This document shows positions 1 to 64,000 of a DNA stretch of 64,000 nt, piece after piece; within the stretch, counting starts at the first letter, position 1; each line of letters starts with the position of its first letter. The notes under the pieces were generated by a model, which ran no database searches, had not been told where the DNA came from, and saw only the letters and a program-made list of their open reading frames with translations. The position numbers were made by a program, and so were the translations under genes. Origin of the DNA: Natronomonas halophila (GTDB lineage Archaea; Halobacteriota; Halobacteria; Halobacteriales; Haloarculaceae); the NCBI RefSeq assembly GCF_013391085.1, contig NZ_CP058334.1:372001-436000 (forward strand). Reading direction: 5' to 3'.

Positions 1-636
1 GGACCACATCAGGACCAGCCGCTCGTCACGGCTGGCGCACCGCTGGATGCCGCCGACGCTGCCGTCGTCCTCGTTCACGGACGGGGCGCCACGGCCCAGA
101 GTATCGTTCAGATGGCCGACGAGTTCTACCACCACGGCGTCGCGTTTCTCGCGCCGCAGGCCGCCCGCAACACCTGGTATCCGAACTCGTTCCTGGCACC
201 CGTCGAGGCCAACGAACCGGGCCGCTCTTCGGGCTTGCAGGCCATCGAGGACGCTATCGAGTCGGCCAACGAGGCCGACATTCCCACCGAGCGCGTGATG
301 TTGCTCGGCTTCTCGCAGGGCGCCTGTCTCGCCAGCGAGTACGTCGCCCAGAACCCGCGTCGGTACGGCGGCCTCGCGGTCCTCAGCGGTGGCGTCATCG
401 GCCCCGAAGGCAAAGAGATGGATTACGAGGGCGACCTCGAAGGCACGCCCGTCTTCCTCGGGTGTAGCGACACGGACCCGCACATCCCCGAGGAGCGCGT
501 CCACGAGACGGCCGAGGTGTTCGAGGCGATGGGCGCCGATGTGACAACGCGCATCTACGAAGGGATGGGCCACGGCGTCAACGAGGACGAAATCGACCAC
601 GTCTCCGAGATGGTCGAGAACCTGGTCGAGGAGTAG
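1..636 (+). CDS. Phospholipase/carboxylesterase family alpha/beta hydrolase (5' end outside window)
   Basis: The reading frame is open from base 1, so the N-terminus lies upstream and about 211 residues are visible. The fold signature is an alpha/beta hydrolase of the phospholipase/carboxylesterase (Abhydrolase_2) type. There is an oxyanion-side LVHGRGA segment (bases about 70-90), the nucleophile elbow GFSQGA (about 304-321), an acidic SDTDPHIP segment (about 467-490) and the catalytic His in GMGHGV (about 562-579). Such enzymes hydrolyse small carboxyl esters in the cytoplasm. The stop is only two bases before the next start, so it is co-transcribed with two ring-cleaving dioxygenases. The same hydrolase plus dioxygenase pairing occurs in bacterial mhq quinone-detoxification operons, which suggests, by inference, a role with aromatic ring products. 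Confidence 0.85.
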   Translation, partial: GPHQDQPLVTAGAPLDAADAAVVLVHGRGATAQSIVQMADEFYHHGVAFLAPQAARNTWYPNSFLAPVEANEPGRSSGLQAIEDAIESANEADIPTERVMLLGFSQGACLASEYVAQNPRRYGGLAVLSGGVIGPEGKEMDYEGDLEGTPVFLGCSDTDPHIPEERVHETAEVFEAMGADVTTRIYEGMGHGVNEDEIDHVSEMVENLVEE

Positions 637-638
637 GT

Positions 639-1562
639 ATGCGCCCGCCAACGGCCGGACTCCACCACGTTTCGACGCTCGCGGGTGACCCACAGGCCAA
701 CGTCGACTTTTATATCAGCGTTCTTGGCTTGCGATTCGTCAAACGAACGGTGAATTTCGACGATAAGTTCAGTTACCACCTCTACTACGGTGACCGCGAA
801 GCGACCCCCGGCACGCTGCTGACCTGCTTTCCGTACCCACACGGCGAGTCGGGACGCATCGGTCGGCCACAGCCCCGGTCGGTCGCATTCGCTGTACCCG
901 AGGACTCGACCGGATTCTGGCACGAACGCCTCGAATCCCGAGGCATCGACATCGAGGAGGAAACCCGCTTCGGCGATTCGGTGATTCGGTTCCGGGACCA
1001 CGATGGCCTCCGCGTCGAGTTGGTCGAAACCGAATCGCCTCGTCCGCCAGCGACCGATGCCATCCCCGAAGAGTACGCGATTCGGAACCTCCACAGCGTG
1101 ACCCTGCTGTCGACCAGCGTCTATCACACCGCCGCGACGCTGGAGGTACTGGGCTACGAGTTGGACGACCAGGAGGGCGACCGGGTCCGGTATCGGTCGC
1201 CCGGCGAATACGGAACCGTCATCGACCTGCTGGACACCGAGGCACCTTACGGCCGGGAGGGCGAGGGGACGATTCATCACGTCGCGTTCAAGGCCGGCGA
1301 CCTCTCGCTCCCGGAGTGGCGCGACCGAATGCTGGAGGCGGGTCTGGAGCCGACCTTTATCAAGGACCGACACTACTTCGAATCGATTTACTTCCGGGAA
1401 CCGGGCGGCCTGCTGTTCGAGATAGCGACCGAGAAACCGGGATTTACCGTCGACGAATCCGTCGAGGGGTTGGGTTCCTCGCTGCAGTTGCCGCCGTGGT
1501 TCGAGGAGGACCGCGAGATGATAGAACGGCAACTACCCGAACTGACCGGCCCCGAAGTGTAG
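639..1562 (+). CDS. Ring-cleaving dioxygenase, VOC (glyoxalase/bleomycin) family, copy 1
   Basis: 307 residues with two tandem vicinal-oxygen-chelate modules, the length of the MhqO/YkcA-type extradiol dioxygenases. The N-terminal module opens with GLHHVS (His9/His10). A second histidine pair sits in the C-terminal half (TIHHVAF) and a Glu in LLFEIATE, which together fit the His-His-Glu metal site of this family. Known members cleave hydroquinone or catechol rings with Fe(II). The ATG lies two bases after the esterase stop. The neighbour copy is clearly homologous along its length (YHLYYGD against YHLFYAD, TPGTLL against SPGTSM). The substrate cannot be read from sequence. Confidence 0.85.
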   Translation: MRPPTAGLHHVSTLAGDPQANVDFYISVLGLRFVKRTVNFDDKFSYHLYYGDREATPGTLLTCFPYPHGESGRIGRPQPRSVAFAVPEDSTGFWHERLESRGIDIEEETRFGDSVIRFRDHDGLRVELVETESPRPPATDAIPEEYAIRNLHSVTLLSTSVYHTAATLEVLGYELDDQEGDRVRYRSPGEYGTVIDLLDTEAPYGREGEGTIHHVAFKAGDLSLPEWRDRMLEAGLEPTFIKDRHYFESIYFREPGGLLFEIATEKPGFTVDESVEGLGSSLQLPPWFEEDREMIERQLPELTGPEV

Positions 1563-1612
1563 AGCCCGCCGCGAGCCAAGCCGTTTTCCCCTCCGGGCGC
1601 CTTTTGACGTGT

Positions 1613-2536
1613 ATGCCTACGGACATTCCCGGTATCCACCACGTCACGGCCATCGCTGGCGACCCCGAGCGGAACTTCGAGTTCTACACGGACACGCTCG
1701 GCCTGCGGCTCGTCAAGAAGAGCGTCAATCAGGACGACGTTCACGTCTACCACCTCTTCTATGCCGACCACGGTGGCTCGCCGGGCACGAGCATGACCTT
1801 CTTCCCCTACACGAACGCCCGACAGGGCCGCATCGGGACCGGGCAGGTCAGCACGACCCAGTTCCTCATTCCCGAGGACTCGGTCGACTACTGGACCGAC
1901 CGCCTCGAATCGAAAGACGTCGGCTTCGTCACCAGCGAACGCTTCGGCGATACGGTCATCGGCTTCGAGGACCCCGACGGCCTGCCGCTGGAACTGGTCG
2001 CCCGCGAGGACGCGCCCGCTGGCGACCCGCCGGAGGGGCCGGTCCCCGAGGAACACGCAATCAGGGGCTTCTTCGGCGCGACGCTGTCGCTATCGACCGC
2101 GGAGTCGACGGCGAACCTGCTGGAGACCATGGGCTTTTCCCCGACCGAAGAGGAACAGCACCGTCAGCGCTTCGAGGCCGACGGCGAGTTGGGCTACGTC
2201 ATCGACCTGCTTGAGGACCCACAGGCCCCGCAGGGCCAACCCGGCGGCGGAACGGTCCACCACGTCGCCTTCCAGGTGACCGAGGACGAACAGGAACAGT
2301 GGCGCGACATCCTCCAGCAGGCCGGCCTCCGTCCGACCGAAGTCATCGACCGCAAGTGGTTCAAATCGGTCTATGCCCGCACGCAGGGTGGCGTCCTCTT
2401 CGAGTTCGCGACGAAGGAACCCGGCTACACCGTTGACGAACCGCTCGACTCGCTCGGCGAGGAACTCGTCCTTCCCGAGTGGCTGGAGGACCGCCGCGAC
2501 GAAATCGAGGATGCGCTGCCGGAACTGTCGCTGTAA
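1613..2536 (+). CDS. Ring-cleaving dioxygenase, VOC family, copy 2
   Basis: 307 residues, same two-module VOC architecture as the preceding gene and clearly a tandem paralogue. The N-terminal His pair is in GIHHVTAIAGD, the second pair in TVHHVAFQ, and the Glu ligand in VLFEFATKEPGY. I chose the ATG at 1613 because homology to the upstream copy begins there. An in-frame extension further upstream overlaps the previous gene in another frame and lacks family character. Retention of the metal residues in both copies argues that both are active, perhaps on different ring substrates. It is probably the last gene of the three-gene transcript; the next gene is convergent and ends six bases away. Confidence 0.85.
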   Translation: MPTDIPGIHHVTAIAGDPERNFEFYTDTLGLRLVKKSVNQDDVHVYHLFYADHGGSPGTSMTFFPYTNARQGRIGTGQVSTTQFLIPEDSVDYWTDRLESKDVGFVTSERFGDTVIGFEDPDGLPLELVAREDAPAGDPPEGPVPEEHAIRGFFGATLSLSTAESTANLLETMGFSPTEEEQHRQRFEADGELGYVIDLLEDPQAPQGQPGGGTVHHVAFQVTEDEQEQWRDILQQAGLRPTEVIDRKWFKSVYARTQGGVLFEFATKEPGYTVDEPLDSLGEELVLPEWLEDRRDEIEDALPELSL

Positions 2537-2542
2537 CGCACA

Positions 2543-4105
2543 TCAGCACAACAGCAGGTAGAACCAGTACGGGAGGTGTATCACGCCGTCCTCGACGCTG
2601 ATGGGGCGGTCGCTTCGGACGGTATCACCCCTGAGAACGAGGCCGAACGGCGTGTCGTAGGTGTCGCAGAACTCCCGGACTGCCGCCGCCGTTTCTTCGT
2701 CCGAGGCCCGATACATCAACCCGACCGGGACGGGCGTTCCGTCGGCTTCGAACACGAAGTCGACGTCGCCGTTTCTTCCGCGCCAGAACCGAACGTCGGG
2801 TTCGCTGTCGACCCCCTGTGCGGCGTCGACGCCATATGAGAACCGCATCGTGTGGTCGAACCCGGCCACGCGAGCGAGGGCGGCCTCGCGGTCGAAGTCA
2901 TCGAGGACGCTGTCGGGTTCGCCGTCGGTCAGCGCGGTGACGAGTCCCGTATCGCGAAGGTAAAGGCGGACGGACCGGGGGCGGCTGTTGTCGTATTCGG
3001 TCACGCCCGAGAGCAGGTACAGTTCTTCGAGCGCCGGGAGATAACTCCCGGTCAGGGTCCGGCGGTCGACGTCGAAGAGGTCGACGAGGCGTTGATATCG
3101 GACCGGCTCGGCTCCCCGGTTTCGGGCCGCGAGCGCACAGAGCCGTTCGAGGTCGGCGATGGTCTGGACGGATTCGAAGCCGGGGACGTCCTGATAAAGC
3201 GCGTCTCGGACGTCGTCACGGAGGCGGGTGTAGGCCTTCGCATCGAGTTCTCTGGCCGACTCGACTGGGCCGTCGAGCGCGTAGCCGATGACGCCGCCCA
3301 TCGCGAGGTAGTGGACGATTTGCGATTGGATACGCCGTTCGACGTCAGCGACGCGTTCGTACTGCGTCCGAAGGGTCGTCGCTAGCCGGTCGGGGTCGCC
3401 AGCCGCAAGCGCATCGGGGAGGCTGCCCTCGCCCGACCGAATCGGCGTCGGACTGACCCGTGTGCCGTCGCCTTCGAGGGGTGGATACAGCGTGTAGAGG
3501 TAGTCACGGAATTTCTCGGGGAGGATGGGTTGGGTATCGTAGGCATCGGCCGGGCAATCGACGCGGTCGAGTTCGCGGTCGATCTGGACGCCGGCGTTGG
3601 CCGTCACGACCACGTGGCACTCGTGGGCGTCGGTGAGCATATCCATAACTGGCGCGCCCCAGCCTTCGATAGCGGGCTTGCTCGGATGTTCGACGAGATG
3701 AACGTCATCGAGGAAGACGAAGTGCGGTGTCGGGTCCGAAACACGGCCGAGAACCCGACTCCGGTAGTAGCGAATCGCCTGCCGAAGCCCCTCGTCGGAC
3801 TGGAGTTGGTAGAGCGGGTCGGCACCGAACGGAACGTAGCAGAACCGTTCAGGGGCCGCCCCCTGCTCGATGCGGTGGGCGATGAACTGTTTCAATAGCG
3901 TGGTCTTGCCGACGCCTCGACGCCCGACGAGGCCGAGGAGTTGCTGGTCCTCGAACTGGCTTGCTCCTCTGTCGGGGGCGACGAGGTGGTAGAAATCGCT
4001 TTTCGGCCGGTCCGGGAGGTCGATTGCACCCCGACCGGATTCCCACCACGGGTTGTGCTTTCCGAGTTCTCGGAGAAGCACGTCGTCAGCGACATCAAAC
4101 GGCAT
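2543..4105 (-). CDS. AAA-type ATPase with DUF4143-like C-terminal domain
   Basis: 520 residues. The Walker A motif GRRGVGKTT spans about residues 61-69 and a Walker B HFVFLDDVH about 128-136, inside an AAA_14-like ATPase core. The C-terminal third carries VRFWRGRNGDVDFVFEADG, the pattern of DUF4143 domains, which are related to PD-(D/E)xK nucleases. Archaea carry many such ATPases, often as lone genes. Their functions are mostly unknown, and roles in DNA mobility or defence have been suggested for relatives. It stands alone, convergent with the dioxygenase operon and preceded by a long AT-richer gap. Nothing in the sequence tells its partner. Confidence 0.8.
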   Translation of the reverse strand: MPFDVADDVLLRELGKHNPWWESGRGAIDLPDRPKSDFYHLVAPDRGASQFEDQQLLGLVGRRGVGKTTLLKQFIAHRIEQGAAPERFCYVPFGADPLYQLQSDEGLRQAIRYYRSRVLGRVSDPTPHFVFLDDVHLVEHPSKPAIEGWGAPVMDMLTDAHECHVVVTANAGVQIDRELDRVDCPADAYDTQPILPEKFRDYLYTLYPPLEGDGTRVSPTPIRSGEGSLPDALAAGDPDRLATTLRTQYERVADVERRIQSQIVHYLAMGGVIGYALDGPVESARELDAKAYTRLRDDVRDALYQDVPGFESVQTIADLERLCALAARNRGAEPVRYQRLVDLFDVDRRTLTGSYLPALEELYLLSGVTEYDNSRPRSVRLYLRDTGLVTALTDGEPDSVLDDFDREAALARVAGFDHTMRFSYGVDAAQGVDSEPDVRFWRGRNGDVDFVFEADGTPVPVGLMYRASDEETAAAVREFCDTYDTPFGLVLRGDTVRSDRPISVEDGVIHLPYWFYLLLC

Positions 4106-4536
4106 GTGACATCCTTGTCCCTGTCACGAAAGCCATCGTATTGGATGTTTTGGACATTGATTCTTCGCCGCGATGTGTGTTCGGTGTCGGGGCTTCGACT
4201 ATTAGCGCCGCCTTGACGTTATCACGTCTTGGGGCAGAAAGAGACACCACGATGTTCCTAATAACTATTCGAGTGGCATTATAATTCATATTGGCGAAGG
4301 ATTTATCAGTACAAGATGCGTATTAATGAGTGCAGGATGGCCAAAAGACCCATCCTGGTGTCGGTTACGGTCGTTTCGGGGTAGGGGAACCGCAGACGGG
4401 CGCCCGAACGGTGTCGGGGTAAACACCGCACGCTGGCCACAATGACTGATTACACGGGCTCCGGGGGGAGCCGCTGGCAGAACCGCACAACGAACACCGC
4501 CCGGTCCAGCATCGTTTCGGTGGGGGGTACCGATTG
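4106..4536. other. Long intergenic region with AT-rich part, TATA-like site and hairpins
   Basis: No convincing gene. Roughly 4130-4330 is visibly richer in A/T than its surroundings and contains a TATA-like TTATAATT at 4279-4286 on the plus strand. Downstream are two compact inverted repeats. One has an 8-bp stem (CAGGATGG at 4333-4340 with its complement at 4350-4357) and one has a 6-bp stem with a GGGG loop at 4457-4472. If transcription starts about 26 bases after the TATA-like site, both hairpins fall in the leader of the following HAD-HEAT gene. Small reading frames here overlap on both strands and show no protein family character. Confidence 0.45.
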
Positions 4537-6303
4537 ATGCTGGTCTTCGCATTCGACCGCGACTGGACGGTGGACGTGAACCCGCATCCGAACAAAGCGG
4601 CCGTTCCGCTGGGGTGGGTACGGGAACTCGCACACGAGACCGAGCATGCGGTCTACGCCATCGGTAATCAGGACCTCGCCAGCGAGGCCGCCATTCCCGG
4701 CGTCGTCGACATCGTGGGGATGCACCCGGACGACTGGGACCGATGGCTCGGCGATAAGCAGGCCGACGGCTACTACGAGCGGTTCCCGGACCGCCGGGAA
4801 CGGCTCGAACTCATCGCCGACCTGCACCCGGAGGCCGACGACTACGTCGTCGTCGATGACCTCGATTTGAGCGATGTCGATGGATGGGACCACTACCACG
4901 CGTGGGATTTCGTCCCCGCCATCGAACGCGGCGAGGTCGACCCCTCGTTGCCGTGGGTCCGCGAGCCGCTGGCAGACGGGGGCTATCCGTCCTCGGCCGG
5001 CATCGTCCCGGTCGATGCGTCGGACCTCGACGACTGGCTCGAAGACCGGCGAGATGCGCCCGGCTTCGAGGTCCGGTACGCCGACGACGGGACCGAGCGG
5101 ACCGAACTGTTCCGTGACGTCTCGATTATCCGGGGAACGATGCGTCCGGCAGCGGCCTCGGCCGTTCGGTGTCAACCGGCCTCGGCCGACAGGGACGCGG
5201 TTAGCATCGCCGTCGACGACATAGAGCAGGTAAACGCGGTCAAACCGCCGATGGACGCGTTCCTGCCCGAAACCGACGACCCCGTCGAGCGGGCCGCAGC
5301 CATCGCCGATCTCGCGGCGGACAACCCGTTCGCCGTCGACGTCTCGCGAGTGCTGGCGCTGCTCGACCGCGAGGACGACGCTCCGCAGGCCGAGGCACTC
5401 CGCGCGCTCGAAGAGGTCGCGTCGGCCCGCCCGGGCGACTGCACGCCGGCGGTTCCGATTCTCCGGTCGCTGCTCGAAGGCGACTGTGCCGACCCGGAAC
5501 GAGCCCTGTCGGTGCTCGACGCTATCGGCGGGTGGGATGGCCGCGATATCGTCCCGCTGGCCGGTGTCATCGAGACGTACCTGACGGCGGCCGATCCGAG
5601 TGTTCGGGCACAGGCGACGGCCTGTATCGGCAAAATCGTGGAAGAAGACCCCGATGAGGGGGTCGGAATGGTGCCGGCGTTGGCGATGCTGCTCAAAGAC
5701 AGGGACGCGACCGCCCACGCCGCCTACGGCCTGTCGTTGCTCGCCAAAGAGTTTCCGGAGGCAGTCAAACCAGCCGCGCCGGTACTCGGTGAGGTCATCA
5801 CCGACGACACCCTCGGGGCCAACCCCCGACTGAGCGCGACGGCCGCGCTGGGCCGGGTCGTCGGCGAGTATCCGAGCACGGCGCTCGATATCGTCGACGA
5901 CGTCGTGACCCTCCTCAATGCCGAGAACCCGAAACTCCGCAATAACGCGGTCGGGTTCCTGAGTGACGTCGCAACGGTACACAGCGACGTTATCGAACCG
6001 CACGTCGATGCTATCGCGGGCCTACTGTCCTCGGACGACGAGTACGCTCGCATCAACGCCAGCGCCGCGCTGGCGCGTGTGGCCGAGGACTATCCGGACT
6101 CCGTCGCCGGGTACACCGACGACCTGCTCTCGCTGCTGGACGACGACCACCATCTCGTCAGGACGAACGCCTGCTGGGCGCTCGGATACCTCGGCGACTC
6201 GGAGGCCGTCGAGTTCCTCCGAGAGGTCGCCGTCGACGACGAGCACGACGAAGTCCGGAACAGGGCCAGTTGGGCAATCACCCGAATCGAGGACGGACCC
6301 TGA
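4537..6303 (+). CDS. HAD-like domain fused to HEAT-repeat domain
   Basis: 588 residues. The N-terminus reads FAFDRDWTVD, matching the HAD motif I DxDxT (Asp7, Asp9, Thr11). An acidic VVVDDLD segment near residue 108 may be motif IV. From about residue 240 to the end the protein is a series of helical repeats with recurring ARVAEDYP, LGRVVGEYP and LLSSDDEYAR type units, i.e. HEAT/armadillo-like repeats, which usually bind proteins. A TTG three bases upstream is possible, but the ATG at 4537 has a purine-rich GGTGGGGGG ahead of it. The following gene encodes a VWA protein on the same strand 66 bases on, so the two may act together. Enzymatic activity is inferred only from motif I. Confidence 0.7.
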   Translation: MLVFAFDRDWTVDVNPHPNKAAVPLGWVRELAHETEHAVYAIGNQDLASEAAIPGVVDIVGMHPDDWDRWLGDKQADGYYERFPDRRERLELIADLHPEADDYVVVDDLDLSDVDGWDHYHAWDFVPAIERGEVDPSLPWVREPLADGGYPSSAGIVPVDASDLDDWLEDRRDAPGFEVRYADDGTERTELFRDVSIIRGTMRPAAASAVRCQPASADRDAVSIAVDDIEQVNAVKPPMDAFLPETDDPVERAAAIADLAADNPFAVDVSRVLALLDREDDAPQAEALRALEEVASARPGDCTPAVPILRSLLEGDCADPERALSVLDAIGGWDGRDIVPLAGVIETYLTAADPSVRAQATACIGKIVEEDPDEGVGMVPALAMLLKDRDATAHAAYGLSLLAKEFPEAVKPAAPVLGEVITDDTLGANPRLSATAALGRVVGEYPSTALDIVDDVVTLLNAENPKLRNNAVGFLSDVATVHSDVIEPHVDAIAGLLSSDDEYARINASAALARVAEDYPDSVAGYTDDLLSLLDDDHHLVRTNACWALGYLGDSEAVEFLREVAVDDEHDEVRNRASWAITRIEDGP

Positions 6304-6369
6304 AAAGAGGGTCAACAGCAGTATCGCTCTGTCGACCACCCGATGCGGCAATCAACGGAGACTACAACG

Positions 6370-7014
6370 ATGACAACAGACACGACCACCCACATCACGT
6401 TCGTACTGGATTCGTCCGGTTCGATGTCGACGATTCGAGACGATACCATCGGCGGATTCAACACGTTCCTCGCGGACCAGCAGGACGAACCCGGCCGCGC
6501 GGCGGTGACGCTCTACGACTTCAACTCGGGCGTCGAGCAGGTCTACGAGGGCAAACCGATTTCGAAGGCGCCGGAACTCGACGAGGAGACGTACACGCCC
6601 GGCGGACAGACGGCGCTGCACGATGCCATCGCGACGGCCGTCATCGAGACTGACGACCACATCGAGAAACTGCCGGCAGCGGTCCAGCCGGAGACCGTCA
6701 TCGTGGTCGTACTGACCGACGGCAAGGAGAACGCTTCCGAGACGCCACAGGGACGGGTCCGCGAACTCGTCGAGACCTACCGACTGGAACACGACTGGGA
6801 GTTCCTGTTCATCGGCGCCAATCAGGACGCGGCACTCACCGCCCGGAAGATGGGGATGGACACGGACAAATCGCTGGACATGTCCCACAGCGGCGAGGGC
6901 ACCCAGGCCGCCTACGAGTCCACCTCGCGGAACATCAGCGAGGCGCGACAGCAGGGCGAGGCCGGGGGATTCACCAACGAGGACAGACAGCGGCAGTCCG
7001 AAGCCGACGAATAG
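6370..7014 (+). CDS. von Willebrand factor A (VWA) domain protein
   Basis: 214 residues, almost entirely one VWA fold. The metal-ion-dependent adhesion site is seen as LDSSGSMS near residue 13-20, with a threonine in GGQTALHDA and an aspartate in LTDGKEN. The C-terminal 40 residues are charged and probably disordered. There is no signal peptide or membrane span, so the protein is cytoplasmic. VWA proteins of this kind serve as metal-dependent protein-interaction modules, often with AAA ATPases or phosphotransfer enzymes. It follows the HAD-HEAT gene on the same strand. An ATG 27 bases upstream is in frame, but the VWA homology fits the ATG at 6370. Confidence 0.8.
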   Translation: MTTDTTTHITFVLDSSGSMSTIRDDTIGGFNTFLADQQDEPGRAAVTLYDFNSGVEQVYEGKPISKAPELDEETYTPGGQTALHDAIATAVIETDDHIEKLPAAVQPETVIVVVLTDGKENASETPQGRVRELVETYRLEHDWEFLFIGANQDAALTARKMGMDTDKSLDMSHSGEGTQAAYESTSRNISEARQQGEAGGFTNEDRQRQSEADE

Positions 7015-7046
7015 CCTGCCGAGTCCTACTCGGCACGCTTGCTTCG

Positions 7047-7844
7047 TTACCGATAGTCGTCGAGTAGCGACGCCACGTACTCCCGGCCGCCGCGGTGCCA
7101 GTACAGTCCGACCACCCGGAGCGATTTCTCGACGCGATACGGGACGAATCCGTGCTTCTCACAGAACACGTCCCAGAACGTTTGAATCGTCGCGCGGTCC
7201 TCCCGAACGTCGATGTCGATATCGAGGTCGCCGAGGGCCGCCGTCACCGCGAACAGCGTGTGGTCGACCGGTAGCGAGACCCACGTCATCCCCGCTAGCG
7301 ACGCAACGCGGTCATGCATCAGCCGCACCCAGAAGGGCGTACTGACGGCGTCCGCGATGCCTGGCAAATCGGCGCCGCGGACCAGGCGCGCCGCATGGGG
7401 TCCGACATAATCCGCCTGACGCAGGAGTCCCTCCGGGTCCCCACCGAAGCGCTCGTACAGTGTGACGGCGGACCGGAACCACCAGTGAGCGTCGTAGGCG
7501 TCCATGATACGCAGCCGGTCGAAGAACGCCTCGAGTTCTTGTTTCCCCTCGGTAGCGACCAACTGGGTCGGGTCGTACACCCACTGGTGCTGTTGCCAGA
7601 GGTTCTTACAGACGCGCCAGAAGCCCCCTCGGCCGATTTGGGGTTTCGGCTGCCCGGATGGGTGGGCGTGAAACGGGACGAGCGACAGCGTCAGGAACCG
7701 GGCAGCCTCGCTGTCCGTGAGGTCCAACTCGTCGACGGCCGTGTACTCAGGGAGCGAATGGTCCGCGTAGAACCCCCGTTCATCCCGTTCGGCTCGCTGG
7801 AGTCGCAAGACGAGCGCCAGTAGTTCCCGCTCGTCTCGAATCAT
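7047..7844 (-). CDS. Conserved haloarchaeal protein of unknown function, possible HhH-GPD-like fold
   Basis: 265 residues, no membrane segments. I do not recognise the family with certainty. The order of features recalls the helix-hairpin-helix/GPD glycosylase fold: helical N-terminal half, then YVGPHAARL, then TPFWVRLMHD, then PVDHTLFAVTAALG, where glycosylases carry a conserved VD followed by a hydrophobic helix. This is a weak resemblance and catalytic activity is not claimed. The ATG at 7844 is chosen because residues upstream of it read as non-coding (basic, Ser/Arg-rich). The gene diverges from nop5, with a 115-base shared upstream region. Confidence 0.55.
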   Translation of the reverse strand: MIRDERELLALVLRLQRAERDERGFYADHSLPEYTAVDELDLTDSEAARFLTLSLVPFHAHPSGQPKPQIGRGGFWRVCKNLWQQHQWVYDPTQLVATEGKQELEAFFDRLRIMDAYDAHWWFRSAVTLYERFGGDPEGLLRQADYVGPHAARLVRGADLPGIADAVSTPFWVRLMHDRVASLAGMTWVSLPVDHTLFAVTAALGDLDIDIDVREDRATIQTFWDVFCEKHGFVPYRVEKSLRVVGLYWHRGGREYVASLLDDYR

Positions 7845-7959
7845 CGCTACCGGACGCTCGGGCCCGGCCCCTGTAATGGTTTGGCGCCACGCCGTTCGTC
7901 TGTTTCTGGGAGACGTTGTATTGGAAGCGAATTTACAAGCCGGGCGTCTAAGGGAGGAT

Positions 7960-8802
7960 ATGACCGACGAGACAGTGGACGCCGGATGGTTCCAGGGTAT
8001 CGACCCGGGGGACCTCGACGCGGCTCGTATCGCCATCGAGGAGGGCCAGGCAGACGAACCGGACGACTGGCCCACGATGGCGGTTGCGTCCGGGTTCGCG
8101 GACGACGAAGACGAGTACTACGAACGGCTTCACGAGGCGACGATGGCGGCGACGCGTGCCGCCGTCCAGGAGGCCGAATCCGCCGACGACAAGCAACTCA
8201 TCCATGCTATTCGAGCGATGGATGACTGCGACCGGACGGCTAACGAACTGGCCGAACGGGTCGCCGAGTGGGCCGGTTCCATTCGCGAGGACGCAGGTAC
8301 GGGCGTCGAGTACGCTCGCGAATTGGCCGACGAAGCCGATTCAGAGGGCGACGACCGGCTCGTTTCGCTGGCCCGGCGGGTTCGGGACCTCGACGACGAG
8401 GCCGCCGACCTCCGCACGCACGTCCAGCAGACGGCACCCGAAGTCGCGCCGAACCTCGCGGCGCTGGCGGGGCCCGTTCTGGCAGCGCGACTCATCGCCC
8501 TTGCCGGCGGCCTCAAGGAACTCGCACGGAAGCCCGCGGGGACGGTGCAGGTACTGGGCGCCGAGGAGGCGCTTTTCGCCCATCTCCGGGGGCGCGCCCC
8601 CTCGCCGAAACACGGCGTCATCTTCACCCACGAGGCGGTGCAGGGCACCCACCCGGAAAACCGCGGATCGGCCGCGCGAGCGCTGGCGGGGAAACTCGCC
8701 ATTGCCGCGCGAGTCGACTACTACTCGGGCGAGCGGAAACCGGAACTCGACGAGGAACTGGCGGACCGCATCGAGCGCATTCAGGCGCGTGATACCCAAT
8801 GA
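7960..8802 (+). CDS. nop5: Nop5/Nop56/58-like box C/D RNP scaffold protein
   Basis: 280 residues. The C-terminal half carries the Nop domain with APNLAALAGPVLAARLIALAGGL and GVIFTHEAVQGTHPENRGSAAR in two conserved blocks, diagnostic for Nop5. Nop5 bridges L7Ae-bound box C/D guide RNAs and fibrillarin, positioning the methyltransferase for 2'-O-methylation of rRNA and tRNA. The N-terminal part (about residues 1-75) is the fibrillarin-binding region and the middle is a coiled coil. The start ATG at 7960 is preceded by GGGAGGA. It overlaps the fibrillarin gene by four bases (ATGA), so the two are translationally coupled. Confidence 0.95.
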   Translation: MTDETVDAGWFQGIDPGDLDAARIAIEEGQADEPDDWPTMAVASGFADDEDEYYERLHEATMAATRAAVQEAESADDKQLIHAIRAMDDCDRTANELAERVAEWAGSIREDAGTGVEYARELADEADSEGDDRLVSLARRVRDLDDEAADLRTHVQQTAPEVAPNLAALAGPVLAARLIALAGGLKELARKPAGTVQVLGAEEALFAHLRGRAPSPKHGVIFTHEAVQGTHPENRGSAARALAGKLAIAARVDYYSGERKPELDEELADRIERIQARDTQ

Positions 8803-9437
8803 GCCTCCCCGACGGCGTTCAGCGGCGACCCTTCGACGGCGAGGACGTCCTCGCGACGGAGGGCCAACCGGTCTACGGCGAACCGGCAGCGGACGGCTGG
8901 CGGAAGTGGGACGCCCGCCGCTCGAAACTCGGCGCGATGCTCAAAACCGGGATGGATACCGGCCTTGCGGGCGGCGAGACAGTGCTGTATCTCGGCGCCG
9001 CCGCTGGGACGACGGTCAGCCACGTCGCGGATTTCGCGGGGGCGACCTACGCCGTGGAGTTCGCCGCGCGACCGGCGCGTGACCTGCTCGATGCCGCCGA
9101 ACCGCGCGGGAACCTCTTTCCCCTCCTGAAGGACGCCCGCAAGCCCGAGACCTACGCCCACGTCGTCGAACCCGTCGACGTCCTGATTCAGGACGTCGCG
9201 ACGCGTGGGCAGGCGAAAGTCGCGCTTGCCAACCGGCAGTTCCTCGGCGACGAGGGACGCCTCCTCTTGGCCGTGAAGGCCCGCAGCGAGGACGTGGCCA
9301 GAGACCCGGACGAGGTGTTCGACGAAGTTCTAGAGACGCTTCGGGACGGCTATGAGGTTCTGGAGACGCGAAGCCTGAAGCCGTTCCACGAGGACCACCT
9401 CGGCGTGGTTGCGACGCCGCGTACCGACGGTCAGTAA
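8799..9437 (+). CDS. flpA: Fibrillarin-like rRNA/tRNA 2'-O-methyltransferase
   Basis: 212 residues, typical archaeal fibrillarin length. The Rossmann methyltransferase core has the SAM-binding motif I VLYLGAAAGTTVSHV at about residues 62-76, followed by VYAVEFAARPARDL, a Lys-Asp-Ala-Arg KDAR segment, and VDVLIQDVA with the catalytic Asp region. It methylates the ribose of target nucleotides chosen by box C/D guide RNAs, within the complex with Nop5 and L7Ae. It starts inside the nop5 stop and ends overlapping by seven bases the convergent RNA ligase gene. Confidence 0.96.
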   Translation: MSLPDGVQRRPFDGEDVLATEGQPVYGEPAADGWRKWDARRSKLGAMLKTGMDTGLAGGETVLYLGAAAGTTVSHVADFAGATYAVEFAARPARDLLDAAEPRGNLFPLLKDARKPETYAHVVEPVDVLIQDVATRGQAKVALANRQFLGDEGRLLLAVKARSEDVARDPDEVFDEVLETLRDGYEVLETRSLKPFHEDHLGVVATPRTDGQ

Positions 9438-10534
9438 TCGACGGGTTGGCCGTCGAGATACGCTTTCGTCTTGTCTTCGGTCGACCGCATTCGCTTTCGG
9501 AAGGTGACGACACGTTCACCGGCAGACGTTTCGTCGGCCAGCAGGTCGATGGTGAGCCCTTGGTCCCGGAGGTGTGAGAGTAGTTCCGTGACGATTCGCG
9601 GCGGCGCGCGGACCGTATGCTTCTGGCCGACCGCTTGTCCGTCGTCGACGTTCTCGATGGTCTCGACGAGCGGATCGAGAATCGCCTCGCCGACGGCGTG
9701 GGCACGCTCGGTGGTATCGGCGTCGTGTTCGACCGCGCGGAAGGCCTCCCGGAGCAGACGCTGGAAGACGAACGAGCGACCGTATTCGAACGGGAGCGAA
9801 AAGGCGTGTGTGAGGTCGGATTCCGTCGACGCGCCGGTGGTGTATTTGAGTTGCGTCCGGCCGTCGACCGATTTCATGACGATGCCCTCCCGTCCCTGGG
9901 CGTCGAGTTCGTCGACGATACTCGCGATGGCGTCGGTTTCGTCGGGGGCGAACGTGCCGAACGACCGCGTCTGTGGGAGGCCGTGTGCGTCGAGTAGCTC
10001 CCGCCGCCGGTCGACGGGAACCGGGTCACTAGTCCTTCGGTCACGGAGGTCGAAGGCTCGAAACGCTGCCGACTCGACGTCCGGGTAATCGTATGCAGTG
10101 TAGGGGTTTTCGGGCCCGATAACCTCCCCGCAGACGGCGAGGTTCGGTCGGGCCTCGAACAGCGAATCGAGGTCGAGACGACGTTTGACGAGATGGGTCG
10201 AGAAGGGGCAGGCGATGCCGCTCCGCGTGAACGCGACGACCTTACCACCGAGGTGAGCGACGCGGACGTTGTAGCCGTTCAGTTTTTCCTCGACGACGAA
10301 CGGGCCATCGAACTGCTCGGGGACGCCCGGGTCGAGCATGAGGGCGCGCGGAATCTTCGGGTAGCCACAGACGGGGTGTTCGTCGGCACCGAAAAGCACT
10401 GCACCGCGGTCCAGCGGGCCTCGATACTTCGGGAGGTACCGATATCGCGTGCCCCTGAAATACCGGGTTTCGAAGTGTTCGAGGACGGATTCGAGGGTGT
10501 CCGCTTGGAGCCCGAACCGCTGTCTATTGCCCAT
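9431..10534 (-). CDS. ATP-dependent RNA ligase, archaeal Rnl3 type
   Basis: 367 residues. The covalent nucleotidyltransferase motif I is EKLNGYNVR with the AMP-accepting Lys84. Later motifs are VCGEVIGPENPY (motif III region) and EGIVMK (motif IV). Length and motif spacing fit the archaeal Rnl3 family, whose characterised members circularise RNA, with box C/D RNAs among substrates of the Pyrococcus enzyme. The start MGNRQRFGL at 10534 is chosen because upstream codons run into the promoter. It diverges from the PIN-domain partner gene and converges with fibrillarin, so substrate-forming and ligating genes are side by side. Confidence 0.9.
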   Translation of the reverse strand: MGNRQRFGLQADTLESVLEHFETRYFRGTRYRYLPKYRGPLDRGAVLFGADEHPVCGYPKIPRALMLDPGVPEQFDGPFVVEEKLNGYNVRVAHLGGKVVAFTRSGIACPFSTHLVKRRLDLDSLFEARPNLAVCGEVIGPENPYTAYDYPDVESAAFRAFDLRDRRTSDPVPVDRRRELLDAHGLPQTRSFGTFAPDETDAIASIVDELDAQGREGIVMKSVDGRTQLKYTTGASTESDLTHAFSLPFEYGRSFVFQRLLREAFRAVEHDADTTERAHAVGEAILDPLVETIENVDDGQAVGQKHTVRAPPRIVTELLSHLRDQGLTIDLLADETSAGERVVTFRKRMRSTEDKTKAYLDGQPVDY

Positions 10535-10562
10535 AAGTGTGGCATGAAGTAACGTACCACGG

Positions 10563-10568
10563 ATATAT
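10563..10568. promoter_or_regulatory. Symmetric TATA box between RNA ligase and PIN partner genes
   Basis: ATATAT reads the same on both strands. Its centre is 27-28 bases from the PIN gene ATG (10593) and 31-32 bases from the ligase ATG (10534). Only 58 bases separate the two starts and no other TATA element is evident, so one element may direct both leaderless or near-leaderless transcripts. Confidence 0.6.
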
Positions 10569-10592
10569 GAAGGCGGCGACGCAATCACCGAT

Positions 10593-11252
10593 ATGGACGG
10601 CTACCCGCTGAAACAACGGTTCGTCCTCGACACGTCGCTTTTCATCACCGAGGAGATTCGCGAGGACGACGAAGACCTCGAGGCGGCGGTCCTCCGGTTG
10701 CTCGAACTCATCGCGGAGGCCAAACTGAGCCTCGGGGTCTCCTGTTACATGCCGCCGTCGATTCGCGAGGAGTTAACCACGATGCTGGAAGACCGGGGCG
10801 TCGACGACGAGGTGTACTCGAAACTCAACACGTGGGTTATCGCGAAACACCCCGACCGGTACGGCGTCCAGATGCCCGCGGAAGTCGTCTACGAGTTCGT
10901 CGACGAGATGAGCACGCGCGTCGACCGGGGCTTGCGGGTGGCCGAGGAAGCCGTCCGGGAGGCCGGCACTATCGACGAGGAACCCCTCGACGAACACGAA
11001 TACAAGACCGACGTCGACGAAGTCGTCTCGGAGTTGCGCGATAAGTACCGGCGTGCGCTCCGGCAAGGGATTCTCGATTCCCGCGAGGACTTCGATTTAC
11101 TCGTGCTCGCGGCGGAACTGGACGCCGGCGTCGTAACCGAAGACCAGGGCATCATCGGCTGGGCGGAATCGTTCGGCCTGCGGTACCTTCGTGGGAGTGA
11201 CTTCCCGACGCTGCTGGAGGAGTACCTCCACGCTTCCGAGCGCATCGAGTAG
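10593..11252 (+). CDS. RNA ligase partner protein, PIN-domain
   Basis: 219 residues. The N-terminal RFVLDTSLF supplies the first PIN aspartate (Asp13). The C-terminal half has [22 protein letters not shown] with the remaining acidic residues of a PIN nuclease site. This matches the archaeal family annotated as RNA ligase partner protein, which travels with the Rnl3 ligase. A ribonuclease that makes ends for the ligase is a reasonable inference but is not shown here. The gene diverges from the ligase with a shared 58-base promoter region. Leaderless transcription is predicted from the TATA at 10563-10568. Confidence 0.9.
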
Positions 11253-11304
11253 TGGTCGGCGTCGCGGCCGTGGCTGTGTACTCCGACCGCAGTAGGTCAC
11301 ATGG

Positions 11305-11311
11305 TATTTAA
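11305..11311 (+). promoter_or_regulatory. TATA box for glutamate-cysteine ligase gene
   Basis: TATTTAA centred 28 bases before the ATG at 11336, the spacing of a leaderless haloarchaeal transcript. Confidence 0.6.
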
Positions 11312-11335
11312 TGGACGCCGGCCAAGAAACGGCCA

Positions 11336-12412
11336 ATGGAACTTGGGTCGCGTGATGCCTTCGACCGGATGGGCACGCTCGGTATCGAAGAGGAGTTCTT
11401 CGTCGTGGATGCGGACGGGCGACCCACCGCCGGCACCGACGAACTCGTCTACGAGGCCGACCCCCCCGAACTCCTGGAGGACCGCCTCGACCACGAACTG
11501 TTCAAATGCGTCATCGAGACGCAGACGCCAACCAACGAATCGCTCGCCGAGGCCCGCGATTCGCTGGGAGCGGTCCGGGAGGCGCTGGTCGACCACGCCG
11601 ACGAATACGGCTTCGGCATCGCCGCCGCCGGCCTCCATCCGGCCGCGAAGTGGCGCGAACTCGAACACGCCGAGAAGCCGCGCTACCGCGCGCAACTCGA
11701 CCGGATTCAGTATCCACAGCATCGAAACACGACCGCCGGACTCCACGTCCACGTCGGCGTCGACGATGCCGACAAGGCCGTCTGGATAGCCAACGAGATG
11801 CGATGGTATCTCCCCATTATGCTCGCGCTGTCGGCCAACTCGCCGTACTGGAACGGCTTCGATACGGGGCTGGCCTCCGCGCGGGCGAAAATTTTCGAAG
11901 GGCTGCCGAACACCGGCATGCCGACGACCTTCGAGGATTTCGACGCGTTTCAGGAGTTCGAACGGATGATGGTCGAGACCGGCTCTATCAACGACCGGGG
12001 CGAACTCTGGTACGACGTCCGGCCCCACTCCGAACACGGCACGGTCGAGATTCGGACCCCGGACGGACAGGCCGACCCCGACCGCGTGATGGCCTTCGTC
12101 GAATACACCGAGGCGCTCGTCGAGGACCTCGCCGCGCGCTACGAGGACGGCGAGTCGGGCTACGAGCACCGGCGCGAACCCCTCGACGAGAACAAGTGGC
12201 GCGCGATGCGGCACGGCCACGACGCGGAGTTGCTCGGCAAGGAGTGGGGCGAGTCGATACCGCTCGGCGAGTTGGTCGACCGGGAGTGTAGCCGCCTCGG
12301 AATCAGCGGTATCCGCGATATTTACGAGGCCGAAAGCGGCACACAGCGGCAGCGAAATCTCCGTGAAGTCGGCGGCCTCGACGCCGTCTGCGAGGCCCTG
12401 TTAGTCGACTGA
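11336..12412 (+). CDS. gshA: Glutamate-cysteine ligase (GCS2 family)
   Basis: 358 residues. The N-terminal [11 protein letters not shown] is the nucleotide/metal-binding signature of the GCS2 carboxylate-amine ligases. It continues with [22 protein letters not shown] and a C-terminal VEIRTPDGQ. The enzyme joins glutamate and cysteine with ATP to make gamma-glutamylcysteine, the main low-molecular-weight thiol of haloarchaea, which do not make glutathione. A biochemically verified homologue is known from Halobacterium. The gene stands alone with its own TATA box. The start at 11336 overlaps a run of possible starts but fits the promoter spacing. Confidence 0.92.
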
Positions 12413-12426
12413 AACCTGGCGTGGAG

Positions 12427-12434
12427 TTTATATA
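12427..12434 (+). promoter_or_regulatory. TATA box for winged-helix regulator gene
   Basis: TTTATATA, centred about 37 bases before the ATG at 12468, giving a predicted leader of about 11 bases. Confidence 0.6.
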
Positions 12435-12467
12435 CGGCTATTCCTTGTGTCCGACTGAATACGACGT

Positions 12468-13001
12468 ATGTCTACCGACGATACTACTGAAGACGGGGAC
12501 GGCGACCCCGTCGATACGGAGGAGGGGAGTGTACGGGACAAACTCGAACAGGAGGCCGAACGCGCTGCCGAGCAGTTCGACGAAGGCATCGTCGACCTGC
12601 TTTCGTGGGTGCTGGATACCGAAACCCGGGCGCGCATCTACGTCTATCTCCGACAGAACCCGGGGAGCACGAGCGAGGAAATCGCCGAGGGGACCGGGCT
12701 TTATCCCAGTACCGTCCGCGAGGCGCTGGCCGAACTGAACGACGAGGAGAAGGTCGAACGCCGCAAGCGGGAGTCCAGCGGCGCCGGCAACAACCCCTAC
12801 GAGTACACGGCGATGGCGCCCAGCGACCTCGTTACCACCGTCGTCGACGAGGTGCAGGAGGAACTCAACACCGTCTTCAATCTCGATTCGCATCTCGGCA
12901 TCGGCTCCAACGAGAACGTCGAACCCGTCGACATCACCGTCCGTTCGGACGACGAGGGCGCCGAGGACGAAGACGACGAACACACCGCGGACGACAACTG
13001 A
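12468..13001 (+). CDS. Winged helix-turn-helix transcriptional regulator
   Basis: 177 residues. An acidic N-terminal tail (about residues 1-30) leads to a helical segment and a winged HTH: ETRARIYVYLRQ, then STSEEIAEGTGLYPSTVREAL as helix-turn-recognition helix, then KVERRKRESS as the wing. The C-terminus is again acidic and probably disordered. There are no metal-site cysteines or effector domain motifs. The regulated genes are unknown. Neighbours are gshA upstream and coaD downstream, each with its own promoter-sized gap. Confidence 0.8.
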   Translation: MSTDDTTEDGDGDPVDTEEGSVRDKLEQEAERAAEQFDEGIVDLLSWVLDTETRARIYVYLRQNPGSTSEEIAEGTGLYPSTVREALAELNDEEKVERRKRESSGAGNNPYEYTAMAPSDLVTTVVDEVQEELNTVFNLDSHLGIGSNENVEPVDITVRSDDEGAEDEDDEHTADDN

Positions 13002-13110
13002 CGGCCCATCTTCTTTCGGGTCAGCCACAGCGACGCGTCCCGTCGCCGAACTCCCGGCAGCGTCGTGACCCATCGAAGCCACTAAATCAGGGCCGTTCCT
13101 TTCCGCCCTC

Positions 13111-13602
13111 ATGAGGGTCGTTCTGGGCGGTACGTTCGACCCGGTGCACGACGGGCATCGGGCGCTTTTCGACCGCGCCTTCGAACTCGGGGACGTGACG
13201 GTCGGCCTGACGAGCGACGAGCTCGCACCGAAAACGCGCAGCGAGGACCGCTACGTCCGCCCGTTCGACGAACGGAAAGCCGACCTCGAAGCCGAACTCG
13301 AATCGCTCGCCGAGGAGTACGACCGCGACTTCGAGGTTCGAAAACTGAAGGAACCGACCGGCATCGCCACCGAACCCGGCTTCGACGTGCTCATCGTCTC
13401 CCCCGAGACGAAGGAGGGCGGCCGGATGGTCAACGAGGAACGCGAAGAGAAGGGCCTCGACCCGCTCGATATCGAAGTCGTCGACCACATCACCGCCGAG
13501 GACGGCGACATCATCTCCTCGACGCGCATCGTCTCCGGCGAAATCGACGAACACGGTAACGTCACACCCGACCGCGATGGCCGCGACGCGACGCGCGACT
13601 GA
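13111..13602 (+). CDS. coaD: Pantetheine-phosphate adenylyltransferase, archaeal type
   Basis: 163 residues. The nucleotidyltransferase signature GGTFDPVHDGH (His13, His16) opens the protein, and ISSTRI near residue 137 is the second ATP-binding motif. The archaeal family (COG1019) transfers AMP from ATP to 4'-phosphopantetheine in coenzyme A synthesis. It is distinct in sequence from bacterial CoaD but has the same fold. The C-terminal 20 residues are charged and extend past the catalytic core. It is a single gene converging with the cyclin-like gene downstream. Confidence 0.93.
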   Translation: MRVVLGGTFDPVHDGHRALFDRAFELGDVTVGLTSDELAPKTRSEDRYVRPFDERKADLEAELESLAEEYDRDFEVRKLKEPTGIATEPGFDVLIVSPETKEGGRMVNEEREEKGLDPLDIEVVDHITAEDGDIISSTRIVSGEIDEHGNVTPDRDGRDATRD

Positions 13603-13633
13603 TTTTCGGCGATTCGTAGAAGGCGGCAGCCCG

Positions 13634-13942
13634 CTACCACTTCGGCGGTTCGAGTCCGGCTTCCTCCATCAGGTCCTTCCAGCGCTTCTGGACCGTCAGC
13701 CGGGAGACGCCGACTGCGTCGGCCACGTCCGATTGTGAGCGCCGGTCGCCCGCGATGAGCGCGCCGGCGTAGATGCTCGCCGCCACCGTCGCCTCCTTCG
13801 AGCGGTCCGCCTCCGGGACCGTCGACAGAAAGAGGTCCGCCGCGCGGGATTTGGCCTCGCCGCCCAGTTCCAGCCGCTCGGCGGCGTCGTCGATGGCGGC
13901 CAGCCATTCCTCGTTTTCGACGTGGTCCGTTGCGCGGTACAC
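13634..13942 (-). CDS. Small cyclin/TFIIB C-terminal-like HTH protein
   Basis: 102 residues if started at the GTG at 13942. The protein resembles one cyclin repeat of transcription factor B. It has an AAERLELGGEAKSRAADLFL helix pair and a C-terminal SQSDVADAVGVSRLTVQKRWKDL, very like the TFB recognition helix. The zinc ribbon and first cyclin repeat are absent, so it is not a full TFB. A TATA element (TTTATAAG on the minus strand, 13965-13972) lies 26-27 bases before this GTG and supports a leaderless start there. Longer starts would overlap the divergent MOSC gene. Confidence 0.75.
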   Translation of the reverse strand: MYRATDHVENEEWLAAIDDAAERLELGGEAKSRAADLFLSTVPEADRSKEATVAASIYAGALIAGDRRSQSDVADAVGVSRLTVQKRWKDLMEEAGLEPPKW

Positions 13943-13964
13943 ACGCGCCACTCGGGCGCGCACT

Positions 13965-13972
13965 CTTATAAA
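13965..13972 (-). promoter_or_regulatory. TATA box for the cyclin/TFIIB-like gene
   Basis: TTTATAAG on the minus strand, centred 26-27 bases before the GTG at 13942. The same A/T core could also be read on the plus strand toward the MOSC gene, but the distance there (about 60 bases) would require a leader. Confidence 0.6.
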
Positions 13973-14030
13973 TGGTCCGCGGCGCACGGTCGGCAGCGCA
14001 TGTATGTATTTCCCGACCCATGATTGGTGT

Positions 14031-14540
14031 ATGCGACTGGAGGACATTTTCATCGCCGAGGCAGCCGGTGAACCGATGCAGCGCCGCGACTCGGTCGAAG
14101 CCGTCGACGGCGGCCTCGCGGGGGACCGCTACTGCACCGGCCGGGGCTACTACACGCCGTTCGACGTCTGTGAGGTGACCTTCGTGCAGGCCGAAGCCAT
14201 CGACGCGATTCACGAGGAGACGACCATCGACATCAGCGACGGCGGCCACCGCCGAAACTTCGTCGTCCGCGGCGGCGACGTCCACGACCTGCTCGATACG
14301 CGCTTTACGCTCGGCGACGCCACCTTCGAGGGAACACGGCCACGGCCGCCCTGTCGCCACGTCGAGCAGGTGGCCGGCGAGGACGGCCTCATGCGGGCGC
14401 TCTCGGATGGCCGCGGCGGCATCTGTGCCCGCGTCGCCGACCCCGGAACGGTCAGCGTCGGCGACGAAGTCGGCGGTATCGAGGAGATGGGCAACTTCGA
14501 GGGACTGGTCGCCAACATCCGCGAGCGGGTCGGTCGGTAG
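14031..14540 (+). CDS. MOSC domain protein
   Basis: 169 residues forming one MOSC (molybdenum cofactor sulfurase C-terminal) domain: GGLAGDRYCTGRGYY near the N-terminus, HRRNFVVRGGDVHDL in the middle, and RPPCRHVEQ with the conserved Cys108. Members such as YiiM handle molybdenum-cofactor-linked reductions and bind sulfur at this cysteine. Substrate and partners are unknown. The gene is transcribed away from the cyclin-like gene and is followed 39 bases later by tRNA-Leu. An in-frame upstream extension is rejected because it runs through the opposing promoter and coding region. Confidence 0.85.
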   Translation: MRLEDIFIAEAAGEPMQRRDSVEAVDGGLAGDRYCTGRGYYTPFDVCEVTFVQAEAIDAIHEETTIDISDGGHRRNFVVRGGDVHDLLDTRFTLGDATFEGTRPRPPCRHVEQVAGEDGLMRALSDGRGGICARVADPGTVSVGDEVGGIEEMGNFEGLVANIRERVGR

Positions 14541-14579
14541 CGACAGGTATTTTTGGTGTAGGACGGTACGAACGTCTGC

Positions 14580-14664
14580 GCGCGGGTTGCCGAGCTAGGC
14601 CAAAGGCGTAGCGCTTAGGACGCTATCCCGTAGGGGTCCGCCGGTTCAAATCCGGTCCCGCGCA
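14580..14664 (+). tRNA. tRNA-Leu (anticodon UAG)
   Basis: The 85-base sequence folds as a cloverleaf. The acceptor GCGCGGG (14580-14586) pairs with CCCGCGC (14657-14663) and A73 follows. The anticodon stem UAGCG/CGCUA encloses the loop CUUAGGA, giving anticodon UAG. A long variable arm containing CCCGUAGGGG, and the T arm with GGTTCAAATCC, fit a class II leucine tRNA. No intron is present and CCA is not encoded. The terminal 25 bases (14641-14665) recur downstream (see repeat features). Confidence 0.96.
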
Positions 14665-14665
14665 T
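14641..14665 (+). repeat. tRNA-Leu 3'-end direct repeat, copy 1 (within tRNA)
   Basis: The last 24 bases of the tRNA plus one base, identical to 14743-14767. tRNA 3' ends are the usual attachment sites of archaeal and bacterial integrases. Confidence 0.85.
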
Positions 14666-14690
14666 GAGCGAACGTAGTGAGCGAAGAGCA

Positions 14691-14705
14691 GGACCGATTT
14701 GAACC
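14691..14705 (-). repeat. Inverted partial copy of the tRNA-Leu T arm
   Basis: GGACCGATTTGAACC is the reverse complement of the T-arm region with one base missing. It lies between the two direct copies. Confidence 0.7.
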
Positions 14706-14742
14706 CTGGAAGGCGCGCGCAACGAAGCGAGCACGTCTTCCT

Positions 14743-14767
14743 CCGGTTCAAATCCGGTCCCGCGCAT
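14743..14767 (+). repeat. tRNA-Leu 3'-end direct repeat, copy 2 (possible attachment scar)
   Basis: 25 bases identical to the tRNA-Leu 3' end at 14641-14665, offset by 102 bases. The 5' half of the tRNA is absent here, so this is not a second tRNA gene. Such duplicated 3' ends are left by site-specific integration, but no integrase gene is present in the window. Confidence 0.75.
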
Positions 14768-14871
14768 TTTCGTGACGAACAACACGCGAGTAGCACGGCG
14801 TTCGTTAAATGTGTTGTTTCGAACCCAAAACCATGGCACAGGGTTAACCCTGTCAAGCGATTGTATATTGT

Positions 14872-15705
14872 ATGGAACGAGATCTGGTCGCAAACGCGAT
14901 TGTCGACCAGATAGAGGACCGCGAGGCCCATCCACCGGAAAACCCTGACTGCCCGTTAAACGACGTCATCGATACTGACGCATTGGAGTCACTCACCGAC
15001 GTCCGGGAGTATCACCAGCGAGGGTCGGACCTCCTCGTGGAGTTCGTCTATGGCGACTACACAGTTACCGTCGACGGGACGGGAAAAGTCGTTATCAGGG
15101 AATACGCAGCGTCACCCGATGAGCTATTCGCCGAAGAGCAAGTGAACGCGGAAGAGCCTATTCGGACCGAAAATAACCGCCATGAGCGTGCGCTCAATGA
15201 GGCTTTAGAGATTATTTCGGCTCCCGAACTACCCTTTGAGGAGCAACTTGACGAGCTTCTGGAAGCCGCTCGCGGGACGCTGGGGACGGAGTTTGCGACG
15301 CTTTCGTACGTCGATGACGAGACCTACGTATTCGAAGCGGTTGCCTCTTCGTCCAATGGCGACATTGAGGCGGGCGAGACGATGGCCCTCACGGAGACTG
15401 CCTGTAAACGGGTTATCGAATCCGAACAATCGCTGGTCAGCCACGATATCGAGCGTGATGCCCCCGAGTTGGCGGCTTCCTGCTGGGGCGTCACCTCCTA
15501 TCTCGGCGTCCCGGTATTCGTTGATGACGTAGTGTACGGGACGTTCTGCTTCTACGATACGGAACCACGAGCAGAGGCGTTCAGCGGTTGGGAACTGACG
15601 TTCATCGAACTGCTCGGAAATTGGATTCGTGGCGAACTCGAACAGCGAAAGCAGAAACGGACCTTGCATGCCAGCGCCTCCGAGCGGCCGTATAGCACTA
15701 ATTGA
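14872..15705 (+). CDS. HalOD1-GAF sensor protein, apparently truncated
   Basis: 277 residues. Residues about 45-85 resemble the HalOD1 output domain (DVREYHQRGSDLLVEFVYG, then YTVTVDGTGKVVI). Residues about 115-260 form a GAF domain (FEEQLDELLEAARGTLG, LGVPVFVDDVVYGTFCF). The end, LHASASERPYSTN, looks like the first residues of a PAS domain that then stops, so a longer histidine kinase or regulator may have been cut. Codon use is visibly more A/T-rich than in the neighbours. It lies just beyond the duplicated tRNA 3' end, consistent with acquired DNA. It may still be expressed. Confidence 0.65.
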   Translation: MERDLVANAIVDQIEDREAHPPENPDCPLNDVIDTDALESLTDVREYHQRGSDLLVEFVYGDYTVTVDGTGKVVIREYAASPDELFAEEQVNAEEPIRTENNRHERALNEALEIISAPELPFEEQLDELLEAARGTLGTEFATLSYVDDETYVFEAVASSSNGDIEAGETMALTETACKRVIESEQSLVSHDIERDAPELAASCWGVTSYLGVPVFVDDVVYGTFCFYDTEPRAEAFSGWELTFIELLGNWIRGELEQRKQKRTLHASASERPYSTN

Positions 15706-15791
15706 GTATTACGAACCGATTCAGCACAGACTCTCTGAACCTGTTGCTTCTGCGTTTATTCTTCAGGAATCCGTAATCGACAGAGGCACGA

Positions 15792-16445
15792 TCAGCCCAC
15801 GAGCGTTTGCAGAACACGCGATTCCGCCTTCCGCAGGTGTTCGTCGACAGTCGAGGGCGCACATTCGAGTCGGTCGGCGATGTCCTCGTGGGTCGTCCGC
15901 CGGGGGATCTCGTAGTAGCCCAATTCGACGGCGGTTCGGAAGACTTCGAGTTGGCGGTCGGTAAGCATCGAAAGCGTATCGCGGCGGTCCGGCGAGTAGG
16001 TGCCGACCTCGTCGACGTTGATGGTCAGGTCGTCCGGCAGTTCGTCGAGGGCCTCCTGAAGCATCTCGTGGCTGCCGATGATGGTCATCTTGAGCGAGTT
16101 TCGGCCCGTGTACTCGATGGGCGTATCGAGCATCAGCGCGTACTTCTCGGCGAGATGCATCAGCGTCTTCGCCGGGTCGCCGGGCTGGAGGTGAAGATAG
16201 AGATGGAAGTCATCGCCGTCGGCATCCAGCAGGTCCAACGCGATGACGTCCGCGTGGTCCTTGAGGTCCGGAACGACCTGCTCGGCGTCACCCTGCAGTC
16301 GGTAGAGCAACACGCCGGTTCCGTCCCCGAGCGTGTCGATATGCATGATGGCCTGCCGAGAGACCGACGGGTCAGCCGCGATGACCTGGTCGACGGGATG
16401 GAAGCCGCCGTCCTCCGGTGTCAGTGTGAAATCGAAGTATCGCAT
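15792..16445 (-). CDS. Bat-type HTH-10 transcriptional regulator
   Basis: 217 residues. The C-terminus (about 160-217) is the HTH_10 domain of the bacterio-opsin activator family: LTDRQLEVFRTAVELGYYEIPRRTTHEDIADRL, then APSTVDEHLRKAESRVL as recognition helix, in separate blocks. The N-terminal 150 residues form the usual haloarchaeal effector region without catalytic motifs. The MRYFDF start at 16445 is preferred over an ATG twelve bases upstream because family members usually begin this way. It lies apart from the following operon. Regulated genes are unknown. Confidence 0.85.
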   Translation of the reverse strand: MRYFDFTLTPEDGGFHPVDQVIAADPSVSRQAIMHIDTLGDGTGVLLYRLQGDAEQVVPDLKDHADVIALDLLDADGDDFHLYLHLQPGDPAKTLMHLAEKYALMLDTPIEYTGRNSLKMTIIGSHEMLQEALDELPDDLTINVDEVGTYSPDRRDTLSMLTDRQLEVFRTAVELGYYEIPRRTTHEDIADRLECAPSTVDEHLRKAESRVLQTLVG

Positions 16446-16541
16446 GTCGGGGACCAATCAGGAGTCGTCTGTCATCATAATACACCTAGTTTACGGCTTT
16501 AGGCCTTTCGGCTGCCACGCGAATCGATACGTAATGTGTCG

Positions 16542-16928
16542 TTAATCCGATACTCTGACGTCGACGGTCCGCGAGCGGGGGCCGTCACATTCGACGAGGA
16601 GGACCGACTGCCACGTGCCCGTATCGAGTCGGCCATCGGCGATGGGAATCGTCTCCGAGGGGCCGACGAGCAGCGCCCGGAGATGCGAATCGGCGTTGTC
16701 GTCGAGTCGGTCGTGGTCCCAGCCCGAATCCGCCACGGTCCCGTCGAGGAACGCCGCCATATCGCCGAGGAGTCTGGATTCGGCCTCGTTGACGGCGATA
16801 CCGGCGGTCGTATGCCGAACGAACACGGTCACCGTCCCGGTCGCATCATCGGGGAGTGCCGCCTCGACGCGGTCGGTGATGTCGATGATTTCGGTACGGT
16901 CGTCGGTGGAGACGGTGAACGTCGTCAT
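16542..16928 (-). CDS. YjbQ/UPF0047 family protein
   Basis: 128 residues, the full length of the family. It shows TVTVFVRHTTAGIAVNEAE with the conserved His and acidic residues, DSHLRALLVG, and TGTWQSVLLVECDGPR. The family is annotated as secondary thiamine-phosphate synthase from complementation data, but the physiological role is uncertain. The ATG at 16928 overlaps the stop of the upstream membrane winged-helix gene by four bases, so it is the last gene of the PrkA-SpoVR operon as arranged here. Confidence 0.88.
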   Translation of the reverse strand: MTTFTVSTDDRTEIIDITDRVEAALPDDATGTVTVFVRHTTAGIAVNEAESRLLGDMAAFLDGTVADSGWDHDRLDDNADSHLRALLVGPSETIPIADGRLDTGTWQSVLLVECDGPRSRTVDVRVSD

Positions 16929-17521
16929 TCGAGGAGTCGGTGGAAGATGACGCGGTCCTGTTGGCTGTAGACGTGATACGCCGAGGCGACCATCTGGAGG
17001 GAGAAATACCCGAGGATTATGTAGCCAAGGCTGAGCGTCGAGATTCCGGGCACGCCGATGATGGCCGCGACGGTGGTCAGCAGGCCGAGCAGCCCCAGCG
17101 CGAAGTAGACTTCGCCCCACGAGAGGCCGTATCGCGGCACGACTTCCATGTACACCTCGACTTCCTCGACGCGGTCGGCCAGCGTGACGGTCTTACTTTC
17201 GCCGTCGTATTCGAGAATGCCGAGGTCGTCGAGTTTCGGCAGGTGGGTCTGATGGAGCGAGACGTAGACCGACTGCCGCTTGTTCTTCGGCGGCGGGTCC
17301 TCGCCCGTCTCGCGGGCCGCCACCTCCTCGGCGAGGTCGCGCACGCTCGCCTGCCCGTTCCGGTCACGGAGGGCCTTGATGGCCAGTCGCCGGCGGCCGT
17401 TTCGCAGAACGTCGTGAATATCCCCCTCTTCCAGCGCGCCGTTCGTTTCGGCGTCCCCTGTAGTCCCCAGCACAAACACGACGTACTTGGTGTGGAGACA
17501 AGAAGGTATCTCCTGACTCAC
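16925..17521 (-). CDS. Winged-helix membrane protein, DUF7344-like
   Basis: 198 residues from the GTG at 17521, directly abutting the spoVR stop. The N-terminal domain (about residues 30-115) has the haloarchaeal DUF7344 pattern: IHDVLRNGRRRLAIKALRD, SVRDLAEEVAARE, then YVSLHQTHLPKLDDLGILEYD as recognition helix and wing. Two hydrophobic spans (about 133-150 and 155-173) place it in the membrane. The first 18 residues do not look like coding sequence of the family, so a downstream GTG near residue 16 may be the true start. It is probably a membrane-tethered regulator linked to the operon. Confidence 0.7.
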   Translation of the reverse strand: MSQEIPSCLHTKYVVFVLGTTGDAETNGALEEGDIHDVLRNGRRRLAIKALRDRNGQASVRDLAEEVAARETGEDPPPKNKRQSVYVSLHQTHLPKLDDLGILEYDGESKTVTLADRVEEVEVYMEVVPRYGLSWGEVYFALGLLGLLTTVAAIIGVPGISTLSLGYIILGYFSLQMVASAYHVYSQQDRVIFHRLLE

Positions 17522-19507
17522 CTACAGCCAGTCGTCGGGTTTGGTGTCGTAGTCGACCTCGGTCGCCATGATGTCGGCAACCTCCTCGTCGTCGAGGTCC
17601 TCTTCTTCGAAGGATTCGCCGTCGAAACGGATGAGTTTGCCCTGCTCGGTCGGTTCCGGTTCGCGGTCACGGCGTCGGGCGACCTCGATGTCGTGTTCGT
17701 CGACCTCTTTGAGGATGGTCTTGAGTGCGACGGGCCGGCCCCACAACTCGAAGACGCGTTCGAGCGTCTGTTTGGCCTCCCGCAGGTCGAGTTGGACGCC
17801 GTTGTAGTGATGCGCCAAGAGGAGTTCGTTCCGGTTGCGGAAGTTGCCGTCGTGGACGGCGATGGTCGGCTTGCCGAAGTTGGTGAACTGCAACATCAGC
17901 TTCTTTTTGACGTCCTCGGCGGCCGTCGATGTGGCGCGGAAATCGCCCGTCGTGTGGGTGTACTCGTAGGTGAAGTAGTCGTTGTCGTCGACGAACTCGT
18001 CGGTGAGGAACTCGTCGATGAAGGTGACGTCGTTGTGGCTCTCCCGGACCTCCAGCATGCGGTCCCAGCCGGTCGTCCGGTCGACGTCGGCGATGGCGTC
18101 CTCGACGGTGTCGTATCGCTCGGTATCGAAGAGGTATCGGGAGATACGCTCCAACTCCGACTGCGAGACGCGTTTGAGGAAGCCACGATTCTCCGCCGCC
18201 ACGAGCGAGTAGTGGCGTTCGGCGAGTCCCTCGTAGGTGAGCGGTTTCCACGGATACTTTTCGAGGTCGACCTCGCCATTGCGGGCGCGTTCGAGGTTTT
18301 CGGCGTCGATACGGGGGTCCTCGGGGTCGAGGTCCGCGAGGTTGCCGACCGGGTCGTCGACGGCGGGGGCCGGCTCCAGCAGTTCGAGGACGGCATCGAG
18401 GTCTACGGTATCGGCGAAGTTCCGCCACGTGACGCCCTCGACGCGGAGCAGGTGTTCGATGACCTCGCGACGGTTCCGGCGATTTTCGACGTACTGCCAC
18501 AACTCGAAGCCGAGTTTGTAGGGATTCAGTCCCGGTGACCCCAGTACCTGCGCCATGTGGTCGGCATACGAGATGAACTCGTCCGCCGCGGCGAAGCCCT
18601 CGTCGGCCATCATCTTCGATTCCCAGTAGGCGGCCCAGCCCTCGTTCATCACCTTCGTCATCTTCTGGGGTGCGAAATAGTAGGCCTCCTTGCGCAGAAT
18701 TTCGAGGATTTCGCGCTGCCACTCCTCGTAGTCAGCGGCTTTCTCGCTGTCCTCGTCGTAGGCCTTGCCGTGCGAGCGAAGGAACCCGAGGACGTCCGTT
18801 TCGGGCGTCTTCGGGAAGGTAGCGCCGTCCTCGTCGTCGGCCATGCCTTCGACCCATTCCTCGTCGAAGACCTGTTTGCGGACTTCATCCGAGAGGTCGA
18901 GTTCGTCGAGTTGCTCGGCGACGTCTTCGGGAATCGTCTCCTCGTCACTCCACTCCTCGGCGGTCGTAAACGCGCGGTGCTGGTCGATGTTGTCCTCCAG
19001 ACAGAGGACGTGGTCGATCCACTCCTCGACGGCCTCCCGGGAGACGTCCGGGTCCTCCATGTACTCGGCGATGGTCTCGGAGTGGCGTTCCAGCATGGCC
19101 GCCGCGTCGGGCGAGGTGCCGAACAGCCGGAACCACTCGTTGTTCTTGAAGAAGTCCGCGTGGGCCTCGACGTGGGTGATGACGGCCTTCTGGTCGGCAA
19201 TAGCGTTGGATTCCTGCAGGAAGGCGTTCGAGGGGTCGTCGTTGTTGACGATTTCGAAGGCCTTGCCGCCGAGGTACTGGCCCTGCTTGCGCTGTTTGTC
19301 GTACTGCATCCCCCACCGCCAGTGCGGGTAGCGCTGCTGGAAGCCGCCGTAGGCGATGAGTTCGTTCATCTCGTCGTAGTCGACGACCCAGTAGTTGACC
19401 GGGAAGGGGTCCAAGCCCAGTTTCTCGGCGAGGTTGTTGGCCTCGCGGGCGGGCTCTTCGAGGTCCTCGGCGATGCGCTGTTTGTGGATTCGGTCGTCGG
19501 TACTCAT
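17522..19507 (-). CDS. SpoVR family protein
   Basis: 661 residues. The SpoVR core is clear: [24 protein letters not shown] split by [21 protein letters not shown], and [10 protein letters not shown]. Bacterial SpoVR/YcgB is near 470-510 residues, and this copy is longer with a charged C-terminus of more than 100 residues. Bacterial relatives act in stress or sporulation together with PrkA and YeaH, but their biochemical role is unknown. The ATG overlaps the upstream yeaH-like stop by four bases. The protein is soluble and acidic. Confidence 0.92.
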
Positions 19508-20835
19508 GATTCGTCCTCCGTACTCAGGATGGTGTAGATGGCATCGACCACGTCCTCGGGGCTCTGGACGTAGGCGACGGCGACGTTGCTCGAATCGCCG
19601 AAGTGGTGCTGGACCTCCTCGGCGTGAGTGGCGTTGATGGCGTTGCCCGACGGCTGGGTCTCCACGTACGCGTGGAGGTTCGCCGGAATCTCTTCCATCA
19701 TCGGGATGACCTTCTCCTCGGTGTCGTTCGAGGAGTTCTCGGAGTCGCCCGCCGCGAAGACGTAGCGGTTCCAGTCGCTCCACGGGTACTCCGCTTCGAG
19801 GATTTCCGCGGCCAGTTCGTAGGCGCTGGAGATGCGGGTACCACCGCCCGAGCGGATGCCGAAGAACTCGTCGCGTTCGACCTCCCAGGCGTCGGCGTCG
19901 TGGGCGATGTAGACGAACTCGGCGTTGTCGTACTTGCCCGTGAGATACCAGTCAAGCGGCGTGAACGTCCGCTCAACGAGTTCGCGCTTGGACTGGCGCA
20001 TCGACCCCGAGACGTCGCGGATGTTGACCACGACGACGTTCTTCTCCCGTTCTTCGATGATTTCGGGGTAGCGGTAGCGTTCGTCCTCCCGCCGGAACGG
20101 AATCTCGTCGACACCCTCCCGTCGGATACGGGCCGCGGTCGCCTCCCGGTCGACGTTCTCTTTCATCTCCTCGATGGAATCCCAACGATCCGTCTCGTCG
20201 TCCGACAGCGACTCGTAGGCGTCGTCGATCCACGCCCGAGAGACGGGGATGTGGTTGTCGCGCGCCCACTCGAACACCGTCGAGGGACCCCAGCCATCGA
20301 CGCGGAGTGCCTCGCGGATGTACTCCTCGTCGAAGTCCATCGCGAGTTTTCGCTTGAGCCCTTCCTTGAACAGCCGCTCGAAATCGAGGGTGCTGGCGGG
20401 GCCGCTCCGGGTGATGTCGGTGAAGTCACCTTCCTTTTCCTCGATGACTTTCTTGCCCTTCGGGTCCAAATCGAGGCCGAGTTCCTCGTCCAATTCCTCG
20501 GCGAACTCCTCGGGGTCCATCTCGTAGTACTCGTGTTCGGCGCCCTCCTCGCCGGGGTCGTCGTCACCATCCTCGTCGCCATCGCCGTCGCCGGGCTGTG
20601 GCTCGGGCTGGCCGACCGGGTCGCCGACGTCCGGCGTACCACCCTGACCCTGTCCGACGCCGCCCTTGTCGCGGTCGTCGTAGACGAACGACGGCAGGTC
20701 GACGATTTTGATGGGTATTTTCACCTCGTCGGGGCGGGAGTTGCCTAAATCTCCGTACTGGATGAACTCCGAGAGGTCCTGCCGTTTCGCTTCGCCGACC
20801 TCACGGAAGCGGTCGAGGTCGTCTCTCAGTCCCAT
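19504..20835 (-). CDS. YeaH/YhbH (DUF444) family protein with VWA-like domain
   Basis: 443 residues, close to the bacterial YeaH length. The N-terminal part is charged (with a Gly/Asp-rich linker near residues 58-80). The C-terminal part holds a VWA-like fold with NIRDVSGSM carrying the metal-site DxSxS, followed by [13 protein letters not shown] and [14 protein letters not shown]. In bacteria yeaH sits next to the kinase yeaG/prkA, and the proteins act in nitrogen and stationary-phase stress. Here the start overlaps the end of the second kinase by ten bases and the stop overlaps spoVR by four. Confidence 0.92.
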
Positions 20836-23102
20836 CGGTAACTCACCTGACTCATGACGTGTCTACTGGTCAACTCCGCGGAGGCCGCGGAGTAGCCGAA
20901 CAGTTCCTGCATGTTGCGGATGGTCTTCTCCTTGATGGCCTCCGTCTCGGTGCCCGACGGCGGGTCGGCCCACTGGCTGGGTTCGAGGTCCTCGTAGGTG
21001 CGGCCGACGTCGTCCCAGTCGTGGCTCCCGAGCACCGTCTCGATGACCGGAATCTCACGGGGGTCGACGTCGGTAACCGAGAAGTCCTCGTCGCGGTTCC
21101 GCCACGCGTGGCGGTTCAAAGCGGTGATGACCTTCTCCTCGCGGAACTCGGCGACACCCTCGTCGGGGTCGGAGCCGTCGTAGTCGTCCTCGTCGAACCG
21201 GCCCAGATGCTCGATTTCGAAGACCTTCATCTTCAGGGGGTCCGGCTCCTCGTACTCGCCGCGGTCGTTCTCGATGTGCTCGTCCTCGACCCACGCGTAG
21301 ACGTGTTCGATGTACTCCTCGACGGTCTCCTCGTCGACCCGCTTGTCGCGCATGATGGCGTCGATAACGTCGGCTTCCTGCTGGCCGAAGACGTGGTTCT
21401 TGATGGGGACGAGCCGGTTCTCGTATTCGGTCCGCTCGCTGCCGGAGAAGACCGGCGCGTCGTCGAGGCCTTCGGCCATCGCGTTCAGCACGTCACGCGG
21501 CATGATGACGTCCTCGACGGGCAGTTCGGCGTGGTGGCGGTCGGTCTCCTCGTGAAGCAGGTCGGCGATGATGTCGCGGGTGTAGGTGACGGGGATACCG
21601 CCCGCTCCCTCCTCGACGTCCGCGAAGTCGAAATCGTCCTTGTAGCGGCGCTCGTCGCCGTCCTGCAGGTAGCCGCGGTCGTAGATGAGCGCCTTGTCGA
21701 CGAGGTCCAGTCCCGGCGGTAGCGACTCGTTGTCGAGTCGCGTGCCGACCGCATACAGCGCCGCCGCCTCGATGGCGTGCGGGGCCAACTCGCGTTCCCG
21801 GACCGTGCCTTCATCGCCGCGGACCGCGACGGTAATCGGCTCCTGAATCTTCTCCTCTAATTCCTCGTAGTTGTCCGCCTCCCAGATTTCCGTCTCGTTG
21901 GTCAACTCCCGGCGGACCAGTTCGGCCTCCAGCGAGAGGTTCGTCAGGTAGTGGAACTCCCGTTTGTCGAGGCGGCGCTTCAGCGCCTTCAGCGGGTCCG
22001 ACCCCTGCCGTTCGGCGTGCTGGTTCAGTTGGGATTCGAGGTCGGGATTCGAGATGATAATCATCTGCGTGTCGACGTCCATCCCGACGGCCTTGTCGAG
22101 TTTCACCGTCCCCTCGTCGGGCACGTTCAGGAGTTTCTGCAGCAGGTCGGCGTGCTGGGCGGCGTCCTCGACGATGGTCAGCAGGCCGTTGCCCTGCGAG
22201 AGCACGCCGTCGTAGGAGAACGCCTGCGGATTCTTCCGGCCCCGGGAATCCAGCGCCTGCAACATCCCGGCCATCCACGACCCCACGAGGCGCTCCTTCG
22301 GCGTGCCGTCGTCCTCGCTGTGCAGAACGCCGATGCCCTGCCCCACGTCGACGACGTAGTTCTTGACTCGAAGGTGGTCCGCGTCGGCGACGGCCGAGAA
22401 CATATCCTCGGTACCCTGCCGACGGTAGCGCTCTTCGAGGTGGTCGTAGGCCTCGCGACTGAAGGGATCCAGCCGGGTTTCGAGGTGGATGGGAATGTGG
22501 TCCTCGGCCGATTCGTTGAGGTCGGCGAGCAGTTCCTCGCGGACCGACTCCGGAAAGACCGAAAGCGGGTGGGCCTGCACGGGCGAGGGATACCAGTCGT
22601 CCTCGCTGGCCGCGGGCTTGCCGCCGTAGGTCATCCCCGGCGAGTCGTCGGTGCCGGCGATATTCCACTCGACGGTGTAGCGGCGGCCCTCCTCGGTCTT
22701 CGAGAACTCCCGAAGGCCGTTGATGAGGCACCGCTTGAGTTCGGATTTCCCCGTGGCCGTCGGCCCGTCGAGCCAGAGGATTTTCTCCTCCTTGCCGCGG
22801 CGGGCCGCGATAGAGCGCAGGTCGTCGACGAAGGCGTTCAGCACCTCGGTGTTGCCGAGAATGGCGTGTTCGCCGTCGTTGTGCGGGTCATCGAAGAAGC
22901 GGTAGCGGTCCTTGCGCTCGCCCTCCTCGACGACGGTTCGGGTGCCGGCGGCTTCGATGGCCTCCAGCAGGTACTTCGAAGCGTGGGCCGCCGAGGTCGG
23001 GTTATCGAAGATTGTTTCGACGTACTCGCCGAGGCTCATCGGCGGTTCGTACGTCTCCCGAAGCGCCTCGTCGGCACGGCCGATGTAGTCGTTGGCCGTC
23101 AT
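20826..23102 (-). CDS. PrkA-type serine protein kinase, second paralogue
   Basis: 758 residues, longer than bacterial PrkA (about 640). The AAA-like P-loop is [11 protein letters not shown] (about residues 111-121). The C-terminal part has the PrkA kinase region with [13 protein letters not shown] and long helical stretches. The sequence is clearly related to, but diverged from, the upstream copy (its P-loop is GPTATGKS against GPVGSGKS). PrkA proteins combine an ATPase core with a kinase-like C-terminus, and substrates in archaea are unknown. The ATG at 23102 is one base after the upstream stop, so the two kinases are tightly coupled. Confidence 0.9.
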
Positions 23103-23103
23103 C

Positions 23104-25176
23104 TCATTCCTCTTCCATTTCGGCTTTGGCGACTTCGGCGCCGGCGAACTCCAGCACCTCCTTTGCGCCCTCGTTGCTGTAACCCTGCTCTTCGAGGGCA
23201 TCGACCCAGGCGTTGCGCTCGTCGTCGTCTAACTCGCCGCTGGAGACCAGCGCCGAGAAGTTGATGTTGTGTTTCTTGTCCTCCCAGAGTTTGCGTTCGA
23301 GTGCGCGACGCAGACGGTCGTTGTCCTGCGGTTCGAACGTCTCACCCTCGCGTGCGCGACGGGAGACCCAGTTGGCGACCTCCTGCCGGAAGTCGTCCTT
23401 GCGGTCCTCGGGAACGTTGAGTTTCTCCTCGACCGCCCGGAGGAACTTCTCGTCGGGGTCCTGTTCGCGGCCCGTAATCTCGTCTTCGACGGTGTCGTCG
23501 TCGATGTAGGCCATGACGTGGTCCATGTACTTCTCGCCCTGCCGCTGGATCTCGTCGAGGTCGTAGGCCAGCGCGTGGCGGACGTCCTCGATGGCGCGTT
23601 CCTTGTACTCCTCGCGGACCAACTCGAGGAATCGGTAGTACTCCTCGAAGTGCTCCTCGGAGATGGAACCGTGGTTCTCGAGGTTCTCCTCGAGGTGGTT
23701 GAACGTCGTCAGCGGCGAGAGGAACCCGCGGCCGCGGTGCATCGAGTCCATGATTGCCTCGGCGATTTCGTCGCCGATGAATCGCGGGGAGACGCCGTCC
23801 ATCCCCTCGCCGATATCGGCGACGGCTTCGGCCTCGTCCTGCAGTTTCTTGATGTCGATATCCTCGCCCTCGTCGATTTCGCCGTTGTAGGCCTTGGTCT
23901 TCTGAACGATGGAGATGTTGCCACCATCGGGTTCCTCGATGCGCGTGAGGACGCCGAAGAGGCCGGCCATCTGGAGGGTGTGGGGTTCGACGTGCATATC
24001 GGGCACGTCGGCGTTGCCCAGCATCTTCTCGTAGATGCGGGCCTCCTCCTCGTACTGGAGGACGTAGGGGAAGTCGATGCGCTTGGTCCGGTCGTTGAAC
24101 GCCTCCATCTTCTCGTCGCCCTTTTTATCCCGATATTCGGGCATGTTCGTCCGACCGACGATGACCTGGTCGATGTCGATTCGGGGGTTGTTCTTCGGCT
24201 TGATGGTCTGTTCCTGTGAGGCGTGCAGGAAGTCATAGAGGAACTCCCGCTGGAGTTTGAGCAGTTCCTCGCCGGAGAAGATACCCCGGTTGGCGTTACA
24301 GAACGCCCCCGAGTAGTCGAACGCACGCGGGTCGGATTCGCCGTAGACGGCGATTTTCGAGTAATTGACGTCGCCGGTCAACTCCGTCTCGTCTTGATTT
24401 TTCTTGTCCTTGGGTTCGAACGTCTCGATGGCCTGCCGTTTGTTCTCGTCGGCGAGCAGGCGGATGACCTCGACGTGGTTTTCGAGGACCTGCTGGAGGT
24501 CGTCATCGTAGTGTTCCAGCAGTTTGTCCATGTAGAACTCGCTTGCGGGGTCCAGCGCCTGCTCGTTGCGGATGGTGTAGGGCGCATCCAGCAGGTCGTT
24601 CAGGTCGTCGATGACCTGCTGGCGCTGTTCGAGCGGCAGCAGGACGATGGGGTCCTGATTCATCGGCGACCGGACGACGTCGTCGGCGGGGTCCTGGTCG
24701 TGGAGGATATCACACAGCCCGGTCCAGCGGAAGGTGTACATCCGTCCCGCCTCGCGGGTGGTGTAATCCTCGTAGTACCGCCGGACCTGTCGGTCGAAGT
24801 CGGACTTCCCGGAGCCGACCGGCCCGAGCAGGAGTTTGATGCGCTTTTCGGGCCCGAGACCACGGGCGCCCGACTTCACCTTGTTGACGAACTCGTGTAT
24901 CGCCTCGTGGATGACCCGGCCGTAGAAGGTGTTCTCGCCGTCGCCGAGTGGGTCTTCGGCGGCTAAGTCGTATTCGACGACGCCTTCGTCCTCGTCGTAG
25001 GTCGTCCCGTAGTGGTCGAACATATCCGCCACGCGCTGGTGGGCGTTGCGGGCGATTTTCGGGTCGTCGTACAGCTCTTCGAGATACCAGTCGAACGACC
25101 GGGTCTGCCGGAGGTCCGACGGAATCGAGTTCCTGTACTCCTTGCTGAGTTCCTCGAGGGATTCCATGTCCTTCAT
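23104..25176 (-). CDS. prkA: PrkA-type serine protein kinase, first paralogue
   Basis: 690 residues from the ATG at 25176; an in-frame ATG at 25200 would add eight residues (MGDHPRDR). The P-loop LLGPVGSGKSDF lies at about 116-127, followed by PMNQDPIVLLP, GRTNMPEYRDKKGDEKMEAF in two blocks, and a C-terminal kinase-like region with KYMDHVMAYIDDD. Length and motifs match PrkA/YeaG. It is the first gene of a six-gene overlapping operon. A TATA-like element at 25346-25353 could provide the promoter with a long leader. Confidence 0.92.
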   Translation of the reverse strand: MKDMESLEELSKEYRNSIPSDLRQTRSFDWYLEELYDDPKIARNAHQRVADMFDHYGTTYDEDEGVVEYDLAAEDPLGDGENTFYGRVIHEAIHEFVNKVKSGARGLGPEKRIKLLLGPVGSGKSDFDRQVRRYYEDYTTREAGRMYTFRWTGLCDILHDQDPADDVVRSPMNQDPIVLLPLEQRQQVIDDLNDLLDAPYTIRNEQALDPASEFYMDKLLEHYDDDLQQVLENHVEVIRLLADENKRQAIETFEPKDKKNQDETELTGDVNYSKIAVYGESDPRAFDYSGAFCNANRGIFSGEELLKLQREFLYDFLHASQEQTIKPKNNPRIDIDQVIVGRTNMPEYRDKKGDEKMEAFNDRTKRIDFPYVLQYEEEARIYEKMLGNADVPDMHVEPHTLQMAGLFGVLTRIEEPDGGNISIVQKTKAYNGEIDEGEDIDIKKLQDEAEAVADIGEGMDGVSPRFIGDEIAEAIMDSMHRGRGFLSPLTTFNHLEENLENHGSISEEHFEEYYRFLELVREEYKERAIEDVRHALAYDLDEIQRQGEKYMDHVMAYIDDDTVEDEITGREQDPDEKFLRAVEEKLNVPEDRKDDFRQEVANWVSRRAREGETFEPQDNDRLRRALERKLWEDKKHNINFSALVSSGELDDDERNAWVDALEEQGYSNEGAKEVLEFAGAEVAKAEMEEE

Positions 25177-25200
25177 TCTATCACGTGGATGGTCGCCCAT

Positions 25201-25528
25201 CCCGCCCGATTTCCGGGCAGGCCGTCGCGGCCGTCACGGTACCGAGGCACGCGTACACTTACCACACCAGCGTGTCGAACGCGCTCTTGGTCGGAGCAAC
25301 GACACGTCAGGGGCGGCAAGCGGCGAGCACGATACCGATAGTATCTTATATATGAGTGCTACACTAACATAAGTATTGTTGCCACACCACACGATTCTGT
25401 CGGTAGCCGTTCGAACGAAACCAGCAAGGGAAGCCGGTATTTGACGCTCCGAGTGAGCATGCGTCGGACGCTCGTCAGACGCCATTTATAAACCGAAGGC
25501 TGATACGGGCCGCGTCCAAAGCGCGCGT
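25201..25528. other. Divergent promoter region between prkA operon and DUF5820-like gene
   Basis: No coding sequence is seen. Two TATA-like elements stand out: TTATATAT at 25346-25353, symmetric enough to work in either direction, and TTTATAAA at 25485-25492 for the plus-strand gene. The stretch 25330-25400 is A/T-richer than its flanks. A long leader (about 130-150 bases) for the prkA operon is implied if the first element is used. Confidence 0.5.
25485..25492 (+). promoter_or_regulatory. TATA box for the DUF5820-like gene
   Basis: TTTATAAA centred about 40 bases before the ATG at 25529, giving a predicted leader of about 14 bases. Confidence 0.6.
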
Positions 25529-25918
25529 ATGCTCGATGAATCGGCCCTCGGCGACGGCTGGACGGTCTGGAACGCCGAGGACGACCGCGTCATCCTCGCC
25601 TATCGACCCGACGTCTTCAACGGCTCCGACTTCCCCTCGGCCTGTCTGCCCACCATCTACGTCACGCGCGGCCGCCGGAGCCGCCGCCCCGAGGGCAACC
25701 GGAACCTCCCGCCGGACGCCCCGTGGATGGTCACCCTCTATCTGGAACCGGAGGTCAACCGCGACCCCGACTCCTACGACAGCATCGCCGAGGCCGTCGA
25801 GGGCGCCGAAGCCCTCTCGCGGCGCTTTTCCGAGGGCGACATCGACTACCGCGGGCTCTATCAGGTGCCGCGCGAGGGGTACTTCGCGAAACTCGACGAC
25901 CTGACCGGCCGCCAGTAG
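25529..25918 (+). CDS. Conserved haloarchaeal protein, DUF5820-like
   Basis: 129 residues, soluble. It contains GWTVWNAEDDRVILAYRPDVF at the start (seen in two parts), a central APWMVTLYLEPEV strand, and a C-terminal IDYRGLYQVPREGYFAKL. I recognise it as a haloarchaeal conserved family, probably DUF5820, with no assigned function. There are no cysteines or histidine clusters suggesting a metal site. It precedes the UPF0179 gene by 45 bases on the same strand. Confidence 0.65.
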   Translation: MLDESALGDGWTVWNAEDDRVILAYRPDVFNGSDFPSACLPTIYVTRGRRSRRPEGNRNLPPDAPWMVTLYLEPEVNRDPDSYDSIAEAVEGAEALSRRFSEGDIDYRGLYQVPREGYFAKLDDLTGRQ

Positions 25919-25963
25919 CCCCGCGGCGACGCGCTTAACAGTGGGCCGACGAAATCATCCCCT

Positions 25964-26413
25964 ATGTCGAAGGTCACGCTCATCGGCGAACGGCTCGCGG
26001 AGGTGGGCACCGAGTTCATTTATGGCGGCGAATCGCCCGCCTGCGAGGGCTGTCCCTACCGCGGGCAATGTCTCAACCTCACCGAGGGCCGCCGCTACCG
26101 CGTGACCAGCGTCCGCGATTCCGGCACCCTCGAATGTGCCGTCCACGACACCGGCGTCACCGCCGTCGAAGTCGAACCCGCGCCCGTGCTGGCGAACGTC
26201 CCCTCGAACGCAGCCTACGCCGGCAGCAAGGCCGAACTCGCCGGCCCCTGTCCGTACACCGAATGTCCGAGCCACGAGTTCTGCGAACCCGCCGGCGCCG
26301 AGTTCGACGAGGAACACCAGATCAAAGAGGTCGTCGGCGACCCGCCGCACGACTACTGCATGCTGGACCGGGACCTCACGCTCGTCGAGTTCGCGCCGGA
26401 AGAAGACGAATAG
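25964..26413 (+). CDS. UPF0179 family cysteine-rich protein
   Basis: 149 residues, the expected length for this archaeal family. Two cysteine groups are visible: ACEGCPYRGQC (Cys27, Cys30, Cys36) and GPCPYTECPSHEFCEP (three more), plus a Cys near the C-terminus (YCMLD). The arrangement suggests bound zinc or an iron-sulfur cluster, though none has been shown from the sequence. Function of the family is unknown. It converges with the aspartoacylase-like gene, six bases apart. Confidence 0.88.
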   Translation: MSKVTLIGERLAEVGTEFIYGGESPACEGCPYRGQCLNLTEGRRYRVTSVRDSGTLECAVHDTGVTAVEVEPAPVLANVPSNAAYAGSKAELAGPCPYTECPSHEFCEPAGAEFDEEHQIKEVVGDPPHDYCMLDRDLTLVEFAPEEDE

Positions 26414-26419
26414 GCCGCG

Positions 26420-27271
26420 CTACCGGTTCGGACCCTCGGCACGCGCCGAGGCGCTTTCGGTCGTCGGCACCGGCGGTTCGTCACCGTCTAGACGGGCCAC
26501 GAGGTCGCCGGCGTAGCCGAACTCGTTCTCGTAGCCGTAGGCCGAAAGCAGGATGGGATAGAACGGGAACTCCGCGTGCAGTACCTCGCCGTCGGCGGCG
26601 GCGAAGGCTTCGCCCTCGCCGACCCGCTCGAAGTTATCGACGAACACCTCGTATTCCTCGGCGTCGGGTTTGGGAATCTGCCGCTCCATCCGGAAGACGG
26701 GCAGGCGGTGGTCCCGACGCGGCTGTTCGGTACCGGCGAGGACGCTCGTCGCGACGAGGAACTCGCGGGCAAGCCGTTCGGCGTTCTCGGCGGCCGCCGC
26801 GGATCGCTGGATGCCACACTCCAGTTCGATAACGTCGGGGTAGGCGATGAGTCGGCCCGTGCTGTAGCCGGCCGTCTCGACGACGGCTTCGACCGAGAGG
26901 TACGGACAGATGGAGCGGCCGTGGCCGTCCATCTCGTCGACGAGCGCGAAGGGCGCGGCGTAGGACTGGGTCGAGTGCAGCGAGAGGATTTCACAGCCCC
27001 GAATCTCCGTGAGGAGTTCGTGGGCCAGTCGCCCCTCGTGGGTGTCGGCGTCCGGCGCGCCGGGGAAGGCGCGGTTGAGGTCCTCCTCGACGTAGCGGAC
27101 GCCCTTCTCAAGGGCTTTCTCGTTGGCGACGATGAGTTTTACCGGCCGCTCGACGTCGAGGTCGGCGTCAAGCAGGGCTTCGACGGCTTTCGGGCCGCAC
27201 GGCTCGTCGCCGTGAATCCCTCCGACGATTGCGACCTCGGGTTCGCCGTCACCCAGCGTCTCGACACGCAT
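26420..27271 (-). CDS. Succinylglutamate desuccinylase/aspartoacylase family zinc hydrolase
   Basis: 283 residues. The zinc-binding GGIHGDE (His20, Glu23) and a later LHSTQSY with the third ligand His, plus VIELECG with the probable catalytic Glu, match the AstE/aspartoacylase carboxypeptidase-like fold. Such enzymes hydrolyse N-acyl amino acids. The substrate here is unknown because specific pocket residues cannot be assigned. The last 15 residues are low-complexity. The gene is single, with its start facing the AhpD-like gene's end 119 bases away. Confidence 0.85.
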   Translation of the reverse strand: MRVETLGDGEPEVAIVGGIHGDEPCGPKAVEALLDADLDVERPVKLIVANEKALEKGVRYVEEDLNRAFPGAPDADTHEGRLAHELLTEIRGCEILSLHSTQSYAAPFALVDEMDGHGRSICPYLSVEAVVETAGYSTGRLIAYPDVIELECGIQRSAAAAENAERLAREFLVATSVLAGTEQPRRDHRLPVFRMERQIPKPDAEEYEVFVDNFERVGEGEAFAAADGEVLHAEFPFYPILLSAYGYENEFGYAGDLVARLDGDEPPVPTTESASARAEGPNR

Positions 27272-27390
27272 CTATCACACCATAGCGGAGCGGGGTGTAT
27301 GAACCCCGCGCTTCGGCCCGTGTGGCAACACGCACCACTCCCGTTTCGTTTTTAAGCGGTGCCCGGGCGAGCGGTGTTGACCGCTCGTGG

Positions 27391-27957
27391 CTATCGGGCC
27401 ATATCGTAGAACTCGTCGTTCGGGCGGATGTCGGCCACTGTCGCCATCCGGTTCGAGAGGTTGAACACGGAGACGACGCTCGCGATGTCCCAGATTTCCT
27501 CGGTCGAGAAGCCGACCTCGCGGAGTCGCTTGAGGTCCTCGTCGTCGACCTTGCCGGGCGATTCGGTGAGTTTCTCGGCGAAATCCAGCATCTCGCGGTG
27601 CTGGTCGGAGAGGTCAGCCGTCCGGTGGTTCGTCGCCAGTTGGTCGGCGAGTTTCGGCGCCTCCGCGAAGATGCGCAAGAGCGCGCCGTGGGCGACCACG
27701 CAGTACAGACAGTCGTTGACGCCCGAGACCGTGACGACGAGCATCTCGATTTCCTCGCGTTCCAGCGACGTGTCCTCGGTCAGGGCGTCGTGGTAGTCGA
27801 AAAACGCCCGGAAGTGGCTCGGTTTGTAGGCGAAGGCCGGAAAGACGTTCGGCGTGAAACCGGCGTCTTCGGTCTCCTCGTCGATGCGTTCCAGGATATC
27901 GTCCGGAATCTCCTCGCGGTCGGGGACCGGGAACCGGCCCATAGCATCCTCGTTCAT
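27391..27957 (-). CDS. Carboxymuconolactone decarboxylase/AhpD-family peroxidase-related protein
   Basis: 188 residues. The active CxxC is NDCLYCVVAHG (Cys83, Cys86, His90), the AhpD-type redox motif. The length and the all-helical pattern with a C-terminal second helical bundle fit the uncharacterised peroxidase-related subfamily. It likely reduces peroxides or disulfides. The ATG at 27957 is chosen over an ATG nine codons upstream because the upstream residues (MSLPPDTRA) appear unrelated to the family; a further ATG five codons downstream is possible. Confidence 0.85.
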   Translation of the reverse strand: MNEDAMGRFPVPDREEIPDDILERIDEETEDAGFTPNVFPAFAYKPSHFRAFFDYHDALTEDTSLEREEIEMLVVTVSGVNDCLYCVVAHGALLRIFAEAPKLADQLATNHRTADLSDQHREMLDFAEKLTESPGKVDDEDLKRLREVGFSTEEIWDIASVVSVFNLSNRMATVADIRPNDEFYDMAR

Positions 27958-28000
27958 GGCGCGGGTATCGGGCGGCAGTGACAAAAACCCCCACGCGCGG

Positions 28001-28159
28001 CTATTCGCGGGCCCAGTAGTCCTCGTCGCCGCGAAGTCGGTGGAAAACGACCACGGCGGCGTAGAAGACCACGCCGATGAAAAACAGGGCGACCGGAACC
28101 GCGAAGGGGCCGAACGTCTCGAAGATCAGTCCGGCCAAATCGACGATGATACCGACCAT
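28001..28159 (-). CDS. Small single-span membrane protein
   Basis: 52 residues. A hydrophobic segment from about residue 3 to 40 (LAGLIFETFGPFAVPVAL, then FFIGVVFYAAVVVF) is followed by a charged tail ending in DEDYWARE. The pattern, one long or two short membrane spans plus an acidic cytoplasmic tail, is common among haloarchaeal small proteins. No family can be named. It lies between the AhpD-like gene and the divergent YdjM-like gene. It has its own ATG at 28159 with 60 bases to the divergent start. Confidence 0.6.
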   Translation of the reverse strand: MVGIIVDLAGLIFETFGPFAVPVALFFIGVVFYAAVVVFHRLRGDEDYWARE

Positions 28160-28219
28160 GGGGGGCGATAGACACCCGACATATACAGGTTCTTCCCTCC
28201 CGAACCGACAGTCACCCAC

Positions 28220-28702
28220 ATGTACAAGACGGGCCACTACGGGGCCGCGCTGTTGCTGTACGCCCCGGTCGGCTATCTCCTGTTGTCGGTCGACCCCGGG
28301 CTTGCGGTCCTCGGCGGCCTCGGGTCGGTCGCCTTCTCGCGGGTTCCCGACTACGACCTCCGGGTACCGGGCATCCAGCACCGCGGCGTCACTCATACCC
28401 TGCTCTTCTTGGGCGTCGTCACCGCCGTCCTTTCGGGGGCGTGTCTGGTCTTCGCCGAACAGTTCGGGACCGACCCGACGCTGACGGCCGGCCTCGGCGC
28501 ACTCGTCGGCGTCGTCGCCATCGGCTCGCACCTGCTGGCCGACGCGCTGACGCCTTCGGGTGTGCCGCTGCTGTGGCCGCTGTCGAGTCGCCGCTTTTCG
28601 GTCAGCGTGGCGACGGCCTCGAACCCCATCGCCAACTACGGCCTGCTCGTTTTGGGCGTCGCCCTCACCGTCGCCCTCGGCTATTTCGCCGGACAGGCCT
28701 GA
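28220..28702 (+). CDS. YdjM/DUF457-type membrane-bound metal-dependent hydrolase
   Basis: 160 residues with about four membrane spans. The N-terminal YKTGHYGAALLLYAP, the DYDLRVPGIQHRGVTHTLLF motif (in two parts) and SHLLADALTPSGVPLLWP contain the conserved His and Asp residues of the YdjM/LexA-regulated membrane hydrolase family. The family is predicted to bind a metal at the membrane face, and its function in archaea is unknown. It is transcribed divergently from the 52-residue membrane protein. The start is an ATG with no strong ribosome site. Confidence 0.85.
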   Translation: MYKTGHYGAALLLYAPVGYLLLSVDPGLAVLGGLGSVAFSRVPDYDLRVPGIQHRGVTHTLLFLGVVTAVLSGACLVFAEQFGTDPTLTAGLGALVGVVAIGSHLLADALTPSGVPLLWPLSSRRFSVSVATASNPIANYGLLVLGVALTVALGYFAGQA

Positions 28703-28781
28703 CCGGTCGACTGCGAAATCACGGAGTGGCGAATAAACGGCGAGAAACCTTCCTCACGTGCCGGATTTTACCGGGAGTATC

Positions 28782-28788
28782 TTTATTA
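28782..28788 (+). promoter_or_regulatory. TATA box for the acyl-CoA ligase gene
   Basis: TTTATTA centred about 32 bases before the ATG at 28817, giving a very short leader. Confidence 0.5.
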
Positions 28789-28816
28789 GGAATCCTCCGA
28801 ACTTGCGCACGCTACC

Positions 28817-30493
28817 ATGGAACACTATAACGGAGAACCCCTGCGCCATATGGGGGACCTGCCGTCGATGGCAGCCCACCGGTACGGCGACAAGACGGCC
28901 CTCACGTTCATGGGCCAGGAGACGTCGTTCAGCGAACTGGAGGCGAGAGCCAACAGCGTCGCGAACGTCCTCGTCGACAACGGCGTCGAACCGGGCGACC
29001 GGGTCGGCCTCTATATCCCGAACACCGACCAGTTCCCCGAATCCTACTTCGGCGCGATGAAGGCCGGTGCCATCCCGGTACCGCTGAACCTCCGGATGGA
29101 CCCGAACACGCTGGAGTTCGTCCTGCAGGACGGGGACGTCGACCACATGATCGGGTCGCCGCTCTTGGCCGGTGGAATGGACACCGAGGAAGGCCGCATC
29201 GAGGGCCCCACCGAACTCGCCGGCCGCGCCGGCGTCTCGAACGTCTACGTCTCCGGCGTCAGCGAGGACGACGTCGTCAACTACTCGCAGGCGACCGCCG
29301 AGGCATCCGACGAGTTCGACACCGTCGACCGGGATTACGACGACGTGGCGGTCCAGCCCTACACCTCCGGGACGACGGGCAAGCCGAAGGGCGTCCTTCT
29401 GACCCACAAGAACCTGCTGTCGACCATCGAATCCTACGAGAAGGGCGGCCTCCCCATCGACCCCGACGACAGCATCGTCCTCGTGCTCCCACTCTTCCAC
29501 ATCTACGCGCTCAACGCCATTCAGGGCACCTACCTCTACAACGGCGCGAAGATGCACATGATTCCGCGTCCGGACCCCGAGATGATTCTCTCGACCATCT
29601 CCCAAAACGAGGTCACGAACTTCGCCGGCGTCCCCGCCCTCTACAACATGATGTGGCAGGTCTACCGGGAGGACCCCGACGCCTACGACATGGAATCGCT
29701 GACCGACGTCATCTGTGCGGCGGCACCCCTCGCGGACGACACCCGCCGGACCATCGAGGAGGCGTGGGGCGTCCCGATGACCGAAGGCTGGGGGATGACA
29801 GAAACCGGGCCGGCCGGCTGTGTCGAACCCTCTCGCGGCGTCCGCAAGTCCGCGGGCTGTATCGGCCCGGCGCTCCGCGGCGTCGACCTCAAACTCGTCG
29901 ACCCCGAGACCCGAGAGACCCGCATCTCGGTCGACGACCTCGAACCCCACCCCAGCGACGACATCGACTTCACTGACGAGGAGCAGGTCACCGGCGAAAT
30001 CGCCATCAACGGGCCGACGATCTTCGAAGGCTACTACAACCGGCCCGAGAAGACCAGCGCCGTCTTCGACGACGAGGGCTGGTTCTACACCGAGGACATC
30101 GCTCGCGTCGACGAGGACGGCTACTTCTGGATGGTCGACCGCGCCGACGACATGATTATCGCCGGCGGGGAGAACATCTACCCCGCCGAAGTCGAGGACG
30201 CCCTCTACGAACATCCCGACGTCGCCGAGGCCGCCGTCGTCGCCGCACCCCACGAAATCAAGGGCGAAGCGCCGGTCGCCTTCGTCGTCCTCGAAGAGGG
30301 TTCGGACGTCTCCGAGGACGAACTGCGGGATTTCAGCCTCGACCACGTCGCCACCTACGCCCACCCGCGCCGCATCTGGTTCATCGACGAACTCCCGCGC
30401 AGCGCGACCCAGAAGGTCCAGCGGTACAAACTCGAAGAGGAAGTCGAAGAACGCCTCGACGGCGGGTCGCTCGGCTCCAGCGAGGAACTGTAA
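28817..30493 (+). CDS. Long-chain fatty acid-CoA ligase (AMP-forming)
   Basis: 558 residues of the ANL adenylation superfamily. The P-loop is YTSGTTGKPKGV (about residues 182-193). LPLFHIYALNA and EGWGMTETGPAGC follow, then YTEDIARVDEDGYFW and a C-terminal ATQKVQRYKL carrying the A10 lysine. It forms acyl-CoA from carboxylate, ATP and CoA. The class is most like medium/long-chain acyl-CoA synthetases, but chain length cannot be read. It stands alone between promoter-sized gaps. Other acyl-CoA enzymes lie more than 10 kb downstream. Confidence 0.9.
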   Translation: MEHYNGEPLRHMGDLPSMAAHRYGDKTALTFMGQETSFSELEARANSVANVLVDNGVEPGDRVGLYIPNTDQFPESYFGAMKAGAIPVPLNLRMDPNTLEFVLQDGDVDHMIGSPLLAGGMDTEEGRIEGPTELAGRAGVSNVYVSGVSEDDVVNYSQATAEASDEFDTVDRDYDDVAVQPYTSGTTGKPKGVLLTHKNLLSTIESYEKGGLPIDPDDSIVLVLPLFHIYALNAIQGTYLYNGAKMHMIPRPDPEMILSTISQNEVTNFAGVPALYNMMWQVYREDPDAYDMESLTDVICAAAPLADDTRRTIEEAWGVPMTEGWGMTETGPAGCVEPSRGVRKSAGCIGPALRGVDLKLVDPETRETRISVDDLEPHPSDDIDFTDEEQVTGEIAINGPTIFEGYYNRPEKTSAVFDDEGWFYTEDIARVDEDGYFWMVDRADDMIIAGGENIYPAEVEDALYEHPDVAEAAVVAAPHEIKGEAPVAFVVLEEGSDVSEDELRDFSLDHVATYAHPRRIWFIDELPRSATQKVQRYKLEEEVEERLDGGSLGSSEEL

Positions 30494-30576
30494 GCCAACC
30501 ACCACGGGGCGGCCCACGGCCGTCCGTTTCTATTTCAGCAATTACCGAAGAGCCGAGTCACGACGAGCGACGAGCC

Positions 30577-31329
30577 TTATTCGTCGTCCTCGTCGGGGCG
30601 CGGAATCTCGCCGTTGCCGATTTTCGCGCCGCGGCGCAACACGCCGCGCATCGTTCGGGCCTCCCGGCCGGTCGGCTGCGCACGGGCGATTAGCCGGCGG
30701 AACAGCCGGTTCGTCTTGTCGATTTTCTCCGTGGGATGGCCGACGTCGTGGAGGTAATCGTCGAACGTCCCGTAGAGACCCTCGATTTCGTGTTCGTTAG
30801 CGCGTTCGTGCGGATTGTCGGGATGCTGTGTCTCCTCGACGGTCAACTCCCGGAGTTCGTAGAGGACGATTGTCGCGGCCTGTGCGAGATTGAGGACCGG
30901 ATACTCGTCGTCAGCCGGAATCGAGCAGATGCGGTCCAGCCGTGCGAGTTCGTCGTTCGAGAGGCCGACGCGTTCGCGGCCGAAGACGATACAGACGTCC
31001 GTATCGAGGTCCCCGAGTTCGTCGGCGAGGTCCTCGGGTTTGAGGAAGGGATACCGGACGTGCTTCGTGGCGTCCTCGTTGGTAATCGCCGTGGTGGCGA
31101 CCGTATAGAAGTTGTCGACGAGGTAGTCGAAATCGACCTCCGTGGCGTTCGGGAGGACGTCCTCGCGGGCGTGGCCGGCGAAGCCGTAGGCCTCGCCCTC
31201 GGGGTCCAGTTCGGGCGGGTTCACGAGATAGAGGTCCGAGAGGCCGAAGTTCTTCATCCCGCGGGCGATGGTGCCGACGTTGCCGGGCGTCTCGGGGTCG
31301 ACGACGGCGACGGAGATGTTCGGCGTCAC
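30577..31329 (-). CDS. trmJ: TrmJ-type tRNA 2'-O-methyltransferase (SPOUT)
   Basis: 250 residues. The SpoU/TrmJ motifs are all visible: VDPETPGNVGTIARGMKNFG at the start (motif 1), CIVFGRERVGLSNDEL (motif 2) and PVLNLAQAATIVLYEL (motif 3, knotted SAM site). Archaeal TrmJ methylates the ribose at position 32 of tRNAs. A C-terminal helical extension of about 80 residues is normal for TrmJ. The start overlaps the stop of the upstream cysteine-containing gene by four bases, so the two are one transcript. Confidence 0.92.
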   Translation of the reverse strand: MTPNISVAVVDPETPGNVGTIARGMKNFGLSDLYLVNPPELDPEGEAYGFAGHAREDVLPNATEVDFDYLVDNFYTVATTAITNEDATKHVRYPFLKPEDLADELGDLDTDVCIVFGRERVGLSNDELARLDRICSIPADDEYPVLNLAQAATIVLYELRELTVEETQHPDNPHERANEHEIEGLYGTFDDYLHDVGHPTEKIDKTNRLFRRLIARAQPTGREARTMRGVLRRGAKIGNGEIPRPDEDDE

Positions 31330-31841
31330 GTCAGATCCGAGTAGTCCATGCCGAGGTCGTCCAGCGCCTCGTCGTCCATCTCCTCGATGGCCTCTTCGAG
31401 TTCGGGGACGTCCTCACCCATGTCCGGGGCGGGGATTTCGTCGGGTTCGGTATCGACGTGTTCGAGGCCGCCGTAGCCCTCGGGTGCACGGTTGCCCGCC
31501 GCGAACCATTCGTGGAAGGTGTCGGCGAAATGTTCGTTGCCCTTCTCGCGGCTGCCGCCGTCCTCGCGGAACCAGTAGAGGAAATCCGCCTCGTGGTCGG
31601 GACAGAGCAGCACCTCGCCGAGCGGTTCGCCGTAGACGATGCGGGCGACGTTGCAGTCCTCCTTCTTTTCGTTGAGCAGCCAACAGCAATCGCACGGTTC
31701 CCCGGCGACGACACGCAGGCGGATGAGTCGCTTGCGCGTCTCCTCGGACATCTCTTCGAGCGGGCGAATCTCGTCGTTCTCGTCGAAGACTTCCTCTTCG
31801 TCGAAGCGCCACCCCCGAAGCGCGATAGAGACCTTTGCCAT
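31326..31841 (-). CDS. Conserved protein with clustered cysteines, upstream of trmJ
   Basis: 171 residues. A PCDCC cluster at residues 49-53 (Cys50, Cys52, Cys53), Cys63, and LLCPDH (Cys80, His83) could form a zinc site. The C-terminal 50 residues are very acidic (DDEALDDLG). It is conserved-looking (MAKVSIALRGWRFDE at the start) but I cannot name a family. Its coupling to trmJ by a four-base overlap suggests a role in RNA modification or simply shared expression. Both readings are inference. Confidence 0.65.
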   Translation of the reverse strand: MAKVSIALRGWRFDEEEVFDENDEIRPLEEMSEETRKRLIRLRVVAGEPCDCCWLLNEKKEDCNVARIVYGEPLGEVLLCPDHEADFLYWFREDGGSREKGNEHFADTFHEWFAAGNRAPEGYGGLEHVDTEPDEIPAPDMGEDVPELEEAIEEMDDEALDDLGMDYSDLT

Positions 31842-31898
31842 ATCCGTGGGTTCGTGATTGGCGCGTATAAGCGCGTCCGTCCGGGCCGAGGCCGACGC

Positions 31899-33053
31899 TC
31901 AGGTGTGGCGGCCCGCAGCGGCCCGAATTTCGCCGGCGACGACCGAGAGTTCCTCGGAGCGACCGCTTACGGCGGACGCGACCTCTCGAAGCGTCGAGAC
32001 GGTACCCGTCAGATAACAGTCGCCGTCGCCCAGTCCGACCACGCCGCCGGCGTCTTCGGTCGCGGCCACGAGCGCCTCGCGGTCGGCATCGGGCAACTCA
32101 CCGACGAGGAAGGAAAGCGTCGCGCCGTCCTCGGGGTCGCCGGTTCCGTCCCGGAGGGTCATGCTCCGTTCGACCTCCCGGCGGGTCGTCCCGGTCAGCT
32201 CGACGACGCGTGCCTCGTCGTCGGCGACGCGCCGGTCATCGCCGAGGTGGTGGGCGACGAGCGCGACGTCCCGTGTCTCGGCGACGTCGTGGGTGCGGAT
32301 GATGTGGGCGCCGCGTTCGACTTCCATCGTCGCCGCGGCGAGGCTAACCGGCAACTGGTCCTCGGTGTCGGGCCGGTCGGCGATATCGCCGAGGAAGTCC
32401 TCGCGGTTCGTCGCGGTGACGATGGGGCGGCCGAAGGCGCGGAACTCCCGGAGGCGGCGGAACATCTCCCAGTTGTCCTCGTAGGTCTTCTCGTCGTACC
32501 AGCCTCCGAAGGCCGGGTCGATGATGGTCTTGTCCGTGAAGCCGCCGCGCTGGAGCGCCTCGAAGACATCGTCGATGGTCTTCAGGTGGCCCGGACTCTT
32601 GATATCCGGCGGGCTTGCCATCTTGATGACCGCGGCGTCTTGGTCCTCACAGACGCCGGGCATCTTCGGGTCGGCCCAGCCACAGACGTCGTTGACGAGG
32701 TCGAAGCCGCCGTCAAGCGCGCGCTCGGCGACCTCCGAGTAGCGCGTCTCGATGGACCACGCGACGTTCTCGTCGGTCTCGACGGCGTCCATGACCGCCA
32801 GCGCCTTGTCCAGTCGTTCGAGTTCCGTCTCCGGCGGCAGCCAGTCGTTCTTCGGGTTCGAGGACTGCAGGCCGACGTCGATGATGTCGGCGCCCTCGGC
32901 GATGAGTTCCTCCTCGGCGAATTCGACCGCCTGCTCCGGCGTCCCGTGGACGCTCGGGTCGTAGTTCGACTCGACGCTCATGTTGAGCACGCCCATGATG
33001 CGCGGGGGGTGGCCGTCGCCGACCGGGACCCCGCCAACGTCGACAGTTCGCAT
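31899..33053 (-). CDS. folP: Dihydropteroate synthase family protein
   Basis: 384 residues. The DHPS TIM-barrel signature IMGVLNMSVES opens the barrel, followed by GADIIDVGLQSSNP, VNDVCGWADPKMP and, late, THDVAETRDVALVAHH, corresponding to the pterin/pABA-binding loops. Classic bacterial DHPS is near 280 residues, so about 100 residues form a C-terminal extension of unknown role. It would condense a pterin pyrophosphate with an aryl amine in folate or methanopterin-like synthesis. A pterin pyrophosphokinase gene (mptE) lies 1.8 kb away. A minus-strand TATA-like TATTAC lies about 29 bases upstream of the ATG. Confidence 0.85.
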   Translation of the reverse strand: MRTVDVGGVPVGDGHPPRIMGVLNMSVESNYDPSVHGTPEQAVEFAEEELIAEGADIIDVGLQSSNPKNDWLPPETELERLDKALAVMDAVETDENVAWSIETRYSEVAERALDGGFDLVNDVCGWADPKMPGVCEDQDAAVIKMASPPDIKSPGHLKTIDDVFEALQRGGFTDKTIIDPAFGGWYDEKTYEDNWEMFRRLREFRAFGRPIVTATNREDFLGDIADRPDTEDQLPVSLAAATMEVERGAHIIRTHDVAETRDVALVAHHLGDDRRVADDEARVVELTGTTRREVERSMTLRDGTGDPEDGATLSFLVGELPDADREALVAATEDAGGVVGLGDGDCYLTGTVSTLREVASAVSGRSEELSVVAGEIRAAAGRHT

Positions 33054-33190
33054 TACCGCAATACAGCGGCGTCACGGAGTAATACCTTGGCATATCGGCC
33101 AGCAGACGGCCCCATCGGTGACATCACGGTGGAGGCCCGTTCGGCCGGAAGGACAGGATTCAAGCGCGTTTCGACCGCTAGAACGGGTAG

Positions 33191-34630
33191 ATGCAGGATT
33201 TCGACGGCTCCCCGCTCGACGCGGATTCGCTGGCGGTCGTCTCCAACCGGGAGCCGTACAGCCACGGATACGGGCCGGACGGTATCGAGGTGTCACGCCC
33301 GAAGGGCGGCCTCGTGACGGCGCTGGACGGCGTCCTTCGGGAGGCCGGGGGGACGTGGATTGCGTGGGGCAGCGGCGACGCGGATTTCGGCCCCGAAATC
33401 GCCGACGACGGCGTGGTACCGATGCCGCCCGAAACCGGCGAGTACACGCTCCGCCGCGTCCCGCTGAAGCGCCAGCAGGTCGAGGACTACTACTACGGCT
33501 ACAGCAATCAGGTGTTGTGGCCGGTCTGCCATCTGTCGACCGAACACATCCGGGTCGAACCGGGATTCTGGAACGCCTATGAGGCGGTCAACCGCCAGTT
33601 CGCCGAGGAAATCATCGCGAGCGGCCACGAGACGGTCTGGTTTCAGGATTACCACCTCGCACGGGCGCCGCGACACGTTCGCACCGAGCGGCCCGAGGCC
33701 TCGCTGGCGCAGTTCTGGCACATCCCGTGGCCGCATCCCGACGCCTTCGCCGTGACCCCGCATACCGAGGACCTGCTCGACGGCCTGCTGGCCAACGATG
33801 CCGTCGGCTTCCATACCGAACAGTACCGCCGGAACTTCCTGCGGTGTGTCGACGCGCTTCTGGACCCCGAAGCGGTCGATTTCGAGGCGGGAACGGTCGG
33901 CTATCGCGACCGGGCGACCGAGACGTTCGTCGCCCCCATCGGCGTCGACCCCGAGTCGATAGCAGCGAAGGCCCGTGCGGACGACGCCAGCGGGTTCTGG
34001 AACGCCTTACGCAAACGCCACGACTTCGACGAGGAGACGACGGTCGCTTTGGGCGTCGACCGCCTCGACTACACGAAGGGCATCCTCGAACGTCTCGACG
34101 CGCTGGCGCATCTCTGGGAGCGCCGTCCCGACTTGCGAGAGCGGCTGGTCTACGTCCAGAAGGCGACCGAGAGCCGGACGCATATCGACTCCTACCGGTG
34201 GTATCGTCGGGAGGTCATCGACCGCATCGACGAAATCAACAGTCGGTTCGCGACCGACGACTGGACGCCCATCGTGTATCTGGACGAGTCGGTCGCACGG
34301 GACGCTCTGCTCGGCCTCTATCGGAACGCCGACGTCTGTCTGGTCACCTCGAAACGCGACGGGATGAACCTCGTCGCCAAGGAGTTCGTGGCGGCCTCCC
34401 GCGGCGCCGACGGCGTGTTGGTCTGCTCGGAGTTCGCCGGCGCCGCCGAATCGCTGTGCCCGGCGGCGATTCCGGTCAACCCGGTCGACATCCCGGCGCT
34501 GGCCGACGCCATCGAGCGGGCGACCGATATGGACGCCGACGAACGCGCCGACCGCCTCGGCCGACTCCAGCGTGCAGTTGTCGATGAGGACATCGAATCG
34601 TGGTTCGTGACAAACCTCACGCACCTTTAG
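33191..34630 (+). CDS. otsA: Trehalose-6-phosphate synthase (GT20)
   Basis: 479 residues. The N-terminal VVSNREPYSHG and RPKGGLVTAL correspond to the OtsA glucose-6-phosphate loop. ETVWFQDYHLARAPRH (split in family as WvqDYHL), GVDRLDYTKGI and CLVTSKRDGMNLVAKEF complete the GT20 signature. It joins nucleotide-glucose and glucose-6-phosphate to trehalose-6-phosphate, the first step to trehalose, a compatible solute. A phosphatase gene (otsB) is not adjacent in this window. It diverges from the DHPS gene across 137 bases. Confidence 0.92.
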   Translation: MQDFDGSPLDADSLAVVSNREPYSHGYGPDGIEVSRPKGGLVTALDGVLREAGGTWIAWGSGDADFGPEIADDGVVPMPPETGEYTLRRVPLKRQQVEDYYYGYSNQVLWPVCHLSTEHIRVEPGFWNAYEAVNRQFAEEIIASGHETVWFQDYHLARAPRHVRTERPEASLAQFWHIPWPHPDAFAVTPHTEDLLDGLLANDAVGFHTEQYRRNFLRCVDALLDPEAVDFEAGTVGYRDRATETFVAPIGVDPESIAAKARADDASGFWNALRKRHDFDEETTVALGVDRLDYTKGILERLDALAHLWERRPDLRERLVYVQKATESRTHIDSYRWYRREVIDRIDEINSRFATDDWTPIVYLDESVARDALLGLYRNADVCLVTSKRDGMNLVAKEFVAASRGADGVLVCSEFAGAAESLCPAAIPVNPVDIPALADAIERATDMDADERADRLGRLQRAVVDEDIESWFVTNLTHL

Positions 34631-34730
34631 GCCCACCCTACTCACCAAGCCAGCGGGCCGTAGCGGTCACGAGGGAGTATCTCCTCGCGTCTGACGCATG
34701 TCGGACAGGTGACGTGCAGTACGAGAAAGC

Positions 34731-34736
34731 TTATAC
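34731..34736 (+). promoter_or_regulatory. TATA-like element upstream of mptE leader
   Basis: TTATAC preceded by GAAAGC. A start 26 bases on would be near 34759, exactly where the long hairpin below begins. Confidence 0.45.
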
Positions 34737-34758
34737 CAAAGCGACCGGAAAGGTCAGG

Positions 34759-34812
34759 TGGAAGCCCGGAGGGCACATCTGGGTAGGGGTACCTTGGTGC
34801 GCTCTGGGCCCA
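34759..34812 (+). other. Long stable hairpin in the predicted leader of mptE
   Basis: The 13-position arms 34764-34776 and 34797-34809 pair at twelve positions, one of them a G-U, with a single G-G mismatch. A further 3-bp extension lies beyond a two-A bulge (34759-34761 with 34810-34812). Inside sits a second stem (GGTA/TACC) closed by a GGGG loop. The 31 bases between the hairpin and the mptE ATG are unstructured by eye. It could be a cis-regulatory leader or a small RNA. Confidence 0.6.
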
Positions 34813-34843
34813 GTCTTAACATCTCTTAGTGGTAACTGTGGGT

Positions 34844-35539
34844 ATGCGATACGACGAGTGGCAGCCCGCTTATGAGGCGATCCTGTCGGATTTCGGCTTC
34901 GAGAAGGCCGCTGACGAACGAGCACGGGACCTCCTCGCGGAACTGATGGACGACGAGCAACCGCGTTCGGTCGCCGATATCGACCTCTCGGGCACCGTCG
35001 CCGTCTGCGGCGGCGCACCGTCACTGGTCGGCGACCTCGACGTCGCCCGCCGGGCCGACAGCGTCGTCGCGGCCTCCATCGCCGCGGATATCCTCCGGGA
35101 TGCCGGCATCGCCGTCGACTGTATGGTGACCGACCTCGACAAGAACCCCGAAACCGCCCGGGCGCTGACCGAGGCGGGAACACCCGTCGCGGCTCACGCC
35201 CACGGCGACAATATCGAGGCCCTCCGAGAGCAGGTGCCGAAGTTCGACGCCTCGGCCGTTCTACCGACGACGCAGGCCGACCCCGTCGGTTCGGTCGTCA
35301 ATTTGGGCGGCTTCACCGACGGCGACCGGGCGGCGTTTCTCGCCGACGCCTGCGGCGCCGATCGGCTCGTCTTCCCCGGCTGGGAGTTCGACGACCCGAC
35401 CGTCGGCCGGCAAAAGGCCCGGAAACTGCTGTGGGCCGAGCGCCTGCTCCGGTGGCTGGAAATGCGACGTGAGGAGGAGTTCGGCCTCCTCGATGGCCGC
35501 CGCGGACGCATCGAATTGCCGTGGCTGGCCGGCAGGTAG
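34844..35539 (+). CDS. mptE: 6-hydroxymethylpterin pyrophosphokinase (MptE-like)
   Basis: 231 residues. The archaeal MptE/DUF115 pattern is visible: VAVCGGAPSLVGDL (nucleotide loop), DCMVTDLDKNPE with acidic metal-binding residues, VAAHAHGDN, and a C-terminal GWEFDDPTVGRQKARKL. It transfers pyrophosphate from ATP to 6-hydroxymethyl-7,8-dihydropterin, giving the substrate of dihydropteroate synthase. The start MRYDEW at 34844 matches the family; an in-frame ATG 15 bases upstream is less likely. It is followed by an MBL-fold gene with its own promoter. Confidence 0.9.
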   Translation: MRYDEWQPAYEAILSDFGFEKAADERARDLLAELMDDEQPRSVADIDLSGTVAVCGGAPSLVGDLDVARRADSVVAASIAADILRDAGIAVDCMVTDLDKNPETARALTEAGTPVAAHAHGDNIEALREQVPKFDASAVLPTTQADPVGSVVNLGGFTDGDRAAFLADACGADRLVFPGWEFDDPTVGRQKARKLLWAERLLRWLEMRREEEFGLLDGRRGRIELPWLAGR

Positions 35540-35589
35540 CGACCATCGGATTCGACCCGAGGCGGCCCCTTTTGACGGCGGCACACTGC

Positions 35590-35596
35590 TTATAAG
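35590..35596 (+). promoter_or_regulatory. TATA box for the MBL-fold gene
   Basis: TTATAAG centred 26 bases before the ATG at 35619, typical for leaderless haloarchaeal mRNA. Confidence 0.65.
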
Positions 35597-35618
35597 ACCC
35601 CGCGGCGAAGCGCCGGCG

Positions 35619-36572
35619 ATGAGTTCCGTGTCGGTCCACCGCATCGAGTTCGATATCCCGTGGCCGCCGGATACGGCCTACGCGTATCTGGTCGACGTCA
35701 ATGAACCCGTACTGGTCGACGCCGGGGGCCCCGGCGAATCCGGCACCGAGACACTCCGGGACGGCCTCGCCGAGATAGGGTACGAACTTGCGGATATCGA
35801 ACACCTCCTGATTACACACCCGCACACGGACCACGGCGGACAGGCCGCGACGATCGTCGAGGCGGCCGACCCAACCGTCTACGCGCTCGAAGGCGTTCGC
35901 GAGCGCCTCGCACGCGACGCCGACGACCTCGCGGCCGCCATCCGTGCGAACGCCACCGAGGTCGGTGTCCCCGACCCCGAAGCGGAGGTCGACCGCGCGG
36001 TCGATTCGCTTCGACGCAATCGCGACTGTCTACCGCCGGAGCACATCGACGTCGAACTCGCGCCGGGCGAAGCCGTCGAAGCAGGCGGTATCGCCTTCGA
36101 AGCGGTTCACGTTCCCGGCCACCAGGAGAATCAGGCGGCGTTCCGACACGGCGACCTGCTTTTCGCCGGCGACACCGCCGTCGAACCGTTCCGCCCGGCA
36201 GCCCTCCACGTCGGCCTCGACCACGGCTGTTACGAGGCGATATATGCCTTCCATCGAGGGTTGGACGCCCTCGAAACCGTCGCCTCCGACATCGACCGGG
36301 TCTATCCCGGCCACGGGCCCGTCTTCGATGACCTTCAGGCCGTCATCGAGCGGGACCGTGCGTCACTGGAGGCCCTCGTCGAGGACTGCCGGACGACTCT
36401 CAGCGACCTCGGCGCTGCGACGGCCTACGAGGTGACTGACGCCCGAATCGAGAACCTCGAGAAACGTCCCTATACGATATTCGAGTCCGTCGGCGCGCTC
36501 GCGCGGCTGGAGCGGCAGGGCGTCATCGACTCGTCGATGGATGGGGACGTACGGCGATACCACCCATCGTAG
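35619..36572 (+). CDS. Metallo-beta-lactamase (MBL) fold hydrolase, copy 1
   Basis: 317 residues. The HxHxDH metal motif is THPHTDHGG (near residue 67), with later GHQEN (His), GDTAVEP (Asp) and GHGPVFDD (His). The C-terminal 80 residues contain a helical, winged-helix-like tail found in LACTB2-like enzymes. The same protein type recurs at 56922-57884 with shared phrases (HRIEFDI, YPGHGPV, VHVPGHQ). LACTB2-like enzymes hydrolyse esters or RNA; the substrate here is unknown. It has its own TATA box. Confidence 0.87.
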   Translation: MSSVSVHRIEFDIPWPPDTAYAYLVDVNEPVLVDAGGPGESGTETLRDGLAEIGYELADIEHLLITHPHTDHGGQAATIVEAADPTVYALEGVRERLARDADDLAAAIRANATEVGVPDPEAEVDRAVDSLRRNRDCLPPEHIDVELAPGEAVEAGGIAFEAVHVPGHQENQAAFRHGDLLFAGDTAVEPFRPAALHVGLDHGCYEAIYAFHRGLDALETVASDIDRVYPGHGPVFDDLQAVIERDRASLEALVEDCRTTLSDLGAATAYEVTDARIENLEKRPYTIFESVGALARLERQGVIDSSMDGDVRRYHPS

Positions 36573-36773
36573 CCGGTCACGGGCCCGCCGAATTACGTCG
36601 CTACCGACCGTCAGTGGCGTATAGTATTTCACAGGTACGACGCCGACCGCGCCGAGCGCTCGAAGACGAAAGCCGCCATCTCGACTGGACGCGGCGCGGA
36701 AGCAGCAAGGAGGACGCGCCGTCGAGCGGACGGAAACGTTCGGCTGCCGGGGGCGGCGATAGAGACCGGAGGG

Positions 36774-37793
36774 TCAGGAACGTTCCATCGCGCGAGTGAG
36801 CATCTCGACTTCGTCCTCGTCGAGGGCTGTGTAGTAGAGGCGGAACTCGTAGAGTCGGCCGTCGAGGGGTTGGTCGGCACCTGAGTCGTCCTGCCCGATT
36901 CGCATGCTTCCCATGTCGACGGGCGACTCGTAGGTGGACTCGTTGGCTTTCGTGCCGTCGAGATAGAGGCGGTAGGTCTCACCGTCGTAAGTGGCGACGG
37001 CAACGTAGGTTTCGCCGGTCTGAAGCGCGTCGTTGGCGGTCGTGATGAAGTGGTCGTCCCCGTAGTTGACCCCGAACTGCAGTTCGTCATCGCCGGTCGT
37101 TTCGATGTGCCACTCCTCGCTGCCGCTGCTGTGTTCGACGAGTTGCTGTACTCTCCCGTTCTCGTCGAGACGGAACGTCGTCGCGACAGTGAAGGCCTCG
37201 ACGTCGCCAGTTCCCTCGGTCTTGAGATCGTCAACCTGCACGTAGTCGTCCGATTCGTTTGAGCCGTCAACCGTCCCATCAAACGACAGCGCCGTTCCGT
37301 TTCCGTCCTCGACCCACTGCGGCCCACCGCCGTCGCCTTCGAGGTCTCCGTGGTTCCCGTTTCGTGACCCGTCTTCGAGCGTGCTCCCGCTTCCGTCGAA
37401 GGTGTAGTAGCCGACGAAATCGCCGGCCTCGCCGGCTTCGAACTCCTCGCGGAGGAGGACGCTCGTCTCGTCGCCTTCAGCGACGAGGAGAACCTCGTCG
37501 TCCGGTGCTGTCGGCAGGAATACCGTCGACCCGGTCGAACTCTGGTCGAGCGTCGTCAGGGTCTCGCCGTTGAGCCGGACCTGAAAGGTCTGTCCGACGG
37601 CCGTCGGTGTCAGTTCGGCACCCGCGTTCGTGCCGTGGAGGTCGACGACCGTCTCGACCTGCTGGTCGGGCGGGGTCTCCCCGAGGCTCAACGCCATCAC
37701 ACCAATTACGGCCGCCAGCACCACCGTAATCGCGACCATTAGGATAACGCCGATGACGGGCGAGACCGCTCGGTCGCCGCTGTTCGACCCCAT
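36774..37793 (-). CDS. Type IV pilin-like protein fused to a LamG/concanavalin-like domain
   Basis: 339 residues. The N-terminus has the archaeal pilin signature RAVSPVIGVILMVAITVVLA (residues 8-27), a class III signal with a hydrophobic H-domain. The C-terminal half (about 130-339) is a LamG/concanavalin A-like jelly roll with YYTFDGSGSTLEDGSRNGNHG (in parts), LSFDGTVDG, FTVATTFRL and DGRLYEFRLYYTALDEDEV. Such a protein would be assembled into or anchored as a surface pilus with a carbohydrate- or protein-binding head. The ATG at 37793 fits a TATA box 26 bases upstream. No assembly genes (pilB/pilC) are nearby. Confidence 0.85.
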   Translation of the reverse strand: MGSNSGDRAVSPVIGVILMVAITVVLAAVIGVMALSLGETPPDQQVETVVDLHGTNAGAELTPTAVGQTFQVRLNGETLTTLDQSSTGSTVFLPTAPDDEVLLVAEGDETSVLLREEFEAGEAGDFVGYYTFDGSGSTLEDGSRNGNHGDLEGDGGGPQWVEDGNGTALSFDGTVDGSNESDDYVQVDDLKTEGTGDVEAFTVATTFRLDENGRVQQLVEHSSGSEEWHIETTGDDELQFGVNYGDDHFITTANDALQTGETYVAVATYDGETYRLYLDGTKANESTYESPVDMGSMRIGQDDSGADQPLDGRLYEFRLYYTALDEDEVEMLTRAMERS

Positions 37794-37814
37794 TACCGAA
37801 CGGTTCGGCCACAA

Positions 37815-37823
37815 GATATAAAA
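37815..37823 (-). promoter_or_regulatory. TATA box for the pilin-LamG gene
   Basis: TTTTATATC on the minus strand, centred 26 bases before the ATG at 37793, giving a leaderless transcript. Confidence 0.65.
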
Positions 37824-37949
37824 TGCAGGTAATGGTTCGATAGCTGAAACGGCACCGCAGTGCAGCCATTCCTGCCGCCAGCGCTGATTCCTGCCGAACC
37901 GGCCTGCTCCGGATAAAAGCCTATTACGTTGTGGTATAGCATTTCTCGC

Positions 37950-38168
37950 ATGGTCCCCGAACCAGACTCCTCCCGCGGTTGCGAGAAGTGCGGTCACACG
38001 GAAACCGAAGTCGGCACGATTTCGACGACTGGCGGCGGCCTGAGCAAGATGTTCGACATCCAGACGAACAGTTTCAAGGTCGTCTCCTGTACGAACTGCG
38101 GTTACTCGGAACTCTACCGCGATACCACGGCCGGGTCCAGCGACATCGTCGACGTCTTCCTCGGCTGA
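37950..38168 (+). CDS. Zinc-ribbon nucleic-acid-binding-like small protein
   Basis: 72 residues. Two cysteine knuckles, GCEKCGHTE near the N-terminus and CTNCGYSEL near the C-terminus, make one zinc ribbon, with LSKMFDIQTNSFKVV between. This matches the small COG3478-type zinc-ribbon proteins of unknown function. It overlaps by one base the next small membrane protein gene, forming a two-gene unit. Confidence 0.8.
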   Translation: MVPEPDSSRGCEKCGHTETEVGTISTTGGGLSKMFDIQTNSFKVVSCTNCGYSELYRDTTAGSSDIVDVFLG

Positions 38169-38326
38169 TGGCCGACGGCGCCCTCCTGATCGTCTTCCTA
38201 CTGGTCGCGATAGCCTCGCCGCTAGTGCTGTACTGGCTTGTGCGGGCCGAACACGACCAGCGCGAGGAAATGAGCCGCGAGGAAGCCGAACGCGTCGCCC
38301 GCCGGGATACCGACGACGAGCGCTGA
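38168..38326 (+). CDS. Small membrane protein, one N-terminal span
   Basis: 52 residues. A hydrophobic stretch LLIVFLLVAIASPLVLYWLV (residues 6-25) is followed by a highly charged helix (EEMSREEAERVARR). The start codon shares a base with the preceding stop (TGATG), so translation is coupled to the zinc-ribbon gene. No family is recognised. Confidence 0.65.
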   Translation: MADGALLIVFLLVAIASPLVLYWLVRAEHDQREEMSREEAERVARRDTDDER

Positions 38327-38344
38327 AACGGTCCGCGAACCGGG

Positions 38345-39316
38345 TTACGGCTTCAGGACGACCTTCCCGCTGGATTTGCGGTCCTCGATGAACTGGTGGG
38401 CTTCGGCGGCGTCTTCGAGGTCGAAGGTGTGGCCGACCTGGACCTCGAGGGTGCCGTCGCCGAGCAGTTGGGTGAGTTCCGGCACTGCGCCCATCACCTT
38501 CATCGGCTTTTCGTTCAGCGCGCGGCCGAGGTGGTAGCCGATGACCTTCTTGTTGCCGAACAGGAGGTCGGCGGTGTTCGGCCGGCCCGGTTCGCCGGCG
38601 GCGGCGCCGAACGAAACCATCCGGCCGAAGGAAGTCAGCGCATCGAGGCTCCGGTCGCTCGTGTCGCCGCCGATGCCGTCCAGCACGAGGTCGACGCCCT
38701 CGCCATCGGTGATTTCGTTCACGCGGTCGACGAAGTCCTCCTCGGTGTACTGGACGGGGTGGTCCAGACCGAGGTCTTCGGCCATCGAGAGTTTCTCCTC
38801 GGTCGAGGCAGTGCCGATGACTTCGGCGCCGGCCTCGTCGGCCAACTGGACGGCGGCGCTGCCGACACCGCCCGCCGCGGCGTGGATGAGGACCGTCTCG
38901 CCTTCTTCGAGGCCGCCCCACTCGTGGAGGCAGTTGTGCGCGGTCAGCCACTGGACGGGGAAGCCGGCGGCCTCCTCGAAGGAGAGGTCACCGGGCACGT
39001 CCAGTAGACCGCGGGCGTCGGCGATGGCGTACTCCGCGTAGCCGCCGCCGTTGACCAGCGAGACGACGGCCTCGCCCTCCTCGCGGTTGACTCCCTCGCC
39101 GACGGCATCGATGACGCCCGCAACCTCCATTCCCGGGATGTACGGCGGTTCGGGGCCACCCTGATAGTGGCCGCGGCGCTGCATGATGTCCGCGAAGTTG
39201 ATACCCGCGGCCTTGACCTCGATGCGGACCTGCCCCTCGCGGGGTTCCGGTTCGTCCGCCTCCGTAATCTCCAAGACGCCTGTCTCGCCGAATTCGGTTA
39301 CCTGGGCTGCTTTCAT
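38345..39316 (-). CDS. NADPH:quinone oxidoreductase-like MDR family protein
   Basis: 323 residues, medium-chain dehydrogenase fold without the catalytic zinc cysteines. Seen are AAGINFADIMQRRGHY, the nucleotide-binding HAAAGGVGSAAVQLA, and VDLVLDGIGGDTSDRSL. This is the QOR/zeta-crystallin subgroup, which uses NADPH to reduce quinones or enones in the cytoplasm. It is one gene, transcribed away from the FAD-oxidase gene to its right. Its physiological substrate is not known. Confidence 0.88.
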   Translation of the reverse strand: MKAAQVTEFGETGVLEITEADEPEPREGQVRIEVKAAGINFADIMQRRGHYQGGPEPPYIPGMEVAGVIDAVGEGVNREEGEAVVSLVNGGGYAEYAIADARGLLDVPGDLSFEEAAGFPVQWLTAHNCLHEWGGLEEGETVLIHAAAGGVGSAAVQLADEAGAEVIGTASTEEKLSMAEDLGLDHPVQYTEEDFVDRVNEITDGEGVDLVLDGIGGDTSDRSLDALTSFGRMVSFGAAAGEPGRPNTADLLFGNKKVIGYHLGRALNEKPMKVMGAVPELTQLLGDGTLEVQVGHTFDLEDAAEAHQFIEDRKSSGKVVLKP

Positions 39317-39470
39317 ATGTGTCCCTACCTGTGGGCGGACGTCTTATCAATGTTAACCACACACGGCCGATTTTAATACCGTGTTAAACAATCGGTGAAG
39401 GCATGAGGCAGTTAAACGCCCTATCACCTGCGCGAGTAGTTTTAAGCGGGTCCGGTCGTCTCCCTACTGT

Positions 39471-40895
39471 ATGACCTACGACTGTTCGTTCCTCGACTCG
39501 CTCGACCTCGACGGCGACGTGTCCTACGAGGATTCGGCCCGCGCGAACCACGCGGCCGATTGGGTCGCACAGGAGGCCGGCCTCGGCGTCACGCCCGACG
39601 CCGTCGTCTGGCCGAAATCGACCGCCGACGTCTCGGCTGTCATGGAAGCGGCCCACGAACACGAGGTGCCCGTCACGCCCTACGCGGCGGGTACCTCGAT
39701 GGAGGGCAACGCCGTGCCCCTTTTCAAGGGTATCAGCATGGACATGACGAAGATGAACGACGTGCTGGAGGTCCGCCCGGACGACTTCCAGATCGATGTC
39801 GAACCGGGCGTCATGGGCAACGTCATCGACGAGACGGTCGGCGAACACGGGATGTTCTTCCCGCCGATGCCCTCCTCGGCCAATATCTCGACTATCGGCG
39901 GTATGATTGTCAACGACGCTGCGGGCCAAAAGACCGTCAAATACGGCGAGGTGGCCGACTGGGTGCTCGAACTCGAGGTCGTCCTCGCGGACGGCACCGT
40001 CATCGAAACCGGAAGCAAGGCCGTCAAAACGTCGTCGGGCTACAACCTCAAGGACCTCATCATCGGCAGCGAGGGCACACTCGGAATCGTCACGCGCGCG
40101 ACGCTGGAACTCGAAGGCCGCCCCGAGCAAATCCGCGGCGGCCGCGCCGTCTTCGGGTCGATGGACGACGCCGCCGAGGCCGTCTTCGATTCGGTCCGGT
40201 CGGGCGTCGACGTGGCAAAACTCGAACTTATCGACCCGCTGGCGGGGGAGATGGCCAACGACTACTTCGATACCGGCCTCCCCGACGCAGCGATGATTTT
40301 CGTCGAGTTCCACGCCAACCACAACGTCGAGGAGGAAATCGAGTTCTTCGAGGCCATCCTCGAGGCCCACGACGTCGAGCAGTTCGAAATCGCCGAGGAA
40401 GAGCGGATGGACGAACTCTGGGCGGCCCGCGACGAACTCGCCTTCGCCGTCCAGCAGTACGACCCCGACCTCGAACCCCGCCACCCCGGCGACGTGACCG
40501 TCCCCATCAGCAAGTACCCCGATATCATCCGCTACGCGAAGGACCGAGCGGCCGAACACGACATCTTGCTTCCCTGCTTCGGCCACGCAGGGGACGGAAA
40601 CGTCCACTATGCGGCGCTTGTCGACCCCGACGACGAAGAGATGGTCGCCGCCGCGGACGAACTCTACGACGACATCGTCGAGCAAGCTATCGAGTGGGGC
40701 GGCACCGCAACCGGCGAACACGGCATCGGCATGGGCAAGCGCAAGTTCCTCGAACTGGAGCACGGCGCGGGCGGCGTGCAGGCGATGCGAGCCGTGAAGG
40801 CCGCGTTAGACCCAAAGGACATCCTCAATCCCGGGAAGATGTTCCCCGAAACCGAGGAAGAGGGCGTTCGGATGGAGATGCCGACCGACGACTGA
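39471..40895 (+). CDS. FAD-binding oxidase, GlcD/D-lactate dehydrogenase type
   Basis: 474 residues. The PCMH-type FAD domain shows TPYAAGTSMEGNAVPL, ISTIGGMIVNDAAGQK and GSEGTLGIVTRATLEL. The cap/C-terminal domain has CFGHAGDGNVHYA and TGEHGIGMGKRKFL, diagnostic for the glycolate oxidase GlcD/D-lactate dehydrogenase family. It oxidises a 2-hydroxy acid to a 2-oxo acid. No Fe-S partner gene is adjacent, so it may be a stand-alone D-lactate or D-2-hydroxyacid dehydrogenase. It diverges from the QOR gene over 154 bases. Confidence 0.9.
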   Translation: MTYDCSFLDSLDLDGDVSYEDSARANHAADWVAQEAGLGVTPDAVVWPKSTADVSAVMEAAHEHEVPVTPYAAGTSMEGNAVPLFKGISMDMTKMNDVLEVRPDDFQIDVEPGVMGNVIDETVGEHGMFFPPMPSSANISTIGGMIVNDAAGQKTVKYGEVADWVLELEVVLADGTVIETGSKAVKTSSGYNLKDLIIGSEGTLGIVTRATLELEGRPEQIRGGRAVFGSMDDAAEAVFDSVRSGVDVAKLELIDPLAGEMANDYFDTGLPDAAMIFVEFHANHNVEEEIEFFEAILEAHDVEQFEIAEEERMDELWAARDELAFAVQQYDPDLEPRHPGDVTVPISKYPDIIRYAKDRAAEHDILLPCFGHAGDGNVHYAALVDPDDEEMVAAADELYDDIVEQAIEWGGTATGEHGIGMGKRKFLELEHGAGGVQAMRAVKAALDPKDILNPGKMFPETEEEGVRMEMPTDD

Positions 40896-40998
40896 TGCGG
40901 ATTGGTTCGGTATAAGAACGGCCGACCGGTCGGTGACTCCGATGGCCGTTTGACCTTCCCGAGTTTTTAACCCGATATCCGGCCTGTTTTCGGCTACG

Positions 40999-41538
40999 AT
41001 GGCCCTCCCTCGACGACGATTCCTGCGGACTGCAGGCACACTTCCGTTCGTCGCGCTCGCCGGCTGTTCGTCCCTCCCCGAGAGCACCGCTCCGACGACG
41101 GATACCCCGACATACGAACGGCTCCGGAACATCGCGGTCTACGTCGATGATGACGTCGGGGTGAGTTTCCCCGAGGCCGTTCCACGGGTATCTGCGCCGA
41201 CAAACGCCGACCTCCTCGTGCTACACGGCAATGCGTCGGTTTCGGCCGAGACGGCCGTCTCGTGGCTCGCGGACGACCGCGCGGTCGCCTTGCTCGGCGA
41301 GCGCGCCCAGGAGACCTGGACCGACTGGGCTCGAACCGAGGAGTTTCAGAACGCGTTCGATACCCGGGGACTGGGCGAAGCGAACCCGGCCCCGCAGTTA
41401 CTGGTCGGGGCGACGGTCGGGCTTCGGGTCACGACGTATCGGAAGACGTGGGAAGACCAACCCGCCAACGGCGACATCGTCGCTGCGCTGGATGAGACGA
41501 TGGACGACCTCGAAACCGAACGGTCGGAAGAAGGATAA
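40999..41538 (+). CDS. Tat-exported lipoprotein of unknown function
   Basis: 179 residues. The N-terminal LPRRRFLRTAG is a twin-arginine signal, and LAGCSS is a lipobox (Cys23), so it is exported folded and lipid-anchored, as is typical in haloarchaea. The mature part has no motif I can name and a mixed alpha/beta look (IAVYVDDDVGVSFPE). A role in solute binding or redox is not supported by motifs. Confidence 0.75.
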   Translation: MALPRRRFLRTAGTLPFVALAGCSSLPESTAPTTDTPTYERLRNIAVYVDDDVGVSFPEAVPRVSAPTNADLLVLHGNASVSAETAVSWLADDRAVALLGERAQETWTDWARTEEFQNAFDTRGLGEANPAPQLLVGATVGLRVTTYRKTWEDQPANGDIVAALDETMDDLETERSEEG

Positions 41539-41681
41539 CCGCGAGCTATCGACCGGGGAAACCGCCCTTTTCGCAGCCTTTCACCAGCGTTGGTGATGAG
41601 TCGTGCCACCCACCTGCACATAAACCGCCTCCCATGAGACGGCGAATAGATTTGCGGATACCGACGTGAGGTAGGGTAGCC

Positions 41682-42872
41682 ATGAGCAGTGCCCACCTCG
41701 ACGACGAACACGAGATGATTCGGAACTCCGTCCGGGAGTTCCTCGAAGACGAAATCGCGCCGGACCTGCCGGAGGCCGACCGGAAGCCGATGAGCAAAGA
41801 AGAGGCCATCGAGTATCAGCAGATGCTCGGCGACCTCGGCATCGGTCCCGGCGACACAGAAAGCGACGGGTTCGCCGACCCGCTGACGTATACGGTCACC
41901 TCCGAGGAGATCTCGCGTATCTGGCCGTCGCTCAACGTCACGCTCAACATGTCGTTCCCGACGATATTCGCGCCGTATGCGGGCGAGGAGACGGCCGACG
42001 CCCTCGGCGACAAACTCGACGACGGCTCCTGTATCGGCTGTATGGCCGTCACCGAACCCGACGGCGGCAGCGACACGGCCAGTCCGGGAACGACCGCGGT
42101 CAAGGAGGGTGACGAATACGTCATCAACGGCGAGAAGACGTGGGTCTCGAACGCGCCCATCGCCGACATGGCCCTCGTCGTCGCACAGGACGAGGCGGCC
42201 GGCCAACGGGATTTCTTCATCGTCGATACGGTCACGAACGACGTCGAGACGCGCGAACTCGACAAACTCGGCTGGAAGGGGTCGCCGACCGGCCAGATAT
42301 TCTTCGACGACGTTCGGGTGCCGGAGGACAACAAACTGATGAACGCCGTGATGAACATGCTCGCATCCGGCGACTCCGACCTCGCGGAAAACGAGATGTT
42401 CCAGACCGGCGACCCGCTCAACGCCATGTTCGCCTATATGCGGACGGGGATGGCCGCGATGTCGGTCGGCATCATGCAGGCCGCCTACGAGGCGGCGCTG
42501 GATTACGCGAAAGACCGCGAAGTCTTCGGCGGACCCATCGGCGGCCACCAACTCGTTCAGGAGAAACTCTACAACATCCGTGCCGGCCTCGAAACCGGCC
42601 GCCTGCTGACCTACGAGGCCGCGAGGAAGGTCGCCGAGGCCGACCCCGAGGCCCGGATGTACTCTTCGCTTGCGAAGGGGTGGGTCTGTGAGAAATCCGT
42701 CGAGGTGGCCGACGAGGCCCTGCAGGTCCACGGCGGCAACGGCCTCTCGAAGGAGTACCCCCTCGAACGCTACTACCGGGACGCGCGTACGATGACGATT
42801 CCCGACGGGACGACGGACATCCAGCAACTCGTCGTCGGCAAGGAACTGACCGGCATCCGCGCCTACGAGTAG
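41682..42872 (+). CDS. Acyl-CoA dehydrogenase family protein with Asp at the usual catalytic Glu
   Basis: 396 residues, standard ACAD length. FAD/substrate motifs include MAVTEPDGGSDTASP, INGEKTWVSNAP and LQVHGGNGLSKEYPLERYYRDAR (in two parts). In many ACADs the catalytic base is Glu in the C-terminal Y/xEGT motif. Here the corresponding stretch reads IPDGTTDIQ, with Asp. Either an unusual base is used, as in some ring-acyl-CoA dehydrogenases, or the enzyme differs in reaction. It is monocistronic and ahead of the sirtuin gene. The related copy at 46156 keeps Glu. Confidence 0.85.
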   Translation: MSSAHLDDEHEMIRNSVREFLEDEIAPDLPEADRKPMSKEEAIEYQQMLGDLGIGPGDTESDGFADPLTYTVTSEEISRIWPSLNVTLNMSFPTIFAPYAGEETADALGDKLDDGSCIGCMAVTEPDGGSDTASPGTTAVKEGDEYVINGEKTWVSNAPIADMALVVAQDEAAGQRDFFIVDTVTNDVETRELDKLGWKGSPTGQIFFDDVRVPEDNKLMNAVMNMLASGDSDLAENEMFQTGDPLNAMFAYMRTGMAAMSVGIMQAAYEAALDYAKDREVFGGPIGGHQLVQEKLYNIRAGLETGRLLTYEAARKVAEADPEARMYSSLAKGWVCEKSVEVADEALQVHGGNGLSKEYPLERYYRDARTMTIPDGTTDIQQLVVGKELTGIRAYE

Positions 42873-42927
42873 CGAACCGGTCCCGGCCGGCGAGTGGTTT
42901 TTTCCGGTCGCAACGAAATCGGCGGGT

Positions 42928-43689
42928 ATGACCCGGCAGGAGATAGCCGACGCCGCCGCGGAAATCCGCGAGGCCGACACCGTCGCCGCGTTGACCGGCG
43001 CGGGTGTCTCGACGGCCTCCGGCATCCCGGATTTTCGCTCGGAGGATGGTATCTGGACCGAGTACGACCCCAACGACTTCCACGTCCGTCGGTTCCGGGC
43101 CGACCCCGAAGGCTTCTGGACCGACCGCATCGAACTGGTCGAGGACCTCTTCGGCGAGGGGTTCGAACCCAACGCCGCCCACGAGGCGCTGGCCGACCTG
43201 GAGGCGGCGGGCCACCTCGACGGCCTCGTCACCCAGAACGTCGACGGCCTCCACCAGCGGGCGGGCAACGAGGACCCAATCGAGATTCACGGCAACGGCC
43301 AGCGGGTCGCCTGCACCGGATGCAACCGACGGCAGGACGCCGACCCCGTCTTCGAGCGCGTCCGCGAAGGGGAGGTACCGCCGACCTGCGAGCAGTGCGG
43401 TGAGGTGCTGAAACCCGACGTCGTCCTCTTCGGCGAGGAGCTCCCCCAGCACGAACTCCTCAGCGCGCAATCACTGTCGAAGGACGCCGACGCGTATCTC
43501 GCGGTCGGGTCGTCGCTGACCGTCGAACCCGCCGCGTCGCTGCCCCGGACCGCCGCGAGCAACGGCGCGACGCTCATCATCGTCAATCTCGACCCGACTG
43601 ACCTCTCGGACCGGGCAGACTTCGACTTCCGTGCGGACGTGACCGAGGTGCTGCCGGCCCTCGCCGAGGCGGTCGTCGACGGGACGTAG
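42928..43689 (+). CDS. Sirtuin NAD-dependent protein deacylase
   Basis: 253 residues. Sir2 signatures are complete: LTGAGVSTASGIPDFRS (NAD loop), TQNVDGLHQRAG (catalytic His in IEIHGNG), and the zinc ribbon CTGC with CEQC (residues near 130 and 155), then VGSSLTVEPAASLP. The enzyme removes acyl groups from lysine in an NAD-dependent manner; acyl preference is not decidable here. It is a single gene, 55 bases after the acyl-CoA dehydrogenase and on the same strand, so a shared transcript is possible. Confidence 0.92.
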   Translation: MTRQEIADAAAEIREADTVAALTGAGVSTASGIPDFRSEDGIWTEYDPNDFHVRRFRADPEGFWTDRIELVEDLFGEGFEPNAAHEALADLEAAGHLDGLVTQNVDGLHQRAGNEDPIEIHGNGQRVACTGCNRRQDADPVFERVREGEVPPTCEQCGEVLKPDVVLFGEELPQHELLSAQSLSKDADAYLAVGSSLTVEPAASLPRTAASNGATLIIVNLDPTDLSDRADFDFRADVTEVLPALAEAVVDGT

Positions 43690-43723
43690 CTTTTTGCATC
43701 CCCGATTCGTGGGGTGGAATGTC

Positions 43724-44125
43724 ATGGACTACAAGGTCATCGACCTGGACGACGTGCCGGTAACCGACCTCTCCGAAATCGAGGGGGTGCCGCCGGACCT
43801 CGATATCCGGCCCGTCGGCGACCAACTCGGACTCGAGGAGATGCGAGCGACGGTCTGGTATTTCGAACCCGGCGAAGAAATCCAGTATCACGCCCACAGC
43901 GAGCAGGAAGAGCTTTACTTCGTCCTCGAAGGCGAGTTCTCGCTGAAACTCGGTCGGTCCGGGGAAGAAGAGTACATCGACGCCGACGAGGGCACCTTCT
44001 GGGTCGCCAAGCCGAAGGTCGGCCACGGCCACCGCTACGTCGGCGACGACCAGGGCGTCGTCCTCTCGCTCGGCGCGCCGCCGGTCGAAGACCCCGGTCT
44101 CGACCCCCACTCGCTGGAGGATTAG
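43724..44125 (+). CDS. Cupin domain protein
   Basis: 133 residues, one cupin barrel. Metal-binding residues are in YHAHSEQEELYFVLEGEF (two His and Glu) and the second motif near KPKVGHGHRYVGD. It may be an isomerase, dioxygenase or binding protein; the substrate is unknown. The ATG at 43724 follows a T-rich patch. It converges with the glutaredoxin-like gene with a four-base stop overlap. Confidence 0.85.
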   Translation: MDYKVIDLDDVPVTDLSEIEGVPPDLDIRPVGDQLGLEEMRATVWYFEPGEEIQYHAHSEQEELYFVLEGEFSLKLGRSGEEEYIDADEGTFWVAKPKVGHGHRYVGDDQGVVLSLGAPPVEDPGLDPHSLED

Positions 44126-44403
44126 AAGTCGAAGTCGGTGTCGACGTCCTCCGGCGACCCGGCGTCGCCGTAGGTCGTTTCGATGAACTCCAGAATCCGG
44201 GCCGACTGGCTCATCGTGACGCCGTAGGCGTCGTCGACGATGACCGGCACCTGTCGCTGGCCCGAAACCGCCTTTACCTCGTCGCGATTGGAGTGTGGCC
44301 CTTCGACCCAGACGCTGTCGTAGTCGACGCCCAGTTCGTCGAGTTTGTCGACGACGAACTCGCAGAACGGACAGGCCTCCAGACGGTAGAGTGTGATGGA
44401 CAT
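44122..44403 (-). CDS. Glutaredoxin/GST N-terminal-like thiol protein
   Basis: 93 residues. The thioredoxin-fold start ITLYRLEACPFCEFV carries the active CPFC, and later VPVIVDD is the cis-proline region that binds thiol substrates. It likely reduces disulfides, perhaps with gamma-glutamylcysteine, the haloarchaeal thiol (gshA is in the window). Upstream lies the tandem repeat at 44456-44515. It converges with the cupin gene and diverges from the redoxin gene. Confidence 0.85.
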   Translation of the reverse strand: MSITLYRLEACPFCEFVVDKLDELGVDYDSVWVEGPHSNRDEVKAVSGQRQVPVIVDDAYGVTMSQSARILEFIETTYGDAGSPEDVDTDFDF

Positions 44404-44455
44404 ACACGGACACCCGTACCCGGAGAGCAAAAAGCCGGCGGCGTCGGAACCCCGA

Positions 44456-44515
44456 CTTGTGGCAGGCGGCGCCGAAACCGGACGGCTTGCGGCAGGCGGC
44501 GCCGAAACCACACGA
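44456..44515. repeat. 30-base tandem repeat, two units plus partial third
   Basis: Unit 1 is 44456-44485 and unit 2 is 44486-44515. They agree at 25 of 30 positions, and a third copy begins at 44516 (CTTGC). Each contains the palindromic core GGCGGCGCCG. The repeat lies upstream of the redoxin TATA box and 53 bases before the divergent glutaredoxin-like start. Its position between two divergent thiol genes suggests a regulator site, but this is inference. Confidence 0.7.
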
Positions 44516-44531
44516 CTTGCTGCCGTCCGCG

Positions 44532-44539
44532 TTTTTAAG
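44532..44539 (+). promoter_or_regulatory. TATA box for the redoxin gene
   Basis: TTTTTAAG centred 28 bases before the ATG at 44564, giving a leaderless transcript. Confidence 0.6.
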
Positions 44540-44563
44540 TCAGTGCCGCCGGTTGGACGTGGT

Positions 44564-45040
44564 ATGCCACCATCTGTCGGTGAAGACGCCCCCGAGTTCG
44601 AGGCATTGCTCTGCGACGGCGAGACCTTTCGGCCAACAGCCCTCGGTGACGCAGTCGGCGAGCGGGGCGCCGTCCTCGTTTTCGACGGGTTCGTCTTTTC
44701 AGCTATCGCCCGGAACTGGTGGCGTCGCTACGACAGCAACGGCTGGGCCGATTTCGACGGCGTTCCCGTCTACGGCGTCGTCAGCGACGGCCCCTACGCA
44801 ATCAACGAGTTCCTCCGCCAGTTGGACAGCCCCTTCTCCATGTTCTCCGATACCGGCGGCGACGTCGCCGACGCCTACGACCTGCTGGTCGAACGCGAGG
44901 GAATGGCGGGCACGAAAACCGCCCGCCGTGGGATTTTCGTCCTCGACGAGGCTGGCGCCGTCCGCCACGCGTGGGACACCGACGACTGGATTTATCCGGT
45001 GCCGCGCGAGGAAATCGAAGAGGCCGTAGCGTCGCTGTAG
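44564..45040 (+). CDS. Redoxin-family protein lacking the peroxidatic cysteine
   Basis: 158 residues of AhpC/TSA-like fold: VGEDAPEFEALLCDGE at the start, then LVFDGFVFSAIARNWWRRY where peroxiredoxins carry a catalytic Cys after FxFxPxC, then GTKTARRGIFVLDEAG. Here the position is Ala/Ile, so a normal peroxidase reaction seems impossible. The only cysteine is Cys17, before the active-site segment. The start at 44564 fits a TATA box; an upstream in-frame extension would pass through the tandem repeat and is rejected. It may bind rather than reduce, or use another residue. Confidence 0.8.
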   Translation: MPPSVGEDAPEFEALLCDGETFRPTALGDAVGERGAVLVFDGFVFSAIARNWWRRYDSNGWADFDGVPVYGVVSDGPYAINEFLRQLDSPFSMFSDTGGDVADAYDLLVEREGMAGTKTARRGIFVLDEAGAVRHAWDTDDWIYPVPREEIEEAVASL

Positions 45041-45838
45041 TCACTCGGCGTCTTCGTACTGCTCGAACCAGTCGCCGAGGCTCTTCTTGACGGCGCCGAC
45101 CGTGCTGCCGACGTTGAGGAGTTGGTAGCCGTCGTCGACTTTCTCGTGGACGTCGTCCATCCCGCTGGAGAGGCCACCGACCACCACGTCGTTGGCGAGG
45201 GCGGCCGTCCGGACCGACTCGACGGCTTCCTGCACCTCCGGATGGTCGGCCTCGCCGGGATGGCCGTAGGACACCGAGAGGTCGTTCGGGCCGATGAAGA
45301 CGAAGCCGAGTTCGGGCACCGAGACGATGTCGGCGATGTTCTCGACGGCCGCCGCGGTTTCGATGGTGACGCCGAACATCACCTCCTCGTCCTCGGTTTC
45401 GGTGTAGGTGTCACCGGCGCCGCCCCACCGGCTTGCTCGCGGGGAGGCGAGGCCGCGCTGGCCCGGCGCGCCGTCGTACTCGAAGCGGGCCGCCTCGATG
45501 GCTTCGCGAGCCTCCGCGGCCGTCTCGATGCGGGGGATAAAGACGTTCCGAACGCCCGCATCAAGCGTTTTCCGTACCAACGCGGGTTCGTTGGTCGGCA
45601 GGCGAACGAGCAGTTCGGTTCCGACGGCGTCGGCGGCCCGGAGCATGTCTTCGAGCCGCTGGCCGTCCCACGGGCTCGGGCCGCCGTGTTCGAAGTCCAG
45701 CCAGACGAAATCGAAGCCGAGTTCGCCGACGAGTTCGACCATCGTCGGGCTATACACGCCCTCGATGACGCCGAATGCTACGTCGCCGTCTTCGACCGTC
45801 TGCCGGAGGTCATTGGTCCGTAAATCGGACATGGACAT
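45041..45838 (-). CDS. HpcH/HpaI aldolase family protein
   Basis: 265 residues. The TIM-barrel class II aldolase motifs are FVWLDFEHGGPS with acidic metal ligands, RLPTNEPALVRKTLDAGVRNVFIPRIE (in two parts), FGVTIET and IGPNDLSVSYG. These enzymes split 2-keto-3-deoxy or hydroxy-oxo acids to pyruvate plus an aldehyde, with a divalent metal. Its stop abuts the redoxin gene's stop (convergent). Several starts are close together (45838, 45832); 45838 is used here. Confidence 0.88.
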   Translation of the reverse strand: MSMSDLRTNDLRQTVEDGDVAFGVIEGVYSPTMVELVGELGFDFVWLDFEHGGPSPWDGQRLEDMLRAADAVGTELLVRLPTNEPALVRKTLDAGVRNVFIPRIETAAEAREAIEAARFEYDGAPGQRGLASPRASRWGGAGDTYTETEDEEVMFGVTIETAAAVENIADIVSVPELGFVFIGPNDLSVSYGHPGEADHPEVQEAVESVRTAALANDVVVGGLSSGMDDVHEKVDDGYQLLNVGSTVGAVKKSLGDWFEQYEDAE

Positions 45839-45882
45839 GTGTTCGGTCGCCAGCACCAAGAAGGGCGATGCCGGCGGAGAGG

Positions 45883-46149
45883 TTACTCGTCGAGGAGGCG
45901 GTCGTACAACGGCCGAGTCAAACGCTCGATACGAGCAGTTCGTTCCTCGGTTTGATACTGGGCGGCCGACGGCGCCTCGCGATACCGATACACCTCGATG
46001 TGCTGTCGGTCGCCCTCCAGCCCTCGGGACGTTGCGGGCGCGTACGTGACGATATCGACGATGGGGTAGCGCTTCCAGTCGGTCGTCTCCAGTTCGGCAC
46101 GGACCGACCGCGGCCACGGTGGCGAGGCGGGGCGCAGACGCGGCGACAT
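45883..46149 (-). CDS. Small conserved-looking protein of unknown function
   Basis: 88 residues, no motifs recognised. The C-terminal part (VDIVTYAPATSRGLEGDRQ, then YQTEERTARIERL) looks like coding sequence, with charged helices, while the first 14 residues are Pro/Arg-rich and may not be translated. It lies between the aldolase gene and the second acyl-CoA dehydrogenase, all on the minus strand, six bases after the dehydrogenase stop. Confidence 0.5.
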   Translation of the reverse strand: MSPRLRPASPPWPRSVRAELETTDWKRYPIVDIVTYAPATSRGLEGDRQHIEVYRYREAPSAAQYQTEERTARIERLTRPLYDRLLDE

Positions 46150-46155
46150 CCCCGA

Positions 46156-47370
46156 TTACGGCAGGCCGAGTTCCTTCGCGATGGTGTTCAACTGGATTTC
46201 GTCGGTGCCCTCGACGATGCGGAGGATACGACCCGTCTGGAGTTCGTCCATGAAGGGGTTGTCCTCCGCGAGGCCGTTGCCGCCGTGGACCTGCACCACG
46301 TCGTCGGCGACGTCGAAGAGGACGTTCGAGGCGAGGTATTTGACGATGGAGGACTCCTCGATGGCCTGTTCGCCGTTATCCATCAGCCACGCGAGACGGA
46401 GCCCCGCCGCGTTGGCCGCGAAGGCGTTCGCCCGCGCCTCCGCGAGTTTGTGGGAGATGCCCTGGAACTTGCCGATGGGACGGCCGAACGCTTCCCGGTC
46501 GTTGGCGTATTCGACGCCCTTCTCGATGAGGAACTCGGTGTGGCCGAGCGCGCGGGCACCGATTTCGAGGCGGCCCAGCGAGAGGAACTCCATGGCATCG
46601 TAGAAGGCGCCGTCCTCGGTGCCGAGGATTCGGTCCTCGGGAATGCGGACGTCATCGAGGGCGATTTCGCCCTGCATCCCCGTCATGCCGACGGCGTTGT
46701 TCAGCGAGGCGACTTCGAACTCGTCTTCCTCGACGATGAAACAGGAGATGCCGCCGTAGCGGCCCATCTCCTCGATGGGAGATGTGCGGGCGAACACCTG
46801 CACGAAGTCGGCGTAGGGCGCGTTCGTAATCCACTGTTTCCGGCCGTTGAGGACCCACTCGTCGCCGTCCTTCTCGGCGGTGGTGTCCATGTTCGGCGAA
46901 TCGGAGCCGACGCCGGGTTCGGTCTGGGCGAAAGCCGTCGACTTCTCCCCACGGATGCAGGGTTTCAGGTATTTCTCGACCTGTTCGCCCTCGGCCTGGG
47001 CGAGAAGCGGTTTCGGACCTTCCGGGCCCGCGAGTGCGTATTCGGCGATGCCCGGTCCCGTCGAGGCGACTTTCTTGACCGACCGATACCACGTGACGTT
47101 GGAGACGCCCTCGCCGCCGACGTCCTCGGGGAGGTTCATCGCGTAAAAGCCCGCGTCGGCGCTCTTCTTACGGACCTCCTGAATCGCTTCCTGTACCTCG
47201 GGGACCAGACGGCCGTCGTCCTCGTGGCGCTTTCGAGGGTTCGACCACGTCTCCCCGAGGTCGTCCTCGATGGACTGGACCTCACTTTCGAGGAACTCCT
47301 CGAGGCTCGAGAGGATGAGACTCGTCTCCTCGTCGGTGTCGAAGTTGATGCCGGCAGACTCGCTTGCCAT
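46156..47370 (-). CDS. Acyl-CoA dehydrogenase
   Basis: 404 residues. Typical ACAD motifs include FAQTEPGVGSDSPN, LNGRKQWITNAP and VQVHGGNGLAEDNP. The catalytic Glu is present in RIVEGTDEIQ near the C-terminus, unlike the copy at 41682. The first 50 residues form an N-terminal helical domain of usual size. The gene shares direction with the small protein and HpcH aldolase downstream, perhaps one transcript. It diverges from the CoA-transferase gene over 126 bases. Confidence 0.92.
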   Translation of the reverse strand: MASESAGINFDTDEETSLILSSLEEFLESEVQSIEDDLGETWSNPRKRHEDDGRLVPEVQEAIQEVRKKSADAGFYAMNLPEDVGGEGVSNVTWYRSVKKVASTGPGIAEYALAGPEGPKPLLAQAEGEQVEKYLKPCIRGEKSTAFAQTEPGVGSDSPNMDTTAEKDGDEWVLNGRKQWITNAPYADFVQVFARTSPIEEMGRYGGISCFIVEEDEFEVASLNNAVGMTGMQGEIALDDVRIPEDRILGTEDGAFYDAMEFLSLGRLEIGARALGHTEFLIEKGVEYANDREAFGRPIGKFQGISHKLAEARANAFAANAAGLRLAWLMDNGEQAIEESSIVKYLASNVLFDVADDVVQVHGGNGLAEDNPFMDELQTGRILRIVEGTDEIQLNTIAKELGLP

Positions 47371-47496
47371 GGCCCCACATACGGCGGGGCCCTCTTGAAG
47401 GCTGCGCGTCGATTCACCGGCGGGTTTAAATTACCCACGCATCGCAGGTTTCCGGCCGACGGCAGGCTTATGTGCCGCCGCGGCCACCCACGTTCC

Positions 47497-48666
47497 ATGC
47501 GACTTGATGGCGTACGCGTGCTCGACCTCACGCGCCTGTTGCCCGGCCCCTACGCGACCCAACTGCTCGCGGACGCGGGGGCGGACGTAGTGAAAATCGA
47601 GGATACCGGCGCGGGCGATTACGCCCGACACATGCCGCCGACGACCGACGAAGGCATCGGCGCCGTCTTCGATGCCGTCAACCGCGGCAAGAAAAGCGTC
47701 GCGCTGGACCTCAAAAGCGAGGGCGGCCGAGAAGCCTTCTACGAACTCGTCGCTGAGGCCGACGTCGTTATCGAGAGTTTCCGGCCCGGCGTCACCGAAC
47801 GCCTCGGCGTCGATTACGAAACCCTGACCGACTACCGCGAGGACCTCGTCTACTGCTCGCTGACTGGCTACGGCCAGAACGGCCCCCACGCCGACAAGGC
47901 CGCCCACGACCTCAACTACATCGGCCTCGCGGGCCTGCTGGATATGACCCGCGAGGACACCGACGAGGCCCCGCGCATGCCGGGCTACCAGATAGCCGAC
48001 ATGGCCGGCGGCCTGCTCGCGGCGTTCTCGATTTGTTCAGCGCTGCTCTCCCGGGAACTCGGCAACACTGGCGGCGAGTATCTGGACGTGGCGCTGACCG
48101 ATGCCGTCGTCTCCTTCTCGCAAGCGCTCGCACCGCAGGCGCTGGCCGGCGAGGACCCGCGACCGGGCGAGACGCCGCTGACCGGGAAATACCCGTGGTA
48201 CGACGTCTACGAAGCCGCCGACGGCCGGTACGTCACCCTCGGCGCGCTGGAACCACAGTTCTGGAACGCCTTCTGTGAGGCCGTCGACCGGCCCGAACTC
48301 ATCGGCAAGCACATGACCGACGACCCGGCCGAGCGGCAGGCCGTCCGCGAGGAACTGGAAGCCATCTTCGCCGAACGGACCCGCGACGAGTGGGCCGAAA
48401 CGATGGCCGACGTCGACGCCGCCGTCGACGCCGTCTATACGCCGGCCGAAGCGTTCGAACACCCACAAATCGAGGCCCGCGGCTACGTCGAACAGCCCGA
48501 AGAGGGTGAATCGCGGGTCGGCTTCCCGCTTTGCGGTTCCGAGATAGACCGGGACACCGTCGACGCACCGCCGGGACACGGAACCCACACGGAAGCGCTG
48601 CTCCGAGAGGCCGGCTTGGACGACGAGGAACTCGAACGGCTTCGCGAGGAGGGCGCGATTAATTGA
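47497..48666 (+). CDS. CaiB/BaiF (class III) CoA-transferase
   Basis: 389 residues. The class III CoA-transferase pattern is clear: VRVLDLTRLLPGPYATQLLADAGADVVKIED at the start (in two parts), VVIESFRPGVTERLGVDY, YCSLTGYGQNGP, and GYQIADMAGGLLAAF with the catalytic Asp that carries CoA. It moves CoA between acids or acts as an alpha-methylacyl-CoA racemase. It is likely to supply acyl-CoA for the neighbouring dehydrogenases. A long reading frame through the opposite strand of the dehydrogenase gene joins in frame upstream but is not part of it. Confidence 0.9.
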   Translation: MRLDGVRVLDLTRLLPGPYATQLLADAGADVVKIEDTGAGDYARHMPPTTDEGIGAVFDAVNRGKKSVALDLKSEGGREAFYELVAEADVVIESFRPGVTERLGVDYETLTDYREDLVYCSLTGYGQNGPHADKAAHDLNYIGLAGLLDMTREDTDEAPRMPGYQIADMAGGLLAAFSICSALLSRELGNTGGEYLDVALTDAVVSFSQALAPQALAGEDPRPGETPLTGKYPWYDVYEAADGRYVTLGALEPQFWNAFCEAVDRPELIGKHMTDDPAERQAVREELEAIFAERTRDEWAETMADVDAAVDAVYTPAEAFEHPQIEARGYVEQPEEGESRVGFPLCGSEIDRDTVDAPPGHGTHTEALLREAGLDDEELERLREEGAIN

Positions 48667-49561
48667 CGCCGACGGCGAGCAGGTCGGCCAGCGCGTGTCG
48701 CTTCAGGAGCGCGAAGCCGACGAAGACGATGACGAAGCCGACGACCGAGAGCAGGCCGATGGATTCCTCAAGCAGGAAGACGCCGGCCACGGTGGCGACG
48801 ACCGGCACGAGATAGGCGACGAGGCTCGTCTCGAAGGCGCCCTGTTCTTCGAGGATGGTGTAGTAGATGACGAACGCGAACGCTGTCGAGAAGACGCCGA
48901 GATAGACGATGGCGCCGAGCGCGGTCGGTGCGAGCGTGGCGGCGGCAAGGCGTTCGCTGGCGCCGAAGCTGACGGAGTGCAGGACGAGGCCGCCGACCAG
49001 CATCGACCAGCCCGTGAGGGCGACGCGGTCCATCGAGGGGCCGGCACGCTGGACGAGGACGCCCCCAAGCGCGACGCTAATCGCCTGCCCGACGATGATG
49101 AGTCGGCCGACGGTATCGCCGGCGAGCAAGTTGTTCGGGTCGGGTTGGACGATGAGGCCGATGCCGAGGAAGCCGAGGCCGACACCGACGGCCCCGACCG
49201 GCGAGAGGCGTTCACCGAGCAAGGCGAGCGCCCATATCGCGGTCACGATGGGGACCAGCGCCTGAAGGATAGCAGCGATACCGCTCGGGACGGTCTGTTG
49301 GCCGATGAACAGCAGGCCGTTGCCGGCGACCAGAAAGAGTCCGCCGCTGACGATTGCGAGGCGATTGTTCCGACCGGTCGGACGCCAGTCGTCGCGAGCG
49401 ACGACGGCGTAGGCCAGAAGGAGGACCGCGGCGACGTCGTAGCGGAACGCCGCGAACAGAAGCGGCGGAAGATACTCCAGACCGACGGTTATCGCCGGGA
49501 ACGAGAGGCCCCACAGCGCCGCGAGGGTGACGAACATCGAAGTGGCGTACAGCCGTGACAC
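48659..49561 (-). CDS. EamA (DMT) family transporter
   Basis: 300 residues with ten predicted membrane spans in two EamA repeats; LAALWGLSFPAITVGL and IYYTILEEQGAFETS mark the first and second repeats. The GTG at 49561 adds eight residues before the ATG at 49537, matching the short N-terminus usual before the first span. Members export small metabolites or amino acids with a cation gradient. Its stop overlaps by eight bases the convergent CoA-transferase gene. A TATA box at 49730-49737 would give a leader of about 145 bases. Confidence 0.85.
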   Translation of the reverse strand: MSRLYATSMFVTLAALWGLSFPAITVGLEYLPPLLFAAFRYDVAAVLLLAYAVVARDDWRPTGRNNRLAIVSGGLFLVAGNGLLFIGQQTVPSGIAAILQALVPIVTAIWALALLGERLSPVGAVGVGLGFLGIGLIVQPDPNNLLAGDTVGRLIIVGQAISVALGGVLVQRAGPSMDRVALTGWSMLVGGLVLHSVSFGASERLAAATLAPTALGAIVYLGVFSTAFAFVIYYTILEEQGAFETSLVAYLVPVVATVAGVFLLEESIGLLSVVGFVIVFVGFALLKRHALADLLAVGVN

Positions 49562-49729
49562 ACCTTCGGATAGCCAACCCTCCGGCAAATCCCTGCCGTT
49601 TCGGTAGCGAACAGGTGACCCGTTCGGGGACGACAGACCGTGGGTCACAGCGGCGCGGTCGGCGCCTGCTCCCGCCTCGGCGGCCCGTCGGCAACTCGTC
49701 AGCGCACGCACCGTCTGCTCGGGTTATAG

Positions 49730-49737
49730 TATATAAA
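49730..49737 (-). promoter_or_regulatory. TATA box upstream of the EamA transporter gene
   Basis: TTTATATA on the minus strand between the SDR stop (49764) and the transporter. An in-frame ATG at 49711 lies 23 bases on, but the encoded extension does not look like haloarchaeal protein, so a leader is preferred. Confidence 0.5.
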
Positions 49738-49763
49738 CTTTCGCCGGAGGGCGGAAGTGTCGG

Positions 49764-50537
49764 TTACGTCGTCGTCCAGCCGCCGTCGACCTTGTAGACG
49801 CCGCCCGTACAGTAGACCGAGGCGTCGCTGGCGAGGAAGACGGCGAGGCCTTTGAGGTCCTCAGGGTCGCCGAGACGGCCGAGCAGGGTTTCCTCGGCCA
49901 TCCGGTCGTGCATCTCGTCCATGCCGGAGTCCTTGCGGAACGCGCCGCCGCCGATATCCGTGTGCGTCCAGCCGGGAGCGATAGCGTTGACGCGGATGTC
50001 CTGGTCGCCGAGGTCTGCGGCGGCCTGCTTGGTGAGTTGGACGACGCCGCCCTTCGAGGCGACGTAGGCGGCGACGCCGGGCCAATCGGAGGCAACCTCG
50101 CCGAGCACGGAGGCGGTCGTGACGATGCTGCCGCCGTCGTCCATCGCCGCGGCCGCCTCGCGAATCGTATAAAAGACGCCGTCGAGGTTGACGTCCATCA
50201 CGTCGTCCCACTCTTCGAGCGGGTAGCGGTCGATAGGCAAGGAGAGGCGGCCGATACCGGCGTTGGCGAAGACCACGTCGAGACCGCCGAGTTCGGCTTT
50301 CGTCTCCTGGACCATCGCCGCGACCTGCTCGGGGTCCGAAACGTCAACCTCGAGCGTGATGGTCTCGGCGTCGAGTTCCTCGGCGACTTCGTCGAGGCCC
50401 TCGCTGTCGATATCGGCCAGCGCGAGGTCCGCGCCCACGTCGGCGCAGGCCTCCGCATACCCCTTGCCGATGCCGGATGCCGCGCCCGTAATCAGTACCA
50501 CGTCGTCATCCAATCTGAATCGGTCGAGGACGCCCAT
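49764..50537 (-). CDS. Short-chain dehydrogenase/reductase (SDR)
   Basis: 257 residues. The classical SDR Rossmann motif is LITGAASGIGKGYAEA, with NAG in VFANAGIGR, a Ser (TTASVLG) and YVASKGG (catalytic Tyr-Lys) active site, and IAPGWTHTDIGG. Cofactor preference is suggested to be NAD(H) because Asp (ALADIDSEG) follows the second strand. Substrate unknown. The start at 50537 (MGVLDRF) fits SDR N-termini; an upstream ATG adds a basic, unlikely extension. Confidence 0.9.
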   Translation of the reverse strand: MGVLDRFRLDDDVVLITGAASGIGKGYAEACADVGADLALADIDSEGLDEVAEELDAETITLEVDVSDPEQVAAMVQETKAELGGLDVVFANAGIGRLSLPIDRYPLEEWDDVMDVNLDGVFYTIREAAAAMDDGGSIVTTASVLGEVASDWPGVAAYVASKGGVVQLTKQAAADLGDQDIRVNAIAPGWTHTDIGGGAFRKDSGMDEMHDRMAEETLLGRLGDPEDLKGLAVFLASDASVYCTGGVYKVDGGWTTT

Positions 50538-50680
50538 GCCCGCCTCTCGTCCGATTCGGGTTTGTCCGTTTCCCCTCTCATGCGTCGACACTTATGAACC
50601 GCGTCGGCAACCCTTAACCGCCGACCGACGTATTGCCACTCGAGATGACGGATAGCGTCCGAACTGGGAGCGGGCCGACG

Positions 50681-50685
50681 GGAGG
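50681..50685 (+). promoter_or_regulatory. Ribosome binding site for the GTG start of hyuA
   Basis: GGAGG six bases before the GTG at 50692. The homology with HyuA begins three residues later, so this site supports GTG as the start. Confidence 0.6.
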
Positions 50686-50691
50686 AAACCG

Positions 50692-52698
50692 GTGGTAGCG
50701 ACGCCGCACGTGAGCGTCGACGTCGGCGGCACCTTCACCGACGTCGTGCTGACGACCGATTCCGACCTCGTGACCGCGAAGGTGCCCTCGACGGCCGACC
50801 AAAGCGAGGGCGTCCTCGAGGGCATCCGGAAGGCCTGCGACCGGGCGGGCATCGCGCCCGACGAGGTGGCCACGTTCACCCACGCGATGACCGTCTCGGT
50901 CAACGCCCTGCTGGAGCGAAACGGCGCCGAGACGGCGCTGGTGACGACCGACGGCTTCCGAGACGTCTTGGAGATCGGCCGCCAGACCCGGCCGGCCCTC
51001 TACGACCTCGACGCCGAGCGGACCCCACCGCTCGTGCCCCGACGGCGCCGCTACGGACTCGACGAGCGGGCGACGACGAAGGGCATCGAGATGCCGGTCG
51101 ACCCCGCCGAGGTCGACGCGCTCGCCGAGGAACTGGCGGACGCCGAAAGCATCGCCGTTTCCCTGCTACACGCCTACAACGACTCGGAAAACGAGGCCAT
51201 CGTCGCTGACCGTCTCCGCAAGGCCCTCGATGTGCCGGTATCGGTCTCTCACGAGGTCCTGCCCGCCTTCAGGGAGTACGAACGCACTTCCACGACCGTC
51301 GTCGACGCCTACGTCCGGCCGGCTATCGACTCGTATCTCGGCCGATTGACCGAACGCGCCACCGAGGCCGGGATTCCGGCCCCGCGGGTGATGCAGTCCA
51401 ACGGCGGTATCGCCGACCCCGAGACGGTCCGCAAGCGGGCAGTGACGACCGTCCTGTCCGGGCCCGCCGCGGGCGTCGTCGGTGCCAAGGCCAGCGCCGA
51501 ACGCGCCGTCGACGGTGAGGCGTTCGACGGCGTCGTCACCTTCGATATGGGCGGCACCTCCAGCGACGTGAGCCTCGTCCGCGACGGCGAAATCGCCCGG
51601 ACGACCGACGCCGAAATCGACGGCCTCCCCATCGCGATGCCGATGGTCGACGTGAACACCGTCGGCTCCGGCGGCGGCTCCATCGCATGGGTCGACGCCG
51701 GCGGCGCGCTCCGGGTCGGGCCCGAATCCGCTGGCGCCGACCCTGGACCGGCCTGTTACGGCAGCGGCGGCGGCAAGCCGACGGTTACCGACGCCAACGT
51801 GGTGTTGGGCTATATCGGCGCAGACGCGGCCCTCGGGGGCGAGGTATCGCTGGATGTCGAGGCGGCCCGTGATGTCCTCGCCGAACTGGCCGACGAGGCG
51901 GGTCTCGATTCCGCCCAGGAGGCCGCCGAGGGCGTCTATCGGGTCGCCAACGCGAATATGACCCGGGCGATTCGGTCGGTCACGATCGAACGGGGCTACG
52001 ACCCACGGGAGTTTGGCCTCGTCGCCTTCGGTGGCGCCGGCCCGATGCACGCGACGGCACTAGCCGAGCGGCTGGAGATGGACCGGGTCATCGTCCCGCT
52101 TGCGGGCGGCGTCCTCTCGGCGTACGGCCTGCTCGGCGCGGACGAACAGCACGACGCGATGCACACCCACCGGACCCTGCTGGACGAGGCCGATCCGAGC
52201 GAACTCGAAGCGATTTACGACGCTCTCACGACGGAAGCGCGGGCCGACGTAACCGCCGACGAGGAACCGACTATCGAGCGGATCGCCGAACTCCGATACG
52301 ACGGCCAGAGCTTCGAACTTGGGGTTCCCGTCGACGAACCCCTTGCAATCGACGAGGTTCGCGAGCGGTTCAATGCCGCCCACGAGCGAGCCTACGGCTA
52401 CCGCATGGACGAACCGGTCGAACTCGTTGCCCTCCGGGTCTCCGCGCGGGTCGAACACGACGTGCCGACGACCGGCTACGAGGGGGCGCCGGACGCCAAC
52501 CTCGGAACTCGGACCGCAGTCTTCGACGGCGAGCGCCACGAACTCCCCGTCTTCGCCCGAAGCGGAGTCACGCCGGGAACGACCATCGACGGCCCGGCCG
52601 TCCTGGAGGATGACGAGAGCACCGTCGTCGTCCGGCCCGGCTGGTCCGGAACGGTCCAACCCGACGGCGCGCTCGTACTCGAAGGGGGTGGACGATGA
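50692..52698 (+). CDS. hyuA: Hydantoinase/oxoprolinase A-type subunit
   Basis: 668 residues. The ASKHA-like ATP-binding segments VSVDVGGTFTDVVL (start), GVVTFDMGGTSSDVSLV (middle) and FGGAGPMHATALAERL identify the HyuA family. With HyuB it makes ATP-dependent hydantoinases, 5-oxoprolinases or acetone carboxylase relatives. The exact substrate cannot be read. The start is GTG at 50692 with a good ribosome site. It overlaps hyuB by four bases (ATGA), so the pair forms a two-subunit operon. Confidence 0.92.
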   Translation: MVATPHVSVDVGGTFTDVVLTTDSDLVTAKVPSTADQSEGVLEGIRKACDRAGIAPDEVATFTHAMTVSVNALLERNGAETALVTTDGFRDVLEIGRQTRPALYDLDAERTPPLVPRRRRYGLDERATTKGIEMPVDPAEVDALAEELADAESIAVSLLHAYNDSENEAIVADRLRKALDVPVSVSHEVLPAFREYERTSTTVVDAYVRPAIDSYLGRLTERATEAGIPAPRVMQSNGGIADPETVRKRAVTTVLSGPAAGVVGAKASAERAVDGEAFDGVVTFDMGGTSSDVSLVRDGEIARTTDAEIDGLPIAMPMVDVNTVGSGGGSIAWVDAGGALRVGPESAGADPGPACYGSGGGKPTVTDANVVLGYIGADAALGGEVSLDVEAARDVLAELADEAGLDSAQEAAEGVYRVANANMTRAIRSVTIERGYDPREFGLVAFGGAGPMHATALAERLEMDRVIVPLAGGVLSAYGLLGADEQHDAMHTHRTLLDEADPSELEAIYDALTTEARADVTADEEPTIERIAELRYDGQSFELGVPVDEPLAIDEVRERFNAAHERAYGYRMDEPVELVALRVSARVEHDVPTTGYEGAPDANLGTRTAVFDGERHELPVFARSGVTPGTTIDGPAVLEDDESTVVVRPGWSGTVQPDGALVLEGGGR

Positions 52699-54296
52699 GC
52701 CTCGATGCGGTCACGCTGGAAGTTCTGCGGAACCAGCTTGCGGGCATCGCCGAGGAGATGGGTCACGTCCTGATTCACGGCGCCTACTCGCCCAATATCA
52801 AGGAGCGACAGGACTGCTCGACGGCGCTTTTCGATGTCGAGGGCCGGATGGTCGCCCAGGCCGAACACATCCCGGTCCACCTCGGGGCGATGCCCGAGGC
52901 CGTCGACGTGGTGCTGGACAAAGACCCCGAACCGGGCGACGCCTACATCCTCAACGACCCCTTCACCGGCGGGACCCACTTGCCGGACGTGACTATCGTC
53001 GCACCCATCGACGTCGACGGCGAAATCGTCGGCTTCGGCGTCACTCGCGCCCACCACGGCGACATCGGTGGGATGACGCCCGCAAGCATGCCCGCCGGCG
53101 CGACGGAGATTTATCAGGAGGGCATCCGCCTGCCCGCCGTCAAGCTCGTCGACGATGGTGAAATCAACGACGACGTACTGTCACTCGTCCTCGCGAACGT
53201 CCGGAACCCAGACGAGCGACAGGCCGACCTGCGCGCGCAGTTGGCGGCCAACGACCGGGCCGGCGAGCGGGTCCGCGAACTCATCGCCGAGCACGGCCGC
53301 GAGACGGTTATCGAGGCGTTCGACGCCGTCATCGACTACTCCCGGGAACGCGTCGAAAGCGAACTCATCGAGATTCCGGACGGCGTATATAAGGCTCGCG
53401 ACGCGCTGGAGGGCGACGGCGTCACCGACGACGAGATACCCATCGAGGTGACCGTCACCGTCGACGGCGCGAGCGCCGACGTCGATTTCTCGGGAACCGC
53501 CGACCAGGTGGCCGGCAACATGAACGCGCCGCTGGCCGTCGCCAAGAGCGCCGTCTACTTCGTGGTTCGGGCGGTGACCGACCCCGACATTCCGCCAACG
53601 GAGGGCTGTTATCAGCCCGTCTCGGTCAGGGTGCCGGAGGGGTCGCTTTTGAATCCCTCCCACCCGGCGGCCGTCGTCGGCGGCAACGTCGAGACGAGCC
53701 AGCGGGTGACCGACGTGGTGCTGTCGGCCTTCGCCGAGGCCGTCCCCGAACGCGTCCCCGCACAGGGGCAGGGGACGATGAACAATCTCATCATCGGCAG
53801 TCGTGAGGCCGGCGGCTTCACCTACTACGAGACCATCGGCGGCGGTTTCGGCGGGCGCCCGGCCCGCGACGGCATGGACGGCGTGCAGGTGGGGATGACG
53901 AACACCCTGAACACGCCGATAGAGGCCCTCGAAGCCGAATACCCGATGCGCGTCGAGCGGTACGCGCTCCGCGACGGAAGCGGCGGCGACGGGGAGTATC
54001 GCGGCGGCCTCGGAATCGAGCGCTCCGTGACTGTCGAAACCGATGCGACCGTATCCCTGTTGACCGAGCGACGCCGTCTCGCCCCCGCCGGACTTCGAGG
54101 CGGCGAGGACGGTGCGACCGGCGCGAACCTCATCGACGGGAATCCGGTGCCCGCCAAGACGACAGTCGACGTCGACGCTGGGACGACGGTCACCGTCAAG
54201 ACGCCCGGTGGCGGTGGTTACGGCGACCCAGCAGAGAGAAATAGCGAGGCTCGCCAGCAGGACTACGTCGACGAGAAGGCCAGAAACGACGAGTAA
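52695..54296 (+). CDS. hyuB: Hydantoinase/oxoprolinase B-type subunit
   Basis: 533 residues. The HyuB family pattern is clear: SLDAVTLEVLRNQLAGIAEEMG (in parts), SPNIKERQDCSTALFD, LNDPFTGGTHLPDVTIVAP, GTMNNLIIGS and GGGFGGRPARDGMDGVQ. It is the catalytic partner of HyuA. A soluble heteromer acting on a cyclic amide or similar is the expected role. It overlaps hyuA by four bases and ends before a structured intergenic region shared with the convergent SDR gene. Confidence 0.93.
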   Translation: MSLDAVTLEVLRNQLAGIAEEMGHVLIHGAYSPNIKERQDCSTALFDVEGRMVAQAEHIPVHLGAMPEAVDVVLDKDPEPGDAYILNDPFTGGTHLPDVTIVAPIDVDGEIVGFGVTRAHHGDIGGMTPASMPAGATEIYQEGIRLPAVKLVDDGEINDDVLSLVLANVRNPDERQADLRAQLAANDRAGERVRELIAEHGRETVIEAFDAVIDYSRERVESELIEIPDGVYKARDALEGDGVTDDEIPIEVTVTVDGASADVDFSGTADQVAGNMNAPLAVAKSAVYFVVRAVTDPDIPPTEGCYQPVSVRVPEGSLLNPSHPAAVVGGNVETSQRVTDVVLSAFAEAVPERVPAQGQGTMNNLIIGSREAGGFTYYETIGGGFGGRPARDGMDGVQVGMTNTLNTPIEALEAEYPMRVERYALRDGSGGDGEYRGGLGIERSVTVETDATVSLLTERRRLAPAGLRGGEDGATGANLIDGNPVPAKTTVDVDAGTTVTVKTPGGGGYGDPAERNSEARQQDYVDEKARNDE

Positions 54297-54459
54297 GCAT
54301 CCGCGAGCGCCCACAGGGCGCGAGCGGTTCCGCCCCGCCGAACGAAGTGAGGCGCGGGACCGAGACTCGACCGTAGGTCCCGCGAGCGAAGCGAGCGGGA
54401 GCGTTGGAAGACGAGCGCTAGCGAGTCTTCCTGAGGGAGAGTCGACGTGTCTTTTTCAT
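54297..54459. repeat. Array of inverted repeats in the convergent intergenic region
   Basis: Several stems are evident: a 9-bp pair CGCGGGACC/GGTCCCGCG around 54355-54383, a 6-bp TCCCGC/GCGGGA pair enclosing GAGCGAAGCGA at 54378-54400 (competing with the first), and a 7-bp GGAAGAC/GTCTTCC pair at 54406-54431. No gene is seen. The repeated GCGAAGCGAGC-type motif also occurs near 14715-14742. Confidence 0.65.
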
Positions 54460-54503
54460 CGAAGTTTTTGCCGGGCGCCGCAGGCGCCCGTGCAAAAAGT
54501 TCG
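54460..54503. terminator. Long hairpin with T tracts between convergent genes (bidirectional terminator candidate)
   Basis: Arms starting CGAAGTTTTTGC and ending GCAAAAAGTTCG flank an 8-bp GC stem (CGGGCGCC/GGCGCCCG) around a GCA loop. There is one mismatch and one bulge. T runs lie on each strand, right after hyuB (+) and right after the SDR gene (-). Archaeal termination mostly needs T tracts, so this could serve both. Confidence 0.6.
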
Positions 54504-54504
54504 T

Positions 54505-55284
54505 TTAGAAGGAAAAGAGGTCGATACCGCCGGTGACGCCGATGACCTGTCCCGTGATGTAGTTGGACTGCTCGGAGGACAGGTAGGCGACGAGGTTGGC
54601 GACGTCCTCCTCCTTGCCGAGTTTCCGCATCGGGGTGGCCTTGGCGATGCGGGCGAAGTGTTCGTCGACCTCTTCGAGTTGTTCGATGGGGAGGTCGGCG
54701 AGTTGGCCGACGACGATGCTCGGCGCGATGACGTTGGAGGTGACGCCGTGCTGGGCGCCCTCCAGCGCGAGCGTCTTGCCGAAGCCGATGAGGGCGGCCT
54801 TCGTCGCGGAGTAGGAAAGCTGGCCGAAACCGCCCTGCCAGCCGGCCATCGAGGACATACTGATGATACGGCCGAAGCCGCGTTCCTTCATGTTGGGGTA
54901 GACCTCGCGGGTGATGTTGTAGGCGCCCGTGAGGTTGACCGCGATGTCGCGGTCCCAGATGTCGCTCTCGAAGTCCTCGACCTTGTCGCGGGCGTCGACC
55001 ATCCCGGCGTTGTTGACGAGGATGTCGATTCCACCCGTCTCTTCTTCGAGGGCGTCGACGGTGGCGGCGACGTCGTCGCGGTCGGTGAGGTCACATTCGA
55101 CGGCGTGGGCCGTCCCGCCGTAATCCTCCTCGATCTCGTCGGCGACGTTCTCAGCCTTGTCGAGCGCGACGTCGAGGATGACCACTTCAGCGCCTTCCTC
55201 GGCGAGAATGCGGCAGTCTTCGCTTCCGATACGTCCGGCGCCGCCCGTTACGAGGGCGGTTTTGTCGTCGAGTCCTAGATCCAT
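54505..55284 (-). CDS. Short-chain dehydrogenase/reductase, FabG-like
   Basis: 259 residues. It contains LVTGGAGRIGSEDCRIL, ILVNNAGMVDAR, SMSSMAGWQGGFGQLSYSATKAAL (catalytic Ser-Tyr-Lys, in parts) and GQVIGVTGGIDLFSF at the C-terminus. These are FabG/3-oxoacyl reductase features; NAD-type Asp (ILDVALDK) follows strand two. A role in beta-oxidation (3-hydroxyacyl-CoA dehydrogenase) is as likely as fatty-acid synthesis, given the acyl-CoA genes nearby. It converges with hyuB and diverges from the antitoxin gene. Confidence 0.9.
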   Translation of the reverse strand: MDLGLDDKTALVTGGAGRIGSEDCRILAEEGAEVVILDVALDKAENVADEIEEDYGGTAHAVECDLTDRDDVAATVDALEEETGGIDILVNNAGMVDARDKVEDFESDIWDRDIAVNLTGAYNITREVYPNMKERGFGRIISMSSMAGWQGGFGQLSYSATKAALIGFGKTLALEGAQHGVTSNVIAPSIVVGQLADLPIEQLEEVDEHFARIAKATPMRKLGKEEDVANLVAYLSSEQSNYITGQVIGVTGGIDLFSF

Positions 55285-55438
55285 TGCGTCCCGCTATGTA
55301 ACGGGTTCCAGCATAAGAATTGGGTCGGTGATGGGAGGTTCGTTTAGTAGGGGGTTCGGAATGACGACTGGGAACAGGTTCGGAGGACGGACGTCGGTGA
55401 CTGTCGCCACGGACGGTCAGTTCGGTACCGAACGTGGG

Positions 55439-55446
55439 TTTAAGAA
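55439..55446 (+). promoter_or_regulatory. TATA-like element for the antitoxin-PIN operon
   Basis: TTTAAGAA centred 27 bases before the ATG at 55469, the spacing of a leaderless transcript. Toxin-antitoxin operons are often autoregulated, but no clear palindrome overlaps this element. Confidence 0.5.
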
Positions 55447-55468
55447 TATTGGCGAGCAATAATGCGAC

Positions 55469-55720
55469 ATGGCCGCCGAAATATCGGATCGAGTTCGGGA
55501 AATCGCAGAGGCGCGTGACCTCCCCGAATCGGAAGTTTTCGAGCGGGCCCTCGAACGCGGTCTCGAAGACCTGTGGGAAGAACTCGTGCTCGCGCGGTAC
55601 CTCGATGGCGAACTCGACCGTGAGGAAGCCATCGAACGCGTCGGCCGGACGAAAGTCAAACGCGCCGAGCAGGAGCGTGAACTGGTCGAAGAGGACGTCG
55701 ACTGGGGCCTGAACGCGTGA
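55469..55720 (+). CDS. Probable antitoxin partner of a PIN-domain toxin
   Basis: 83 residues. The N-terminal EISDRVREIAEARDLPESEVFERALERGL suggests a ribbon-helix-helix or similar short DNA-binding/antitoxin fold. The C-terminal helical charged part (YLDGELDREEAIERVGRTKV) would cover the toxin. It overlaps the next gene's GTG by four bases (GTGA). The relation to UPF0175-type antitoxins is a resemblance, not proven. Confidence 0.75.
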   Translation: MAAEISDRVREIAEARDLPESEVFERALERGLEDLWEELVLARYLDGELDREEAIERVGRTKVKRAEQERELVEEDVDWGLNA

Positions 55721-56184
55721 CGCTTGCGGCCGTCTCGGACGCTGGGCCACTCATTCATCTCGCCGAAATCGAATCACTCGACCTGTTAGCAGTCTTCGAC
55801 ACGCTCCTGATTCCGGAAGCCGTCTACGAAGAAGTCGAGAAGGGCGGTCTCCCCGACGCTCTGGAGGACATCTCGTATACCCGTGTCGAGAGCGATGATA
55901 GCGGCTTTGGAGAGGAACTGGATGCCGGTGAACGCGCTGCATTAGCGGCGGCAAAAGAACACGAGGCCGTCCTCCTGACGGATGACCTCGCCGCCAGAGA
56001 AACAGCGAAGAGCGCCGGTATCGACGTGCACGGTTCCATCGGCATCATCGCGCTCGGGTATAGTAGAGGACCCCTCAGCCGAGACGAGGCCGCAGCCAGC
56101 ATGCGAGCACTCCAGAACGAGACGAGCCTCTTCGTTACCGATGCCGTCGTCGAGCACGGTATCCGACTTCTGGACGAGCAGTAA
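55717..56184 (+). CDS. PIN-domain toxin-like nuclease, DUF3368 type
   Basis: 155 residues. The DUF3368 pattern is SDAGPLIHLAEIESLDLLAVF at the N-terminus (in two parts, first acidic residue Asp), VYEEVEKGG, a Glu/Asp-rich middle (ELDAGERAALAAA), LLTDDLAARETAKSAGI and GSIGIIALGYSRG. These are metal-site residues of PIN nucleases related to VapC. The start is GTG overlapping the antitoxin stop. The pair forms a type II toxin-antitoxin module by organisation; activity is not tested. Confidence 0.85.
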   Translation: MTLAAVSDAGPLIHLAEIESLDLLAVFDTLLIPEAVYEEVEKGGLPDALEDISYTRVESDDSGFGEELDAGERAALAAAKEHEAVLLTDDLAARETAKSAGIDVHGSIGIIALGYSRGPLSRDEAAASMRALQNETSLFVTDAVVEHGIRLLDEQ

Positions 56185-56220
56185 CGAACTGTATGTAAGG
56201 AATAGTTCGCAGGCAGGCGA

Positions 56221-56925
56221 TTATTCTTCGATTCCCACGATATCGAGCAACTCGCGTAAATTCTCAATTTCGTGGTCAGTTTCGGGCCCGCGGGCCTCCT
56301 CGCCGTAGCCGACGGTCCCGATACCGACCCCGGCAGCGCCGGCGATATCGTTCCGATGACGGTCCCCGACCATGACGGTTCGTTCGGGGACGGCGCCGGT
56401 GCCGTCCAGCGCGTCCTCGAACATGCGTGAATCCGGCTTTTTGAAGCCGATTTCCTCGGAGGTGGTGATGTGGTCGAAGCAGTCGTGGATGCCGAAGGAT
56501 TCGAGCATATCGTGGGCTTCGGCGGTGTCGATATCGGAGACGATGGCCTGCTGAATGCCGGCCTCGTGGAGGGCTTCGATGGTCTCGATAGCGCCGTCCT
56601 CGGCACGGAGCGTAGCAGCGGTGGACTCTTCGAGGATGAGTTCCCAGTCCTCCGGCGGGTCGCCGTCGAAGAGCGCGGTGGTAGCCTTCCGGTAGCCCTC
56701 GTGGGCCGACTGGTACTCGGCGCCGTCGGCGGCCTTGAAATGCTCACCAAGGACGGATTTCCACTCGTCGAGGGCGGCCTCGGGGTCCATCCCGTGGTCG
56801 GCGGCGAGTTCCGAGATGAAGGCCGCGTATCCCTCGCGGATGGAGCGGAGTTCGACGATGACGCCGCCGATGTCCCAGAAGACGGTGTCGTAGTTTCGGT
56901 CGGTCGCCTCGGCGTCGCCGCTCAT
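56221..56925 (-). CDS. HAD family hydrolase
   Basis: 234 residues. Motif I is VFWDIGGVIVEL, motif II QAIVSDID, motif III near GFKKPDSRMF (Lys), motif IV VMVGDRHRNDIAGA (Asp-Asp). The WDIGG motif I with Gly in place of the usual second Asp is shared by several phosphatase subfamilies (for example the YihX/epoxide-hydrolase-N group), so a phosphatase or dehalogenase is possible. The start overlaps the MBL gene's stop by four bases, so the two share a transcript. Confidence 0.85.
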   Translation of the reverse strand: MSGDAEATDRNYDTVFWDIGGVIVELRSIREGYAAFISELAADHGMDPEAALDEWKSVLGEHFKAADGAEYQSAHEGYRKATTALFDGDPPEDWELILEESTAATLRAEDGAIETIEALHEAGIQQAIVSDIDTAEAHDMLESFGIHDCFDHITTSEEIGFKKPDSRMFEDALDGTGAVPERTVMVGDRHRNDIAGAAGVGIGTVGYGEEARGPETDHEIENLRELLDIVGIEE

Positions 56926-57884
56926 GGCTCGTAGTGACGGATGCCGTCGCGGAGTTCGCTCGTAATCTCGCCGTGTTTATCGAGGTGGGCGAGCGCGCTC
57001 ATCGCCTCGGGAATGAGATACTTGACGTCGCGGTCGCCGGCCAGCGCCATGGCGACGCCGCCGACCGTCGAGTAGCCGTCGGCGACGAGGTCGGCGACGC
57101 GGTCGAGACGGTCATCGAGGCTCTCGCGGTCACGCTCGACGGCGGCCTGCAGGTCCTCGTGGACGGGGCCGTGGCCGGGGTAGACGCGGTCGACGTCGAC
57201 CGATTCGAGGCGGTCCAGTGCGGTGTAAAAGGCATCGAAGGCCTCGCGGTGGCCGTCGTCGAGGCCGTCGTGCATGACGACGGGGCGGAACGGTTCGATG
57301 CCCATGTCGCCGGCCAGAAGGGCGCGTTCGCCGTCGATTTCGGTGGGATAGCTGAGGTGGTCGGCCTGATGACCGGGAACGTGGACGGCGCCGATTTCGA
57401 GGGGGCCGACGGTGGTGGTGTCGCCCGGCTCTATCCAGACGTCGACGGCCTCGGGCGGGAGGTGTTCGGCGTCCCGTTCGAGCGACTGGACGGCCATGTC
57501 GACGGCCATCTCCAGTTGCTCGTCGGGGAAGCCGGCCTCGGTACAGTTCTGTCGGACGCGGGCTTCGAGGGCTGCGGGGTCGCGCTGGAACCGCGCTTCG
57601 ACGCCGGCGGGAGCGTAAATCGTCGGGTCGCCGGCCTCCAGTACCGTCGGCACGAGGCCGACGTGGTCGATGTGCGGGTGGGTAATCAGGACGTGTTCGA
57701 TATCGCCGGGGTCGTAGCCGTGGTCGGCCAGTGCCGCCTCGAACTCCTCGGCGTGGTCCGGGTCGGCGGCGTCGACCAGCACCGGCTCGGGACCGTCGAC
57801 AAGATAGCAGGCGACGTGGCCCGGCGGCCACTCCACGTCGAACTCCAGTCGGTGGACCTGCGTCTCCGTGTTCCGTACTTCCAT
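56922..57884 (-). CDS. MBL fold hydrolase, copy 2
   Basis: 320 residues, homologous to the protein at 35619-36572. The metal motif is THPHIDHVG; VHVPGHQADHLSYP, LLAGDMGIEP and VYPGHGPVHED supply the other ligands. The C-terminal 70 residues again form a winged-helix-like tail with EAMSALAHLDKHGEI. It is coupled to the HAD gene, unlike copy 1. A minus-strand TTAAG-type element lies about 29 bases before the ATG. Substrate unknown. Confidence 0.87.
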   Translation of the reverse strand: MEVRNTETQVHRLEFDVEWPPGHVACYLVDGPEPVLVDAADPDHAEEFEAALADHGYDPGDIEHVLITHPHIDHVGLVPTVLEAGDPTIYAPAGVEARFQRDPAALEARVRQNCTEAGFPDEQLEMAVDMAVQSLERDAEHLPPEAVDVWIEPGDTTTVGPLEIGAVHVPGHQADHLSYPTEIDGERALLAGDMGIEPFRPVVMHDGLDDGHREAFDAFYTALDRLESVDVDRVYPGHGPVHEDLQAAVERDRESLDDRLDRVADLVADGYSTVGGVAMALAGDRDVKYLIPEAMSALAHLDKHGEITSELRDGIRHYEP

Positions 57885-57978
57885 TCACCGGAAAAATGCG
57901 ACCCCACGGCTTAAGCCTTCGTTTTGATACAACGCCCCTTCAGTTTCCATTGTTCAACATCCGCCCCCGGAACTTACC

Positions 57979-57985
57979 TTTATTA
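57979..57985 (+). promoter_or_regulatory. TATA-like element for uORF and SDR gene
   Basis: TTTATTA centred at 57982, giving a predicted start near 58008, seven bases before the short upstream reading frame at 58015. Confidence 0.5.
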
Positions 57986-58014
57986 ACGTTCCCTCGAAAC
58001 GGACAGCCGTCACA

Positions 58015-58065
58015 ATGACAGCGACACACGTGAGCGCCCGGACGGCGCGTGAGTACCGATGTTAG
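58015..58065 (+). other. Short upstream open reading frame overlapping the SDR start
   Basis: ATG at 58015 opens a 16-codon frame ending TAG at 58063-58065; it overlaps the SDR ATG at 58059 in another frame. It would be the first ATG on the transcript predicted from the TATA-like element. It may couple or control translation of the SDR. Confidence 0.4.
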
Positions 58066-58835
58066 AACAGTACAGCGTCGAGGACAAGACGGCCATCATC
58101 ACCGGTTCCAGCCAGGGTATCGGCGCGGTGACCGCAAAGCGGTTCGCCGACGAGGGGGCCAACGTCGTCGTCACCTCCCGCTCGCAGGACAAAATCGACG
58201 AGGTGGCCGACGAAATCAACGACAGCGACCGGCCGGGCCGGGCCATCGCCGTCGAGTGTGACGTCCGCGAGCGCGACTCCATCGAGGCGCTCGTCGACGC
58301 CACCGTCGAGGAGTTCGGCCGCGTCGACACGATGATTAACAACGCCGGTGCCTCCTTTATGGCCTCCTTCGACGACATCTCGGAGAACGGCTGGAAGACC
58401 ATCGTCGACATCAACCTCCACGGCACCTTCCATTGCTCGCAAATCGCGGGCCAGCAGATGCAACAGCAGGACGGCGGTGGAACCATCATCAACTTCGCGT
58501 CGGTCGCGGGCACGATGGGCTCCCGTTACATGAGCCACTACGGCGCCGCCAAGGCCGCCGTCGTCAACCTGACGACGTCGCTATCGGCCGAATACGCCGA
58601 GGAGAACATCCGCGTCAACTGTATCGCGCCCGGCCTCGTCGGCACGCCCGGCGTCGCCTCCCAGATGGGCATCGACCCCGCGGACGTCGACCGCGAGGAC
58701 ATCGCGAAGGACATGGGTCTGCCCGAAGAAATCGCCGACATCACGCAGTTCCTCGCCAGCGACGCCTCCTCGTATATCGTCGGTGAAACTATTACCGCAG
58801 AGGGCGTGCCGCCGCTCGAGGATTCCCAACTCTGA
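58059..58835 (+). CDS. Short-chain dehydrogenase/reductase
   Basis: 258 residues. It contains IITGSSQGIGAVTAKRFA, TMINNAGASFMASF, NFASVAGTMGSRYMSHYGAAKAAVV (Ser-Tyr-Lys, in parts), NCIAPGLVGTPG and a C-terminal YIVGETITAEGVPP. It is like FabG/glucose dehydrogenase families; the substrate cannot be read. It is followed six bases later by the F420-type oxidoreductase gene, so they form an operon and may reduce related substrates. The upstream frame at 58015 overlaps its start. Confidence 0.9.
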   Translation: MLEQYSVEDKTAIITGSSQGIGAVTAKRFADEGANVVVTSRSQDKIDEVADEINDSDRPGRAIAVECDVRERDSIEALVDATVEEFGRVDTMINNAGASFMASFDDISENGWKTIVDINLHGTFHCSQIAGQQMQQQDGGGTIINFASVAGTMGSRYMSHYGAAKAAVVNLTTSLSAEYAEENIRVNCIAPGLVGTPGVASQMGIDPADVDREDIAKDMGLPEEIADITQFLASDASSYIVGETITAEGVPPLEDSQL

Positions 58836-58840
58836 GAACC

Positions 58841-59848
58841 ATGACCGACACCGAACGCGACGTCTTCCTCCCGGTGGCCGCCCAGCCGAGCGTCGACGCG
58901 CTCGTCGAGCAGGCGCGCACGGGCGAGGCGTTAGGCTACGACACCGCGTGGCTCCCCGAAACGTGGGGCCGGGACGCCGTCACGACGCTGACGAGTATCG
59001 CCCACGGCACCGAGGACATCGACATCGGAACCTCGATTATGCCGGTCTACTCGCGGTCGCCGGCACTCATCGGCCAGACCGCCGCCACCCTGCAAGAAGT
59101 CTCGGAGGGGCGGTTCCGCCTCGGCCTCGGGCCGTCGGGGCCCATCGTCATCGAGAACTGGCACGGCGCCGACTTCGGCAATCCCCTGCGCCGGACCCGC
59201 GAGACGGTCGACATCGTCAAGCAGGTCCTCTCCGGGGAGGAACTGGAGTACGACGGCGAGTACTTCGACCTGCAGGGGTTCCGCCTGCGCTGTGACCCGC
59301 CGGAGACCGTCCCGCCGGTCGAAACCGCCGGCATGGGACCGAAGGCCGTCGAACTCGCCGGCCGCTTTGCCGACGGCTGGCACGCGCTCATGCTGACTGC
59401 CGAGGGCATTCAGGACCGACTGGAGGATTTCAACCGCGGGTCGGAGATGGGCGACCGTGACCGCTCCGAACAGCGCGTCAACCTCTCGTTGACCTGCTGT
59501 GCGCTGGACGACGCCGAGGAGGCCAAGCGACTCGTCAAGGCCCACACCTGCTTCTACATCGGCGGGATGGGCACCTTCTACCGCGATAACCTCGCCCGGC
59601 AGGGCCACGAGGACGTCGCCAACGAGGTCTACGACAACTGGCAGGAGGGCGACCGCGAGGCCGCGATGGCCGCCATGCCCGACGACCTGCTGGAGGACCT
59701 CGCCGTCTGGGGCACGCCCGAGGAGGCCCGCGAGCGCTTCGAGCGGTTCGCCGATATCGACGGCCCGGACGCGGTTTCGGTGTCGTTCCCCCGCGGCGCG
59801 GACCTCGAACAGATCGAGCGGACGATGGACGCGCTGGCACCGAACTGA
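58841..59848 (+). CDS. LLM-class F420-dependent oxidoreductase
   Basis: 335 residues of luciferase-like monooxygenase/F420 fold: LGYDTAWLPETWGRDAVTTLTSIA (in parts), IGTSIMPVYSRSPALIGQ, FRLGLGPSGPIVIENWHG and ELAGRFADGWHAL. It resembles the haloarchaeal TIGR04024-type oxidoreductases related to methylene-tetrahydromethanopterin reductase; a true Mer function is unlikely in this organism. It is co-transcribed with the SDR. Cofactor F420 is inferred from family, not seen. Confidence 0.88.
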   Translation: MTDTERDVFLPVAAQPSVDALVEQARTGEALGYDTAWLPETWGRDAVTTLTSIAHGTEDIDIGTSIMPVYSRSPALIGQTAATLQEVSEGRFRLGLGPSGPIVIENWHGADFGNPLRRTRETVDIVKQVLSGEELEYDGEYFDLQGFRLRCDPPETVPPVETAGMGPKAVELAGRFADGWHALMLTAEGIQDRLEDFNRGSEMGDRDRSEQRVNLSLTCCALDDAEEAKRLVKAHTCFYIGGMGTFYRDNLARQGHEDVANEVYDNWQEGDREAAMAAMPDDLLEDLAVWGTPEEARERFERFADIDGPDAVSVSFPRGADLEQIERTMDALAPN

Positions 59849-60057
59849 CCCTTCTCACCGCAGCGTTTTCCGACTCGCCTGTTCCCGATAGATGGTGGGT
59901 GTTGGCACGACCCATCATTGTTATGAATTGACGTGTCATGTTTATAGTGTTCAGTAAATCGGGGAGAAACCGATTCCATCTGTGGGAATGAAATCAAACT
60001 AGATTACCGTTGGTAAATTTCACGACATTCATTACCCCAGGGTGTTACCGGACCGCC
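59849..60057 (+). promoter_or_regulatory. Promoter and long leader of the TAXI-TRAP operon with inverted repeats
   Basis: TTTATAG at 59941-59947 would start a transcript near 59970, giving a leader of about 88 bases. Inverted repeats are AATCGG/CCGATT at 59957-59975 (overlapping the predicted start) and the perfect TTACC-GTT-GGTAA at 60004-60016. The stretch is A/T-richer than the coding flanks. These are candidate operator sites. Confidence 0.5.
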
Positions 60058-61137
60058 ATGGCAGACGACACGCCATCGTTCCGCAGTGCGAAGAGTCGTA
60101 GAGGGTTTCTAACCGCAACCGGTGCTGGCGTGAGTACGTTCGCACTCGCCGGCTGTCTCGGCGATGGTGGCGGCAACGGGAACGGCGGGGGCGACGGCGA
60201 AGCTCCCGGCTCCGACGGCAACCTCGTGATGACCACGTCGGGGTCGGGCACGACCGCCTACGCCGCGAGTCAGGGCATCTCCGCGGCCATCGAGGAGGAA
60301 GGCGACGGCGACGTACGCGTCGACGCCCGACCCAGTTCGGGGACCGACGCCAACGTCGCCCGCCTCGACCGGGAGGAAAGCGACATCTCTTACATCCAAA
60401 ACTGGACGGCCGCCCGCATCCGTGAGGGCGAAGAGCCCTTCAACGACCTCAACTACCAGCCGTGTCAGGCCTTCCACCTCTACAACCTGCCGTGGATCTT
60501 CGCGTCGGCCAACCCCGAGTGGACCTCCGTCACCGACATCACCGGCGACAGTCGCGTCGTGCCGACCCCCCGTGGCTCCGGCACGCGCCCCGCCCTCGAA
60601 TACGGCCTCGATTACGCTACCGACGCCGAATACGACCGTACGAGCGTCCAGTACGGCGACCTCGGGTCGGCCTTCAGCGAAGGTCGCATCGACTCCGCCG
60701 CGATTACCATTCTCAACGGCGACATCGAGCCCGGCTGGGTCCAGGAGATGAAGGGCAGCGTCGACCTCCGCCTGCTCGATTGGCCCGAGGAGGCCGTCTC
60801 GCAGATGCGCGAGGACGACCGGCTGTTCATCAGCGACGTCGACATGACGAAGTTCGACGGCTACGACTACGCCTCGGATACCATCCCGAGCATCACCTTC
60901 GCCTACAACTTCATCGTCCGAGACGACCTGGACTACGACACGCTGTACGCATTCCTCGAAACCCTGCATGAGGCCCGCGAGAGTCTCTCGGATTACAACG
61001 CCCTGCTGGGCTATCACGCCGACTCCGAATACTGGGTCTCGGACATGTACGACGAGCTCCCGTTCCATCCCGCCGCCGCCGACTTCTACGAGGAAATCGG
61101 CGTCTGGCGCGACGAGTTCGAACGCTACGAGGAATAG
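60058..61137 (+). CDS. TAXI family TRAP transporter solute-binding lipoprotein
   Basis: 359 residues. The Tat signal SRRGFLTATG and lipobox LAGC are followed by a Gly/Asn-rich linker. The body has the TAXI family pattern (TTSGSGTTAYAASQGISAAI), ESDISYIQNWTAARI, RGSGTRPALEYGLDY and FAYNFIVRDDLDYD. It captures an organic acid outside the membrane and passes it to the permease encoded three bases on. Start chosen at MADDTPS because an in-frame upstream ATG adds residues unlike a signal peptide. Ligand unknown. Confidence 0.9.
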   Translation: MADDTPSFRSAKSRRGFLTATGAGVSTFALAGCLGDGGGNGNGGGDGEAPGSDGNLVMTTSGSGTTAYAASQGISAAIEEEGDGDVRVDARPSSGTDANVARLDREESDISYIQNWTAARIREGEEPFNDLNYQPCQAFHLYNLPWIFASANPEWTSVTDITGDSRVVPTPRGSGTRPALEYGLDYATDAEYDRTSVQYGDLGSAFSEGRIDSAAITILNGDIEPGWVQEMKGSVDLRLLDWPEEAVSQMREDDRLFISDVDMTKFDGYDYASDTIPSITFAYNFIVRDDLDYDTLYAFLETLHEARESLSDYNALLGYHADSEYWVSDMYDELPFHPAAADFYEEIGVWRDEFERYEE

Positions 61138-61140
61138 GCC

Positions 61141-63282
61141 ATGGAACCTGAGAAGCCACCCACCGTTCGTCTCCGCGAACGGTTCGACCGACCACGGGGT
61201 GAGCTCGCGCTCAGAAGCATCATCTACGTACTGGGGGTGTTCCTCACCCTCTTTACCGTCTACTACGCCGCGACGCTGTGGACGGACATCGGTCGCTACG
61301 CGAACGTCTTCTTCGGCGTCGGCGTCGCGCTGTTCTACCTCGTCGAGATTCTGGAGAACCACGTCGCCGACTCACAGGAAGGTATCGCCGAAACCGACCC
61401 CAGCAGCGGCGACGAGGAGGAACCCGACCCGTTCATCGAGACGCCGTTCTCGGACGCCTTCGGGCACCCCATCTGGTCGAAACTCGATTTCGTCGCGCTC
61501 GTCGTCGGCGTTCTCGTCGCCGCCGCGGTGTCGGGCTACGTCGAAGTCCACTACGCGCGCCTGCTCGACCGGGCACCCATCTTCGGCTGGACGACGACAG
61601 ACTACTACGTCGGGTGGGCCGCGATGGCGCTTGTCACCGACGCGACGCGGCGGGCCTTCGGCAACGTCATCGCCGGGGTCGTTGTCGCCGGTATCGCCTA
61701 CGCGTTCGTCGGCCCCGTCTTCGATTCGCCGTACCTCCCCGACGTCTTCTACCATACGGGGATGGACTGGAAGCAGGTGTCCCGCCACGGCGCCATCGGC
61801 CTGACCGGCGTCTACGGCTTCATCCTCGAAGTCGGCGCGACCGCTGTCGCCATCTTCCTGATGTTCGCGGGGATGGCCAAGGCCTACGGCCTGATGGATT
61901 TCGTGTTGCAGATCAGCCGCGAGGTGCGCAACGTCCTCGAAAGCGGCGTCGTGCAGGTCGCGGTCGTCGGCAGCATGATTATGGGCTCCATCACGGGCAG
62001 TGCGGCCGCCAACACCGCGACGACCGGGAGCTTCACGATTCCGATGATAAAGGACCAAGGCGTCCGCAAGGACTTCGCCTGTGCCATCGAGTCGGTCGCC
62101 TCCAGCGGCGGGCAGATGCTCCCGCCCATCATGGGGGTGGCCGCCTTCCTGATGGCGGACTTCCTCGCGATTCCCTACGTCGAAATCGTCATGGCCGGGA
62201 CGCTGCCCGCGCTCCTGTTCTACTTCGCGGTCGGCATCGCCGTCCACCTGACGGTCCACAAGTTCGGCTGGACGACCCCCGCCGACGGCCGCTTCGACAA
62301 GCGGATGCTGCTGGGCGGTATCCACTACGTCCTCCCGCTTGCCGTCCTGCTGTACACGCTCATCGGCCTCCGGTACTCGCCGCTGAGCGCGGGGCTGTAC
62401 ACCATGGCGGCGATGATTCCCTCAGCGCTGCTGAAACGGCTCATCGACGCCCACGACGCCGACGAAGCCGCGTCCGAGGTCGCACTCGATTTCGTCGTCA
62501 CGACCTTCGACGGCCTCCGGCAGGGCGCCGTCGACATGGCGCCGCTGGTCGGCATTCTCGCCTCCCTCGGCGTCGTCATCCAGATGGTCGAACAGACGGG
62601 ACTGGGCGCCCGCATCAGTTTCCGGATGGTCTCGCTTGCGGGCGGCGTCCTCGTCTTCCTGCTCATACTCGCGATGCTGACGAGCATCCTCTTCGGCCTC
62701 GGGATGCCGACGCCCGCGGCGTACATCGTCGTCGCGGCGCTGGTCGCGCCCGCGCTGGTCCAGATGCAGGTCCAGAGCCTGACGGCGCACATGTTTGTCT
62801 TCTACTTCGCGATGCTGTCGGCGATTACGCCACCCGTCGCGGTCGCGGTGGCCGTCGGCGCCCGCATCGCGGATTCGGACTTCATGCGCTCCTGTAAGCA
62901 GGCGCTCCGCATCGGCGCGCCCGGGTTCGTCATCCCCTTCGCCTTCGTCGCCAACGACAGCATCATCCAATGGCAGTACGTCGTCAGCGACGCCCGTGAG
63001 GCCGGCGGGTCGGCCCTGCTCGAGGCGCTCGTCCAGCCGATTCTCTTCGAGTTGGGCGTCGTCCTCGTCGGAACGGTCGCGCTGGTCGTCGCGACGGTTG
63101 GCTACGACGGCGTTCAGCGACTCCCGTGGCCACACCGCATCGGCTACATCGCCGTCGCCGCCGTCGCGATGTTCGCGCCGATGAACGCCGCCCAGTTCGC
63201 TGCGGCGGCCTTCGGCGTCGTCGTTCTCGCGTTGACGAACACCGGCCGACTGCCCGCGGTACTGACCCCGTCGCGGCAGTAA
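61141..63282 (+). CDS. TRAP transporter fused permease (TAXI type)
   Basis: 713 residues with many membrane spans. The N-terminal third is the small-subunit-like part, and the remainder is the DctM-like large subunit with GSMIMGSITGSAAANTATTGSFTIPMIKDQG (in parts), ESVASSGGQMLPPIMGVAAFLMAD and FGLGMPTPAAYIVVAAL. This is the fused 4TM/12TM permease of TAXI TRAP systems, driven by an ion gradient (often Na+). It is in an operon with the binding protein. Substrates of TAXI systems include glutamate and other carboxylates. Confidence 0.92.
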   Translation: MEPEKPPTVRLRERFDRPRGELALRSIIYVLGVFLTLFTVYYAATLWTDIGRYANVFFGVGVALFYLVEILENHVADSQEGIAETDPSSGDEEEPDPFIETPFSDAFGHPIWSKLDFVALVVGVLVAAAVSGYVEVHYARLLDRAPIFGWTTTDYYVGWAAMALVTDATRRAFGNVIAGVVVAGIAYAFVGPVFDSPYLPDVFYHTGMDWKQVSRHGAIGLTGVYGFILEVGATAVAIFLMFAGMAKAYGLMDFVLQISREVRNVLESGVVQVAVVGSMIMGSITGSAAANTATTGSFTIPMIKDQGVRKDFACAIESVASSGGQMLPPIMGVAAFLMADFLAIPYVEIVMAGTLPALLFYFAVGIAVHLTVHKFGWTTPADGRFDKRMLLGGIHYVLPLAVLLYTLIGLRYSPLSAGLYTMAAMIPSALLKRLIDAHDADEAASEVALDFVVTTFDGLRQGAVDMAPLVGILASLGVVIQMVEQTGLGARISFRMVSLAGGVLVFLLILAMLTSILFGLGMPTPAAYIVVAALVAPALVQMQVQSLTAHMFVFYFAMLSAITPPVAVAVAVGARIADSDFMRSCKQALRIGAPGFVIPFAFVANDSIIQWQYVVSDAREAGGSALLEALVQPILFELGVVLVGTVALVVATVGYDGVQRLPWPHRIGYIAVAAVAMFAPMNAAQFAAAAFGVVVLALTNTGRLPAVLTPSRQ

Positions 63283-63336
63283 CCCACCGCCCGTTTCCCG
63301 TTCTTATAAGTCGCGCCGATTTCCGACGGGATGAAG

Positions 63337-63343
63337 TATATAT
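63337..63343 (+). promoter_or_regulatory. TATA box for the ThDP enzyme gene
   Basis: TATATAT centred 27 bases before the ATG at 63367, a leaderless arrangement. This makes an in-frame ATG at 63331 unlikely. Confidence 0.6.
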
Positions 63344-63366
63344 CACTGGCCCCGACAGAGTGCGTC

Positions 63367-64000
63367 ATGACGGATTCGTATACGGGGGCGGACCTCTTCG
63401 TCGACGCCCTCGAACAATACGGGGTCCAGCACCTCTTCGGAAACCCCGGGACGACCGAGTTGCCCATCATGAACGCCCTGTCGGAAAGCGAGGTGGAGTA
63501 CGTCCTCGGCCTGCAGGAGGACGTCGCCACGGGGATGGCCGCCGGCTACGCCTCCACGCGCCGGTATCACGCCGACGACGACCCCGAGGTCTGTCCGGTC
63601 GGCGTCGCCAACCTCCACATCACGCCGGGCCTCGCCCACGGGACGGGCAACATCTTCGGCGCCGAATACGGCGGCGCGCCGATGGTCGTCACCGCCGGCA
63701 ACCACGAACTCGATTTCCGCCACGAGGAACCAATCCTGACCGGCGACCTCGAGGAGCTCGTCGACCAGTTCTGCAAGTACTCGGCGGAGGTAACTCATAT
63801 CGACGCCCTCCCGATGATGATTCGGCGCGCCTTCCGCGTCGCCATGACGCCGCCGACGGGGCCGGTCTTTCTCGCACTTCCGGCCGACGTGATGCAGACC
63901 GAAACCGACGCCTCGCCGGAACGCCTCGGGCCCATCCCCGACGCCGGGGGCGGCGACACGGCTCAAATCGAGGCCGCGGCGGACTACTTCGTCGAGGCCG
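63367..64000 (+). CDS. Thiamine diphosphate-dependent enzyme, acetolactate synthase/benzoylformate decarboxylase-like (3' end outside window)
   Basis: The visible 211 residues are the N-terminal Pyr domain of the ThDP family: LFVDALEQYGVQHLFGNPGTTE (in parts), then LGLQEDVATGMAAGYA with the conserved activating Glu, AEYGGAPMVVTAGNH, and TPPTGPVFLALPADV. The frame continues past the right edge. The group includes benzoylformate decarboxylases, acetolactate synthases and sulfopyruvate-type enzymes; the C-terminus would decide. It follows the TRAP transporter with its own TATA box, so the imported acid may be a substrate, which is inference. Confidence 0.88.
   Translation, partial: MTDSYTGADLFVDALEQYGVQHLFGNPGTTELPIMNALSESEVEYVLGLQEDVATGMAAGYASTRRYHADDDPEVCPVGVANLHITPGLAHGTGNIFGAEYGGAPMVVTAGNHELDFRHEEPILTGDLEELVDQFCKYSAEVTHIDALPMMIRRAFRVAMTPPTGPVFLALPADVMQTETDASPERLGPIPDAGGGDTAQIEAAADYFVEA

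Follow-up and report, generated by a model that had tools for sequence, protein, structure and literature searches.

A conserved haloarchaeal hairpin as a probable trans-acting small RNA for the 5' end of the S-layer glycoprotein mRNA

We suggest, at a probability of roughly 87%, that a hairpin encoded upstream of an mptE-like gene of Natronomonas halophila is a conserved haloarchaeal trans-acting small RNA that would bind the 5' end of the S-layer mRNA; the figure applies to the small RNA and to the S-layer mRNA as its target, whichever way the effect goes. In the proposed scheme, a TATA promoter would start transcription at the foot of the hairpin, as judged from its spacing, and the RNA would fold into a stem-loop that, from comparison between genomes, displays an almost invariant 12-nt loop, GGGUAGGGGUAC, which would pair with the terminal 10-12 nt of the S-layer mRNA. 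This supposes transcription of a stable RNA, a start of the S-layer gene (csg) at the complement, and pairing of the two RNAs in cells. The window referred to throughout is the whole stretch of 64,000 nt of DNA that was analysed.

Results and discussion

The hairpin and its promoter

The elements of the small RNA gene are as follows (all on the plus strand):

34723..34737: BRE/TATA promoter, GAGAAAGCTTATACC, read from the sequence; its offset is fixed in 75/75 copies
34730-34735: TATA-like element CTTATA, read from the sequence, inside GAGAAAGCTTATACC
34758..34760: predicted transcription start and RNA 5' end, from TATA spacing
34759..34812: small RNA hairpin of 54 nt (MFE fold; basal helix and lower stem covary)
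within 34759-34812: basal helix UGG/CCA, followed by an AA bulge (MFE fold)
34764-34771 with 34802-34809: lower stem (MFE fold, covariation)
34772/34801: 1x1 mismatch between lower and upper stem (MFE fold)
34773-34776 with 34797-34800: upper stem (MFE fold)
34781..34792: apical loop or seed GGGUAGGGGUAC, 12/12 Watson-Crick to the predicted S-layer glycoprotein mRNA 5' end
34813..34828: T-containing 3' flank, from sequence only; possible weak terminator or mptE TATA box

The initial annotation had described a 54-base hairpin with twelve pairs in thirteen positions, and the MFE fold bears this out, with a main stem of 8+4 pairs around a single 1x1 mismatch. The TATA-like element that it had placed ahead of the hairpin is present as well, at -30 to -33 from the start of the aligned fragment in 75/75 copies; because this spacing is fixed, transcription is predicted to start at the hairpin foot, so that the start at 34758-34760 itself stands as a position derived from spacing. 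By itself the stability of the 113-nt stretch is only mildly unusual (-44.1 kcal/mol, z -2.07, with 5/200 shuffles as good), and the strong evidence for the hairpin is its conservation. A TTTAT/TTATT-like motif is seen 3' of the hairpin in many lineages (34813-34843 in the window, and in relatives); a terminator for the small RNA and a promoter for a leaderless mptE mRNA are both possible.

Known RNA classes did not account for the element. At the gathering score, Rfam matched one tRNA elsewhere in the window and nothing more; the hairpin element had no match at E<=10, and four target loci had none at E<=1. Archaeal H/ACA guide RNAs carry an ACA box directly 3' of a hairpin; here ACA follows the stem only in some lineages, others having CAA, CAG or CGA, and with no Rfam match this candidate was rejected. 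A G-quadruplex was dropped by inspection, there being too few G-runs.

Conservation and covariation

A 161-nt query found matches in 39/60 genomes at E<=1, including 18/19 other genomes of the same genus. A strict pattern found one copy each in 64/99 genomes of the order, spread over 11/17 families, with no match in the reversed control; in a draw of 196 genomes from the phylum it found 29/33 genomes of the order and 0/163 others, the reversed control giving 2 matches.

The hairpin is real and well supported by covariation. As the register of the upper stem shifts between lineages, the column-wise test covers the basal helix and lower stem, nine pairs in all, in 73 distinct sequences and against 500 shuffles. 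The initial annotation had named a lack of covariation as a point against the structure; instead, 96.7% of cells were paired (86.2% in shuffles), 91 cells were changed on both sides (26.5 in shuffles) and the covariation score was 0.434 (0.220 in shuffles), values that 0/500 shuffles reached in each case, and every slid register of the helix scored worse than the actual one. Two weaker measures gave mixed results: two-sided change occurs in 5 of the pairs, a count that 145/500 shuffles reached and that is not unusual, while the number of further pair types, 17, was reached by 4/500. The element thus combines a conserved RNA structure with an exposed seed, as is looked for in a trans-acting base-pairing sRNA.

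The loop complement at the S-layer gene

In the genome from which the window comes, the S-layer glycoprotein mRNA is predicted to begin with 12 nt whose reverse complement is the loop. A search of this 3.2-Mb genome for the pattern GYRCCCCYRCCC gave three matches, against 22 for the reversed control; besides the RNA itself they are a GTACCCCCACCC and an exact GTACCCCTACCC, the latter being the single exact loop complement outside the RNA:

G000:C1:760283-760294, outside the window, minus strand: exact complement GTACCCCTACCC, from a genome-wide pattern search

Pairing with 5S or 16S rRNA, considered by eye, was dropped, since a search for full-length complements placed the complement only at this S-layer site. 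The promoter there reads CCACAAAGCATTTATA, GTACCCCTACCC follows 28 nt after the first T of TTTATA, and a further 89 nt lead to the ATG of a 974-aa protein. This protein has a halo_sig_pep signal, a BGTF surface domain and a PGF-CTERM, all over their cut-offs; it also matches, for the greater part of its length, the model 'ArtA-dependent S-layer glycoprotein' (E 7e-51, below the model cut-off) and is the genome's best halo_surf_glyco hit, again below the cut-off. The 12-mer duplex alone is calculated at -23.7 kcal/mol, cofolding the RNA with this genome's leader is more favourable than the two separate folds by 7.1 kcal/mol, and in its own predicted fold the leader leaves its first 11 nucleotides unpaired.

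The same arrangement of TATA box, complement and surface glycoprotein was found in genomes G128, G131 and G125, and three broader surveys followed it across the order. Matches to halo_surf_glyco exist in 60/62 genomes at E<=0.001, 5 of them over the cut-off, so in most genomes the surface-glycoprotein label rests on below-cut-off matches together with a signal peptide. Upstream of these genes the complement site is present in 45/54 regions, 40 by script and 5 by reading (L176, L177, L210, L211, L214), and the spacing from TATA box to site is 28-31 nt in 40/40 regions with a scored site. The nine regions with no site (L179, L193, L205, L213, L215, L219, L225, L226, L227) include some paralogues or mis-placed stretches; in genome G032 the right surface-glycoprotein gene is at locus L257. 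Among 20 further stretches with complement sites, 16 were dropped as not lying at S-layer promoters, and L257, L259, L269 and L271 do lie at such promoters.

The second survey used a DNA-only pattern of promoter plus complement, AMAAAR-N24-40-TRCCCCTRCCC, which matched 44 places in 41/99 genomes (reversed control, 8 places in 6 genomes). The RNA is present by the strict pattern in 40 of these 41 genomes, and the remaining one (G119) has a detached copy. One locus taken from each of 30 pattern-positive genomes led in 30/30 cases into a surface-glycoprotein signal peptide, 27 recognised by a search expression and 3 by reading. Conversely, 24/64 RNA-bearing genomes were not matched by the strict target pattern, several of them having laxer sites.

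The third route started from the signal-peptide family alone: 39 genomes were searched, 30 had a match, and the site was present in 20 of the resulting 30 loci (17 by strict script; L314, L318 and L321 by reading). Here RNA and site were absent together, with a site in 0/6 loci from genomes in which no RNA was found (G020, G022, G025, G044, G047, G067) and in 20/24 others (Fisher p 0.00035). Some surface-glycoprotein loci of RNA-bearing genomes had no site (G081, and G145 and G050, which are short frames) or were not scorable (G073).

Some 70-160 nt separate the site from the S-layer start codon, and it is predicted to be accessible: over 40 leaders the mean unpaired probability of the 12-mer is 0.73 against 0.39 for the rest, and it is higher in 36/40.

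Three further observations concern these loci. In many genomes an AUG directly after the paired site opens a non-conserved upstream frame (30-41 codons in the S-layer leaders L134, L154, L161 and L163), and elsewhere there is no AUG in that place. Eight genomes of family f5, genus g21 (G039, G067, G084, G092, G099, G106, G114, G122) have neither RNA nor site by the strict patterns, and G055 and G077 of the sister genus g35 have both; a joint loss in g21 is possible. Finally, G024, G112, G120, G149, G124 and G085 have two or three surface-glycoprotein genes, of which more than one carries the 5' complement, in versions whose outer letters differ slightly.

Co-variation of loop and target

Loop and target were compared in a hand-compiled table of 84 entries, which holds only genomes where both elements were seen and so gives no measure of absence; two of its entries, G079 and G151, look like duplicates of a single genome, G032 and G135 are the same genome and were counted once, and G088 (site ACACCCCTACCC) and three genomes with an extra C were left aside. 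All 12 positions form Watson-Crick pairs in 43 of the 84 entries and at least 11 do so in 70, while loop positions 5-9 pair in 84/84. Positions 11-12 are often mismatched, and thus a duplex of about 10 bp is the general case.

Compensatory changes between species, as expected for a genuine sRNA target, are found among the variable positions, with few independent events and with kinship ignored. Position 4 pairs as U-A in 76 entries, C-G in 6 and U-G in 2, and position 10 as C-G in 3; the six C4-G pairs may represent one or two events. Loop GGATAGGGGCGU with target ACACCCCUAUCC is one example of the two changing together. In G105, loop GGATAGGGGCGT faces target ACACCCCTATCC, with three compensated positions and one mismatch; G138 has loop GGGCAGGGGAAG with target CTACCCCTGCCC, G137 and G139 have loop GGGCAGGGGCAG with target GTGCCCCTGCCC, and G136 has loop GGGCAGGGGCAG with target TAGCCCCTGCCA. 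None of 20000 loop permutations, which ignore kinship, reached the matched mean of 11.345 (permuted 11.150, sd 0.032). The 11 variant-loop genomes give a more divided picture: the genome's own loop forms more Watson-Crick pairs than the standard loop in 5, and if G-U pairs are given half weight it outscores the standard loop in 3 (G105, G136, G138), equals it in 4 and falls below it in 4 (G021, G032, G094, G134).

Three S-layer leaders carry an extra C, UACCCCCUACCC (L192, L196 and L197, in G129, G130 and G064), which would bulge against the standard loop. A closed loop may also be unable to hold 12 bp unless the upper stem opens.

Possible effects on the S-layer mRNA

The small RNA probably controls the making of the S-layer coat. 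As to how, we put it at about even odds that it shields or stabilises the 5' end of the S-layer mRNA and/or promotes its use, with repression or conditional switching as a weaker but serious contender. In its most specific form, which we propose tentatively and at slightly less than even odds, the RNA would be a detachable 'cap' whose loop seals the mRNA 5' end against 5'-3' decay and so sets the supply of coat; the S-layer mRNA would perhaps also be steered to the membrane. Protection of the 5' end is favoured by the position of the site, which lies at the terminus that a 5'-3' exonuclease would attack and well away from the start codon, and by the expression of csg, the most highly expressed gene in Haloquadratum according to the available part of a transcriptome study (PMC5496347). 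In Haloferax vesicles, the accessible portion of another report describes the presence of Ribonuclease J, called an exonuclease there, and S-layer mRNA, in the form of fragments, as the most enriched transcript (PMC10927574).

The same two RNAs could pair with the opposite outcome, the small RNA repressing the S-layer mRNA by translation block or decay in the manner of bacterial envelope sRNAs on porin mRNAs, and we regard this as possible but less probable than protection. Both the complementarity and the accessible 5' tail would suit a repressor, and where an AUG directly follows the paired site, as in many genomes, pairing could stop 5'-end-dependent initiation. The 70-160 nt between site and S-layer start codon speak against repression, however, and constant repression fits poorly with the top rank of csg expression given in the available text on Haloquadratum (PMC5496347).

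Other readings of the shared 12-mer

The loop might instead mainly bind a protein or another RNA, with the S-layer match being secondary. This would account for the invariance of loop positions 5-9 in 84/84 entries, which is stricter than pairing alone demands, and our genome-wide search covered full-length complements only; however, the target is equally invariant at the matching positions, and the full complement is unique in the genome. We thus consider another main partner unlikely.

Somewhat less likely still is that the shared 12-mer is a double-stranded DNA operator, read by a protein in opposite orientation at the two genes. Both copies do lie just downstream of TATA boxes, and an ACAAAG-type upstream motif is found in several Haladaptatus mini-genes (described below) and at many S-layer promoters. 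Against this, the motif in the RNA gene is the loop of a covarying RNA hairpin, which an operator would not need, and loop and target change together in G105 and G136-G139.

Position relative to mptE and detached copies

The neighbouring genes in the window are:

34844..35539, plus strand: mptE-like gene, starting with ATG at 34844 (GTG 34829 in the ORF list); Pfam PF01973 MptE-like, E 1.1e-11
33191-34630: family-20 glycosyltransferase gene (OtsA-like), below cut-off
31899-33053: pterin-binding enzyme gene (dihydropteroate synthase type), just below the NCBIfam cut-off

The OtsA-like gene is the immediate upstream neighbour of the small RNA. The folP-type gene has a displaced and inverted position here; most of the loci L002-L026 have a folP match upstream and on the same strand as mptE. 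All of L001-L026 carry mptE, while L027-L030, which do not, and L122-L126 and L132 were discarded as chance hits.

In the best 80 of 330 mptE relatives (closest, Natronomonas sp. CBA1123 at 81% and N. gomsonensis at 80%), the loop motif lies on the same strand within 700 nt upstream of mptE in 74/80 loci, the exceptions being L042, L046, L047, L066, L080 and the truncated L099. The genome of L099 carries the RNA on another contig (L111). In the genomes of L066 and L080 the RNA was not found by model and pattern searches, of which the former scored 150 candidates per genome at most, so that its misses are no proof of absence. From the loop end to the mptE start codon the distance varies from 34 to 326 nt, the 34 nt being seen in Halorussus.

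The RNA also occurs away from mptE. Ten mini-hairpins were found in six Haladaptatus-type genomes, none of them beside mptE. G064, G119, G128, G129 and G130 have a detached copy elsewhere and no mptE-linked copy was found in them, G128, G129 and G130 being the Haladaptatus genomes of loci L042, L046 and L047; G128 has three detached copies, and G131 (Haladaptatus halobius) has three in addition to an mptE-linked one. The pattern that finds these copies matched 6/21 genomes against 4/21 for the reversed control and alone proves nothing; what makes the copies convincing is that five of the six matches resemble each other in sequence and share TATA, hairpin and loop. A bare 12-mer search gave fewer matches than its reversed control. 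In the mini-copies a TATA-like box, identified by reading, is followed by a stem of 4-10 bp closing GGTAGGGGTACA, the 3' flanks are mostly T-rich, and no mptE, folP or otsA match was found in the 1.2-3.1 kb around them. Since the stem letters vary (ACCUCG/CGAGGU, GUCUCG/CGAGAC) while the loop GGUAGGGGUACA stays constant, we infer that the loop is the functional core and that the RNA works away from mptE.

The Haladaptatus mini-copies L127-L131, L136, L166 and L172 carry a ACACAAAG-type upstream promoter motif that is common to many S-layer genes, hinting at a possible co-regulation. Two further occurrences of the loop motif or a near match, L173 (G128:C24:310023) and position 4379 of the window, fit, by reading, neither the RNA gene nor the S-layer site.

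These results favour one of the possibilities raised in the initial annotation, a free small RNA, through its own promoter motif, the variable distance to mptE and the detached copies without mptE; a separate transcription unit with its own promoter, as predicted here, is what a trans-acting base-pairing sRNA would have. The suggestion of an mptE leader fares less well: the hairpin is usually upstream of mptE, but the link looks positional, and the small RNA may in addition be part of the mptE leader in some lineages such as Halorussus. A pterin-responsive element finds no support, because the hairpin has no Rfam match and complementarity to the S-layer mRNA accounts for its conserved loop; a pterin/tetrahydrofolate riboswitch in particular was rejected, as no described family matches and the RNA is not always in cis. 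A purely cis-acting mptE leader, whether a pterin/folate riboswitch or a translational control, is therefore the least probable of the readings considered, its case resting on the strand, the upstream position and the short distance in some genera. A further point against it is that the RNA stays with mptE in the window even though the folP-type gene has moved.

Comparison with known systems

The bacterial envelope sRNAs MicA (on ompA), RybB and MicF repress their targets by pairing close to the ribosome-binding site, in most cases with Hfq. The RNA described here would resemble them as a trans-encoded small RNA pairing with the leader of an abundant surface protein's mRNA; it differs in the predicted pairing of its loop with the outermost 10-12 nt of the mRNA, well away from the start codon, in having one dedicated kind of target, and in its order-wide conservation in archaea. 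A second parallel is miR-122, which covers the 5' end of hepatitis C virus RNA and protects it against 5'-3' exonuclease. In both cases a small RNA would cover a 5' terminus, but the archaeal RNA does so with a hairpin loop and without Argonaute or a viral context, and its protective role is only inferred.

Among archaeal RNAs, sRNA162 of Methanosarcina mazei acts on mRNAs in trans, as is proposed here, and is set apart by organism group and target according to the available description (PMC3510493). The Haloferax volcanii sRNAs are haloarchaeal and intergenic too, but the accessible description gives no target of this kind; it reports H225.2R, hts10 and htsf359 in 19, 18 and 12 other haloarchaeal genomes, and 22/27 sRNA genes of one Haloferax study without a homologue in any other haloarchaeon (PMC3956466). 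A 69-nt conserved transcript is mentioned for Halococcus in the available part of PMC7002113, and existing lists of Haloferax or community sRNAs may already contain the small RNA. Following the neighbour name HVO_2519 through the literature text available gave a tRNA-Met gene and a hypothetical protein, and nothing else. The literature searched, which included few subscription papers and no supplements, yielded no account of this RNA-mRNA pair, and the pair is not described in the accessible portions of PMC8305020, PMC10927574, PMC7714728, PMC5496347, PMC6523106, PMC4983044, PMC5892119, PMC7002113 and PMC8303175.

Conclusions

What emerges, from sequence data, is a candidate small RNA, found by a strict pattern in 64/99 haloarchaeal genomes, with a single dedicated type of target and a 10-12 bp interaction open to testing, which opens the question of the archaeal control of S-layer production. 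It suggests 5'-end protection in trans, in a group whose mRNAs are mostly leaderless (72% in Haloferax, according to the available text of PMC4983044). If the RNA does act as a detachable cap, the supply of the cell coat would be set by an RNA gene of 30-60 nt.
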